Source: Antedon mediterranea (lineage: Eukaryota; Echinodermata; Crinoidea; Comatulida; Antedonidae). From it: a DNA stretch of 64,000 nt. Where the stretch lies: assembly GCF_964355755.1 (NCBI RefSeq), contig NC_092675.1, positions 18,862,912 through 18,926,911 on the forward strand. The letters run 5' to 3'. Under the pieces are notes generated by a model, which worked only from the letters and a program-made list of their open reading frames with translations, had not been told where the DNA came from and did no database searches. Shown here in pieces: positions 1-64,000 of the stretch (positions are counted from its first letter, which is position 1; each line of letters begins with the position of its first letter). The translations under genes were made by a program, and so were the position numbers.

Positions 1-1217
1 AAGATTTTGAACATGAGGAATGTTACTGTCAATTTGACGGATGTTTAAAAAAGTAATTTTGAAACGTTACACGTTCATCATATGTCGGTTAATCCGACAG
101 GGCAATGATTAGAAAAAAAGAAACTACTGAAATAGGATTAGGTGTACGAAAACAGCAGCAATTCATTAAAAAACAAAGTATTTCCCGAAAAACTAGCATG
201 TTAGACGTATAAGTTCAAATAGATCATTGAGCTTTAACTCACAATACCCTTTCTGGTAATGTTAAACAGTATAGGTTTATTCGAGAAATAACCAAAAATA
301 ATGTTATACACTCAAAGGGATTATTCCCAAGAGGTCGATATTTCTAGTAACGTATTTAACTTGTCATCAAGCGCCGTTACATGGCACTTTTTTACCGTCG
401 ATTGACACGAAATTCACATTATGTTTCTTCTTAATCATTCTCATAATTGATTTTTGCTCATTTGATTATACCATATTTGTTTTCAACATTCAATATAACT
501 TGTTTCGCGGCTTCCTGCTTTGTCAACTGTTATTCGACTCGTTTTTAGATCTCTGATGGTCTTGTTTGTAATGGCGGGAACACGTTGCAGTCGTGTCGCT
601 ATACGTTCCAACACCAATAATTAATAGACGGTTCAAATAATCAGTGATGCATGTATCTTAATAAGCAATATCTGATCATGTGAATTATCTATCGTTCTGG
701 CACCCAATTATGGATCAAATTCTGTGTAGCCTATTGCGCAGATAAACGAACTCGACACGGTGACGAGTTCAAATCTAGTTCTGTTTGATCCCTTTTCATA
801 ATACGAAAAACGAACTGCAGTTTATATAAATCGCCTTAGGTTGAGATCGATACAAAATTAAACATTCTCTCTTCGAATTGTTATGTAGACGAAGGCCCAC
901 ACTGCCTTTTGCTGTTTGTAATTTCGTTGGAATTATTTATATTGGGAAAGTTGCAAGAAAGAATGAGTATTTTTGTCATAATATTATTATACTGAAAGCT
1001 AAAAAAGGCAAATTGGATTTACGTTTATGTGCCTATTATTTGATTAATTTTACGAATTAAAACACAATGGGATGGATAGTTTATATTTTACATCATTCAA
1101 AATACTTTTCCTCCTTCATTTACGATGTGTTGAGTATTAACACCGGTAGCAGCAACCATACAAAAATGTAAGCATTAGGCATAACAGTAAAACATAATCT
1201 TAATATTAATGAAGATG
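1..1217. other. Intergenic, no gene recognised
   Basis: AT-rich non-coding DNA. The only longer reading frame, 878-1060 plus (60 codons), has no flanking splice signals or recognisable motifs and looks like chance. No RNA gene or clear repeat was seen. Confidence 0.5.
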
Positions 1218-1562
1218 TTTAAAGATGTATTGTCCCCCAAAAAACATGAAAAATGAAGATTAATTAAATCAGACTTTGAATATGTTATTTTATAGTTTTA
1301 ATAAAGTCAATCACTACCATAGAAAAAAAAAATGTTTCTCCTTATAAAATGACAAAGTAATTGGTTAAATTCAATCAAATATCCATTGGCTTGCAGCCAA
1401 TTTGACTATTTTTTGCTTTAAATTACAGTTTTTAAAGGTAAATACATTTTTTTCGATCTCATTTTTGGTCAAAGTGGATAACTATTATTATGACATTAAA
1501 ATGGCATATTCAACAACAAAAATGTAAATAATTATTCTTTCAGGGGACAATAAATCTTTAAA
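1218..1562. mobile_element. MITE-like element, TTTAAAGAT...TGTCCCC family, copy 1
   Basis: The left end reads TTTAAAGATGTATTGTCCCC and the right end is its near inverse complement (GGGGACAATAAATCTTTAAA), about 345 bp apart, with AT-rich non-coding DNA between. The same ends recur at 10015-10326, so this is a dispersed family and not a local hairpin. The ends overlap a TTAA/TTTAAA word, so the exact target-site duplication cannot be resolved. No transposase frame is present; it would be non-autonomous. Confidence 0.6.
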
Positions 1563-4500
1563 GCAAATTGTAAACATATAATATTACTGTAGATGTCTAA
1601 ACCATTTGTAATACACTTAAGATACCATACAATATAGCACAATATTTGATGATATACAGAAAGTGGTTTCCTATTGAGTATTGTTTTCAAGCTTCAAGTA
1701 CCGTTTTTGTGGGCTCAATCAGCAATATTTTGTCATACAGATAATATTGAGTAATGACGGTACCAAATCCATTAACTCTAGTCATGTACTACTGGCATTG
1801 TTCTAAATATCATCTAATCAAATAAAAGTGTTCCCTGGACGTTTGTTCCGAGTGATTTCTGGTAATAAGAAATATATGCTTACGGTACGTACATTTTACT
1901 GTCGGCATTCATTCTTCAAATATAATTTGTATAATGAATGGTTTTAATCAACATCAATTTATTATTTTGATTCTAATGGCGTCAAATGAGACGATTTCTC
2001 CCATTATCCTGATTATATTGAAAGAGCGATGAATGATGAGAGACGCATTCAAGACACCATTCTCTTGTAACCTACATAATATTGAATAAAAAGTATCGAG
2101 TTATCGTACATGTTGGGTAATAACATTTTTTTTTATTATTCTGGATTGTATTATCACCTGTGGGAATAATAACATTTTTTTTAGAGAGCAAATTAGAACT
2201 AAAGAAAATATAGTTTGCAACATGCATTCAAACATTTGGGAAGAGGGATGCACTGTTTATCTTGGTTTAGGGTCAAATATAACAGATGTAGTAGCTGAGA
2301 TTTCCTTTGTCTCAATGTCAATGTTCAAGTAAATAAACCTAATATTAATACATACGTCAAAAGGACATTTTTGTCTTGATATCAGCTAGTCTTCGTATGT
2401 TGCTACGATATCAAATCCTTCTTGTAGCTCTTATAGTCTACTCTTAACAAACTTTTCGAAACCTCTGTTAACAAACTCTTGGCTCGCCACTGTTAGGATC
2501 GAGAAGTTCTTCAAAGTTACACTCTATTACTGTTTTTCTGTTACTGATCGCTGTCTGTTTGTCCACCTGCAGAATCACAGACTTATATGATTCATTTGGC
2601 TAGATTTTGTAACGTGTGCCGAAGTTTGTCTACTGATAAACTTAGGAAAATTTTTCTTGCCAAATTTGTAAACTAATTTTTCTAGTGAGGCTAAGGTTAG
2701 GCCTGTGTCACACAAATGTGTCTCTGAGAACTTCCCCTTTCGGAACAGTATGCCATCACATGAACTGTGTTTCAGCCACATGGTATAAGTCAAAAAGCAC
2801 ACTTTATAATACCACAATAATCTATCATCAGTAAATTTTTTTTTTCAATATATGGTAAACTCTCTCCAGATATACGCCACTTGGGTACACGCTCTTTTCT
2901 TCTTTGATATACCTGTTATAGAATTCCTATTTTGGACCACTGTTGTTAAATATAATGTGCATATAAATTATTATATTGTATATTTTATTTTATTAACATG
3001 TTATTATATTGTTGAAGGTGAAAATGAACAATCTTTAAAAGGAAATAAGGTAAGGTCAGAGATTCAGTAAATATGCTACAATCGTCTTGAGCATGGACAT
3101 TTTGCTTAGAAATAAACACATCATTCTTTGAAATGTAATGGTGTCAAATTTGAAGAATATGCTGACTATTCAAATTAATTTTAGTGAATTTCAAAGAAAT
3201 TAGAAAGAATTGTAATATGTTTATTCCTTACAACAAATTTGACGACCCCCGAAAAAAAAACCAGAAATCACGAATTGCGATGTTTGTTTATTTAACTAAT
3301 TGCTATTATGAATTATTTAGGGCAGGTTAGCTTGCAAATGATAACGGTATATAATACGATAATCTCGATTGTTTACTAACAATACATCATCATCGTCATT
3401 TTGTCCTCAGGCCATGAAATAGCTGATATAAATACAGTCACACAGTAAACAATATTTTCAATGCTTCATTAGGAAGATTTATAAGATGAGTATCTAACGC
3501 AAAGTTAAGTGACTTATTTAATTCGCTGTGCATTAGCCGTCTTAACTCATCATCTAGGCCATCATATGTACATCCCCTCGAATTTCATTTTGTATACAAC
3601 GCCCACTTATTTAAACTAAATAGATATAACAGCATTCACATAAACAATTTACGTAAAACTAAAACGATTCACCAATAATAAATAATCCCTGTAAACTTTG
3701 TACAACTAGCAAAGAGTGAGACTCTTGCTTGATGACTAATTTCTGGTTTTCAATGATACTTATACGTCCATGACAGTTGGTCATAATTCTCTTTTCATAA
3801 AATACGTGTTAGATTCATGATAAAATAATGAAATGCAAATGCAAATATGGTAATGTATAATGGATATGATAAATTACATGATGATAGTACTTGACTTAAA
3901 TTAAATAGGAGGTGAGAATAGAAGGTGAGGTACAGATACTAAGTTAGTTACAGCACGTTTCTTCCAGGTAATATAAATAAGATGTAATAAAACGAAGTTA
4001 CGGAGATTCCATCGATCTCGTACGGTATTTATGATTTTAAATTACATCGGGGAATTTCAGGGGTTAAAGGTCAGGTGGTTTGATGACAACTATGACTCTC
4101 GGGGTCCATTAAGTCATGTGATTACATACATCAATACATAAAAGATTTACATAAATTCGTCACCAGAGAAAGACAAATATTGACAAACAGTTCTTGCATG
4201 CATATTCTGCTTGATTTCAGAGGGATTCGGTGATAAATGTTCGGATGTACACTAAATGGTTTACATAATTCACTAGCTATTCGTAATAACTTAAAACTCT
4301 CATTATGCCAACGTACGTAGACCATTTTATGTTGTAACGCCCAATTATGTAACTGTGATGATCACGCATATACTTTGTCAGTGACGTACTATAAAGCTGT
4401 TGATACGCGCGTACACAATCAGTATTATTATCATCATAACTTTTACGCGCAGCAGCGTATCGGTGCCTCTTTCATCCATGGTGAATATATAGGCATAATA

Positions 4501-4635
4501 ATTGACGTCTATATATAAATTTACGTAAGGGCAAAATTCGGTAAATCGCGCGTTATTTCTAGAATGTTTACTCGATGGTATATAAAGATGGTTAGAATCT
4601 CGGTACTGATTTTAACCACCTGATGTAACCCTGTT
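1563..4635. other. Intergenic, no gene recognised
   Basis: About 3 kb of AT-rich DNA. Reading frames at 2575-2817 minus, 2852-3070 plus and 4131-4325 minus have no homology I recognise and no convincing splice signals. A short direct duplication of AATAACATTTTTTT occurs at about 2120-2180. Confidence 0.5.
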
Positions 4636-4720
4636 TACTAATTAAATTGAGTTCGATAATTAGTTATTGACAATTAAAACGAATTTAGGTTCAACGATTT
4701 GCCCCAAATAGGGGTGTTTT
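4636..4720 (+). repeat. Diverged direct duplication, copy 1
   Basis: The stretch from ACTAATTAAATTGAG through GATTTGCCCCAAATAGGGGT recurs about 700 bp downstream at 5338-5420 in the same orientation, with scattered substitutions and short indels. No coding potential or terminal repeats were seen. It may be two old copies of an interspersed repeat or a local segmental duplication. Confidence 0.5.
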
Positions 4721-5337
4721 TCGATCGTGGTATACACTGTCTAATGGATGTCCATCTTGAAAAATACCCGCAGACAATAATACGAGGATGCTTCGCATTT
4801 TCCTATCTCCTCCTACGATAATTGTTTTTAATGGCAGAAAACCGGTTGAACAGCTCGAGTACAGCATCATAATGTTGAAGACAGGCCGATTTTCTTTAAA
4901 AAATACTATTTTGATAGATTTAATATACGTTTATACAAATGTATTGACTTGCGATGAATGGAACATTCCAATCTCTGTTCCACAATTCAAGTGTCTATTC
5001 CCTCAGGCGTCGTAAAGGCAAGTTTGTACTGTATACTCATAACAAAACTTTGATCCATTTTTTTTTCAATCTGTACTGCAGAGGTTGGATATAGATTTTT
5101 TTTAAACGGATAATGAACTAGCGTTTTCAGTCGCCGTATATAATGTACAAATCTTTATTATTGCAGTTAAACCACCCACATCATCATCCTTCCCTCACTG
5201 GCATGAGTAGCGTTGTAAAGCCAGTAGAGGATAGGCCTACGGTGCATCACATGCCCTAAACGCAGAACAACTTTGGTGGGTAGGGTTAACCAACTTAAAG
5301 TATGAATTGGCTCTAAGAAACAATTGAAAACCATTAG

Positions 5338-5420
5338 GCCTACTAATTAAGTTGAGTTAGATAATTTAATATTTATTGACGATTAAATCGAATTTATGAT
5401 TTGCCCCGAATAGAGGTGGT
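5338..5420 (+). repeat. Diverged direct duplication, copy 2
   Basis: Partner of 4636-4720; the shared core is GATTTGCCCC(A/G)AATAG. The copies differ by substitutions and small indels, so the duplication is not recent. Confidence 0.5.
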
Positions 5421-5925
5421 TTTCACAAATTGTTTTACATTATATAAACATATACACGTCGTATTGATGTATCGTTACATATACTGTACACTTTCAATCG
5501 ACTAGGACGGTGATAGTTTCAACAAAGTATTACATCGCAATGTTTTACTGTGTTTAGTGGTATATTATTTGTAAAACATGAAAACAATTAATATTTCGTT
5601 ACTAAATGGATAAAGAATATATTTAAAAATTGTTCCTCTTTGCACCCATCCTATTCCCCATCCCTCAACCCTAATGTTACATACAAAACACAAATTATTA
5701 AGTTTGTTTAAATTTGACTTAAACAATTGCTCTCATTTTGTGACAAGTTTCTCTTGCGGAAGTAATTCCCAGGGTGCTAATTTTAGTTGAGTACATAAAT
5801 CACAGTGTCTATTTATTCGTTCCTGTAAACGACATGTATTATTGTCCTGCGGTACGTACATTTGAAATCGCCAGTTTTTTAACGCTGAAATTATTATGTA
5901 TTCGAGAACCATCTGTGGGCACTAC

Positions 5926-5962
5926 CTAGATAGTACGCGAGCGAAGCGAGCGTACCATCTAG
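5926..5962. repeat. Short inverted repeat, GC-rich loop
   Basis: Arms CTAGATAGTACGC (5926-5938) and GCGTACCATCTAG (5950-5962) pair at 12 of 13 positions around an 11-nt loop containing GAGCGAAGCGA. It stands out in an AT-rich setting. It could be a repeat terminus or a hairpin; no gene lies next to it. Confidence 0.5.
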
Positions 5963-6868
5963 TTATAAACAATTCACGATAATCGAAACTATGATGACAT
6001 ATTTTATTAATTCTATAAGTGAATCAAAAAACACCTTTCTGTTGGAAAAAATATTGAAAGGTTCTCTAACATATCGCCGCATAATGACATAGGCCAGGCC
6101 TATCATCATATTTTTCTCAGGAGATCAGATATCAGATCAGATGTTATAAAAAAATAAATGTATTTCTCAAGAAATACAATTATATTCAATTGAATAATAT
6201 TGAATGTAATAATCAATTTATTCAGAATTAGCCTATTCATAACGAATATTTTATATAATGGAGATTAAGGCTATTAAAATGGACGCATTTATTAGATGTT
6301 ATTAGAATATTTAAAATTGTTTAAATAAGTACAAAAGTAGTCGACCTTGCCAATTGTGATTCACGGATTAATATGTGATTTACTTAACAAAGACGAATGG
6401 TTACAGCAGTGAAACACGACATGTTGAACTGATATGACACAATATTGAGATTGCTCAAATGTCAACAGACAGTATTACAATGGATAGTTAAATAGAGGTA
6501 AATAACAATATGCAATCGTAGCTGGTGCCAAGGGTACCATTTTATCAAAAACAACCTCTGGTATCACCCTTCCCTGCTCTCTGACAACGAGTCCACTGTG
6601 TACATAGCTTCAACAAGAACCGCTTCAATCCAATTTCTCTGTGTCATCAACTCATGCATTGTTTTCCTTTGAGAGAATTTTGATTATTTATGAAACTGCC
6701 AATGTTAATGTACCATCACAGATTACAGGGGAAGAAATATAATACATTCTATAATATGCTGTTTTTGTCCATTACGTTATATTTATCAGAGCACATCACC
6801 AAATACAACTATAAACTGTACCTGTGTCTTCATTTCTTATCTTTGCTAAATGATAAACTGTTATATAT

Positions 6869-6898
6869 GGAGTTGGAGTTGGAGTTGGAGTTGGAGTT
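6869..6898 (+). repeat. Microsatellite (TTGGAG)n
   Basis: About five perfect copies of the 6-bp unit GTTGGA, ending in GTTTTT. It lies inside a chance reading frame, where it reads Leu-Glu repeats. Confidence 0.85.
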
Positions 6899-7267
6899 TT
6901 TAATAGTGAATTGTAGATGATAAGGTCTGGCGTCAATTTGAATACTAATAATGTTTTATTTAAATTATCCAAAACTGCTCATTTATATTCTGCCATACGT
7001 CGCACATACGTCGAAACATAATTTCTCTTAAAAACCTCGATCTAAATACCGTAGATAACTTACATTGAAATGCTATTGATGAATAATACATTTTTGAACA
7101 ATTACAGTAGGGCTATAGCCTCTACAACAATATCATAAATTCTTAAAAGCAACAACAACAAGTAAACACCAGGTAATTCATTGAAGCATGACATAAAACA
7201 ATGCAGTCGGTCTAAATGTCATACACACTCCAAGATTGTGTTATTTAAATAATCTACCAAATCACAG

Positions 7268-7690
7268 TTGCCGACTACCAATTTGCTGATTCCCAGTTTG
7301 CCGAGTCTAGGTAGCCGATTCCCAGTTTGCCGAGTCTAGGTTGCCGAATCCTGGTTTGCCGAGTCTAGGTTGCCGATTCCTGGGTTGCCGGGTTTAGTTT
7401 TCTGAATCCCAGTTTGCCGAGTCTAGGTTGCCGATTCCTGGTTTGCCGAGTCTATGTTGCCGATTCCTGGTTTGCCGAGTCTAGGTTGCCGATTCCTGGG
7501 TTGCCGGGTTTAGTTTTCTGAATCCCAGTTTGCCAAGTCTAGGTTGCCGATTCCTAGTTTGCCGAGTCTAGGTTGCCGATTCCCAGTTTGCCGAGTTTAG
7601 GATGCCGATTCTTGGTTTGCCGAGTCTAGGTTGCCGATTCCTAGTTTGCCGAGTCTAGGTTGCCGATTCCTGGTTTGTCGAGTTGACAGA
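7268..7690. repeat. 29-bp minisatellite with a four-unit higher-order period
   Basis: Around 14 copies of a 29-bp unit built from TTGCCGATTCC(T/C)(G/A)GTTTG and CCGAGTCTAGG. A distinctive variant, GGGTTGCCGGGTTTAG followed by TTTTCTGAATCCC, occurs at about 7381 and again at about 7497. These are 116 bp (four units) apart, which shows higher-order amplification. Confidence 0.9.
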
Positions 7691-8593
7691 AATCCATGTT
7701 TCCGACTACAATAGAAATGAGTATGATCACGTCCAAGTCACGATATATAACTTGGTTGGAGACTGTAATAAAACTAATAAGTAGTATTGGCATGCTATAA
7801 TGTATGTAATGGCATAATTAATCAAGCCTATTGCTTAAGATATCTTGGTATTATAATGTCTTATTCACGAAAAACTACGTCAAATACATGAATATAATTC
7901 ACTAGAGTTCCAAAGAGGTGATTTTTCTTATATAGTTTAAAACTTGTGTGTTTCTAGTTTAATCAAGCTAATCAACTTTTGGAAAATCTGAATTGTTTAT
8001 ACCTAAGCCTACTCATTCTGTTATTATTTTTCTTTTCGAAGAACAATCTTACAAATACCATATTGGGGTAATTTCCCTAATGGTACCAAGTGCTATCATT
8101 ACATTTGTTTCGGGGAAAAAACCTTGATATTATAACTTTATTGATTTATCGAATTTTACGAAAATATTGTCAAGAGAACAATATATGAACTATGAATTAA
8201 TAGGTATGACCTCTCTATACATGTATAGAGTTCAAAGTTATCACCTTTTTGTCAAATGTGTGAGTTTGGAGATGTTGATACGCAAACACAAAGATCGTAT
8301 CAGTTTTTAAATTATTATTTTCATTTAGCCTACATGTATAATGTAGCCTCAGTATAATAGTTGTTCATTATTATCATTCGTTATTCTACTGGTTTATACG
8401 TTATATGTTAATTTGATATTTCCCCTAATACATTCTTCAAGAGGGCGTCATCTTGATAAGACAAGTTTTGTATTTTCGATAATAAAATTATTAAACTAAA
8501 TTAATTATGCCCATTATGAATTCCATTCACCCTTAAGCAAATACATAGGGGAATACTGAAATCGGTAAAGATGGATTCTCGCAAAAGCAATTA
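7691..8593. other. Intergenic, nothing recognised
   Basis: AT-rich DNA with no coding frame, RNA gene or repeat structure that I can support. Confidence 0.5.
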
Positions 8594-9644
8594 GGCCCTG
8601 TTCAGACCCATGGCGTTAGACCGTTGTAGCGTACAACGTTACTATCAAGGTCACGTTACAAACCGCAGAGAAAAAAACGAGGTGTTCAGACCCATAGCGT
8701 ACGATTATCGTTACAACGGAAGTACGTCATCCAGGTTGTTTCTAGTTGCATATTCAAGTGCTCTTACCCACGTGTTTTCATCATTATTTCCACTGTATAT
8801 AGGCCTAGATCTCAGCCCTACAATTATGACAAAATTTGCCGTAAATAAAACATACCTCAGCATTTATTTAAGAAAAATATAGTAAAGTCAAATTTCTGTT
8901 TCTATTGTTTTTATTTTGTAGTAAAAAATATTTTCCCCAGGCTCTTGTGTTACGAAAATAAAGCAGGCCTCGTCCTCGTAATGATGAAGAAAAAAAAGAT
9001 TGAGATTAGTCTATCCAGTCCAGTCAAAGATATATATTCTTTGGTCCAGTTGGTTGAAAATAACCCTTAACTTGCTAATAAAAGGGACACAGCTCCCCTT
9101 GTTTGTTTACTGGTTTTTTTAGGAGTTAGGGGGTTTTCAGCATTAAACTTGTCCAGTCTAGTCTGCCTTGTATGAATGAGTGACTTTTGATGTCCCACGC
9201 TAGTTTTTAGCTTGAATGAAATGCGTGAATGGCTCTAGGCGGATGGGATCGTAGTCCCTATGTTTAAATACAAGGTGCATGTATTTATGTCATTTGTTAG
9301 AAAATATAATGGTAATCAGTTGATAATAGTTTGTAGCCTTTGTAACAGTATTTGTAGTGTAGTTAGGCCTTATTTATTCTGGCCTTTTTGTTATTGAAAT
9401 CCATCTCACACATTGACGATACAAGATGTCAGCCTAGGTCAAACCTTGTTTCGCGTCATAACAGGAAACGTTCTGATTGGATACAACGTTGACTTACAGT
9501 AGCGTCGTACGCTAAAACGGTACTATCAACCGTTTTCCACTACAACGCTACAACCGTTGTACGACGCGTTGTACGCTAATCCCCAACTGTTCAGACACAC
9601 ATTCTTTTAGCGTCGTACGCTAAAACGGTCTAACGCCATGGGTC
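8594..9644. mobile_element. Inverted-repeat DNA transposon remnant, possibly PIF/Harbinger-like
   Basis: The left end contains GACCCATGGCGTTAGACCGT followed by TGTAGCGTAC; the right end is the inverse complement, ACGGTCTAACGCCATGGGTC. Left of the shared terminus is an extra GGCCCTGTTCA that the right end lacks. TTA sits immediately outside both inferred ends, as expected for Harbinger-type 3-bp duplications, but the unequal ends make the boundary uncertain. Further palindromic copies of the CGTTTTAGCGTACGACGC theme lie just inside the right end. No transposase is visible; the frame at 8610-8882 starts in the terminal repeat and is probably not a gene. Confidence 0.55.
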
Positions 9645-10014
9645 TTATACGATACACATACAGGTGAATTTAATTTAGCTTAATATATCAGCCAATTTTC
9701 GTCGACTCCTACAAGTTATTAAGGCATTAATTAACATATACAACATAAGACCTTAATACGTAATTCAATTTATTAATCGGATTCTTTAAGCTGCAAGAGT
9801 AATAATAAAGTGTCCGGATTATCGGTTGACAATGAGTACGACAGTAATCCAACTATGTGGAATATTATGTAAAAATCTCCCACACTCTTCCTGTTTATCA
9901 ATAGCCTATAATATCAAGAAATATATTTTGTTTACATTGAAGAAGACGACGCCTGCACACACCAAATTGCCTTTCTCCTACGCCATTGCGTTGCGTCCCA
10001 ATTGGGAACCAACC

Positions 10015-10326
10015 TTAAAGATTGTCCCCCTGATTTTGTTCTAATAATTATGCCATTTTAATTTCACATAATAGTTATTCACTTTAAGCAAAAGTTGGAT
10101 TGAAAAACTATTTACAGAAAAAAACTATATATTAAAACAAAATCAAATTGAATGGAAAGTGAAGTCAATAATTGACCGCTTTATTTTGTCTTTTTAACAG
10201 TAAAAACATTGTTGTGTGATTTTTTTTTCTACGGAAGTTATTATAACCTTTATTAAAACTACAAAATGATCTATTCAAGGTCTAATTTTATCAATGTTCA
10301 TGTTTTTGGGGACAAACATCTTTAAA
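10015..10326. mobile_element. MITE-like element, TTTAAAGAT...TGTCCCC family, copy 2
   Basis: The left end TTAAAGATTGTCCCCCTG and the right end GGGGACAAACATCTTTAAAA are inverted and match the ends of the 1218-1562 element. The next inner bases (AACATGAA) are also shared between the two copies. The interior is AT-rich and non-coding. Confidence 0.6.
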
Positions 10327-11433
10327 AGCACCTGAAGTTGAAATCTGCTACTTAGAGCGCCGGTGTGTTGTAACCTTTAATAAAAGCAAGAACACCCAAT
10401 TGAATTGATTTTACATCGATTTTAAGATCACTATGTAACATTAGATTGCCTTCAATAACAAGCAAACTTGCATGACAAGATAAAACATACTATTGCCGAC
10501 ATGATCCAATCACGTCGAATATCGTTCCTAGTTTGGATTTCAGTTTAATAACCACAAGTATACATATCTGAACATTCTAGATCACTAAAATGAACTCAAT
10601 ATAATAACTAATAACTGAATTCATATCCCGAAAAACGTACGTTCAAAAAGCATAAATAACGTATGCAAAATTTCATAACGAAGTACCCTGGTCTTATTAA
10701 ATCACATGTAAATTTGAGAGTTACAAATTTTTTTTTTAGCTCACTATGTCGGTCGGTTGGTCGGTAAACACTAACTCAAATTTAATCACGCGACTGCAGC
10801 CATTATTGTATATGACCTTGTTTTCTGTAGAGAGGGTTAATCGATTCCCACAAATCACTCTTCTCTCCATAATTTCAATTTGTCCACTTTCTTCAACATG
10901 ATTTTTTTTTTTTTTTTTTTTACATTTTTTATATTTTATTATATCCACGTACCTGAGTTCATTATACTTAGTAAAATTGTATTTTTTTCCAGACAATTAG
11001 ATTTATTACGATACTGATAGAATTAGTTAAATCGATATAGGGCTTATGAACAGATTTAAAGTACAGGCAGTTGAACGCCAACCATCAATCTAGACAGAAG
11101 CGAACCGTATTAATCTGACACGTGGGAACATGAATGATGAGGGCCTATCTGACAATTTGTATGTGTTGGCAATAAACACACATATTTTGTGAAATGTTTT
11201 ATTTCATGCCAGAATTTTTGTAACTAATCAATGTGCTATATGATTTATTACACTAATATTAAAAATTAAATAGGCCTTATGATAATCAAGTAAGTAAGCC
11301 ATACCAAGAAGAACGGTCATCATCATACGTCATCCTGTATATAGGGTATATTTAAATGTATTGTTACCCAAGACCGACTGATCCAATTTGGAGAAAATTA
11401 TCTGTCACGTTTTGTTTTGTTGCACGTTATATA
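10327..11433. other. Intergenic, nothing recognised
   Basis: AT-rich DNA with a run of about 20 T at 10902-10921. The minus frame 10736-10996 reads through this run as poly-lysine and is not a credible gene. Confidence 0.5.
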
Positions 11434-11856
11434 CGGTGTGTTGGACCGGTTCCCGTCAGATCACCAAAGTTAAGCAACGTGGCCGGCTCGGTTGCGTTCA
11501 GGAATTAGTCTGAGAATAGCGTCGGGTGCTGTATAGGGGAGAGAGTGATGGTGTATGATGATATCGGACTAGCACCTGACGGGGATGGGTTCGAGCCTGT
11601 ACCATACCGTTGTATCCTTAGACAAGATGCATTGCGCTCATTGCCTCGTCCTTCGAATGGAATGTGAATATGTCGGTCCGTTGGTGTTTTTCACGCTGCT
11701 GCTCTAGCCAGCTACGTCCTATGAGGACTACTCATTTATAAGCTAAAGCAACCAGCAGTTATAGTATCTAAGGCCGACAGTTTTGCGACTTTATAAACTC
11801 TATAATTTATAGATTCCAGCTGCTGGACCCAAAAAACGTCTGGGAAAGAGAGTCTA
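11434..11856 (+). mobile_element. Chimeric SINE with 5S rRNA-like head and tRNA-like B box
   Basis: The head resembles 5S rRNA: an internal box A-like AAGTTAAGCAACG (11467-11479) and box C-like CGGGTGCTGTA (11523-11533), with the order and rough spacing of a 5S promoter but a poorly conserved middle. A tRNA-type B box GGTTCGAGCCT follows at 11588-11598. The 3' part, from about 11686 (TTTTTCACGCTGCTGCTCTA) to AGAGTCTATGAGGAC, recurs inverted at 26353-26535, so this is an interspersed family. The arrangement is like the 5S/tRNA chimeric SINEs known in vertebrates (AmnSINE1) and the Deu-SINE group. The family assignment is an inference; I could not test for a Deu core. Confidence 0.65.
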
Positions 11857-14197
11857 TGAGGACTCACGGATGAACGATTTTGGATTCTCGCCCTTTGATT
11901 GGTTGACGCGAATCAACAGACTAAAGAATTTTCGTGAAGTCACGTTGTCTCTAGAGGGTATTCAGTTGCACGCCAACAGGTTGAGGTCACACACGTCACA
12001 CACACAGCATATTAAAGGGCATGTGAATCATAAAGAACTATCTTTAATTTTTTGTATGTATTTTTGCGATTAAAGGACATCTTTTTGATAATTAATCATA
12101 TATATATCTGAAGAAAGAACAATGATTAATTTTAAAATGTCAAGCAGCGTTTTTTGTAAGAAATATTTCTTGTTTAGATGGCTACATACAAACAGAGAAT
12201 GCTTTAATCGATATATTGGTGACGTCACAAAAACCTTTAAAAATCTCGAGTTATCTGTAAATTCAATATAGGTTGACAAATTAAATAGCGCGACCTCCCT
12301 GGTTTTTTTCTAGTTTAACTTTTTTTGTTGTCGTTTGTTTCCTTTTTGAGGATCAAGGATTCGTATATTCGTCAACAATTCGTTCCAATTCAGTGTCGGT
12401 AGTAGGCCAATGTCAGTCATTTCTGTGTAAAAACAAACATCCCGACCGACCCCGATTACCAATTAATGTCCCTGTGCTTCAGGAAATCATACAGCAATTT
12501 ATTAAGGTCTTAATTCTGAGCCTCCTCACGTTCTACTTTAAAATTCGTTCAAGGGGTTTGTATAATGATAATCCATAGCGTCATTTGTGTACTTAAGGGA
12601 ATTATGAATGATAAATATATAGTCAGAACATTTTACATAATTTACAGTTTTCGAAGACTTATGTTTTATGATACAACTTTAGTAAAGTCCTTGTAAATGT
12701 TCGTTCCAATCTAATACCTAAGTTATATAAATAAGTACTTATTTACTAATAATTCACTCATATCTAGACAGAAGCACATATAATAGTTAGGCAACAACAA
12801 TGATCAAAGTTACTGAAGTTATCGTGATATCTCGTCGTATTCATGCGGTATAAAGACTGACAAACAGTACGGTAAAGTAATCCGTTCGCATCCTCTTACA
12901 TTTTTGTCCTGTCAACTGAAAAACAGTTTTGGTAAATCAGACTTTCAAATAAAATAAATGAATGAAATCAAAATAATATTTCTTTGTTAATGCCAATGGT
13001 GTTTGGTGTATACTTTGAGATAATCACGCGAGAAAACAAGAATTTAGCCAGATAAGTGAGATCTACAACGTGTTGTTAAGTATGCATCACGTGTCATTGG
13101 AATTGAGAAGAGTTCTATTGAATCCGTTTTTGAAAATCGATTAATTAAGAAAACACATTCTATATTGCAAGATTAAACTCATCCCATCCATAATAACTTA
13201 TTTGAGGTGTTACGTAGCGGTAACTAACTCCAAAATTTGATGAATGAAGTGCACTAGTAAATGACTGAACATATTGCGTGTGTGTAAAGACCTATACGAA
13301 AGACCTATTAAACATTATGATTGAACATTATGCTTAAATGTGTTCTTGCAATGTATTATATAGACATAAACCAGGTGGTGGTCACGTAACGAAAATAAAT
13401 TATCTTTTTTTAATTTATTTTTAGATTGTCTCCCTCATAATGCAATATTTTACTACCGTTTTATGCTGTATTTTATAGTTACGATAAAAAAAAATATCCA
13501 TCATGAAACCATATATAATAATAAAACAAGGTGAAATGTTATGCACATGATGGAAAATGCTTTCTTATTCTAATGCTTTCTCACTTTAGTAACATGTATA
13601 TGCACGTCTAGTTGATTTTCATTAAAAAAATGTTAAATGTGATTATACCGTCAACACAAAAACGTATTATGAACAATATAGCAATATAAAAAGAAATATA
13701 CCAGTTAATAAATGAAAGGATAATATATTTATTAAACAAATACTGAGAAAGGCAATATAAACAAGCTATGTTAAATAAAATTCTATAACGTATATTTAAC
13801 AATGTTTAAATAATGTTGTTTTTGTATTTATTGTAGAAAATTCGTTATCACTTTCTCCTTGTTCTAAAAAAAATAATTGTAATAGTCCTTCCATGACTTA
13901 GCTGCCATGCTTGCGCTAAACGTAAGAACGAGACGCAACGAAAGCGAGTTAACAAAATGTCGAGCGACAGATAATCCATCGATTGGTCAAATCAAATAGT
14001 AGAATTGCATTACCATCCATTATCCAAAATATCTGTAATTTCTCCTGTTATTGTTATAAACATTGGCAGTTTCTCGTTGCAATAATTACATAATGTAGCC
14101 TACTAATTATGGTTATTGGCGATACTTAACTCCCCCAACCCCAATTCCCCTTTTTTTGGTACGCAAGACAGCTATTATTAATAGGTTTACTGTACAT
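11857..14197. other. Intergenic, no gene recognised
   Basis: AT-rich. It holds one 35-bp segment shared with the RPL34 intron (separate entry). Reading frames at 11870-12073, 12070-12279, 12393-12578 and 13608-13802 have no recognisable domain and no supporting splice signals. Confidence 0.5.
12143..12177 (+). repeat. 35-bp segment, identical inverted copy at 25887-25921
   Basis: Begins AGCAGCGTTTTTTGTAAGAA and ends in TTTCTTGTTTAG; the inverse complement is present base for base 13.7 kb away. Its core AAGAAATATTTCTT is a 14-bp palindrome. The flanks of the two copies do not match. It could be a conserved end of an old repeat. Confidence 0.75.
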
Positions 14198-14575
14198 CCG
14201 GCGCAGATCTTGGGGGACGGCGGACACGTCTTTCCACCCAAACCATATTTTTTTAGTGGGGGATTGTCCCCTCACTTTTCAACACGAAATCATTAATTTG
14301 TTGAAATGAAATAGAAAGGACTTTGAGCAAGTATGTAATTTCAGAAAATACAGTATCTAAGAAGAATAGATTTTGCGTGAATATAACCAGTGGCCTAGCA
14401 GGGTCAGTGCCTAAAGGTTAATTGCAGAACCCAAAATAATTGTATTCTTCCGGGCGGAATGTTTATGTGTTCAGAAATTGACCTACATATTACTCAAGGA
14501 CCTGGGCTTCCAGGACCATTCCACAACCCCTCCCCCCACCCCCACTATTTAAAACGTACCTGCGCCGTTGCTACT
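14198..14575 (+). repeat. Dispersed repeat, copy 1
   Basis: Contains TTTGCGTGAATATAACCAGT, then GTCAGTGCCTAAA, GTGTTCAGAAAT, a C-rich run and a (C)TGCGC end. The same series of blocks recurs in order at 22620-22855. Short GGCGCAG-type words lie at both ends in inverted orientation (near 14207 and 14565), suggesting a short terminal inverted repeat. No coding frame. Confidence 0.6.
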
Positions 14576-14919
14576 GTAAAATAACGATTTTAACTAAAAT
14601 TCTACAGCAATCAAATGATCATTATATAACATAATGCATCCATTCTCATTCGGCATGCAACAGAACAAGTAACTCGTGCTTAGGACTCCAGTAGCAGGCC
14701 TAATGATGTTGTATATGTGATCTAACAACACGTGTACTGCATGCATTACTTGGAAAAGGTAATATTTATTGAGGAGAATAGCTATAGTTACTATATCACG
14801 TCTCCTCTTTTGTACAGATGTTGCAAATGTAAATGATATACACTGCCAAACTTATGGAAACAATGAATTGTGACGTTAATTCAATATTGGAGACAGAAAG
14901 ACGATTGTCGACAATATCA
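14576..14919. other. Intergenic, nothing recognised
   Basis: About 340 bp with no coding frame or repeat that I can support. Confidence 0.5.
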
Positions 14920-15266
14920 CATAATCTGGGTTCTAGGACACCTACCCCCTAGACAGTTACCCCCCGGATGTTTACCACCCGGACAACTACCCCCTTAGGA
15001 CAACTACCCCCCGGACAACTACCCCCCGGACAACTACCCCCCGGACAACTACCCCCTTAGGACAACTACCCCCTTAGGATAACAACCCCCCGGACAACTA
15101 CCCCCCGGACAACCACCCCCTTAGGACAACTACCCCCTTAGGATAACTACCCCCCGGGTAACTACCCCCCGGTCAACTACCCCCCGATCAACTACCCCCC
15201 CCCCCCCCCCCCCATCCAAAAGTAGACAAATATATAGGACCGGTTTCTGTAAAAATGAAATCATCT

Positions 15267-15725
15267 GTTTTTAACGGGTGTTTCGAAAATAGAGACCCGA
15301 GACCAGAGACCTGACACGAGACCCAATACGAAAAGGGAGACCTATATTTGGGTCTCCCTTTTCGTATATTAGGGTCTCCCTTTTCGTATAGTGTGGTCTC
15401 TCTTTTCGTATAGTGGGGTCTCCCTTTTCTTATAGTGGGGTCTCTCTTTTCTTATAGTGGGTCTCCCTTTTCGTATATTTGGGTCTCTCATTTTGTATAT
15501 TTGGGTCTCCCTTTCGTATAACTGGGTCTCCCTTTTCGTATATTTAGGTCTCCTTTTTCGTATATTAGGGTCTCCCTTTTCGTATAGTGGGGTCTCCCTT
15601 TTCGTATAGTGGGGTCTCCCTTTTCGTACGTGGGTCTCCCTTTTCGTATATTTAGGTCTCCCTTTTCGTATTGGGTCTCTGGTCTCTGGTCTCGGGTCTC
15701 TAGTTTTGAAACACCCGTTTTTAAC
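15267..15725. mobile_element. Nested MITE with 22-bp tandem repeats and 9-bp TSD
   Basis: GTTTTTAAC occurs directly on both sides (15267-15275, 15717-15725). The 441-bp insert 15276-15716 begins GGGTGTTTCGAAAATAGAGA and ends with the inverse of GGGTGTTTCAAAACTAGAGA. The inverted similarity continues for about 65 bp through CCCGAGACCAGAGACC and CCCAATACGAAAAGGGAGAC. Inside, about 15 copies of a 21-23-bp unit (GGTCTCCCTTTTCGTATAGTG and variants) run in one orientation. A 9-bp duplication fits Mutator-like or foldback elements. It sits inside the older element at 14929-16660. It has no coding capacity. Confidence 0.88.
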
Positions 15726-15774
15726 CGATTATTCTGTTTAACAGCACGCTAGACCCTAGATGCGCTAGATTTAA

Positions 15775-15990
15775 AGTACCGTATTTATTGAAAAAACGGC
15801 CTGGGCTGTTTATTGTTTAGGTGGTTTTTAGGTGGACATTTATTGGAAGAAAGTTGTTTATTCAATGGGAGGGGGTATAATCTAATGGAAATAGACGCCG
15901 ATTATTCCATATGATGTTTCATGGGAGTGACATGGTCACCGTTTATTTGAGGGGAATTTATTTAAAGATCGACGTTTATTCGGTGAGTGA
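15775..15990 (+). repeat. Degenerate TTTATTGG-type repeats
   Basis: Irregularly spaced copies of the core GTTTATT with G-rich continuation (GGTGGACATTTATTGGAAG, GTTGTTTATTCAATGGGAGG, CGTTTATTTGAGGGGAATTT, CGTTTATTCGGTGAG) at about 15-50-bp intervals. Probably an old, decayed tandem array within the interior of the outer foldback element. Confidence 0.5.
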
Positions 15991-17236
15991 ACATTGAGGT
16001 CAAATATCAAAAGTGATATTATTCTTCAAGTGTACAAAAATACATATATGACAAATTTGAGACAAAAATTAATTCTTTTAAGACCAGTGGTTATCGAAGC
16101 ATTGTCCTGACGAAAAAATTATTATTATTATTAGCGAACCCAGTCTTTACAGTAAATACAGGGAGTACTATATAATACGTTCGACTATCCTATGATCATG
16201 TGTGACAATCTTCAGTTTATACCAGGCTATATTTATGTTCAATCTTTTACTTTTGTTTACAATAATGAATAGTAATTCGTCAAAGTAACGAATTAAAATA
16301 TAGTTATTAATTCCTATTATACACTGTTGCAGAATCAGGTTGTTGAATGGTCTGGGTGGTTAGGGTGTTCTAAAGGGATAGTTTTCTGGGTGGTAATTGT
16401 CCGGGGGGTAATTGTCCGGGGGGTAATTGTTCCGGGGGGTAATTGTTCCTAGGGGGTAATTGTCCGGGGGGTAGTTGTCCAGGGGGTAGTTGTCCTAAGG
16501 GGGTTGTTGTCCTAAGGGGGTAGTTGTCCGGGGGGTATTTGTCCGGGGGGTAGTTGTCCTAAAGGGGTAGTTGTCCTAAGGGGGTAGTGGTCCAGGTGGT
16601 GGTTGTCCGGGGGGTAGTTGTCCGGGGGGTAAATGTCCAGGGGGTGAATATCCGGATACGCATAATCTGCAATGACTCCAATTGCGAGACACTAAAACAA
16701 TCGTTTATTATCCACCAACAGTTCCACAATTACTATATAAAGTATAATATAAACGGCAATTTTTTTTTTAACTGGCCACGTCACGACGTCATCCGTGATG
16801 AGGAAAAGGTTGATGTATGGGTGTGGCGAGAGCGGACCAAAAGCTTCTGCCGTCTCAGCGTCTATCTCATGCATACTGTGCTGTATCTATAAATGATTAC
16901 TGTACTTCGTCTACGCTATTCATTTGTAACCATGTGATTAGTGATTAACATTGTACTGTAAAACCTGACCACATCCTAGTCAGACAATGTTTTAATAATT
17001 TGTTGGCTTTAACAACAAAATGCATCATTTACTTTATCCATTTGTTAATAACTTTTGCTTTTTGTAATTGTTCTTAGCAAAAGCTTATAATTAGTTGTAA
17101 TGCCTTCATCGTTTAAAAAAAATATAAGCAGAAGCCCTTTTGTGGCAGCCAACATAAACTACAGTGTTCAAACATATACAGTATTTTCGCTTGTGCATTT
17201 CATGTGAAGCACCCTCCTTCATGGGGGTGCCCCTTA

Positions 17237-17436
17237 AGCGTGGTTCCCACTAGAACGCAAAGTATTGATACAAAGTGATGTATTGCGTAATCACCACGCA
17301 AAGTGGGAACAGACGACACAACAGTGCTGCAAACATAGCAGGTTTTATTTCACGCAGACGGGGCAAACAATTATTGGAAGGGCATTTTCTTACATTGCGC
17401 ATATTGCGTTACATTGCGTCGCTAGTGGGAACCACT
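17237..17436. mobile_element. MITE, AGCGTGGTTCCCA family, copy A
   Basis: A 200-bp element flanked by TTA at 17234-17236 and 17437-17439. Left end AGCGTGGTTCCCACTAGAAC, right end inverse of AGTGGTTCCCACTAGCGACG. The interior is rich in short GCAATGT/ATTGCGT words. TWA duplications and the absence of a transposase fit a PIF/Harbinger-type MITE; related copies are at 58825-59003 and 27865. Frames at 17265-17472 are read-through of the element. Confidence 0.75.
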
Positions 17437-17577
17437 TTACAGGGGGTTAATGGTTGGATCAAGAATGTATGACTATTTAATAATGATTATGTTAAAGTGA
17501 TGAATTGTGTGAAAATCAACTATAACAACACAAATGAGTAAGGGTATACAAATGATACATTTTTCTGTTTTTTTAAT

Positions 17578-17583
17578 TTTATT
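17578..17583 (-). terminator. Polyadenylation signal of RPL34
   Basis: AATAAA on the minus strand, about 40 nt after the RPL34 stop codon. It implies a short 3' UTR, typical of ribosomal protein mRNAs. Confidence 0.7.
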
Positions 17584-17621
17584 TTATACAATCACTATTA
17601 AGATTCCATGTAGACTATTGT

Positions 17622-20600
17622 TTATTTCTTGGCAGCTTGTTGCGCCTTCAACACCCGATGAACGATCTTCTGTTCTTCAAGAAGAAAAGCACGTACAATC
17701 CTGGAAAACATAAATTAGAAATTTGTAATAAATGATTCATAATTGACTAAGATTGAGATAGATCAGTTAAGACGTCATCAAACATTAATAGCAGACATTT
17801 ATAGTTTCATTTATACAAGGAAGACATTTATTTTTTAGAGAAAACATACATGTTTATATATTGTCTGTTCTTTAGTATTAAAAATTTCTGTTGAAATCAA
17901 CATTAAAAATATTTATCATTTTAATGAGATAATATTCTGTGCAAGTTGCTTACTGATGAGATACAAAATATTTTTATTGCCTAATGTCGCGTCACCTGTT
18001 TATAATCCAAAAATAATTTCCAGACAATTAAAATATTCATATTTTAAACAAAATGGTATTCATAACAAAATGCTACATTTCTCAAAAAAAAAAAAGGAAA
18101 AAAGCTTTATTAGAGCTTGTTAGTAACAAGGTTGTAAGAAGTTGAGGATGTGACTTCAGGTGTTTTTTTGCTTTTCTAACTACTACAGGTGTAGGCTACT
18201 AACAATTTCCTTCAAATTTGTTGCTCTATAAAACATTCTTTTACATGTTGACCACGTTTTCACAGCCTGTTTTCATGCCATGATTATCAGTTTTTGGCAC
18301 TCAATTTACCATGCAAAACACAGCAACACAGCTGGCTCCTAAAAGCTATGGAATGTGCTCATGTTAAACTACATGAACAATTTCAATATTACCATGAAAC
18401 TGTGTTACAATCAATACAAATTAGAAACTGAAATACTTTCCCATACATAAAAAAAAAATAACATAACAATTTAATATTTTTCCATTAGCTTCTTTCAGTT
18501 TACCGCTAGTCTAGTCATTTTCAGTCTTTGCTTCATCTATAGATTCACTTGCATTTTGTGCAAGTTCATTAAATCTAGGTTTTTACCCTTCAAATATAAC
18601 TTCAATTTTAACAGCTTTATTTATATGTCATTTCTTATTTTTCTTTTAAATGTGGTGTCTCTTGTTGCTAATCCTACCGAATTAAAACTTTTTAAAGTAA
18701 ACATGGTTTAAAATACAATCTTAAATGATTGCCATTTGTAATGTGCTATATCTAATTATACACATAGTGAATAATATTTGGAAGTCAATAGTGCACCATA
18801 CATACTGTAGAAATGAATTATTCATTTACAATCCCTTATCATCAGCACATAATATACTACAGCAGACAAACTAACTTGCTATTCCATAAAGTCATTTCAT
18901 ATCTGTGTCAAACATTACAAAAACCCATGTTCAAAACATTATCAATAAGAACAAGTTTGTTTAAATGCATAAATCGTGTCAAAATTATTCTAGTCAATTT
19001 AAAAAAACGATACTTTGTGAATACACTCAAAATAATGGTCAATATAAAAAAAGCATACTTTGTGAATCCACACTTAATTTATGAAATGCAATATACACTA
19101 TTTGAATAACTATATAATAAATATATTGGGATGAGTGTGTGGCGCAGTGTGTTGGACGTTGGACTTCTGATCATAGATCAGGAGGAACAGGAGTTCGCAT
19201 TGCTTGTGTCCTTATTCAAGACACTTGTGTTTGCCTCTCTCCACCCAGGTGTACAAATGGGCATTGATTAAGCGCTACTCTACAGTATATAAGAACAATG
19301 TTTTATTATAATAGCAATCTAGTATTTGCTATGTTAGGGTAAAAGGATAAACAAGGCGTTTGACAGTAGATTCAGATTCACTTTTAAGAAAATACAGGTC
19401 CATGGATTTTAGTAGAGCATGTTGTACTGTACATGTACAGCATAATGCATAAACTAAATAGACATTTATATAATAAAGGACATTAATTTGGAACATAAAC
19501 TGGGTTATGCTTTGCATGCATACAGTATGACAACAAAGGCTAAATTATACACAAGGTAGCTTAATCATACAGTACCAATTATTTCCTTGCAAGCAATTAC
19601 CGCTTACAAATACAGTAGCATTAATTTTTTAATTACATTCAATACAAATTTTAATTGGTTATGGAAAATAATCTGTTTTGCAAACTAGGGTATTGGAACA
19701 TGTTTTCATAATAAAGGAATACAGACTTGTAATCTAAATGTTTAATGCAATGGTTTGAATGTTGTATTGAAAATTTTTTTATCAGTTGTTTTAATGAAAA
19801 AGAGAATCATGAGTCGGCATGTATTCCTTTTAATCCAGATACACAGTTAATCAGTTATACTCTTATCATATGGTTATATTGATAGGTTCAAATAAAAGTT
19901 AATCGCAACTATCCGTAGTAGGCAACTTGACAACCAGCGTTCTCTACAAATTCAAGAAAGGATAAGAAAACAAGATTTGATGGAACTATGTACAGTATGC
20001 AAAGCAGACTACAAGATGAAGCACTTTCAACTCAGGAAAGTTATATATAAAATAAAAAGGTAATAAAAAAAAACCGAAGGATCAACATTTAAAAGGATAT
20101 ATAGAGATTGCTAGCAAATTGATTAATACGTAGAGAAAAATATAGAAACGTAATACTTTTAGATTAAAATTAAGGGAAGATAATCTAGAAGCTGTCCGAG
20201 AGTAGAAAAGACAAAACCTAGTGTAAAAAAGATGGTTAAGGGAAGATAATCTAGAAGCTGTCCGAGAGTAGAAAAGACAAAACCTAGTGTAAAAAAGATG
20301 GTTAAGGGAAGATAATCTAGAAGCTGTCCGAGAGTAGAAAAGACAAAACCTAGTGTCAAAAAGATGGTTAAGGGAAGATAATCTAGAAGCTGTCCGAGAG
20401 TAGAAAAGACAAAACCTAGTGTAAAAAAGATGGTTAAGGGAAGATAATCTAGAAGCTGTCCGAGAGTAGAAAAGACAAAACCTAGTGTCAAAAAGATGGT
20501 TAAAGACAGGGCTACCGTACTGAACAATATCCTACTCTAAGCGAATGTCAGGAAGACAGATACATTTTATCAATAAATTTAAATTTACCACATTCATCAT

Positions 20601-23600
20601 GTTTACACCGTCTAAAGCAGCAATGGCGGCACTTCACAAACACCATCCACATTAATAAATAGCCAACGACATTTCAAATACAACTATTAATGCCACAATC
20701 GTCTCCTTATGCACTTATTAATTAGCTGACCAAACATTTAAACATTCAGTAATTATAAATTTTGTCTAGTACATTGATCCGTTAAAAGGCAGTTTGTGAG
20801 AAGGCAAGCTACTTACAGGGCTGCAAATTAAGGGGTATTTGGTCGCATTTGCGACCTAATTTTTCTGTTTGCGACTAAAGCAACAGAATAGGTCGCGCAT
20901 AGCGCGACAAGATCGTCTGCTTGTGCGAGTTGTTTCAAATTGAAGTCAGGTGTGTTTTCCCTATTTAACTGTGTTGTAATTTAATCTCTCTCTACTCTAC
21001 GGAAGGCTCAGGAGTTTCCACTAGTCACCGCCGCCGCAAAGGAGTCAGGTTCATTCAAGCGTACAAAGCCCCTAAACGTTTTACACTCGTTGTGATTGGA
21101 AGTTCGTCCATTTATTGTATGCTGCCTTACCCAATCACACAAAAGGACACCAAATACACAGCACAGTGTGACGCGCGGACGACACAAACCTCGTGGAAAA
21201 ATCACCTCCGTTTTAAAGAAGGAATATAAAAAAACAATTGTACCGCCGTACACAGAAGTTAGCCAGGGCGGGCGCGGCAGATACTAAGGATTGTCGCCGC
21301 GCAGCCATCAGCATTTTTTAGGCAGTATAATGGTATATATCATGATTACTAAATAATGTAATTAATGATATATATAATAATATCTATTCATTATATAGAT
21401 TAAACAGCAGTATTGTTTATCAGTAGATTTAATACTTTATTCCAGATTCTGATTATCGAAAATGATATATCAGAGAAAATACCGCAGCTTTTCCTACGAA
21501 GTAGCTTCGTAGATAAAACAGGCTACGTTGTTGGCTTTGTAGGTTACATTGTTTGGCTTCGTTAGTAACCTCAATAAACAACCTCACGATGTTCTATAGT
21601 AAGTAACAAGGTGTGAAAACTATTATTTGATGTGTTAATTTTGACTGGCGGAGGAGGACCAATTTGTACATTACTAAGAAATATATAATATAATATTTTT
21701 TATTCGTAAATGTTTCATTTGTGTGTGTTTTTTTACTCTCAACAACGGTGAATATAAATTTCCTACAATGTAAACGTATACGAGACACGATCCAACACAA
21801 TGAACTATGCCAACTAATAAAAAATAATATAGCGAACGTCCAGTCGATCCAAAAACATGCAAACAAAAAGATCGTAAACAATTCATTCTAAATATAGTAT
21901 CAGAACGTTCAATCGGTCGCTCAAAAAGACTGCCGACAGAAGATCGTAATTAATACAGACCTAGTTTTTTGGTCACATGTCATGAAACGCGATACTCTGT
22001 TTTACCACGTGGCTACAAAACAGAGTACCTGAATTTTGCGTCACGTGAAACGTAATACAGCTCTATAAACTGTTCCCACGATTCGCACGTTTTTCCCCTC
22101 CAAATTCTGGTCGGGCCTTTTATCGTAATAATAATTTACAAAGGCCTATGTTAAATCTTAACATGGAATATATATTTATTTTGCATATATTTTGTTTGCG
22201 TCCTAGCCAAGGTGTTGTTGTTTTTATAATTCGCTAAACCAAGGTAGGATTGAATGGTCGGATTGAATCATGTAGGCCGCCGAAACTCTCTCTGCGTGAG
22301 TTGAGGGCCTCGGGCCCGATGTCGTCTCGTCGGCGGATGTCCTGCCAAATTAGGACAACCGATGTGTAGGGCGGCTACAAAAATTAACGTCTTCTACTAG
22401 GATTTTAATTAGCCAACAAATACATGTTTGTTTCCATTGTTCATGCTCCTAAAGGCGATGACATTTAATTGGTGTATCGACGCGTAGATATTATCATAAA
22501 CAATACATCGTAGGCAACGAACAATACTTTGTAAATTGCAGGATACGTTTAGAGAACAATGACCTACGGTCTATTTACGCGTAGGCTACGAAAGGTTACG
22601 CGTATATACAAAGCAGTAATTTCTTTCCGTACCGTAAAAAGAATAAATCTTGCGTGAATATAAGTGGCGCATCAGGACCAGTGCCTAAAATGTGCATAAC
22701 CCAATCTATGTGCTCAGAAATCGATTGAAACAACCTATAATTACTTAAAAATCCCCCCCCCAAGCGCGGGGGGAGGGGGGGGGCTTTATTTGTATACCTC
22801 CCCCCCCCCCCCAACTAAACTAAAAACGGATCTGCGCGGATGGGGTTTGAGGGAAGGTTGTTGTCGATGAAAAGGTGCTACTAAAAAAATTGGTGGTGCT
22901 ACCAAAAATTATTATGAGCCATCATACAAATTTGATAGTGCTACCAAGTAAAAAAGTTAATTTGCAGCCCTGTACTTATGACATTATCAGTGAAATATAA
23001 TGTAGCTTTTAGTCTATTTGGCAAATTGAAGCAACAATATTTGGTTAGACTTATTGTTCAACTACATGGTACTTTTTACATCAGCAAATAAAATATCTAA
23101 CTCTTTTTTTAGTTTATTTCGCAATTGTTGAAGCAACAATATTTGGATAGTCTTATTGTTTAAGCTACAGTATTTTTGATTGACAGAGAGAATGATATTA
23201 TTTCTTATGTTCTCAATCAATGATTTTGTATGAATGCAAATACTGTAAGTTAAATAATTCATTGGAGCAAAATTGCAATCAATAAAACATATTTTTTTAA
23301 TTTATTAAAATGTATAAAACAAATGAAGAGTTGAACAAATAATAGAATTCTTTATTTCCATAAACTATAAAAATGGTGTCATCTGCTTTTATACGTCAAG
23401 AGAAAAAAAATACTGTAGTAGATTGGTTTTGTTTTGGAAATAATAATAATAATTTCATGAGATTTTTTCATGGATCAAAGAAAGTACAGTACTGTAGAAT
23501 ATACCAACAATAGTAATGAAAATGAATGAATTAACTTCACAAACAAATAATTGTTTTTGCCCATTTAAATGAATCACTTTAAATTAAACTGAATTTACTG

Positions 23601-26600
23601 TTTAAAGGCAATTGAAATAATAAATTACAGGGAACAAACGCAACAAGACATCAATCAGTATAATCCCCACAACCACAATATTTTCTAAACAAACGATACT
23701 CAGTCTCAGTATTTCTAAATTGAAAGAAATTGTTATTGTATGATTTGTCAAAGTACGTCAATAGGCCTACTGCTTAGCCAATTTGGTCAACTACGTCAGG
23801 GCTACTGCTTAGCACAAGGCTTAGCCATAGGGTTACCACCTGTATTTTGTAATCCTATTGCTATCATCATAGATGAACCTGTTGCACAGCATTGCACTTA
23901 AATCTGTTTTACTAGGAAACCTGCTTTCTACGGATATGGAATAGTTTTCTTAATGAAAACAACCAATGCATTTGGCTTAATGATTTCCATCCAGTCTGAC
24001 AAATGTACAATTTTAACCCTTAAGATATTGAAATTGTCAAAATCTGCTTTTAAACACTGCACTTGATCTAAGTAGTAAACATCTGGTTTATATGGATGGA
24101 TCATTTTCGTTTTAAACAAGATATGTTTCAATCATTTCTAAGATTTAAAGTAATTCAGTGATTTCCTCAGCAATTAACAAAACACCTTACTTTATTACTA
24201 ATTCATCCTATAAACTGTGTATTATAATAAAAGGAAAAACGTCGTAATCCTATCATGGTCATGATTTACAGACTCGCAAGTCAATTGTTTTGTGGTTCAA
24301 GAATTTTCTGAAATCACAGGTGAAAAGTTACAACAAAAAACATTGATAAAATGCAATTACAGTATAACATAATTAAATTGATTCCTTTTCGATCATGCTG
24401 AGGTTGCGACCAGCAGTTGACATTTAATAATAGAATCACTAATGTTAAGATTTCTTCAGAACATGCAACTTTTATCAACCAGCTCTCCATGGTTTTAAGT
24501 AGTTACAGTTCATGATGGGTTCAAACACTAATGAGGTGATTATGAAAGTAGCCACTGTGCAATACACCATAATGCAATACTCCTCTGGGGTTGTGGTGTT
24601 ACTACTTATTCAACGAATTTGATCTCCTTTGCAATTGAATACACATATTGAATATCTGAAGATATGATTAAGTCATGATATACAGTACACAATACTACAT
24701 TGTACGTACTAGAAATGTGTTTATACTTATAGATGGCTTTCAAATCAAAATCACTTTACAATGTATACATTTCCTGCTAAATAATGTTCTACAGGAATAG
24801 TATAGTTTGTAGTGGATAGCAAAAAATAACTTTGGCTGTTATTAAGGCGTCTGGTTACATAATGTCAAGAATATAGTTAACCAATATTCCAAGCCTTCTA
24901 GTACACAACATACTGTGCTGTACGTCCCAAATACTTGTATTTATACAATTACATTTCTATAACACCAAGTAAATTAAATTATCAACTACATGAAATGTTT
25001 TGTTTGTATTAAGAACTTGAGCTCAGAAACAAACAGGTGGTCAGACAGATTCATCACATGCAACTGGTAAATGCTGTGAATATCGCGCTAACAATACACA
25101 AACTAAAATGACAAACAATGGCAAACATACCATTAGTACTGTAACTTAAGGCAAGATGTAAGTAAGGTGGATAATTAATAAAAGAAGAAGCTAGGTAAAA
25201 TATATAAACAAAATGTGTGAAATTGAGCATTAAAATTCTGCAAGGTCTGTTTAACATAATGTATACAGTAGCTAGTAGGATTATTGTGATAATATTACTG
25301 ACAATTATCTAGCTTTTGTCAACTTTGAAGGTAAAATTTAATTTATATAATTAAACTTGTGGCAAAGCAATTCATCAGGGTCCTCTTGCTTCTATTTTTA
25401 GTTAGAAAATAGTAGTCACACAAACATCATTAGAAAGAACTGTGCTTTTAGTATATTACACACTGTGTTAGTTCAAGTGTATACATAGAGGGGGCAAGTG
25501 AAAATGTACAATATTAACAAACATAAACTTTAACAAAATACAGTACTGTACACGGATTGATTTTTTTCACTAAAAGACAGCATGGCAACATCAACTGAAT
25601 ATAAAAAATAACCAAACCAGAACCAAATTGAAATATTGTATAATATATTAATATTTAAATATTCAATTACTAATACTACTTAGAAAAAAATGCCACTTTC
25701 GAATAAATACAAATGGAAATTTAAGTACATTTCAGATTTTAATTTATTAAGATGATTTCCTATGGATAATCCATTAAATTTATAATGAATAAGTTTGGCA
25801 AAAGTAACATTCTAACCTAACAGTATGGATTGAATTTTGGTATTGTATTATATAGTTTTGTATTCAATTTATAGGATGAAATATCACTAAACAAGAAATA
25901 TTTCTTACAAAAAACGCTGCTCACTTATTGAAAAATATTTTTTATTTCAAATGTTTTTGAATGTGTCATTTTATTGTCACATAATAGTTATTTTACCTGA
26001 AAAAAAAGTAATTTAAAGTAACAAATACTTAAATTGTCTGTCAGACAATGGTTTTGGGGTTTCTTTTCTCTTTTTATATGTGAATAAATATTATTTTTTT
26101 GTTACAGAAGTGAATACTCAATTTCTGTCACTTTAGTTAATTTTATTGCTAAGGTCAAGTCTGGGGGTCACTTCATAACCCTAGACATTTCAAGTGTGAA
26201 GTATCCTATTACAAACACAAACTTTAATGGACTGTTTGGATAATAATTCAATCAATATCTGACAGTGAATTACAGTCAAAAGTCAGTATTATAGTCAAAT
26301 GGGACTCATAAATATCAGAAATGCTTTGGGATTTGTAATTTTAGCATGACATGTCCTAATAGACTCTTTTCCCAGACGTTTTTTGGGGCTAGCAGCTGGT
26401 AATCTATAAATTATAGTGGTGTTTCCATTTTCGCAAAACTGTCGTCCTTAGAACTGATAACTGCTGCTTGCTTTAGCTTCTGATTGAGTAGTTCTAATGG
26501 GACGTAGCGGGCTAGAGCAGCAGCGTGAAAAAACCTAAAAGAATTCCCACAAGGAAGGGATTATGTATAGCATGATGTTCTAAAATGCAAGAGTAATGAG

Positions 26601-29600
26601 TTCAATAAAATTACATTTTTTCGTTCATAAAAATATACCTATAATAAGAAAATGCTGAAATTGCTGAAATTGCCTAAACTTAATGCTCCAAATTATAATA
26701 TTCTATAAAAAAAATATAAAAAAAACGAGAAGAAAAAAACAAAAGTAAAAAATGTAATATTGAGACTAGTCCTAAAAACAAAAATGTTTGAGGTTACAGT
26801 AGAAAAATAAAACAAATTAGGATTTTATAATTTGTAATTGTATTAAACTACTTTGGAATAGTTTAATACAATTACAACCCTGATGATGCAGTACCCACTG
26901 CTTTGCTTGGGCTTGAATCTAATACCTAGCCATCAGCACAAGCTTGGTGGTCTGGAGAGGTATGAACGCCGGGCTAGTGATCTGGAGGATGTGAGTTCGA
27001 GTCCCAACCGAGAATTACTTGCGAATTTTTTCACAAGTATTCTCAAATGTACTTAGTATTAAAGTACAAATTACATCAGATTAGGGCAAAATATTCTGAC
27101 CGATTATTTTATAATTTGTTTATCACAGCCTACATACATTAATAATATCTTTAATCTTTAGGCAGGCTAGTTAACTATACTCTTATTGCCTTTTCCTTCA
27201 GATGGGACATAAAGAAAGTGGTCCCACGTACATACAATGTTCAGATAAAGAACTTGGCACACTTGACATGGAATAGGGGATCATCTCCTGATCGTCAACC
27301 GAGGACAATATTAATTATTAATTAACAAAAAGTGCAAAATCGAAATGAAGTTGAAAATACAATTTAACTTTAATATCACTTTTGCAAGAAACGCATTACT
27401 ATTTTTTTTTTATCTCTGCTCATTAATATAGGCTAGTTTATCAGAGGCAGATTAAATATTAAATTTTAATCAATTTTTGTCAATCGCAACTTTATCTGTA
27501 ATAAACAGATTACACGTTAATTTGTCATTCTTTCTCCGAAAAACGTGTTCCTTCACGAGAAATGTGTCTAAAAAACAACCCAAGAACAGTATTAACATCA
27601 GGCAGCTAAGTATGATTATCTCTACTCATCACTAGTTATCGTAATAAAATGCAAAGAATGGGCATGCATTGCAATAAATCATAGCTCCAACATGTCAATA
27701 AAGAGATATTTAAATTAAGAACGAGAACTGTAATGATCATTTCAAGGACAGTTGGCAATTCAAGAGGTAAAATATAAGGGTCAACTGCAATTGCTTTCAT
27801 TTATTTAATTATGCCATATTATTAATTATATTTTTTCCCAAGTTGTTTGTAGTATATTTAATTAAGCTTGGTTTCCACTAGGACGCAATACAAAGAGCAA
27901 CGCTTTTTGACCAATCGCGACATGATGGATCATAATCTATCGCATCGTGATTGGTCAGATTACTTGTGTTGTCCTTACCTCATCTTGCCCTTACGCCATT
28001 GTGATGCATCATAGTAGGTTTAAATTGTTGTAAAGTTGTTAAATCATTTTTACTGATTAAGAACACAATTCCTTCTACTTCAACCCTCTCTATCCCCCCC
28101 CCCCCCCCAAAAAAAATATTTTGACGAAGGAATGAATGGATGTATTAATGTACAGTAAAAAGTACAAATGTATTACCGATTTCTTTTTTTTTTCATGTTG
28201 ATGAAAGGGAAAATTTTTTTTTTCAAATTGATGATTAAAGCCCCCTTCCCTACGTTTTTTAGATCTAATTTAAGATCACAAACTATATTTAATGTAAAAA
28301 TAATACTATATGGTCCTTTTGCGATAACTTTTTTCGTCTTTAAACGGTTAAAAATGTGAAAAATAAGTCGATTCTAATAATTATAGCGGCCCGCTATAAA
28401 TCCCAAAATGCAGTGCGCGCGGATTGATATTTTTGCTTTTCACCTGTAATTCGCCCACTTTTCGATCGATCGTGAGGCCAAAACAAATGGAAGACTCCTA
28501 ACTTTTCAGCGAAAATACCGGTTTTTCCCCAATTTGTATCAACGGAGTCTGGCAAAAATAGAAAGACAATTAATGCAGCAACTATACAACGTCAGGCTAG
28601 GTATATAGCTAGCGTACGATGTTCGTACGTTACCGATGTTTACCAGCTAGGCCTACAAAACTAAGCCTAGCTAGGCTAGGCCTAAGACCGTCCACGAGAG
28701 GTCGATCGCCGCGAGCTACTTAGGTAGTGCATTGTTTCTCACTTTTTATCATAATTTACCATAAAACGTACATTTAAGACAAGGAATGACATGGTTTAAT
28801 GTTTTTAAAGTGATATATATGTATTATTTTCCAAAAAAGGGGTCTTTAACTAAATTTATGAAATCTGAAAGCATATTCATTGATATTTTTATAGACAATT
28901 TTTTAATTGATTTGATTAATAAGAAGTTTCAAAACACCGCAATCTAGTATGATCAAATAAATTCAATAACAATTAAAAAAATCTTGAAAGATTAGCCTTC
29001 AGTCTAGCTTCGCTTAGACTGTAAATGTTCTAAATTGTATAGGATAGAAAAAATTGGCTAATTCTAAACTATATTTAATAGTACTACTGTAAACTAATTG
29101 ATAGTCAACTAAATTCAGGGTATTTTATAGATCACATTTCAACACAGAGACATTGATATTTTAAAAATATTTAAATGAGAGTACAAATTAACCCAGTAAG
29201 CTTAACAATTATTCTTTCTTTTGTGGCTTCAGTAAAAACCTGCCTGAAGAGCTAAATTGTATAGATTTACCAGTGCTAGGTTATGTAATTAATGTTGAAT
29301 TCAACTATTGCTTGCAGCTGATTACTCATTCATCAATGATGCTAGTGGGATAATTACCTACCTTAGAGGGACAAAATAGTTGAACGGCGAAAATGAATCT
29401 AGGTTGTTTATCTTTAATATTGCTGTTCTACTTAACAACCTCTATCCATTTACATTGCACAGTTGGCTTTAATATTGACAGTTTCTTCTTGGCATTTACA
29501 CAGCCTGCTGTTAAACATTTATGTAAATAAAGTTGTGTAGTTTAGCGAGCAGTTAGCCAAGCTCACTCACCTTAATCGAACACAGGCTCCGCATCTTGAA

Positions 29601-32600
29601 CCACCATAAGCTCTTGTGACATGCTTCTTGGTCTGAGAAATTCGCATTAGTTTCTTAGGGCGAGCTGCAACAACCTGTAAAAAAAAAGAAACATAGGTTT
29701 GTTAAAACTAACTAAAAGCCAATGACGAGTGTACAGTAATAGTTAAATAACTCTCCCAATACACAATTCTCTGAAAACCGAAATTCCCTCAAAAACCAGA
29801 CTTTTCTTTCAGACTTACAAAATGTCAACAAATTAAAAATAAAAACATGGAAAGCCAGACATACAACATTATATTATACTGTTTAGAATGTTTCTATATG
29901 TAAAAATAACTCAAAATTACAGTATTTAAAAACACACATCTTAAAAGAATACCATGATAGATGAAGGGCTACTGTACATAGAGATTTTGCAAGAAGATAA
30001 TATATTATTAATGCTCCAATATCTAGCCAAAAGACAAACACAAAGTCTGCAATTTATAACGGCTATAAAGAGTATTTGATTATTTACAACAATGTTGTAA
30101 ATTACTAATAATAGTGTGTATCCCGCTTGGAATTATCATTTGGACTCCATTGATCCTATGTACTCCTACAACTATTAATCAACAGCTAAAAAGATAAGAG
30201 CATTTGAAGTTCTAATACCTTTATTAATTTATGTCACAAAATCCGATTATATGTAACACGATTCATTTTATTTACAATATTCTAACATGCATTTGATTAA
30301 TTAAATGGATAAGACAAATAGGAAATATTATTATCAATTCACCAATACATGTCAACTGAAAAATGATTTCATAAAGAACACACCTACGCGTTCTAAATCA
30401 CGACAGCCAAGGTACAGCTGAAGGTTCAGTACATTGAATTGAAGGGAGTATTGGGCATCAAGACATAGGAGCAAGGACATTTCTTTTTCATTTAAGAAAT
30501 ATCAGTGTATTTTGTCATAGTTAATGTACTTCCACAGTCCAACTTGCATCAGCGTTGGTGCAAATTTATATTTTTCAGGACGGTTTTTGTGGAAGTTGCT
30601 ACTGTTAATTTCCTGGTGAAATGTTTTCTCTTTCTCTTTTGTATATTTTGTATTGTATATGGATGTACAGGAAATGATTAATTTTTAAGCCATCAGAGAC
30701 AACTAATTGATTTTTTTTTCTCTCTTTTGTGGCGTAAACAACGCTTTAATTTACATTATTATCATAATAGTCATCATAACATCTTCATATTATTTTCATC
30801 ATTTCATTACCTATTGAGAGCTAATGTTTAAGATTGGTATAATTTTGTTTAAGGTTTTTGTCAGCTGCTAGCAACATGAATGTTTCTGTAGATCAATATC
30901 CCTATAGATATCATCAGTGCGTTGTCATTCAACCTTGTAACACATATTTTGCATGAGATAACAGCACTGAACATAACGAATGAGCATTCTGGAGGCACAA
31001 GCAAGCTCAAGAGAGGATACACACTGTACAACAGTGAATAACATTTCAGTTGTGGCTTGATGGAGTAAATACTTTTATCCCAGTCAGCTATTGTAGATTG
31101 TAATCAGCTTTGTGTCTCTACAGGCATAACTCGTTCAGATTATTTATTGCTACTAATATCTGGCGATTGATTTATTTTTGTCCTTTTTTCATTAATCAAT
31201 CCCTTTCTATTAACCGAACAATCATCAATCGTACTACTGCATATCGGTCAAATTACCCTTTTTAAGTTTTTAAATTTTACTTTCTTGAATACAACCAAAC
31301 TACAATGTAATTGAATAACTATGAATGCTAAATATTAGATTATAAAAGAGAAATCTTAAATGAGAAATGGATTGTGACGAAACACTAAAAAAAAAAGGAA
31401 AAACCTGAAATTGTAAGAAAACATTAAGAAACATAAAAAGTAAAGCCAGAAATGGGACACTGATTGTACGAAAGCAAAAGAAGATTAAAAAGCAAAACCT
31501 GAATTGGTGTATTGTTTTTCTTTGATTATTTTTATAATTACTAATTAAAATGCGCATTATATGTTTGCTAATGTATTATACAGAACTAGATACTAGTAAA
31601 ATCAATCAAAACTTTTACACTAGTGTTCTATTTACAGAGTACAGGCCTGTCCAATGGGCTATAAAATCTCAATTCTTTAAAAGAAGGTTTATTTTTAAAC
31701 TGTTTTTAAAGTCCCATTGTCAAGTTTTATAACTTATTTTCTATGAACCCCTGCTAGTTTCTGCTGAAACATAATAACATAACATGTTTTTATTTAAATA
31801 CTAATAAATTGTTAATTTGGATTAAATGCTACATCTGTTAACATACACTCATGAACCGAATGATGTCACAGGATCATCTCTGATTTTACAAGTTATGTAC
31901 AATATAAAGTCTTGATAAATTTCAATGTTTTTTTTCTCAATGTATTGCGTCATACCATGTGCCATAAATTCAAACACACTCTCCTAAAAAGTGGCAGTTA
32001 AAAACAGTGACAGTATTTGCATTAGTTAAGATTTATTAATTCAATTCTAACAAACAAAATGTATCCATTAAAGCGAAATAAATACATTAAATGTAACTGG
32101 CCAGAAGACTTCAAATGTTCCGATAATTTCATTCAGATCTTTTTAGCAGTGTTGTTGTAGTAGCTGTTGAAATAAGTATGCAGTTCCGACACTTATGCCT
32201 AGATAAAACTGTAATTTAATCTACAGTATCTGTAAAAAACGATAGAAAAAACAACCGACGACGCATATTAAAGCTCTACACAGATAACTTGCAAATCCTA
32301 TGAGATACTTAGAATGATGCAAAAAAAAAACAAAAACACTTATACATATTTTTCACACCTCACCGATATTTCTGAAACCCAGTCCAAAATAGATTAATAA
32401 CATCTTTACATTGTACAAAAACCGTATGTTGGGAAGCTTTATCTTTTTTAACCAAGTTACAATTACAGGTAGCATAAAGATCTTTTCACTCAACTCTAAA
32501 GGGACCTAACTTGATTTGTTTGTACTGTAGCTATAGTAGGATACGAGCTTTAGTATTTTGTGACGTTTCTATGTTGTGCACTTTGTCAAAAGCATTCTTT

Positions 32601-35600
32601 TTTATTAAACGAAATTAAAAATGTTTAATTAACTTAAATGACAGCACTCAACATGAAGGGACCCTTAGGGGAGAAGAAAGTTATGGTATGTGTCATCCAC
32701 ACCTGTGTGCAATTCAGCACAGTAGGCTGCAAGTCGCAGGTTATTCCCCCATTTACTGTACATTTAGGTTAGACAAAAAACTGATCAACTCTAATACAGT
32801 TGATCATTAAATACTACAAAAACCACCACAGGTCATCTTAAACTACAGTTAAAAGGTTTTTAGAAAAGTTCAATAACACAATTTGAAAAAAATAAAACAC
32901 AGACAACCAAAAAAACATATCACCATGATATGCTCTTACAAATTATTCAAATGAATAGATTTCTTAGATATACTAGAGTAGAAGTAAGAATGTCTGGAGG
33001 CTATAATAATCTGTTTCCGTAGAATAGCAGTAGAATACATAAGACAAGAATGCAAAAAGATTATTAGAAAATAGTTAAAACTGGTAATATGTAGATCTCT
33101 TTGAAGAATGATGTGCATAATAAAATGACTTTGTAAAGTCAAAAACATGCTCAAATGCACAGCTCAAGACTAGGCCACAATAGTTAGAAAACAACTGCTA
33201 CAGGCTATAAAAATATTCCTTTGTGTACGCTTGTTGTCTTAAGCCTAGTCTACACTATCAAACTTCATGTGACCATAGCTCAAGACTAGGCCACAATAGT
33301 TAGAAAACAACTGCTACAGGCTATTAAAATATTCCTTTGTGTACGCTTGTTGTCTTAAGCCTTGTCTACACTATCAAACTTCATGTGACAAAAAAATGTG
33401 ATGTGCCAATATATGGACATGATGATGTCATACCAAATAAAATCTATGTTTGTTCCATATATAAAAAGTGTACATGGAAAAGTTGTTTTCCACGACAGAC
33501 CACTACCATATTTGGGCATATCCCTACCATATTTGATCACATCACACTTTTTTTGTCAAACTAGTTTGATAGTGTAGACAGAGCTTTTACACTCCTATTC
33601 AAGAGACGAGTTCTTGTGAAACAAACAAATTGCAATATATTTTTCAACAGTAGTCAACACTTATTGAGGGAACACCAAATTATGGAACACTGCTTGGTTT
33701 TTTTTTTTTTTTTTTCACCAACCAAATCTCCAAAACAATCTATTTTAAAATTAATTCTAATTCATAAAGCATGAATCTTGTGTCTTAAAAACTTTCTTTG
33801 CAGTAATTGCCTATATTTTATCAAATAAAAGTCTAAAAATATTTTAGATCTAAAATGATTATTGTAAAGTACTGTACAGCTCTATCAAATTATACTGGGC
33901 AGGCAGCCATTGGTAAACAGCAATTGGGCTTGGTTGATTTTACCAATCTGAACAAGAAGTATTCAGATTGGATAGGTGTTTTATTTTGTTAAGCCGATTT
34001 TTCCACCATGCGAAATTGTTCACATGTATTCGTGTTTCCATCTTCCAAATCTCTCTCTATGCATGTATATGCTGACGTTTTTAAATCGTGTGAACTAATT
34101 TGCCTGGTGCAAAATCAGCTTTAACTTTGCAACTCTTCAACTGCAAGCTTATTCAAAGAGATTCTTATTCAATAATTAATAAACATTATACAAACTTACA
34201 CCTGGTAGCTTGCATCTGCAATCTCCACATCTGACTGGTGAAGCTCGTTTCTTCTGATAAAGGTAGGTTAACTTACCCCCTGCAAACATAAAAAAAAAAA
34301 AATTAAAATCATTATCATCAAAAATTATTAAATTATACTATTTCAAGAATCTAGTGTAACTAGCAAGCGTAATAACATAAAGAACATATTTAAAAAATAA
34401 TTAGATTTTGCAGAGTAATGATATTTAAATGACTCCTCATAATAAACAAAACTTTATTGGTTACTATACAACATATTGACAGTTTGGATGTATTCTTGTG
34501 AAAATGTATACAAAACCGGAAACATAGACCCTCCCGATAAATGTTTAATTATATTTGTAAAAAAAAACACAATATCACGTAATAATATCCAACTGTTAAT
34601 TTAAAAATAGGTTTCAAAGTTTTTCATTATAATTGTTTATAATGAAATTTAATACACATTGAAATGGAATGTTAAATGTAAACTTTAATAATAAATAAAA
34701 TTATGACACGGAAAAGGTCTCAATGACAGAAAGCAATTAAGAAAGTTTGCGTCAAAAGGTTTCCTCTTGATTAGTCATACGAAAACAATCTTAAAAATCT
34801 GAAACACATAGAGGGCAGCAAACCACAACAACTTACCTGGTGTCTTTGAACTGTGACCGGAATAAATTGAAAAAGAAACAAAAAAAAAAGAATGTTAAAT
34901 TAGACAATCAAAGTATTCTATTGTTGTCATTGTCGACAAATAAATGCAATGAATTTACTTATTGATATATTCAAGTAATATCAATCTATGGCTTTTAACT
35001 TCTTTTTACCTTTCATGAACAATCTACAGTATTATTTTGCAAAAAAAAAATTGATTAATTAGATAAACCATTAAAGTTTACAATTATTATAATCTATAAT
35101 TATTAATATAACCTATGGCCTAGTTTTTTTTTTTATCATAGAAGCATGTCAATTATGTTGGGTTTTCTTTTTAATTAAAAAATGATTAATTTCAATCAAA
35201 TCTAAAAAGTACATTAAATCATGAATAATAATCTACATGAAGAATATTCTCACATCAAAATATATTTAATTTATTATAACTTTAGTGTAGCAGGTTCTCT
35301 TCTATTTCATATGTTTATTTCAAATGAAATAGATTGGTTTACCCCTTCAAGTTAATGTTCCTTTCTACACAGCAGATGAATATGAGAAAAACAACATTCA
35401 TCGCATTAAGTCAAGAAAGGGTAAATACTTTGTTATCACTAATTTATCAGTAAAAGTGTAACAACCAAAAATGATATATCTTTTCATTTAACTCCAATAG
35501 TTAATCCATCAAATTTTTTTCTTCTTAAACCATCTGGAGACCATCATCTTTAAAATAAACTGTTAGTGTAGTACTTACATTTTGACTAAGTTTGACTTAG

Positions 35601-35643
35601 TGTTGTAGGAGAGTCTTCTCCTGTAGGTCAGTCTTTGTACCAT
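17622..35643 (-). CDS. RPL34: Large ribosomal subunit protein eL34 (RPL34), complete
   Basis: Structural protein of the 60S subunit. Five coding exons on the minus strand: 35643-35579, 34850-34837, 34279-34200, 29674-29571 and 17700-17622; all junctions are GT-AG and in phase. The joined product is 113 residues, against 117 in human. It opens [18 protein letters not shown], has the ISKTPGGKL block (22-30), two zinc-ribbon CxxC pairs (Cys44/47 and Cys81/84), TRAYGGS (73-79) and [18 protein letters not shown] near the end. An acceptor TGTAG lies seven bases before the ATG, so the 5' UTR begins in an upstream non-coding exon. Two oddities are a 14-nt second coding exon and an 11.9-kb last intron, both unusual for a ribosomal protein gene. 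It is divergent with the lipase at 38.4 kb. Confidence 0.95.
19130..19290 (+). mobile_element. tRNA-derived SINE
   Basis: A box-like TGGCGCAGTGTG at 19140-19151 and B box-like AGTTCGCATTG at 19192-19202, with RNA polymerase III promoter spacing. The body continues into TTCAAGACACTTGTGTTTGC and CTCTCCACCCAGGTGTACAA, a block I recognise from 3' parts of deuterostome tRNA SINEs. It does not fold as a functional tRNA. Confidence 0.7.
20171..20500. repeat. 66-bp minisatellite, five near-identical units
   Basis: Five head-to-tail 66-bp units starting at 20171, 20237, 20303, 20369 and 20435, differing mainly by an A/C change (GTGTAAAAAAG or GTGTCAAAAAG). Because 66 is a multiple of three, one minus-strand frame stays open (20159-20527) and reads a hydrophobic 22-residue repeat containing [20 protein letters not shown]. 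Near identity indicates recent expansion. Protein expression is not supported. Confidence 0.92.
20816..22972. mobile_element. hAT-like non-autonomous transposon, 2.16 kb
   Basis: Ends are CAGGGCTGCAAATTAA and its perfect inverse TTAATTTGCAGCCCTG, flanked by the direct repeat TACTTA (20810-20815, 22973-22978). A CAGGG... terminus with a short duplication is typical of hAT elements, though 8 bp is the usual length and 6 bp here suggests a hAT subgroup. Just inside the left end lie GGTCGCATTTGCGACC and related palindromic words; near the right end, repeated GGTGCTACCA words. A CpG-richer patch (about 21000-21300) could be a former promoter. No transposase domain was recognised. A dispersed repeat at 22620-22855 lies inside it. 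Confidence 0.8.
22620..22855 (+). repeat. Dispersed repeat, copy 2, with C/G homopolymer runs
   Basis: Shares CTTGCGTGAATATAA, CAGTGCCTAAAA, GTGCTCAGAAAT and the C-rich run plus CTGCGC end with 14198-14575. It contains C9 (about 22756), G-rich (about 22770-22782) and C14 runs in inverted relation, able to form a hairpin or quadruplex/i-motif structures. Confidence 0.6.
25887..25921 (-). repeat. 35-bp inverted twin of 12143-12177
   Basis: Perfect inverse complement of 12143-12177, inside RPL34 intron 4. Similarity stops at both edges. Confidence 0.75.
26353..26535 (-). mobile_element. Truncated SINE copy (3' part of the 11434-11856 family)
   Basis: Read on the minus strand it matches about 11686-11856: TTTTTCACGCTGCTGCTCTA at one end, AAGCTAAAGCA, GACAGTTTTGCGA, TATAATTTATAGATT, CAGCTGCT, AAAAAACGTCTGGGAAA and GAGTCTAT at the other. 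The 5S-like and B-box parts are missing. It is either 5'-truncated or a different SINE sharing the same 3' domain. Confidence 0.75.
26940..27060 (+). mobile_element. tRNA-like SINE fragment
   Basis: A clear B box AGTTCGAGTCC at 26994-27004 is preceded by a degenerate A-box-like TGGTGGTCTGG near 26946. The T-arm and acceptor stems do not pair properly, so this is not a functional tRNA. An imperfect palindrome (ACTTGCGAA...TTCACAAGT) follows. Confidence 0.55.
27865..28020 (+). mobile_element. MITE, AGC(G/T)TGGTTCCCA family, incomplete copy C
   Basis: Left end TTA followed by AGCTTGGTTTCCACTAGGAC and GCAATAC matches the family ends at 17237 and 58825. No right terminus with the inverted TGGGAACC word follows, so the element is truncated or decayed; the right boundary is approximate. 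Confidence 0.55.
33161..33392 (+). repeat. 116-bp tandem duplication
   Basis: AGCTCAAGACTAGGCCACAA begins at 33161 and again at 33277. The copies are nearly identical through TCTACACTATCAAACTTCAT. The unit includes the left end of the adjoining MITE, so the duplication happened after that insertion. Confidence 0.85.
33358..33585. mobile_element. MITE, AGCTCTGTCTACACTATC family, copy 1
   Basis: Left AGCCTTGTCTACACTATCAA, right inverse of AGCTCTGTCTACACTATCAA. TTA on the left and TTT on the right suggest a decayed TWA duplication. The interior shares GTGATGTGCC, CATATTTGGGCATATC and CACATCACACTTTT with the copies at 46747 and 52373. Non-coding. Confidence 0.75.
34837..34850 (-). other. RPL34: 14-nt microexon of RPL34
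   Basis: On the minus strand TTCAAAGACACCAG lies between a long pyrimidine tract ending CACAG and a GTAAGT donor. It completes Ile (AT|T) from exon 1, encodes Ser-Lys-Thr-Pro and gives the first base of Gly. The resulting ISKTPGG matches the conserved eL34 segment with no gap. Omitting it would shift the frame, so it must be constitutive. Confidence 0.9.
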
Positions 35644-35649
35644 GATATC
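35644..35649 (-). promoter_or_regulatory. Start context and 5' splice boundary of RPL34 coding exon 1
   Basis: GATATC precedes the ATG on the minus strand; TTAACAATGTAG just before it is a plausible acceptor. The 5' UTR must begin elsewhere, upstream of 35.7 kb on the minus strand. Confidence 0.6.
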
Positions 35650-35705
35650 CTACATTGTTAAAAATTAAGAATTTGACAGGCTATGCTATTAATTATACTA
35701 ATAGT

Positions 35706-36029
35706 AATACCTTTTTCACATCTGCAAAATGTAACAACTTCCTTGTAACCAGGTTTGCATAGTGTGAAGACAATTTTTTTGGAAAATCTCGGGGAAAAAA
35801 AACACAACAACCTGGGCCTGTGTTTTTGTTCCCAGATGTTCTTACTGCGTGCATTGTCCTGGTATTAACTGACCAATCATAGTAATCAAATAGCGCGCAA
35901 CTATCCTTTTCTCCTCCCCCGATTTCACAAGGTTCACGTACAGTATGCATGTGTGAAAACATGTAATAAGTTGTGAAATCAAACCTGTTTACAACTTGTG
36001 ACAATACATATAGATGTGAAAAGGGTATT
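35706..36029. mobile_element. MITE-like inverted-repeat element upstream of RPL34
   Basis: Left TAATACCTTTTTCACATCT and right inverse of TTAATACCCTTTTCACATCT, about 325 bp apart. Weaker inverted similarity extends about 50 bp inward (AACAACTT, CAGGTTTG). The minus reading frame 35693-36004 (103 codons) covers it and has no recognisable domain; it is most likely fortuitous. The element sits within the inferred 5' intron of RPL34. Confidence 0.55.
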
Positions 36030-36667
36030 AAAAAACACTATCCAGTAAATAAATAAAAAAGATTTAAAAAAACATGATTACTATAATGTATTTATAAATG
36101 TTTACCTTAACTTATCTTACCTTAATAACCTACCTTATTTTGTAAATCATATGAACTATTAATACACAAGGTAGGAACTAATTGTGTTGACAAATGAATA
36201 CAGTGACATGGAAATTACTGTTTGTATTCATGATATTACATAAAGAACATTTCGATTGCACAACAAATTGAAATTTAATAGATATGCCATGGCTTAATTA
36301 TGCAGGCAGTAATCATCATAAAATTGTGTGTAAACAATCATATCAAAACGATAAAACAATATCTAAATTCTGATAACAAATATTCGCCAGGCCAGTACAA
36401 CAAAGAGATTAAAAAGACTGAGGAAAATCAAAATAAGCGAAAAGCTAGGCTAGCTTAGCTAGGCCGGCTACGTACTCTTATCACCCCCAATAACACTATT
36501 CCCTGCCACCCAATAGCTCAACAGTGGAGTTGATTTAAATATCAAATTTTTATGTAAATCGTTATCGAAAACAACCAAATATCACACTGATTTATTATTA
36601 AACTATTATATTTAACTTATATACTCTTTAAGGGCAACTTTGACAATAGGAAAAACATGATTCTTAC

Positions 36668-36693
36668 GGATTTTCCTTCTTATTTAGAAGAAG
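36668..36693 (-). promoter_or_regulatory. Possible 5' TOP start and first non-coding exon of RPL34
   Basis: On the minus strand CTTCTTCT (from 36693) is followed by AAATAAGAAGGAAAATCC and a GTAAGA donor at 36667. Ribosomal protein mRNAs begin with C plus a pyrimidine tract and often have a tiny spliced leader. This is a guess; the CpG-richer stretch at 36.93-37.08 kb is an alternative. Confidence 0.25.
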
Positions 36694-37189
36694 TACGTAG
36701 CAAGCTTATCACAGACTTGCAGTAAAAGACTTGACGTTGAGTGTGCTGTTTTTAATTACATTTTAGATTTTTTTACAAATTGCGTCACCAGCAGTAGACC
36801 CAAGTTTTGTTGTTAAATTTCTTTTAGACGAAAAGATATAATCGAATGGTAAAACAAATTGTTCATATCAGATATTACATTCTTTTAAAATCATAAAATT
36901 TCATGCAATAATCATTTTTCGTTTAGAACACCAGATTTAAAACGCGTTAACAGTCCGACGGTCAACGCGAAGCGAACGACAGTTCTTTGCAGAGAGCAGA
37001 GCATAATGGAAAGTGCAAGTGCGGGGCCTACTAAACAAAACAACGGCCTAAACAACCGACAGCCTAGGCCTAGACTCTCTCCGGCAATGATTTTCAATTA
37101 ATTTTAAAATAATATGAATACTAATATGGTTTATTTTGTTTTAATATGGTAAATACGTATTTTCATTATAGCAACAACAAAAAAATATA

Positions 37190-37460
37190 TTAAACCATTT
37201 GGCTAGCTATATATAGCCTAGTTAGGGCTCTAGCCTAGACTAGTAGTAGTAGTACTGTACTAGTTAGTAGGCCCTAGCCTAGCTAGCTAGAGCTATAGGC
37301 TAGGCCTAGGCCTAGTATTAGCCTAGAAAAATAGTTAGACTAGGCTAGGCCTATGTAGGTCCGGCCCCAGGCCTAGGCCAAACTAGCCTAGTAGTAGTAG
37401 GCTACTACTAGGCCCGGGCCCAGACCAGCACAAGGAGGCAGAGGGGGCCTAGCTAGGCTA
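37190..37460. repeat. CTAG/TAGGCC palindrome cluster
   Basis: Dense short palindromic words: GCCTAGGCCTAG, AGCCTAGCTAGCTAG, GTAGTAGTAG and CTACTACTAGG. Smaller clusters lie at 28.6, 36.4, 43.8 and 44.0 kb. The function is unknown; it is probably simple-sequence drift characteristic of this genome. Confidence 0.6.
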
Positions 37461-38397
37461 TGCGCTGTGTTTGTTCTAGATAGAGGAGGCCTCTGCTGTT
37501 AGTGTTACTAACTATGTTGGTAGCCTACTAGAGGCGAATACAGATTACTCCGGCCGTGCTTCAATCCGGCCGCAGCTATGGAACGCACAATGAGTCTTTT
37601 ACAACCGAGACACGTTTTTTGTAGAGAATCAAAATAAACATTAATTAGACGGATATTTGATTATTTGAAATAAATTAATTAATATTTTACATATTGTTAT
37701 TTAACTATAATTAGTAAGTATGGGTACTGGCAAGATAAAGTGTTATAGATAAAGTGTTATAAAAATAAGGTTCTTAACTAATTTTTAATGTTAATGTAAA
37801 GCCTTAAAATGTACATAGAAAGAAATTAAATATTGTTATTCAAGCATTAATTAGATGGGTATTTGATTATTTGAAAGGAAAAAGTTTAGTTTAGTTTAAA
37901 AGAAAAAGCAGTTCCAACTTCTTTGAATGTGATTGAAAAAAGTAAAATTGTTGCTAATAAATATTCAACTAGGCCTAGTTCTATTTAAATTCTTTTGGTC
38001 ACCAAGAATTTGTTGTAACACTGAACAGTATAGAAAACGTAGATATGGGCGCTCCATACTAACGGCCCCTTTACACAGGAAGTCGAATTGAATAGCGGCC
38101 GGAGTGCATAACATCGCGCTAAACTGATACGGCGGCCGGAGTGATCGGCTTCCCTAGAGGCGACTAGGCAGTAGGCTAGTGTGTGTACTGTCTGTAGTTC
38201 ATTATTATATATTGTTGTCCTCCATGTTGATTATTAGGATCATAATAATTAAGCCCAGTGCCAGTGGCCCAGTTCCTGACAAATGTGGGAAAGCAAACTG
38301 CAGTAGATAGTATTAGGTGTAGTAGTACTTTTTTATTAGTACATTTTGGAAAATTTTTTTACAATAAATTATGTTTTTCACTTAGAAAAGGAAATGG

Positions 38398-41300
38398 ATG
38401 TTTCGGATTTTAGTGGCAATATGCATATCTACCTTACTGCTATGGTGGGCCAGCAGTACTATCTCAGTAGACCAGCACCGAGTATCTCCAAGTGAAGATT
38501 ATTCTCTACGAAGGCTTACGCAACAGCTTAATTCTTTGTCGTCATATCTACCGATTGATGATGTCACAAGAAAGTTTAAGAAAAGTTTGCAAAATATATC
38601 TTGCAATTTAAACTTTGATAAAGTAAAATATGATCCTGATGCAAAACTTAATGTTGTAAGTGCCTCTCTGTTAATTTAAGTGTGACACTGTACTAATATA
38701 TAAATAAACCCATCCATTCAAAAATTAAATTAACCCTCTTATCAACCTAATCTTTTTGTTGAAACTAACAGTTTGTCTAACTGTGTTTGTGTGGTTTTTT
38801 TTTTATGTTATATTATAGAGTGGTCTGATCTTAAGACAAGGGTATCAGGTTGAAGAGTACACCGTGCCAACTAAAGATGGATTTTTATTAGGATTACAAA
38901 GAATTCCACATGGAAGAAGTAATATAAATCTATCAGGTATACTTTCTCATAGGCAGACCCAACCCCTAAAGTTTTGTAATGTGAATGCGTTTTATATAGT
39001 TATATACTATAGGCCTAAATAATTAAATTTTAAACATGACAACTGAGACGGGGAAATCAATGAAAGCTGAACACACATCCCCTAACCACATGTTCTTGTA
39101 AAGTTATAAAGGTGGTGTTTTTGTATTAAGTTATTAATTTTTTGACAAAAAGAGATAATACTTCAAGTTCTATGTCTTGCCTCTAGCTCATACTCTCATG
39201 GCCATTAACAAAATCCACGTTTTGCAGTAATTTTTTTTTTTTTTAAATGACCCAAAAGATAATTTATGTTTTTTTACCTGCATTCTGTAGGATCTCAACA
39301 AGTGGTATTTCTGCAACATGGCCTTGGGGGAAGTGCAGCAAATTGGGTGGAGAATATGGCAAATGAAAGCTTAGGCTTCTTGTTAGCAGATGCTGGCTTT
39401 GATGTCTGGCTAGGAAATGTCCGAGGAACAACGTATAGCTTAAAACACAGAAGACTTAAGCAAACTGATAAAGAATTCTGGAATTGGAGGTACTGTTGAA
39501 TCTCCCTCCAGACTCTCAAATGAATAGACTTTTACCTAAGGTCCAAAAAGTCCCCAATTCCTTATAAACACATTCGAAATACCCAAATTTGATGTCCGTT
39601 ATTATTGAGAGAATTGACTTTATAATACTCATAAATGTAATGCTGTAATTTTACATTAAATACAGGATTTTCTTGTACAGTAGAAGAAGTTGTAGATAGT
39701 GCTACATTCAAACATAAACTACAGAACTTGATTCATAGCAAAATTAATTCATTCTATCCAAATATAATCCCACTCCAATATTTCTTAACACAAAGTATCA
39801 TTTCCCGCGTGATCGCAATCAAAACGGTACTGGGGTTGGTCTACGTTCGTTCCTGCTCCTAACTCGTCATCCATTCATAGAAACCTTGATAAAGTAAGCC
39901 TACCTGGTGGTGACCATAGAACAGTCCTGAGATAACGACTATACTTCGGCTTTAGTCGATAGAAGATTGAAATATTGTTAGAGATAGAGTGTACGATTTT
40001 TTATTATGTGTAGATGTGTGATTTGTTCTATTATTCAAATGATGTTCCGCTTAAAGAGATGAAGATAGTAGTTGGGTATAATGATTTTGTATATCAATTA
40101 ATTATCCTAGACTGGATTTTATGCAATAATTATTATTTTATATATATATTTTTTTTAATATTTATTGTTAAGATTATAATAATATTAATAAAAAGATATT
40201 TGTTAGTATAAATACAAAAATATAGATATAAAGAAGAAAAGCAAAGAAATAATGGAGCGGCTATTCCTGAATATACAATAATAAGTATTGTAAGTTTGAC
40301 AAGATCAAGGGCCTATAGCCTGCCACGTTTCGATATTCAATATTGAACTTGACTTCACGAATATAGAGTATTCATTTAATTTTACTTTTTTCCTCTTTTC
40401 AGTTGGGATGCTATGGCTTTGTATGACTTACCAGCAATGATAAACTATGTTTTAGATGTTAGCCACCAAAAGAATCTCTTCTATGTTGGACATTCACAAG
40501 GGACACTTATAGCGTTTGCTGCCCTCTCGCAAAACAAGGATTTAAACAAGAAAGTGAAAATGTTTTTTGCTTTGGCACCAGTGGCAGCAATGAGCAATAT
40601 CACTAGTCCAATTAGATACTTTGCTGATTATCATCTTGTAAAACCTTTTATGGTAAAGTTAAACTTTTATTTTACTTTTTACATTTTTAGTCAAACATTA
40701 ACGTAAAAAATCTGGCCGGTCCAGAAACAGCCAAAAATCTTATGATAAATTGCAGTATTAATTTGTAAAATGATATGATTAATTGTTGGTGATTAAACAC
40801 AATTATTAATTGATAGATGAAGGCTAGATCATCACTCAAACCAAAAAATTAAAGTGTTAATAAATATTACAGGCACTATTGTTTAATGTTTATTTTTTTA
40901 TTAATGAATATATTGAATATATTTAAATGTTTACTATTAACAATTAGTAATAATAAATTTTCCTCTAGTTTGATTATTGAAATTTATTATTAGCAAATTA
41001 TAATGTGTTTGCCTCAATAATCCAATAGTTTTCGTTTCAGCTTAAAAATTTCTTGTGTATTTTTTTTTATTGAAAACTTGTTACTTTTAATTTCAAACGG
41101 ATTTATGCGCATAAGTTCACATTTGTTATTGTAATCCTACTGGTTGTACTCTATCCTATGGTTTTCCATTAACTTCAATATATTTTTTTTTTGTAGGATG
41201 CTTTATCAATGCTGCATATTTACAGTTTTTTTCCTGATGTTAAACTTTCGCACACACTCACCACGTCAGTCTGTGCCAATGATAAATCTGCGATGCTATG

Positions 41301-42698
41301 CCACAGTGTGTATTTTATTATTGCTGGCTACGATTGCAAACACATGAACCACTCTCGTTTTCAAGTGTACTCTTCTAATAGCCCAAGTACTACATCATTG
41401 TATAATTTAAACCATTTGTCTCAGGTAAACTTGTTCAACTGTATTGTTTATATATACTATGTACAGTAACATTCTATTTCTTCTTCTGTTATGGTGTACC
41501 TTCAGCATACTCTCCATGCAGTTCAATAGGTGTATTAACAATACGCATTAAACACATGTCAATGGATGTTGTTGTAATCTATTATATTATTATTATACTA
41601 TTTTCCATAGTTCTACATACAGTAATAACACATATTATTGAACAAGGTTTTAGACTCTGGCAACTAAATCTCCTTTTAGATGCAGCTTTAAATTAATCTT
41701 AGGTAAAACTAATGTAGTTGCTTATTTTAATGTTTACGTACCATTATAACACTGCAACTAGTTAGTAGAACTATATTACAATTTTGCAATTGTTTTTGAT
41801 TGAAAAGGTCTGACTATATTTATTATTCTTTTAGTTAGTAAACCACTCTATAATATACAATGAGGCACATGTTTATGAACAGATATTTTGTAATTACAGA
41901 TGGTATTATCGGGAGAATTGTCCATGTATGACTATGGAATACTTGGTAACTTTTATCACTACAGACAGGTTTGTGAAATTGTTGGTTTTTACGTATTTGT
42001 TTTTAAGAAATCCATATTTTTAATTGTCATTGGTAATTTAATATTACATGTTGCAGTGTAAGTTTACAGTAAATTTTATAATATTGATCCTGTGGTATCA
42101 TGAATGGGTATATACAGTATGTACAGCCTTAGTAGAAGCAACAGGTTTAGTTATACTGTATTGCATAAGTTACTATATACCTCCTACTAGAGCCAGTGTA
42201 AGTGGCAATGACCACAATGAAATAAGTTTGCCGTCTCTGTACTTTATTGTGTTTTTATCCTATGATTTTATGTCAGAATAAAGAAATAAAATAATAAAAA
42301 AGCCTTATCATGGAACCCTATCACTACTAACTTCCACAACTATGACTTCTACTTTAGTATCATAGTATATTCCAGACAATTTTTTTTAAATGTCTAGTTT
42401 AAATTCAGATTATAATATAGTGTATTACTTTGATTATTCCTTCTTAATACTATTTGTATTTTGACAGACTAAACCACCAAACTATGACCTAGAAAATATT
42501 CAGACCCCTGTGGCACTATTTTGGGGAGGTAATGACATGCTGGCTGACCCTACCGATGTAAAGAAGCTGAGGTCAAAGCTCAAAAACATTGCATTTGATA
42601 GTTACATCAAGCAATACAACCACCTTGACTTTATCTGGTCTATGGATGCAGCTGATGTTGTGTACAAGGATATCTTAACAATAATGAAGAAGTATTAG
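38398..42698 (+). CDS. Acid lipase, LIPA/gastric lipase family, complete
   Basis: Hydrolyses cholesteryl esters and triglycerides; family members act in the lysosome or are secreted. Seven coding exons: 38398-38655, 38819-38936, 39291-39489, 40403-40652, 41197-41424, 41900-41968 and 42468-42698. All are GT-AG and in phase and give 450 residues, against about 400 in human LIPA. A signal peptide (about 1-23, [16 protein letters not shown]) is followed by an N-terminal stretch longer than usual. [10 protein letters not shown] matches the lipase N-domain, LQHGLGG (133-139) holds the oxyanion region, GHSQG (221-225) gives nucleophile Ser223, GGNDMLAD gives Asp397 and YNHLDFIW gives His426. Five or so N-glycosylation sequons suit a secretory protein. 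The ATG at 38394 is out of frame. It is LIPA-like; the exact orthologue (LIPA, LIPF, LIPK or LIPM type) cannot be fixed here. Confidence 0.95.
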
Positions 42699-44410
42699 AG
42701 GAGTATGATGGTACATTTTAATTCAAATTAATATAAAAATTATAATTCACCTTTATTTTATTTGCTATATTAATACAGCTGATTTAGATTTATACAGTAT
42801 ATTTATATTATGTTGTCTGAAAACAAATGTAATTAAAATGTATTTATGCAAACTAAAGCACTATTTGCCAAGGTTTTCCTTTTATAAACCGTCCATTCTT
42901 GTAAGATTATTCTAACTTTAAAACACAAGATTGTTTTAAACTTTATTATAGGTGTATGTGGTAAAAGGGAAAATACATAATATTTTATATTTATGTAACT
43001 GTTTTATACTTTTTACTCGACTCAATCTATGTCATATGTAACTTGTTAATATGTATATTTCGTTTCAAATATTAATTTTTAAATCGGCACCATTCCAACA
43101 TTTTATATGGATTTCATAATTATGTTTTTTCTTTAATTTGCAATATTGTACAAGGCATTTTTTTCCCAAGAGAAATTATTGAATTATAAGATCTAAATTT
43201 GAAAATATTGATTAATAACCTAATTAAAAACAATTTTCAACATACTGTTGTTTGTTGTACTTGTATTGTGTATCATGATTTATTTTATTTAATGATTGTA
43301 AAAAAACATGTACAGTAAAATAAATTGTCTTTCCTTTTCTATATGTGTTGCTGTTATTTTTGTGAACCTTTTGTTCAATTATAAAAAAATAATTAGATCC
43401 TCAAGCAATTTACCAAATTTAACATTTAATTAGGCTATTTTATAAAGATCATTGAACTATTGCCGCAAAAATTATGTAATAATTCAACAATTGCATCAGC
43501 CGAATGGTGGCGCTATTTAAACGTGATGTTAAAAAACGAAGCGAGCTCTCACATTTTTATGCTATTCATTTAATTTCTCCTGTTTTGTCTTTTAAACGTA
43601 TTTATTATAAAGAAAAACGTATGTAAATGACTTTACGTGTTAATGCTACATCGATAAAATGAATGTGTGTGTATGTAACTACTAGCTTAGTATTAAATCT
43701 TGCCCTGTTGTGCTAGGCCCCCTACTAGCTAGGGGGCTCTCTACCTTTTTGAATTTGAGTAGCAGCAGCAGGCAGTACTCTAGGGCCTACTACTACTACT
43801 AGGCTAGGCCTATGCACCAAAAACAAAACCGAGTAGGCCTACGAAATTAGATAGATAGGCTAGTTGGTACTGCTGATAGACTGAATATCAGTACTATTTT
43901 GCTTTGACCATGGAGGTAAAAAATAATTATACAAAAAATATAATTATTTTTATTGAAAGTATCTGACTAGGCCTAGGTAGGCCTAGCCTAGGCCTAATAT
44001 TAATAAATATAAATGCATATGATATTATTATTACTATAATATTATTACCTAACTAGAAATTATTATTAATCCCATTTTAACAACAAAAAAGGCCATATTT
44101 AAATATCAATCAGTCCTACCTAGACTAATCTGTTGTCTTATTCGTCAAAGGTGCCAGCACCACTAGAAAATAATAAATTACATGTAAAATACAGTTGTCC
44201 AGCCATTGTATCTCACGGTTGACCATACCGATAGTCATTTCCAAAATAGGCAATATGAATTAGAATGATACAGTACTAACTACAGTATATCAACAGTCTG
44301 ATAATGACAGTCGAGGAAGCCTATATTTGGCTGTCTTTATCAAAATGTAGTATAGTAATTGAGCTAAATAATTTTTTTTACAGCAACAACTGTAAACACG
44401 AGTAAGGAGC
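42699..44410. other. 3' UTR of the lipase and intergenic to GHITM
   Basis: AATAAA at 43319-43324 with a T/GT-rich stretch after it is the best polyadenylation signal for the lipase and would give a 3' UTR of about 640 nt. From about 43.5 kb the sequence becomes less AT-rich, with TAGGCC clusters, and probably includes the GHITM promoter. TTTTTTACAG at 44374-44383 is an acceptor 27 bases before the GHITM ATG, so the leader is spliced. Confidence 0.55.
43319..43324 (+). terminator. Polyadenylation signal, lipase
   Basis: AATAAA followed within 40 nt by TGTCTTTCCTTTTC and TGTGTTGCTGTT, a typical downstream element. Earlier weaker variants such as ATTAAA exist. Confidence 0.55.
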
Positions 44411-47400
44411 ATGCTTGTTGTCCGTGTCCCCAACTGTGTTGTGTCTGCTGCCCGTCAGTCCTTTCGAACAAAGGTAGCACCACAGTTAACCACTCACAAT
44501 TATGGCATTGTATGTCGGAACATGGCCTCCCAGGCTAGAACATCATTAAGGAAGCGTATTACCAAAAGCAATACATTGAAAGAAGCCGCAGGTAAACCTG
44601 CCGATGGAACAGGTAAGATTGTAACAAAGAAAACTATTGTACTATTAATCTTGGTTTATTTTTATTAATAACTTTTTAATTTTATAGAAAAAAAAACAGC
44701 ATTAACTGCAATCACAATTTTTTAGAAAAACCATTCACCCAGTATGAGCTCAATTTTGCTGAAAGGTATTGTCATTGTACAGTAATTAATGAGAATCTCA
44801 GGCAACAAGAGGCCCAGCTGGCCTAGGCCCCTTCTAGTCTAAATTTCTCAAATTGTAATGCAAAAGATATTACATACAAATTAAGTTCAGCACTTCATTC
44901 CACTACTTTTAAGCCCTATTTCAAAATCCTGGATCAGCCACTGAACCTTGATATAAACAAGAAAAATATTAATTATCAATATCCAGAATGCATAATGTCA
45001 TGTCATAATTAAATATTGCCAAAACTAATGGCACAGTGCAAAGACATACAGAAAAATAGGAGGTCAACAAAGTTAGAAGTTTATATAGCCTACTGTAGTG
45101 AGGAGTACTAATATAAATAATTATTACTAACCATAAACCCAAAGAATTTACAAACTTAAAAGTCCATAATTTTTAAATAGTGAGGTTCTGCTAATTATAC
45201 ACTTAGTAACCCTCCAGTTTTATGTTTTTGATATTCAGCCATTACTATGGGGCAAGGCCTGATTGCTGGTGCTGGGATTGCAGGGATAGGTGCACTATGC
45301 TACTACGGGCTAGGCATGTCCAGCGAAGCAGGTGCCATAGACAGAGCAGCGTAAGTACAATTGTTTCAACTTATTGTAAAACCCCAGGAGAGGAAGCTGC
45401 GGTATATGCAAAAACTGTTTGGTTCCCAATCACTGAGCTACGAGTTTATTGCTAAGGACTTGCGGTGTTTAGGGATGCCGTAATAATTCTCTCACAAGAT
45501 GATATTTCCAGTCGGTAATTGAGGCATTGCTTGAACGCTACATTATGATTGATAAACATTGTCAGTTCCCACTCTGTTATGGTTGTGTTGAGTTTGCCCC
45601 AATGCGTGGCAGTAGTTTAGAGGCACCTGGTTCACCTGACCAGCATCCTGTATTGCCCCCTGAGATTCTTTCTTTTTTCCCTAGAGATCCTCCTGTTTTC
45701 CTCTTTTCTATAATCACCAGGCCATCTGCAGATACTTAACTAATATTTACTGGAATTTCAATTTAAACACTGGAACTAATAATACATTTTAAAGAGGAAA
45801 GCGCGAGAAATATATTCATTAAAACTGTGTTACAATAATTAGTCTTAATTGAGTTATTTATACAAAAACATCATGAAAAACAATAAATTTATCATTAATA
45901 TTAATAGAAAATATATTACAGTAGTACTTAAAGGTATAGTTTTCCTTTAGTATAAAATCTTACATTTAATTTCAGTGGATTAAAAACAAGTTAAATTATT
46001 ATTACTAGTTTACCATTGTGGTGATACACAACCTGTAATGAACAGAAAAGAAAAAAAAACAATGTTATCTAATTGTTTCTATTTTGTACTTTTGTATTTT
46101 ATAATTTCGTGAATAAATAAAGATTTTGATTGATGAGACACAATAATGTCACTATATATAATTTTCTAACTGAACAAAAGCCTCTATATCCCCATTTGAG
46201 GGTGACCTTTTAACAGAGGACTAAAATTTAAAGATTCCCTGTTCATCATGTGGTATTTTACATTTAAAATTATTCAAAAATAGTTCTTTATTGTTAATTC
46301 AGGAATTGTGATTTGAAATAAACACAAATTTAGTATTTTAAATTTCTTTTTATGTAGGTTTTGGCCACAATATGTCCGTGACAGAATTAAGACGACCTAT
46401 GCTTACTTCGGTACCGGTATTGCAAGCACGGCAGCAAGTGCATACGCCATTTCACGAAACCCAAACGTAATGGCCAAGCTGATGCCAAAGTCAATGTGGG
46501 TAAGTTTATAATTTGTAATCATTACTAGGCTGTTTTAAGAATGTGGGTGTATGTAACACACCCAACCATTTAAGTGTACACCCACACAATAATGATTGTA
46601 ATTTTAACTAGCAAGGGACTATTTACATAAATCTTTACCTAAATATTTACTATTAATAATTGTGTTAATTTATTATTTTTGTGGAACATCGGAATTAATG
46701 ATTTGAAATCCATGGAATTGTGTTGAAAAGTTTAAACAATGTCTTAAACTCTGTCTACACTATCAAACTTTATGTGACTAAAAAAATGTGCTGTGCCCAT
46801 ATTTGGACATGATGATGTCATATCAATACTATATTTGGTAATATCACTACCATATTTGGGTACATCACACTTTTTAGTCACATAAAGTTTGATAGTGTAG
46901 ACAGAGCTTTTGAATCTTAGTTTGTAAAGCTGCTTGCTAATGTTTTTAAATTAATTATTAAATAATGTTTTGTTTATTACGGCTTCTCCAGATTTGATTA
47001 TTTAAAATAATGTTGGTAATGGTATAATTTGCCACTAGCAGTAATGTAATACTATGTTGATTTACTTAGAAGAAATAGCTAATAAAGACTGCACACATTA
47101 TAAATTCAAAACAGCTTAATTCCAAAGTCTAAATGTGTGTTTACGGAGAATGCATTATGTTCTTATTCCGGATACTTAAGCAAATTGACTTTGTTGAAAG
47201 TGTATATGAAAGAGTTATTATGAAATATTATTTATCATCTTGATAAATTTTAAAACAATAGAAAACCAGCTTTGGATTTATTTTATTGTTATATTTTATT
47301 TATTTAGGCAAATTGCCAAGGATAACCATAAGCGAATTCATTCACTATCCTTCTTAAAGGTGGCAATCCGTTCACGAGACAAACATATACACAAGATGCT

Positions 47401-50270
47401 CTACATTAACAAAGTCTTATTACAAGTCTTTGGGAGTGGAGTTGTAAATTGTCATTAGAAAAAAATCCTGACATATGACAGGACTTGAACCCAGGACCCT
47501 TGGATTGGCAGCCAAGCATCGTAACCACCAGGCCACAACTCCACTCCAATTATAACACATTGTAGCTAAATTTGGTACAGTAGAACCAAATAATAATCAA
47601 TGTCATCTGTTGTTTTAAAATTGGAAAACAAACAGAGACTACCAGTATATTGACAATTTCAAATTAATCTTGTCACGCCCGTAATGCAAACACATAATTT
47701 CACAACACTTTAGCTGCCAGAATTGATTTATTGAATGCATAGATTTTTAATGAAATAAATAAAGATGTGGTGTTTTGGTTTTTTTTTATGTTAAATTAAT
47801 TAAAAACTACAGTTTCTTGTGAAATAGATATTTATTTCTTTATTTATTTTATTTTGTTTATTTTATTTTATTTATTTATTTTATTCAGTTGACAACCAAC
47901 AGCGATGAAACCGCCACTAACAGATTGAATCTAAACATAATAAACTATAATAATAAATTCAAATAAGCAACAAAAACTTTCAGGGGCAATATACAGTATA
48001 TCGTTTGACTAGGCATACTTATTAATTTAGCTAAATTTTGGAGTTTACACATACCACAGTGTTAGAACTGTACGGTGTGTGTAAGCTTTGGAATTGATTA
48101 TAAGCTAAAGGCAATGTGAAAGGGGATTATAGAGGCTCACCTACTTACTATACTGTACCAATGTTTCTAAGAACAAATATTCTTAAAATAATCAAAAAAT
48201 ATTATTGAATACAGTATGTATTCTCAATTGTTAAATCTTTTTTTTTGGTCATTTGTACAATAATTTCTTAGATTAAGCTTCTTTATTTGTTATGGATATA
48301 TTATTAATTTATAATCATGGTATTCCAAAATAAAAAGATGAATGAATGAATACTACAGTGTTTTGTGTGATGTGCCCATATATGGACATTATGATGTTGT
48401 ATCACTACTATATTTGGTCATATCACTACCATATTTTTGCACATTACACTTTTGAATGAATGAATACTACAGTGTTTTGTGTGATGTGCCCATATATGGA
48501 CATTATGATGTTGTATCACTACTATATTATTTGGTCATATCACTACCATATTTTTGCACATTACACTTTTGAATGAATGAATACTACAGTGTTTTGAATA
48601 CCTAAAAAATAGTTCCAACTGCAAAATTGTATTTAATATGTGATCATTGATTTATTAGGGAGCCCTCGGAATGATGGCAGTACTGATGGGTTCTGGAATG
48701 GTGTGTATGTCAATTCCATACCATGAAGGTCTTGGTATGAAACAGCTAGCCTGGCTTGGCCACAGTGCATTGGTTGGTGGCATACTAGCCCCATTGAGTC
48801 TGCTCGGTGGACCTTTACTTATCCGCGCCGCTTGGTACACTGCTGGCATGGTTGGAGGTAAGTTGTGTGTTAAATTTATTTAACTAATAATGGATAGATA
48901 GATAGATTATTATAATAAACAAATAAATTTACTGGGCTGCTTTAAAGAAATATTATTTCAAAATGCTGGATTCTCTATTGCACATTTAATAATAAAATGT
49001 TCATTATTGTAGGTCTGTCATCTGTTGCTGCCTGTGCCCCCAGCGAAAAATTCTTATACATGGGAGGACCATTGGCTATGGGACTTGGCGTTGTGGTTGT
49101 TGCGAGTTTAGGTAAGTATAGTAATGGTTCATTTTTCTACCAAAATCTTTTCATTCATTTTCATTATGTGTTGTACACTAACTATTCATTTTCTTAAGAA
49201 ATTATTATTATATTTCGATAATACATTTTGCAGGGAGTATGTGGTTCGCCCCAGGTACAGCCATTGGCTCTGGCCTATATGCTGTTAGTGTTTATGGAGG
49301 ATTGGTTTTGTTTGGAGGCTTCATGTTGTACGATACACAGAAGATTATGAAAAAGGCTGAAGTATACCCACTGTATGCAGAAAGGCCCTTTGATCCTATT
49401 AATTCGTATGTCTATTTTTTGTTCTTTATACGTAAATTAACTTGCCAATAGTTATTTATCACTATTATTTTAAGCTTAAAGTAGGTTAGAAACAGTCAAG
49501 AGTTTCAACCCATTGACTTGGTCAGGATTGAACCCTGGTACTAGGTCAGGATTAAACCCTAGCACTACAAGGTCAAGAGTTTCAACCCATTGACTAGGTC
49601 AGGATTGAATCCTGGTACTAGGTCAGGATTGAACCCTGGTACTAGGTCAGGATTGAACCCTAGCACTAAGTCAGGATAGAACCCTAGCACTACAAGGTCA
49701 GGAGTGAACCCTACCACTACAAGGTCAGGAGTGAACCCTACCACTACAAGGTCAGGATTGAACCCTGGCACTACAAAGTCAGGATTGAACCCTTGCGTTA
49801 CAGGTAGGACAGAATGGAACCTGGACCGCCAAGCTACAGCCCCAATATTTATAAATATAATATTTTTTTAATGAATATGTTTAAACCTACTAAATCTGTC
49901 ATAGAGAATCTCCAAGATTCCATTCATTGTTATTGATTGATTGTTCAATATTTTTATATGAATTCAATTAATCATTAATTAATTTTTTCTTTTTTTTATA
50001 TTAATAAATGATTGAGAAAAAATCAATGTAGTGATTGACTGACTGTTGAAACATCAATATTAGTTTGATTAATTAGTCATTAAGTTATATCAATCAAATA
50101 ATCAATTTCTTCAGTGAGTAGGTATCAAATTTGTTATACAGATTGAATAATAACTCGTTTATTTATTTTCTTCATATTTCAGAGCTATCAGTATTTATAC
50201 AGACACAATCAACATATTTATTCGAATGGTAATGATATTATCATCTGGAGGGGGCGGCAAGAGGAAGTAA
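44411..50270 (+). CDS. GHITM: Growth hormone-inducible transmembrane protein (TMBIM5/MICS1), complete
   Basis: Inner-mitochondrial-membrane member of the BI-1/TMBIM family, involved in cristae structure and cation exchange. Seven coding exons: 44411-44612, 45239-45350, 46358-46499, 48659-48857, 49013-49111, 49234-49405 and 50183-50270. All are GT-AG and in phase, 337 residues against 345 in human. The N-terminus is Arg-rich and acid-poor, as in a mitochondrial presequence. Family-diagnostic blocks are GALCYYGLG, FWPQYVRDRI, GGPLLIRAAWYTAGMVGG, CAPSEKFLYMG, VYGGLVLFGGF and LYDTQKIMKKAE, with a C-terminal SGGGGKRK matching the basic tail of the family. Multiple membrane spans lie between about 72 and 325. 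A second in-phase donor exists 21 nt upstream in exon 1. Confidence 0.95.
45385..45740 (+). other. Coding-like patch in GHITM intron 2, unassigned
   Basis: Less AT-rich than its surroundings, with protein-like stretches in two frames (PGEEAAVYAKTVWFPITELR, then SVIEALLERYIMIDKHCQFP running to 45739) separated by stops. I recognise no family. It may be a decayed retrosequence or transposon coding fragment; chance is possible. Confidence 0.3.
46747..46908. mobile_element. MITE, AGCTCTGTCTACACTATC family, copy 2
   Basis: Left AACTCTGTCTACACTATCAA, right inverse of AGCTCTGTCTACACTATCAA, in GHITM intron 3. TTA lies before the left end and TTT after the right. The interior shares GTGCCCATATTTGGACATGA and related words with copies 1 and 3. 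Confidence 0.78.
47461..47545 (-). mobile_element. tRNA-derived SINE head
   Basis: On the minus strand an A box TGGCCTGGTGG (47535-47525) and B box GGGTTCAAGTCC (47492-47481) have near-canonical sequence and spacing. CTTGG...CCAAG can form an anticodon-like stem. No matching acceptor stem was seen, so it is a SINE or tRNA pseudogene rather than an active tRNA. An inverted GGAGTGGAGTTGT copy lies at about 47432. Confidence 0.65.
48339..48600 (+). repeat. Tandem duplication of a MITE interior, about 115-bp unit
   Basis: GAATGAATGAATACTACAGT occurs three times, with two full units of MITE interior sequence (GTGATGTGCCCATATATGGA ... CACATTACACTTTT-like) between. The terminal repeats of the AGCTCTGTC family are missing. 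It lies at the 3' end of GHITM intron 3, ending about 60 bp before exon 4. Confidence 0.8.
49501..49815. repeat. 24-29-bp minisatellite containing B-box-like words
   Basis: About eleven units of AGGTCAGGATTGAACCCT plus GG(T/C)ACTA or AGCACTACA. On the minus strand each unit reads GGGTTCAATCCTGAC, which fits the RNA polymerase III B box (GGTTCRANTCC). It lies in GHITM intron 6. The minus frame 49565-49771 is just this repeat. Confidence 0.88.
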
Positions 50271-50437
50271 AATAATCATTGTATTTGTTTCAAACATCTA
50301 ATGTAAATACTTTCTAATAATAACAAAGGCTGTTTCCTGTTTAATTACTTTTTATCATATATAAAACATCAATGCACATCAATGTGTACAACTTATATTT
50401 GAAGCTGTATATACAAGAATCAAGCTATTAAACATAT

Positions 50438-50443
50438 AATAAA
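50438..50443 (+). terminator. Polyadenylation signal, GHITM
   Basis: AATAAA about 170 nt after the stop codon, followed by TGTGTAATTTTATATTGTATTGTG, a T/GT-rich downstream element. Other AATAAA copies further on could extend the 3' UTR. Confidence 0.6.
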
Positions 50444-52372
50444 ATAATGTGTAATTTTATATTGTATTGTGCAAAGCTTATGTTTGTCTTAAGAAAAGAT
50501 CTAACTTTTAATATACAGTAAAATGCTAACCTTAGCTTTTGCAGTCTTGTTACTACCTTTTAATTACAGATAGATAAAAGTGTGCCACTTTAATAGACTT
50601 AATACAAACCTTCATTGTCATTTGATACAATTTAACTATAGTAATGTCAATTTATAAACTTATAACGTGGGTTAACAGATTTTATTAATCTGTATCTGAA
50701 ATAAAAAGTTCTTATAAATGGTAATTTCTAAATATTTAACCAGATTTAGTATTGGATGATGTAGACATGCAAAAAAGTTTAATATGGATTATTCTGAAGT
50801 CGGAGTGGTGGTGTTCAGGTGTCTTGACCACAAGGTTGACTTTTTAATTTGAAGTTTTGTATTTGGATGTGTTTGCAAGTGTGGGGGAAAAAAAGAGAAA
50901 ATTTAGTAACTTGTAGCTATGAAATGCAATCAGAAATTTAATTAAATATAATTATTTTGAAAAGAAGGTAAATGTATTTTGTTATTATTGACTCAATTAG
51001 CAATAAATAAGTGACGTCCCAGTTTAAAGGAATAATATGTAACATATCCCAGTTGCGCTATACAGTACAGTTTTTAAACGCTTATTTATGTGATAAGTCG
51101 CTTTAACCGAATCAAGTCCCTTTCTCATAATTTTGTAGGTCGTCAGATCACTTAGAATTACTGTCGAATATAATGCACCTTGATTTCTACAAGGACTGAC
51201 CGCTTGGTGGCTAGGTGTGTTCAGGGAAGTGCTCTTTATTTATCTGACTTGGGTCAGTGATCGCTGTGTCGGAAATCCTTGTCTGCATGCATTAGTATTG
51301 AACACTACCACAACGATTATAGGAAAATAGCACACACTTTCAACCTGTTCCATATCCCACGATATTTTAATACTCGTGTTTCTGTTGCTATAGCTACCAC
51401 ATACTTAACTTGTCATTCGACTATATTGATTTAAGAATCATTAATAATAGTTAAAATAAATGTGTGTGCGATGTTATAAGTGTTAAATAAAAACGATTGA
51501 TTTCCGCCAACCAGAGTTGTCGGCTTTTAAATTACACCATAAATGGAATTTATATATATGGTAGGCCTATTTGCTTGTTTTTCCATGCTATTTGTTTGAT
51601 TCTTTTGGTTGTCAAGATGCTTTGGTCCAAAAGTACATTTTAATGTCATTTCATTTAGCGTGTCATTTATCAAATGCTTATACTTGAGTAAAGTCCTCTC
51701 AGAACCTCTCAGAAAGTTCTTAACATTCTTAATACAAACGTACCCACTTTATTCCCTATTCCTCTCCCCATCATTCTCCCAAAACCCATGGTTCAATCGA
51801 GAATTCACCAAATCTTAGAGTGACCATCTTTCATCATAAGCCTTCTCTCAATTGCTCCAACGAACGTCAAGTGTATACGGTGGAACCAATGGAATCTTCC
51901 GTATTATCGATCTAGAAATAATTGTGTTTACATTCGATAGGAAATCTCTAATAACATCAGTCAATCAATATCCAGTCTTACTAAAAGATAACACATGCCA
52001 GAATTGAATTCGATAACAAATAGAGGGGTAGATACTGGATTTGTTTTTAACAGGGAAGAGCTGACGTAATTAATAGTCTGTCAAAAATATTATATTAAAA
52101 GTAGTTGACTATTTTATTTTAGCTGTCAGGGGAGAGAGAGCGCGCGCACCCCAAGCTAAACTAGTATGACCACTAAAATAAAATATAACAAACTGCAATT
52201 TGAATATTCAAGTTTATTTTTAACAAATAAAATCATAATACAGTTATAAATATATACTTTATAATATTATCAAGAGAGAACAATATCCTACGAACTAAAA
52301 TGCATAGTATTGCTGTACTTAAAAATATTAATAAATGATCGTGAAATAATATAGTATGATATTATTAAGTAA
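50444..52372. other. Intergenic, no gene recognised
   Basis: AT-rich. The plus frame 51609-51818 has no supporting splice signals or domain. Nothing else supported. Confidence 0.5.
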
Positions 52373-52529
52373 AGCTCTCCTACACTATCAAACTAGTTTG
52401 ACAAAAAAAGTGTGATGTGCCCAAATATGGTAGTGATATGCCTAAATATGCCAGTGATATGACATCATCATATCCATTATGGGCACATCACATTTTGTTG
52501 TCACAAAGTTTGATAGTGTAGACAAGGCT
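52373..52529. mobile_element. MITE, AGCTCTGTCTACACTATC family, copy 3
   Basis: TAA at 52370-52372 and 52530-52532 flank an element with ends AGCTCTCCTACACTATCAAA and inverse of AGCCTTGTCTACACTATCAA. The interior shares GTGATGTGCCCAAATATGG and GGGCACATCACATTTTG with the other copies. Confidence 0.82.
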
Positions 52530-52532
52530 TAA

Positions 52533-53742
52533 CGCAATTACGCAACTCCTTTTAGTTTGTCATATTAATAAACACCGGTCGGCTAAATTTACCAGTGGTT
52601 TTAAAATAACACCAGCGTTACTCATTAACAGTGTACTGGCGGGATTAGTTTGTTTGTCATCTTAATATCAGACGCTCTTCTATTATTTGTTTCCTATTAA
52701 GTGTTGAATATTCGTTTTGACTCATCCAGGTATTTTGGGTCTTGACATTGTTTTACTTTCCTTTTTGTTTCTAGGTATTCGTTTCTAGGTATTCGTCTGA
52801 GTATACTCTAATAACAGGGAAGACTGAAATTTCACTCTCCCTTGCTAATAATAAGTATCGGTATTCCTTCAATGTTATTGGGTGATTTGTTTGCTATTTC
52901 TGGTCTTTTTTTTTTTATTAAAAACACTTTAAGGACTAGTTGCATGATTTTCCCCTTACAGAAACGTGGTTTGTTAATTGAAGGAATATTGTTTTTTAAA
53001 TTCTATTTTAATAACCTTATCGTCCCACTCCCTCATTCCTTAAAATTCAATTAAAATCATTAATGCAATTATTCAATTGAATAAAAAGGAAAAAAGTAAA
53101 TAAATCGTGTATCATTGAATTTTAGTTGCCAAAAAAAGTTCGAAAACTTTTTTTCGTTTTCATCGAATTTGTTATGAGCAAGTGCTTTTTAAAAATTAAT
53201 ATTATGTATAAGAAGAAAGAGTGCATCGTTAACTTTAATAATTGTATGTTACTATGTATATTAGGCTTTATTGAGTGTCAATCATGTAGGTCATTATAAT
53301 TCAATGATCTAAAGAAAGAAACCAATAACCATCGACTTAATAGTGTTATTAAAATAGTATAATCATTATCCTAAAGTTGAACGCGCCAGATTAAACGATT
53401 GACAAACGACGAGTGAAACATTTTACCTTACAATAATTGTCTGAATTAGGCCTAATTTATAACTCGGTGTATCTGATGTTAAGCGCTTGAAACTGGAAAT
53501 AGAATAGCCTGCAATAGATAGCATCAATAGGTTACATTTACCAGTGGTTCTTATTTGATTACCACCGGTGTTACAAGAAAACCCCCATAGGCAGAGTGCA
53601 CTGACGAAATTGTTTGGCGGCGGTCGCGGCGTTCGTTTGATAAAATTCGTTGTTTCTTGCTAGATGTCATGAAGCGCCAAGTTCTTGAGACGGGAGTCGA
53701 TGATTGCTGCTGTTAGTGTCGATACTTCCAAGCAGGCCGGAG
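52533..53742. other. Intergenic, possible promoter at the 3' end
   Basis: AT-rich until about 53.55 kb, then noticeably richer in CG dinucleotides (GGCGGCGGTCGCGGCGTTCG near 53620), which may mark the promoter of the candidate gene that follows. Confidence 0.4.
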
Positions 53743-53847
53743 ATGAGTGTAATGGAGGCATATCACATCTTACCTCGTATTGACAGCGAGGCTGATGGTC
53801 TAAAATTTCTCTCATCAGCCACAGTGTTAATACGGGGTAAAAAATGA
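53743..53847 (+). CDS. Possible upstream ORF, 34 codons
   Basis: Starts MSVMEAYHILPRIDSEADGL. Its TGA overlaps the next ATG as ATGA at 53844-53847, a layout that suits reinitiation. Alternatively GGGGTAAAA at about 53831-53838 could be a weak donor, making this the true first coding exon. No family recognised. Confidence 0.3.
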   Translation: MSVMEAYHILPRIDSEADGLKFLSSATVLIRGKK

Positions 53848-53901
53848 ACTTATTCCAACAGTTCGTTGAACGATATCTACCTGAAAATAACCGAAAAACA
53901 A
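53844..53901 (+). CDS. Possible first coding exon of an unrecognised gene
   Basis: MNLFQQFVERYLPENNRKT followed by a consensus donor, A|GTAAGT, 58 nt, phase 1. It lies just after a CpG-richer stretch, as a first exon should. I do not recognise the protein. Any such gene must end before about 60.5 kb unless it overlaps the convergent tetraspanin. Possible downstream pieces are at 58200-58257, 58476-58503 and 59214-59287, but I cannot join them with confidence. Confidence 0.35.
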
Positions 53902-56900
53902 GTAAGTTTTCTATAAATTATATAAAGTAAATTCCATTGAGAAACATCCTATTGTTCAAACTGCCAGAAGGTATGTTTATATTTCCGTCAAATTGCCTAT
54001 GCAATTTATAGTATATAACGTACAATATATCCCCGTGTCCGCTAATTGTAACGAAACTTTTTGTAGCGTCATGGTTTTAAACTAAAAAGTTTGAATTCTC
54101 GTGCGCATGCGTGTGAATGTCAAATTTTGATTGGTCTAATGTTAGTACTGTTCAATAATACACCCACCTGTGTGCGCCTACACAATGAGTACATCATTAA
54201 CGAATTAAACATGAAGTTGAAATAAAATATAAACATATTAACTCAATTATTCAAGCAAACTTCCATTACGTCTTAAAGTTTGGAATTGTTTTGCTTAAAA
54301 ATGTGTCAATTCAATGTTACAGCGTATTTGGACATGACGATGTTTATTGTTATATAATGACAATGATTACAAAGGCAGCGAAATAGTCTGTGACAATTCC
54401 AATTAAGTTTTTTGCTGTTTTTAAACAATGAAAAACAATTCTATAGGGCCTATATCTGAGAATTGCCGTGTCTCGACCGGCCTACGAAAATCGAAGGAGA
54501 CTGCTAGTAAATAATGCCATACGTCATCGGTTTGGTCATGTGTGTAGAATTAAACCTCAAATCGGACGTAAATTGCTCCTTATGCATGGTCCCTAAACTG
54601 TCTAAACGTATTATATAATATCTACAATTATTACTCCTTTATGTTATGGGAGAGATTTACGAAGGGTGTTCCTTCCTCGTATTATCGATACCACATAATG
54701 TTAATAAAAACACGGTGACTGAACTTACATTAAGACTAGGTCAGGTGGGCAGCCGGTGAGTGTAATGCGTAATATATTCTGGCACTCGCACGTGTACGCC
54801 ATACTAAACCCCTTAATAAGTAACAAATTTCCCCGGATGCGGGCAGGTAAAATAAATCGACTCTTATCTAAGTAATGGATATAGCATGTGGGGTGAAGAA
54901 GGGCTTTGTCTGCATTATAGGCCTATTTTTCGATGTATTCTACTTTTAGGGTTTTTTCAGTACGTTATTATGCTATCCACCATGCAGCAAAATCGTTGCT
55001 ACCTTTCACACCAAACCACCGGTGTGTCCCCGCAGTTCGCCCTCCGGAGAACATTCAGCTAGTCAACCCCGCTGTTTTGAACTCCGGAGTTGATTTTACC
55101 TTTCGCACCAAAACACCGAAGTGTCTCCGGAGTTTTGCTTTTGGTATGAAAGGGGTATATGTTACGAAAAGAAGAGAAGTAAAAACCTGGAAATATAATG
55201 CCTTATCGCCTTATCAAATAACGGAAATCTTCCAATGATACTTGTTTAGATCGTATAGACTACAGCTTTGCCGGATCGAGGATTTTAAATTTAGGGCAAC
55301 CGAGGGCCGAAAATTTAAAAATGAAGTGTTGATCTGAACATGTCCTATGTTTTGCATTGCAATTTTGTAATGCTTTGGGTCTATCCAAAGAAGATATGTA
55401 CGATAGCTTCGGTACTGTAGGACTAACTCATTGTTGTATTAGTTATTCATTTATGAGAGTTGAAGTGGTACCGTCACGATGTATCCTATCCACGTCACGT
55501 ACGACACGGCGCCAAAACATGTGTAGACCTAGTAGGCCTATTTAAAATCGCATCTATTTTATATACCTGCCTATATCACATTATCGATGTATTAGTAATC
55601 TTTTACGTACAAATGGAACCGGAACGTAATAGCATAACTTTATTGTAGTCCACTGAAAACGGTTTATTATTATTACCAGTTTTGATGCCCCGTTTGTAGG
55701 CTTGGTTTTTTACGCAAACTATGATGGCTGATATCAATTAGTCGATCACTTAAAATGATGATATCTAATGTGGTCGTGTTTTTGTGTCAACAGCATTATC
55801 GTAAATTCTATTTGTAGAGTACCGTAAGTCATAATGACTTAGGCAAACAGGCTTATATAAGGCCTAAGTATACAGCTTTATAAATATCGGTCGGACCGTA
55901 TAGGCAAGGAAGTGAGATTTTTAATCTTCTCCCTGGTGTGGTACCATTTGATGTGCCATGGAATGAGTGCCGACTTGAATTTACGACAAAATGGGAAAAC
56001 ACCTTAGAAGCGGAAACTATTTTTACTACTCTTGACAAGTTCGGAACCGACGATGAGTCAACAGTCAATAAACGACTCACTATTTCTCTAGAAAAATATG
56101 AAAAATAAGTCTCATTTTTTTTATTATAACGGACTTTTCAGGTCACCAAATTCAGGCCACAAACTTCCCTCAACAGGTTATCTGTAGTTCACCTGGTAGA
56201 CAAATTCTACAATTATGTTGGTTTTTTTTTTACAATAATGCGTTATTTCGTGACTGTACAATTTAACAAATACAAAAATATTTTCAGATATAAATTAGGA
56301 GGCAATGTACATGTAAAATTGTACTTTTTTTTCTTCAAAACAAAAACGAGTAAACACTCGTGATTAAACCTATTGGCCTATTTAACACACACAAAAAGTC
56401 TATAGGCCTATAGGGTGAAAATGACAATTTGAAATCTGTAAGGGTTTTCCCGTACTATAAGAAAAAACTCCATCCCATGGTCTAAAGCAAATGTATTTAT
56501 TAGGGCAAATTTCAATATCAACAATATCAGATATCTTATCTACAGCAGACAGCTTTCCAGCTGTTATAGAGTGGGATTAAAATGAAGGATTGAGGCCGTT
56601 TGTAGGCCTATATAGCATTGAGACTGGAGGAAGAGTTGGAAAAATGTATATGGAAATTGTAAATATTCCACTAACAATAGGCCTACAGGTTTTTATGATC
56701 TTGTAACTAAAATATTCCGGAACCAACACTTAAGCACATATATTATTTGGTAAAGTTGGCAACATATGTTTTCCTTAGAATAAATAATCAAGGGGGTGAA
56801 ATGGTAGGCCTAACTGTGAGCTAAAGCAACTATTATAAAAATCTGTCCTATAAAGTTTTAACAATAACCACAAATCATTTTTACTAATATATAATATTTA

Positions 56901-58199
56901 AATGATAATGTTAAAATGATGAAGGCCTTTAAATCAATCGTGACCAATACTTACATTAGTTTACAATCTATCGATCGCCGTACAAGTAGTTCGTATAATT
57001 TTGTTTTAGTCTCTGCACACCAATTAAAGGCATATTAACCAACAAAATAGTACACAAAAGTAAAATTTAATTTCGATAAGTCCAGCCCTCTGACCTACAC
57101 CATCGACTCATTTCATGTTTCCACTTGTAGCCGTATGGCAGATGTCTCAATGACGATCGCTTATAAGGGGTATAATATTTATTAGTTAATTATTAAGATA
57201 AGACTGGCTCGCATTTAACTTATTAAAACTAAAGCAAACAGTTTGTTGTTTCAGTTCCCCTTATTAAGTCCGACTACGTATACGTCTAATAAATTGCCAG
57301 CTGCCTGTATGCTGGTAGAGTAGTTATAACCTATTATGTATTATACCTTGCCATTGCTTTGCGTGTGACGCACGTGTAACATTCTTGCTTGTGATCGGGA
57401 ACCACACCTTCGGCAAACGTATACCCCAATCTGCAGCTAATTGCTAGGTAGATTGTAACTGACTGTTGCCAATCATCTGGATACTGGTCTAGGAAAATTA
57501 AGACTTTAATCCAATCATGTTTTTCTATCACACCTTTGTATATATAGAGAAAATGTACATTAGTACTAGGCTAATAGGCCTACGAATACTTTTATAGCGA
57601 TACCCAGTACACTTGGAACTATAGAGCGGCTTAATCAGGGGCTTAATTTACACATTCATAAATATGACTGCCAATAATCAGTTACAATCTACCTTAGGGA
57701 CAGGTGCAGAATCGGATGCTTCACTTCAAACCCGAAGAACCATTTGTTCAATAGATCGTATTTTGTATTGTATCATCCGTTTAGTTCAATGTTATCCTAC
57801 CTTAGGCCTATTAGTATTACAATTTGTCACTTTCGCGATATTGGAATCATTTTATAATATAATAGAAACATGTCTTTCCTCCAAATTAAGAAAATGACGT
57901 AAAAGGAACTAAATTCGTATTTATTGAAACTTAGGGGAGCAAATCACACGAAAGCGGAATAAAACTACTAGAACAATATATATCTATAAAAGTTATTGCT
58001 GATAACATTAAATCGGAAGAACACTTTGTTTGAATGTAACCACACAAGAGCTTCAAATATGAAAGATAAACATTAAATTATAATAGTATTGATAACAAAA
58101 CACAATTGCCCTGTCCATCATTAATTGAACAGATGTACAATTTATGATGTATCTATGTACCTTTGATCATGCTTTTTCTTTGTTTCTCTGTTCAAAGGC
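53902..58199. other. Possible intron or intergenic, ORF candidates only
   Basis: Mixed AT-rich DNA with scattered TAGGCCTA words. Protein-like frames are at 55884-56108 plus (separate entry) and 57664-57897 plus (77 codons, hydrophobic middle RLVQCYPTLGLLVLQFVTFA), without homology I recognise. Frames at 54933-55238, 55357-55648 and 57334-57531 look fortuitous. Confidence 0.35.
55884..56108 (+). other. Protein-like open frame without ATG, unassigned
   Basis: An open frame to a TAA at 56106-56108 reads FNLLPGVVPFDVPWNECRLE, then FTTKWENTLEAETIFTTLDK and a polar end ESTVNKRLTISLEKYEK. GTATAG at about 55899-55904 could be an acceptor, which would make this a terminal exon. The opposite strand is also open, which weakens the case. 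Confidence 0.25.
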
Positions 58200-58257
58200 G
58201 GGATCTGGGCATCAGTGAACTGGCTTACCGAAGATTCGATTGAGGCCGAAACGAACT
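58200..58257 (+). other. Possible terminal exon
   Basis: Follows a good acceptor (TTTGTTTCTCTGTTCAAAG). In the phase left by the 53901 donor it reads SGIWASVNWLTEDSIEAETN then TGA. The joined product would be only 39 residues. Without transcript data this is only a possibility. Confidence 0.25.
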
Positions 58258-58824
58258 GATGGAGGAACTAACGTTTACGGAAAAAGTCGCATCTGGGGCT
58301 GCCTTCCCCATATTACGTTTTACCTCCCGTATGTAATCAACAGGATTAATAATACAAGTTTAGCTTATTTGACTTTACTATATAGGCCTATTTTATTGTT
58401 GGTGGAGTTCCCAATTTCGATATCTCGGATCCGTGGTAAATTCTTTGTTTGGAAAATGTTTCTAACTTGCAGGATGCCAAATGCGTTTCAGACGTGCCTG
58501 GTAAAATATTCATTATCCTTGAAACAAAATTAGACCTGATAAATGTAAATGATTACAAGATTGGTCATGTACTACTATATTGGTATTGGTATAATTATAC
58601 TTTACATTGGTGGAAATATTTCATTCGACCAGGTAAAAACAATATCGAATCCTAAAGAATGCCACTTTTAGCATAACTTAAACATTTATTCAAGTTCAAA
58701 TTATCTTTATTTATTCTTCCGGAAATGTATTAATTGTGATTATTGTAGTATCTTTAGTTTTAAAAAATGCTTAATATGTTGTTAAGAAAAACATCGAGTT
58801 TGGTTCTATCATTTACGGTGGTAA

Positions 58825-59003
58825 AGCGTGGTTCCCATTAGCGACGCAACGCAAGGACGTAACGCAACGCAAGTGAATTGACCAATCACAAGCGATGGCT
58901 TATTTGCTTGTGATTGCTAACTGTCTATAACTTCGCTTGTCATTGGTTAAAACGCTTGCGTTGCGTTTACGTCCTTGCGTTACGTTCTAGTGGGAACCAA
59001 GCT
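58825..59003. mobile_element. MITE, AGCGTGGTTCCCA family, copy B, near-palindromic
   Basis: A 179-bp element with TAA on both sides (58822-58824, 59004-59006). Left AGCGTGGTTCCCATTAGCGA, right inverse of AGCTTGGTTCCCACTAGAAC. The arms continue as GCAACGCAAGGACGTAA..CGCAACGCAAG on both sides, and AACCAATCACAAGCGA is also inverted, so nearly the whole element can fold into one hairpin. Confidence 0.85.
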
Positions 59004-59213
59004 TAACTATAATTTTGGTTAACACTAACACAATTGGCGGAACAGCCTTCACTACTTCCATCAAACTGCTAAACTTGCAACATAAAATTATTGATAAAAT
59101 TCACCTGATTACAAATTATCGTCAGTTATAATACGTCAATGGAGGGAATTTATCTTTGTTCTATAAAAATGAAATTAATTGTTTATCAAGTAATGTTTGC
59201 TCTTGGCAGCATG

Positions 59214-59287
59214 ATTATTCGAATGCAGCAGATGGTAATGGTACTGGTATAGCAGCTGGCCTGTACTCACCTTTGCCTTACACGTAG
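59214..59287 (+). other. Possible terminal exon, unassigned
   Basis: Acceptor GTTTGCTCTTGGCAG precedes CATGATTATTCGAATGC. One frame reads HDYSNAADGNGTGIAAGLYS plus PLPYT and stops at TAG. No upstream exon with matching phase was found. Confidence 0.25.
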
Positions 59288-59341
59288 CAAAATAAGGGGT
59301 AACCAAGGACTTATTTTGGAATGTTTAGAGATAATGTATAA

Positions 59342-59431
59342 AGCTCTGTCTACACTACCAAACTAGTTTGACAAAAAAAAGTTTTTTTTCACATTTTTTG
59401 TCACATAAAGTTTGATAGTGTAGACAGAGCT
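59342..59431. mobile_element. MITE, AGCTCTGTCTACACTATC family, copy 4, minimal
   Basis: A 90-bp element with TAA at 59339-59341 and 59432-59434. Both ends read AGCTCTGTCTACACTA(C/T)CAA in inverted orientation. Almost only the terminal repeats remain, around a T-rich centre. Confidence 0.85.
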
Positions 59432-60518
59432 TAACTCTTTATTTGAAACGAAAACAATAATATGTACAAAGAAAGATCGCGCTCCCATAAGCTTTTTTTT
59501 TAAATTTTATTTACTTAGGCCAATTTATTTTTAGTAAACGCTTAGGCCTAATCTTTGCAAACCCGAAATGCCTTTTTTAATTGTTACCATGCAGTCATCA
59601 CATCTAGATTTAAGGTAAATATAAATATAATAGGTAAGATGAAACAATAGAGAAAAAAGAATTACATCAACGAATTATAAGTCACTGAAAATCCACAGGA
59701 AAGTACAGAAATTAACTGAACGTACTTTATAAATGCAAAAAAGAAATGAACGGCAGCGTCTTCCATTCCGTACCGTCCGCGTGAACAAAATGAGAATGTT
59801 GCTTAAAATATGCAGGCTCTTTATTTTATGAGTCATGCCATTCCAATTTCTTTCTTTTTTTCTTTCTTTTCTTTTCCATTTTTTTTCTTTTTGACCGGAC
59901 GGGATTTGTTTAAGGTGGCAGGGAAGACTAACTCCTTACAGATAATATGATAACATCGGAATATGATCTTTAATTTGTAAGAAGCCGGAGTAACTAACAA
60001 TGAAGATATGATGAATCTCTGTGTATTATAAAGAACCGTACTAGGTGTCACGGCGCACTGCGGCGCAGTGTGGACTTTAACCAGGGTATTGTATCTGCAT
60101 AATTAATTATTAAACATTGTTTCTAATGTAGACCTACAACAGGGAGTTGTAACTCCCTGCCTACAATACGTCCAAATTTGCCCATAATTATACATACACT
60201 TTTTATTTCATTTTAATCAAATTGTACTATATACATTCTGAACCAACCGTAATCAAGTTTTATTGCAATGATGTAATATATAATTGAAGGTAAAATGTAT
60301 ATCAAAATGAGTTGCTTATTTCACATCAAAGAATATACACACGTCAAGATCTTTGTAATATGCCTACTTAGTTGGTTCTTTCTCTTTGTTGGTTTGACTT
60401 GCAAAAAAGTTGTGCTATCCTCGCAAGAGGGCGACGCACTAAAATGACTCAGAACATTTTTACAATGGATAATTTTACAAAGTAAAAACAAAATCATGCA
60501 TTCTTTCAATCTTATTTG

Positions 60519-60524
60519 TTTATT
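60519..60524 (-). terminator. Possible distal polyadenylation signal, tetraspanin
   Basis: AATAAA on the minus strand, followed by TTTTGTTTTTACTTTGT. A proximal AATAAA is at 62526-62521, only 34 nt after the stop, but lacks a GT-rich follow-up. Confidence 0.35.
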
Positions 60525-62559
60525 CCTTTACACCTCTAACATAATATACAAAAAACATGTCATTAAATACTGACAGTTTTGAAGGCAAGAATAGTGTACA
60601 GTTGAGGAGGAAGGAGGACTTCTTACCAGTAGTGTAATAATAATCTATTAACGTTGTTATTGAGCTAAATAGGTATTGTTTAAAATACCAATTCTATTTT
60701 ATTTATATCTAAGTATTTTAAACAGACAAACGGTTTCATAGTCTCTACTACAGAAGGTATACTAAAATTGAACCGAGGATAGCTGGTAGCTCTCACAAAA
60801 TAATTTGGTCTATTTACAATACAATACATTATTTTGAAAGACATTTATCTGATTTTAAATACAGGTATTAAGTTTTAATTGTTAAGCAAAAACCAAGAAA
60901 CGATTTTAATCATTTGGATTCAACCTACTATATATAATTGACACTATATATAAACCATAGCGTAATAACTAAATCTTATAATTTATTAATTTCCCTGATG
61001 TAATAATTAAGGTCAAACATTGGATCTTGGTTTGCACTGCTTAGAGTATGCATTATACGTTTTGTTTTTAACAAATTAATTATCTTTACTGGAATAATGA
61101 AAATGTTTCAGATTACAAGAAATATGCCACCTTACATGCATTGCAACAATAAACCTTGATTTTAAAATATAAAATATGTTAAATACAAAATTTAAATGAG
61201 TATAAAATTAACATACATTTGTCATATTTGTGGCAATGATCTTAGAAATGATCTGAGAAATTGCAATTAAAACTGTGTAACCAGAAAAGAGTGAGATCAT
61301 CTCACTTCCCTGATTAAACTAACCTGTTTCTCTTTGTTTAATGATTATTTACCTATCTCATACAAATGTCCAACATCTTTAACGAAAGAAAATGAAATGC
61401 TACTGGTTCTTAATTCACCAACCAGTAATTTAAATTAACTTAAATGAGTTATGAATCTATTTTAGATTTTAGGACGGTTTTACAAATATTCCATGTAAAA
61501 ATAGCACACAACCGATTATTGCATACCTATATTAATACATATTTTTAGAACACATCAGGAAAATTCAGCCTTTTTTAATGTACAAGAAGCAAATACAGGT
61601 TTTTTTAAAAAACACATAATAATGGCTTATCATATGAAAATGTATACTGAATGTGAAAATGTTTTAATATACATTGTGAAAATGTTAAATACCCAAATAT
61701 GTATAGTAAAACTGAAGTAATATATATATATATACATTAGACGTTGCATGCAAGTGGGTGAGCACATTCAGCCTTTGTTAAATTCTCTATAAACTATATA
61801 CAAAAAAAATGTCAATACATCAATAAAAATGTTATAAAAATCAAATAACTCACTTTGAAATTAATATTCTAAAACGTATATAATAAAAGGCACAAATTGT
61901 TTAAAAATTAAAATATTAACAAAAAATTAATAAACAAAAAATTGCATAAGTAATAATTGTAAAATTTGCACACAAGTCATATCTTAGAAAACAAATGTAC
62001 ATGATGTAATAATAACAAGGTTTAAGGTAATCTAAATCTAAAAACGACCAGTACCATACAAAACATAAACATACCCCAATAATTGGGTTGCTTTCAAGAA
62101 CTCCAAATTGGTTATCAGAAATCAGCTCATCTCTCAGACTGTCATGTTTAAGAAACAGTAACTGAATCTCCAATGAAAAGGTTATATTGGCAATGTAATA
62201 TTAACTAATCAACAAATTTTCCTTTCAAACAAAAATGGTACAAGTATACATAATCTTTGAATATTCATACAGAATTAAGTATATTCAATAAGAAAATAAA
62301 ATACTGTCATTGAATATTAAGGCATTAACTTAAAACGTGTTTTTACAATTACCTACAAATACAAAAAAATAAAAATGTGATATAAACCACACTTGACATA
62401 AATATGGCATGTTATTCACACAATACCGAATGGATGAAACAGAAACAAATAAAGGTAATTAAATGAAAAATAAAACAATATTATATACATCTTGTTTGTA
62501 GATTTGTACTCCTGAATTTGTTTATTTTTTCAAAGCAGAAACCAAAATTACGGTGAACA
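60525..62559 (-). other. Probable long 3' UTR of the tetraspanin
   Basis: About 2 kb of very AT-rich DNA without coding frames of interest; 61916-62173 minus is not protein-like. Extent depends on which polyadenylation signal is used. Contains a (TA)n run near 61720. Confidence 0.4.
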
Positions 62560-64000
62560 CTACCGCCACTTTGCTTTCTGATGTTGTATATCATTGACAA
62601 GAGACTGTGAGAAACAAACACCAAAGATCTGGGGAAAAAAAACAAAATTTATATAATATAAATAAAAATAATAATAATCAATTTATGGTATGTAGGCTAA
62701 TTTTAAATGCTATTTTCCCTATCAGACTTGTTGTCTATCAGAATTATATTCTGGTCTATCGGAGTTATATTGTGGTCCATCAGAGTTAAACAAGGTACAT
62801 TGAAGCTCCGATTTAACGATGATATATGGTGTAAAAGTCAACTGATCAAATGAGCACTCGTCAGTTGTAACTTGAACACAATTAAAACAAATATAACTCT
62901 ATTCTATTCATAACTCTAGTGCAAAGAAACACAGATACTTCAGCATCATTGAAATACTTTATTTATTATTATTTATTTTTATTTCGATTCCGTACTATTT
63001 ATGGTTATCATATTACTAGCCCAGAGCTTGCCCAATTTTGTGTTTTTGGTGGCACTTGTACTAACCTCCACTAATAATACCACAGCAATAGCAGCAACAA
63101 TTTTGATGAAATTATCAACAATCCATTGACGAATGACATCTACACATCCTTCAGTATATACTATTCTATTGGCATCCATACCCTTCAAATATAAACAGAA
63201 TTAAATAAAAGAACGTTATGCAATTATTAAACTATGGAATTACAGTATAACAATATTACAATAAATGCCAAGGAGAGCGGTATAAAAAATCAATGTAACA
63301 TCAACGAATGACGATATCAAAATAAGAATGATAAAACAACTTTTAGGTTCCAATAACATTTCAACCTGTTGAAATGTATTAATAAAACTAAATTATTTAT
63401 CAAACAATTAGACATTATCCAATAATTATTACTGTAATATATGCATACCTGTAGGATTTCAATTCAATAAAAAAAAAGTAGGTTAATATGTACATCGAAT
63501 TGACAAACACAAATATTTAATTGTCTTTATACAGTACTGAAGTACTTAACAAATGTGGTACATTTATTTATTAAATTGATGACAAAATCACTTTGTTCTT
63601 CTTAAATATCTAATCTTATGATTATTTTAATTTCACATTCATATTTGCATCCTGTGTTGTAGCAGGGAGATGCTCCCTAATTGGAGTATGGGTACAGTGG
63701 AATTTCCTGTTAGATGTGAAAGCAATGATTAATTTTAATAATCTGCAAATCATATGCATTTGTTGAACTTTGAGTTTTTAAATAAAAGTATATATAGAGC
63801 ACATACCTCATTACGAACGCCATATCCACATTGCGTATTAACAACCATACCCTACAAAAACAATTACCATTTCGTTATTGTAAATCACAGGTTTAGGATT
63901 GCAATATTTCTTAATACATTTAAAAAAAATAATTTTTATTATTTTTAAATGCAATAGGAAAGCTACATTCCCATTGGGCCCAGATTTGATCTTGTAGCCT
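62560..64000 (-). CDS. TspanC8-type tetraspanin, 3' half, gene runs off the window
   Basis: Minus-strand exons: 64000-63967 (incomplete), 63851-63807, 63182-63066 and 62628-62560; all introns are GT-AG and in phase. The exons encode GYKIKSGPNGN, GMVVNTQCGYGVRNE, then a 39-residue exon with IVYTEGCVDVIRQWIVDNF and a fourth membrane span (about FIKIVAAIAVVLLVE), and finally IFGVCFSQSLVNDIQHQ ending KAKWR. The NTQCGY motif, the (Y/F)T.GC cysteine and an IFG-C-(A/S)Q-(N/S)LV-DI tail match the TSPAN5/14/17 group (TspanC8), which chaperone ADAM10 to the surface and so affect Notch signalling. The two cysteines seen would be the last two of the eight in the large extracellular loop. The CCG motif and the first three spans lie beyond the window. 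Confidence 0.88.

Follow-up and report, generated by a model that had tools for sequence, protein, structure and literature searches.

A young family of foldback transposons in Antedon mediterranea and its probable derivation from a Phantom-like Mutator element

An insertion of 1732 bp was found at positions 14929-16660 of the window, the whole stretch of 64,000 nucleotides of Antedon mediterranea DNA (contig NC_092675.1) that was analyzed (Table 1). The initial annotation had proposed a foldback-type transposon with an exact 9-bp target-site duplication at this place, and the proposal holds, as CATAATCTG occurs at 9/9 identity on both sides and many other copies of the family carry duplications as well. 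The two inverted arrays of 15-bp units, reported there as lying about 1.2 kb apart, were recovered by TRF at 14936-15200 (17 copies) and 16375-16645 (17.3 copies), and the longest ungapped pair between the inverted arms is 187 nt at 90% complementarity. The middle part holds a 22-bp minisatellite in an inverted repeat and some 600 bp of further sequence, a layout that matches the foldback class, in which inverted arms made up of short tandem repeats enclose a central domain. The minisatellite (15343-15671, within a 59-nt inverted repeat) is a second array that had been overlooked. The termini of the arms do align without gaps, as had been described for the terminal 40 bases, and over their outermost 45 bases they are not identical (30/45 identities between left and right). 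No open frame of at least 130 codons was found in the element, and the single one in the window lies in a repeat array at 20082-20531.

Table 1. Features of the insertion, with positions counted from the first nucleotide of the window.
Feature	Position	Strand	Observation
Left target-site duplication, CATAATCTG	14920-14928		9/9 identical to 16661-16669
Foldback element, non-autonomous, 1732 bp	14929-16660	+	Both ends found again across the genome
Left cap, GGTTCTA then GGA	14929-14938	+	Identical in 45/45 copies read
Left arm, 15-bp units (GGACAACTACCCCCC), closes with a C-run	14929-15213	+	Tandem-repeat and inverted-repeat searches
Stretch shared with L035, 89% identity	15200-16122	-	Minisatellite region and 3' flank of transposase gene
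Inner inverted repeat around 22-bp minisatellite	15259-15733		Arms 15259-15317 and 15675-15733, 85% complementary
22-bp minisatellite (GGGTCTCCCTTTTCGTATAGTT), about 15 copies	15343-15671	+	Tandem array; same array beside left arm of L035
Right arm, same 15-bp units as left arm, inverted	16338-16660	-	Tandem-repeat and inverted-repeat searches
Right cap, inward CGTATCC then GGA, unlike left cap	16651-16660	-	Identical in 40/40 copies
Right target-site duplication, CATAATCTG	16661-16669		9/9 identical to 14920-14928

Other tandem arrays were observed elsewhere in the window at 7282-7683 (29/116-bp), 20170-20503 (66-bp) and 49495-49793 (27/77-bp). Among inverted repeats of at least 20 nt, only one was found to flank these other arrays, namely a repeat of 23 nt at 83% around 49495-49793.

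A search of the genome (G000, 354 Mb) with the 21-bp ends, allowing up to three mismatches, found 335 left and 260 right ends, compared with 1 and 11 matches for the reversed patterns. When listed ends were paired at distances of up to 30 kb, 84 of 100 left ends had a partner and sixteen had none; seventy of the 84 pairs span 1.4 to 2.6 kb. Ten right ends out of the 100 listed (end of C4 and C5) were omitted from this pairing, and some pairs share one right end. We read a total of 45 copies, comprising the window copy, twenty found by left-arm similarity, four long copies and twenty taken from paired ends, the latter including three short copies and four with two left ends. Both ends are in view in forty of them, and L014, L015, L019, L021 and L028 have no right end in the stretch. 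The loci L069-L072 were read later and stand outside the duplication count.

Copies with duplications, which the initial annotation had expected elsewhere in the host genome, were found in number: among the forty two-ended copies, 26 are flanked by 9-bp duplications (at least 8/9) and nine by 8-bp ones, four have none despite both ends (L009, L017, L049 and L057) and one is cut off, the stretch of L026 stopping 3 bases past the element. The exact counts are 22 at 9/9, four at 8/9 and eight at 8/8, together with L024, which was seen by eye to have the 8-bp duplication CCCCTAAG once the outer left end 392 bp upstream is taken. The 9-bp duplications (at least 8/9) occur in 26 of 39 scorable copies. 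When left and right flanks of different copies are combined instead, 7 of 1521 combinations match this well, and six of these seven are segmental-duplicate pairs. Exact 8-bp duplications occur in eight of the 39 scorable copies versus none of the 1521 mismatched pairings. Both lengths lie within the 8-11 bp given for the MULE superfamily (PMC6446971).

Empty sites were found for two of the insertions. When its flanks are joined, L050 finds three matching places (L061-L063) and L016 two (L064, L065), and at each of them the insert is missing and the duplicated 9 bases occur once; the left duplication copy of L016 differs from its empty sites at the last base and the right copy does not. These sites are paralogous and are not alleles. 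The empty site that the initial annotation had proposed to look for at the window insertion itself was not found among the candidates scored, and may still exist, because the search covered one assembly and 40 of 1039 candidates. The best spanning match for the flanks of L055 is 85% identical without a clean junction and was not counted as an empty site.

The dispersal of the copies, their fixed ends, their differing duplications and the empty paralogous sites leave practically no chance that a static minisatellite or a segmental duplication mimics a transposon here, although segmental duplicates with the same flanks do exist in the family (L011/L022, L016/L025 and L036/L037). Pairs with the same flanks and duplications were observed in G000 at C5:8176962/C5:8188797, C1:10541012/C1:11000062 and C1:10004250/C1:10987392. 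Since the flanks and the duplications are the same within each pair, they are probably segmental duplications that carried the element along.

The copies differ little from one another. In the 34 of the forty copies with an alignable interior, the median K2P divergence is 0.0136 (1.4%) and the maximum 2.7%. Interiors of about 600 bp are identical among L044, L045 and L047, and again between L050 and L051, at different sites with different duplications, and a single base in 604 separates the window copy from L020. The near-identity of the copies means that the family was recently mobile; it has spread recently. The window element thus belongs to a real, young transposon family that is ordinary in mechanism.

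Giant elements were considered for four of the longest listed end pairs, spanning 17.7 to 20.7 kb and two of them having a common right end, and were rejected. The pair L039+L040 (19,016 bp), the one that was read among long pairs that also include spans of 13.6, 17.7, 18.8 and 20.7 kb, shows no matching duplication between its ends, and the open reading frames inside it presumably resemble those of a BEL/Pao-type retroelement. We therefore treated this pair as unrelated ends or nested insertions and kept it outside the count.

The invariance of the two caps (Table 1) is partly by construction, because the copies were chosen by near match to these ends, with up to three substitutions for the left one. 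Among copies selected by their outermost 21 bases, 33 of 45 show no change in the terminal 37 bases on the left, and 33 of 40 show none in the terminal 36 bases on the right. The arms vary in length from 202 to 437 bp on the left and from 258 to 749 bp on the right in copies with landmarks found and no intervening nested insertion. L041 is a minimal copy of 255 bp that consists of caps and arm units and has an exact 9-bp duplication; either arms and caps are enough for movement, or its middle was lost after insertion.

The results on the quadruplex structures predicted for the arms in the initial annotation are mixed. Both arms pass a G3+ rule with loops of up to 12 and have high G4Hunter-type scores (left-arm mean 1.36 and best 25-nt stretch 3.12; right-arm mean 1.10 and best 1.84). 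The stricter G3+ rule with loops of up to 7 on the G strand is mostly failed, the left arm passing only in its inner C-run (19 nt) and the right arm nowhere. Hairpin formation found no support: folding of the C-rich strand of the left arm was no better than that of shuffled sequences (z = 0.17).

The 26 sites with 9-bp duplications collapse to 23 distinct ones. Most of these are preceded by T (18 of 23) and followed by A (16), with G first in 13, T third in 14 and C ninth in ten, and further out A is found four positions before in 14 and T four positions after in 16. Enrichment over the window composition gives one-sided binomial values of 1e-5 to 7e-3 at positions chosen post hoc, and the weaker of these values are only suggestive because the positions were picked after looking. 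In the eight sites with 8-bp duplications, T comes before in five, G first in five and A after in four. The pattern appears roughly palindromic, as would be expected of a symmetric transposase complex. The target of the window copy itself is off-pattern, with A before, C first, G ninth and C after.

Some copies are composite. In L044-L047, about 670 bp of the left side is followed by a complete element that starts anew, and in each of them the minisatellite sequence CTCCCTTTTC precedes the inner left end. Taken between the outer left end and the right end, the duplication is an exact 9-bp one in three of these copies and an exact 8-bp one in the fourth. A different junction, after ATTTGGGTC, is found in L024/L066 together with an 8-bp duplication. 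Both junctions would be accounted for if an element entered its own minisatellite and the product then moved by means of the outer left end. We tentatively suggest, as a possibility short of a probable account, that the family makes new transposons in this manner: an element would insert itself into the 22-bp minisatellite, and the composite would then move with its outer left and inner right end, one such composite having become a subfamily of its own and the minisatellite serving as a landing pad that rebuilds ends. The composites may instead have arisen by unequal recombination within the array.

The inner 22-bp array was also considered as an independent transposon. Its arm was counted 486 times in the genome (control 0), and the 100 copies listed lie on C1 to C3. 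Independence is unlikely, because 97 of these 100 listed copies are no more than 2 kb from a listed family end, a count to which three places were added by hand. A further repeat, containing ATTGGACGCCATATTGGATTCTGGC, was observed in L008/L015, inside a family copy, and in the right flank of L055. It has at least 39 further copies (40 of 153 candidates scored, one of them being the L055 locus), and one copy interrupts the 22-bp array of a family member.

A search of the genome for the MULE domain gave 36 matches, the best one inside L035, a locus of 4659 bp with the same two 21-bp ends as the window element, both 15-bp arms and the 22-bp minisatellite, flanked by the exact 9-bp duplication ATTTAAAAG. 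The open stretches of L035 follow one another in the order FLYWCH, linker, MULE domain and a C-terminal part of 181 aa. The FLYWCH zinc finger (E 3e-7; 30.9 bits, cut-off 23.6) lies in an upstream open stretch and the Pfam MULE domain (E 3.7e-16; 59.8 bits, cut-off 27.6) in a separate one, in which we take the D, D and E residues picked by eye from known motifs to be the triad. By eye, the intron borders are plausible GT/AG ones, and the FLYWCH and MULE stretches would be joined by splicing. The reading frame is broken between 1688 and 1707 in exon 2, the linker, and L035 is therefore no intact source.

An intact transposase with the family ends was not found in a genome search with the C-terminal exon (13 matches); apart from L035, five of the thirteen exceed 60% identity and all five are partial. 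Whatever drove the recent activity may be missing from the assembly or have escaped the search. Parts of the gene do recur between family parts. Two of the five partial matches lie in L069 and L070, where the last 69 codons directly adjoin the right arm (97% and 96% identity), with one stop codon each in the matched C-terminal stretch. L070 has both ends within 1925 bp and sits in an AT microsatellite, where the duplication is unreadable, while in L069 a right end and no left end was found. L072, of 8268 bp, has both ends and, by eye, ATATTAAAT on both sides.

Two observations concern other MULE-type genes. L071 (G000:C5:17811000-17817000) holds a sister gene with 73-76% nucleotide identity, its MULE exon pieces being 74 and 83% identical; no 15-bp arms were found within the 6 kb read, and the ends of this locus could show how the arms arose. 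Five MULE matches in G000 (C2:1382286, C2:15352026, C3:9339044, C5:1627366 and C11:21020252) have equal scores and an open frame of 651 aa each, and this agreement in score and frame length suggests another, possibly intact Mutator family in the genome.

The window copy has 923 bp in common with the left side of L035 at 89% identity. Besides the minisatellite region, the shared stretch takes in sequence 3' of the gene up to about 320 bp past the stop codon, so that the window copy retains only the 3' flank of the transposase gene. On the strength of this stretch, the window type most plausibly arose by deletion from an L035-like element. The sequence beside the right arm (16123-16375) has no counterpart in L035, which is therefore a relative and not the direct parent.

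We thus consider it very probable that the window element is a non-autonomous, internal-deletion derivative of a Phantom-like Mutator element (MULE) with 15-bp tandem arrays as terminal inverted repeats, moved by a FLYWCH+MULE transposase. The MULE DDE transposase within the same ends in L035 and the long terminal inverted repeats of the window element are Mutator features, and FLYWCH upstream of MULE, presumably in one spliced product, is a Phantom feature. The foldback elements described so far are spread over different superfamilies, and some have no known transposase. The initial annotation had favored a TU-like element. In the sea-urchin TU elements the outer inverted arms consist of 15-bp tandem units, alike in plan to those found here, and the target duplications are 8 bp. 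The gene content of L035 points to a Phantom-like Mutator instead. Membership of the TU family as known from sea urchin, with outer 15-bp-repeat domains and an unknown transposase, is highly unlikely in our judgment: the 15-bp period and the foldback layout agree with it, whereas duplications of 9 bp (26/40) outnumber those of 8 bp (9/40) here. Nor does a shared layout show descent, because Galileo has a similar one with a P-element transposase (PMC3688188). If TU itself were Phantom-like, the two readings would merge.

It is also conceivable, and very improbable, that a different transposase recognizing the same caps moved the window copy, the FLYWCH-MULE gene of L035 being a passenger. In favor of this, only one copy with the family ends and most of the gene was found, its frame broken; against it stand the part of the same gene kept between family parts in L069 and L070, and the duplication length, the 7-bp caps with GGA, the tandem units and the minisatellite next to the gene, all of which fit the descriptions of Tm1 and Phantom (PMC3169594, PMC6446971).

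Under the Phantom-like derivation, full-length relatives would make the FLYWCH zinc finger and MULE DDE transposase from a gene of about four exons. The enzyme most likely binds the repeated arm units as putative sites and most likely cleaves the element at its two differing caps, GGTTCTA-GGA and CGTATCC-GGA. Insertion would follow by cut-and-paste through a staggered cut of 8 or 9 bp, AT-rich and roughly palindromic sites being preferred. The foldback layout is tied to the FLYWCH-MULE transposase by the ends in common, an exact duplication and the varying extents of the gene, and a recently mobile family offers a practical system for asking whether tandem arm units bind the transposase as candidate sites. 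Neither the family nor its sequence words were found in the open-licence papers searched. The roughly palindromic target preference and the composite copies with two left ends are new details.

The closest described relative is Tm1, a Mutator/Foldback family of root-knot nematodes, which has the same plan with different sequences (PMC3169594). Like the family described here, in which the copies were pre-selected by their ends, Tm1 has asymmetric 7-bp terminal motifs followed by GGA and tandem units of 13-15 bp in variable number, duplications of 8-10 bp that are mostly 9, and a rare FLYWCH+MULE transposase copy among many non-autonomous derivatives (PMC3169594). Its unit CGATTCAGTATCCGC and its caps CGGTTAA and CCTACCC, compared by eye, are unlike the letters found here (PMC3169594). 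Differences were also observed in the second, 22-bp minisatellite inside an inverted repeat, in the target preference, for which the Tm1 account describes no clear consensus, and in the interiors, some of which are identical here whereas no two Tm1 elements are stated to be identical (PMC3169594).

The Phantom MULEs of invertebrates, reviewed together with Muta of Aedes, likewise combine FLYWCH and MULE domains with duplications of 8-10 bp, and their inverted repeats of up to 613 bp are long as in this family (PMC6446971). In aphid members of Phantom a minisatellite follows the transposase ORF as in L035, and some Phantom members are listed without FLYWCH or with SWIM (PMC6446971). Plant MULEs with multiple terminal inverted repeats resemble the composite copies in having an extra tandem end and a proper flanking duplication; their inner end has no duplication, and nested insertion was judged unlikely by the authors while being left as one possible route (PMC3310237). 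Unlike in those elements, the extra left end sits inside the family's own minisatellite and at two different junctions.

Galileo and Tetris of Drosophila share the long, internally repetitive inverted repeats (PMC3688188, PMC4079207). The duplications of Tetris are 8-10 bp, as here, and its authors report finding no transposase-bearing copy (PMC4079207), whereas Galileo differs in having a transposase of the P superfamily (PMC3688188). Some of the Galileo repeats bind the THAP domain of its transposase, and such binding is called untested for Foldback and Phantom elements in the same account (PMC3688188); the 15-bp units of the present family are candidate binding sites.
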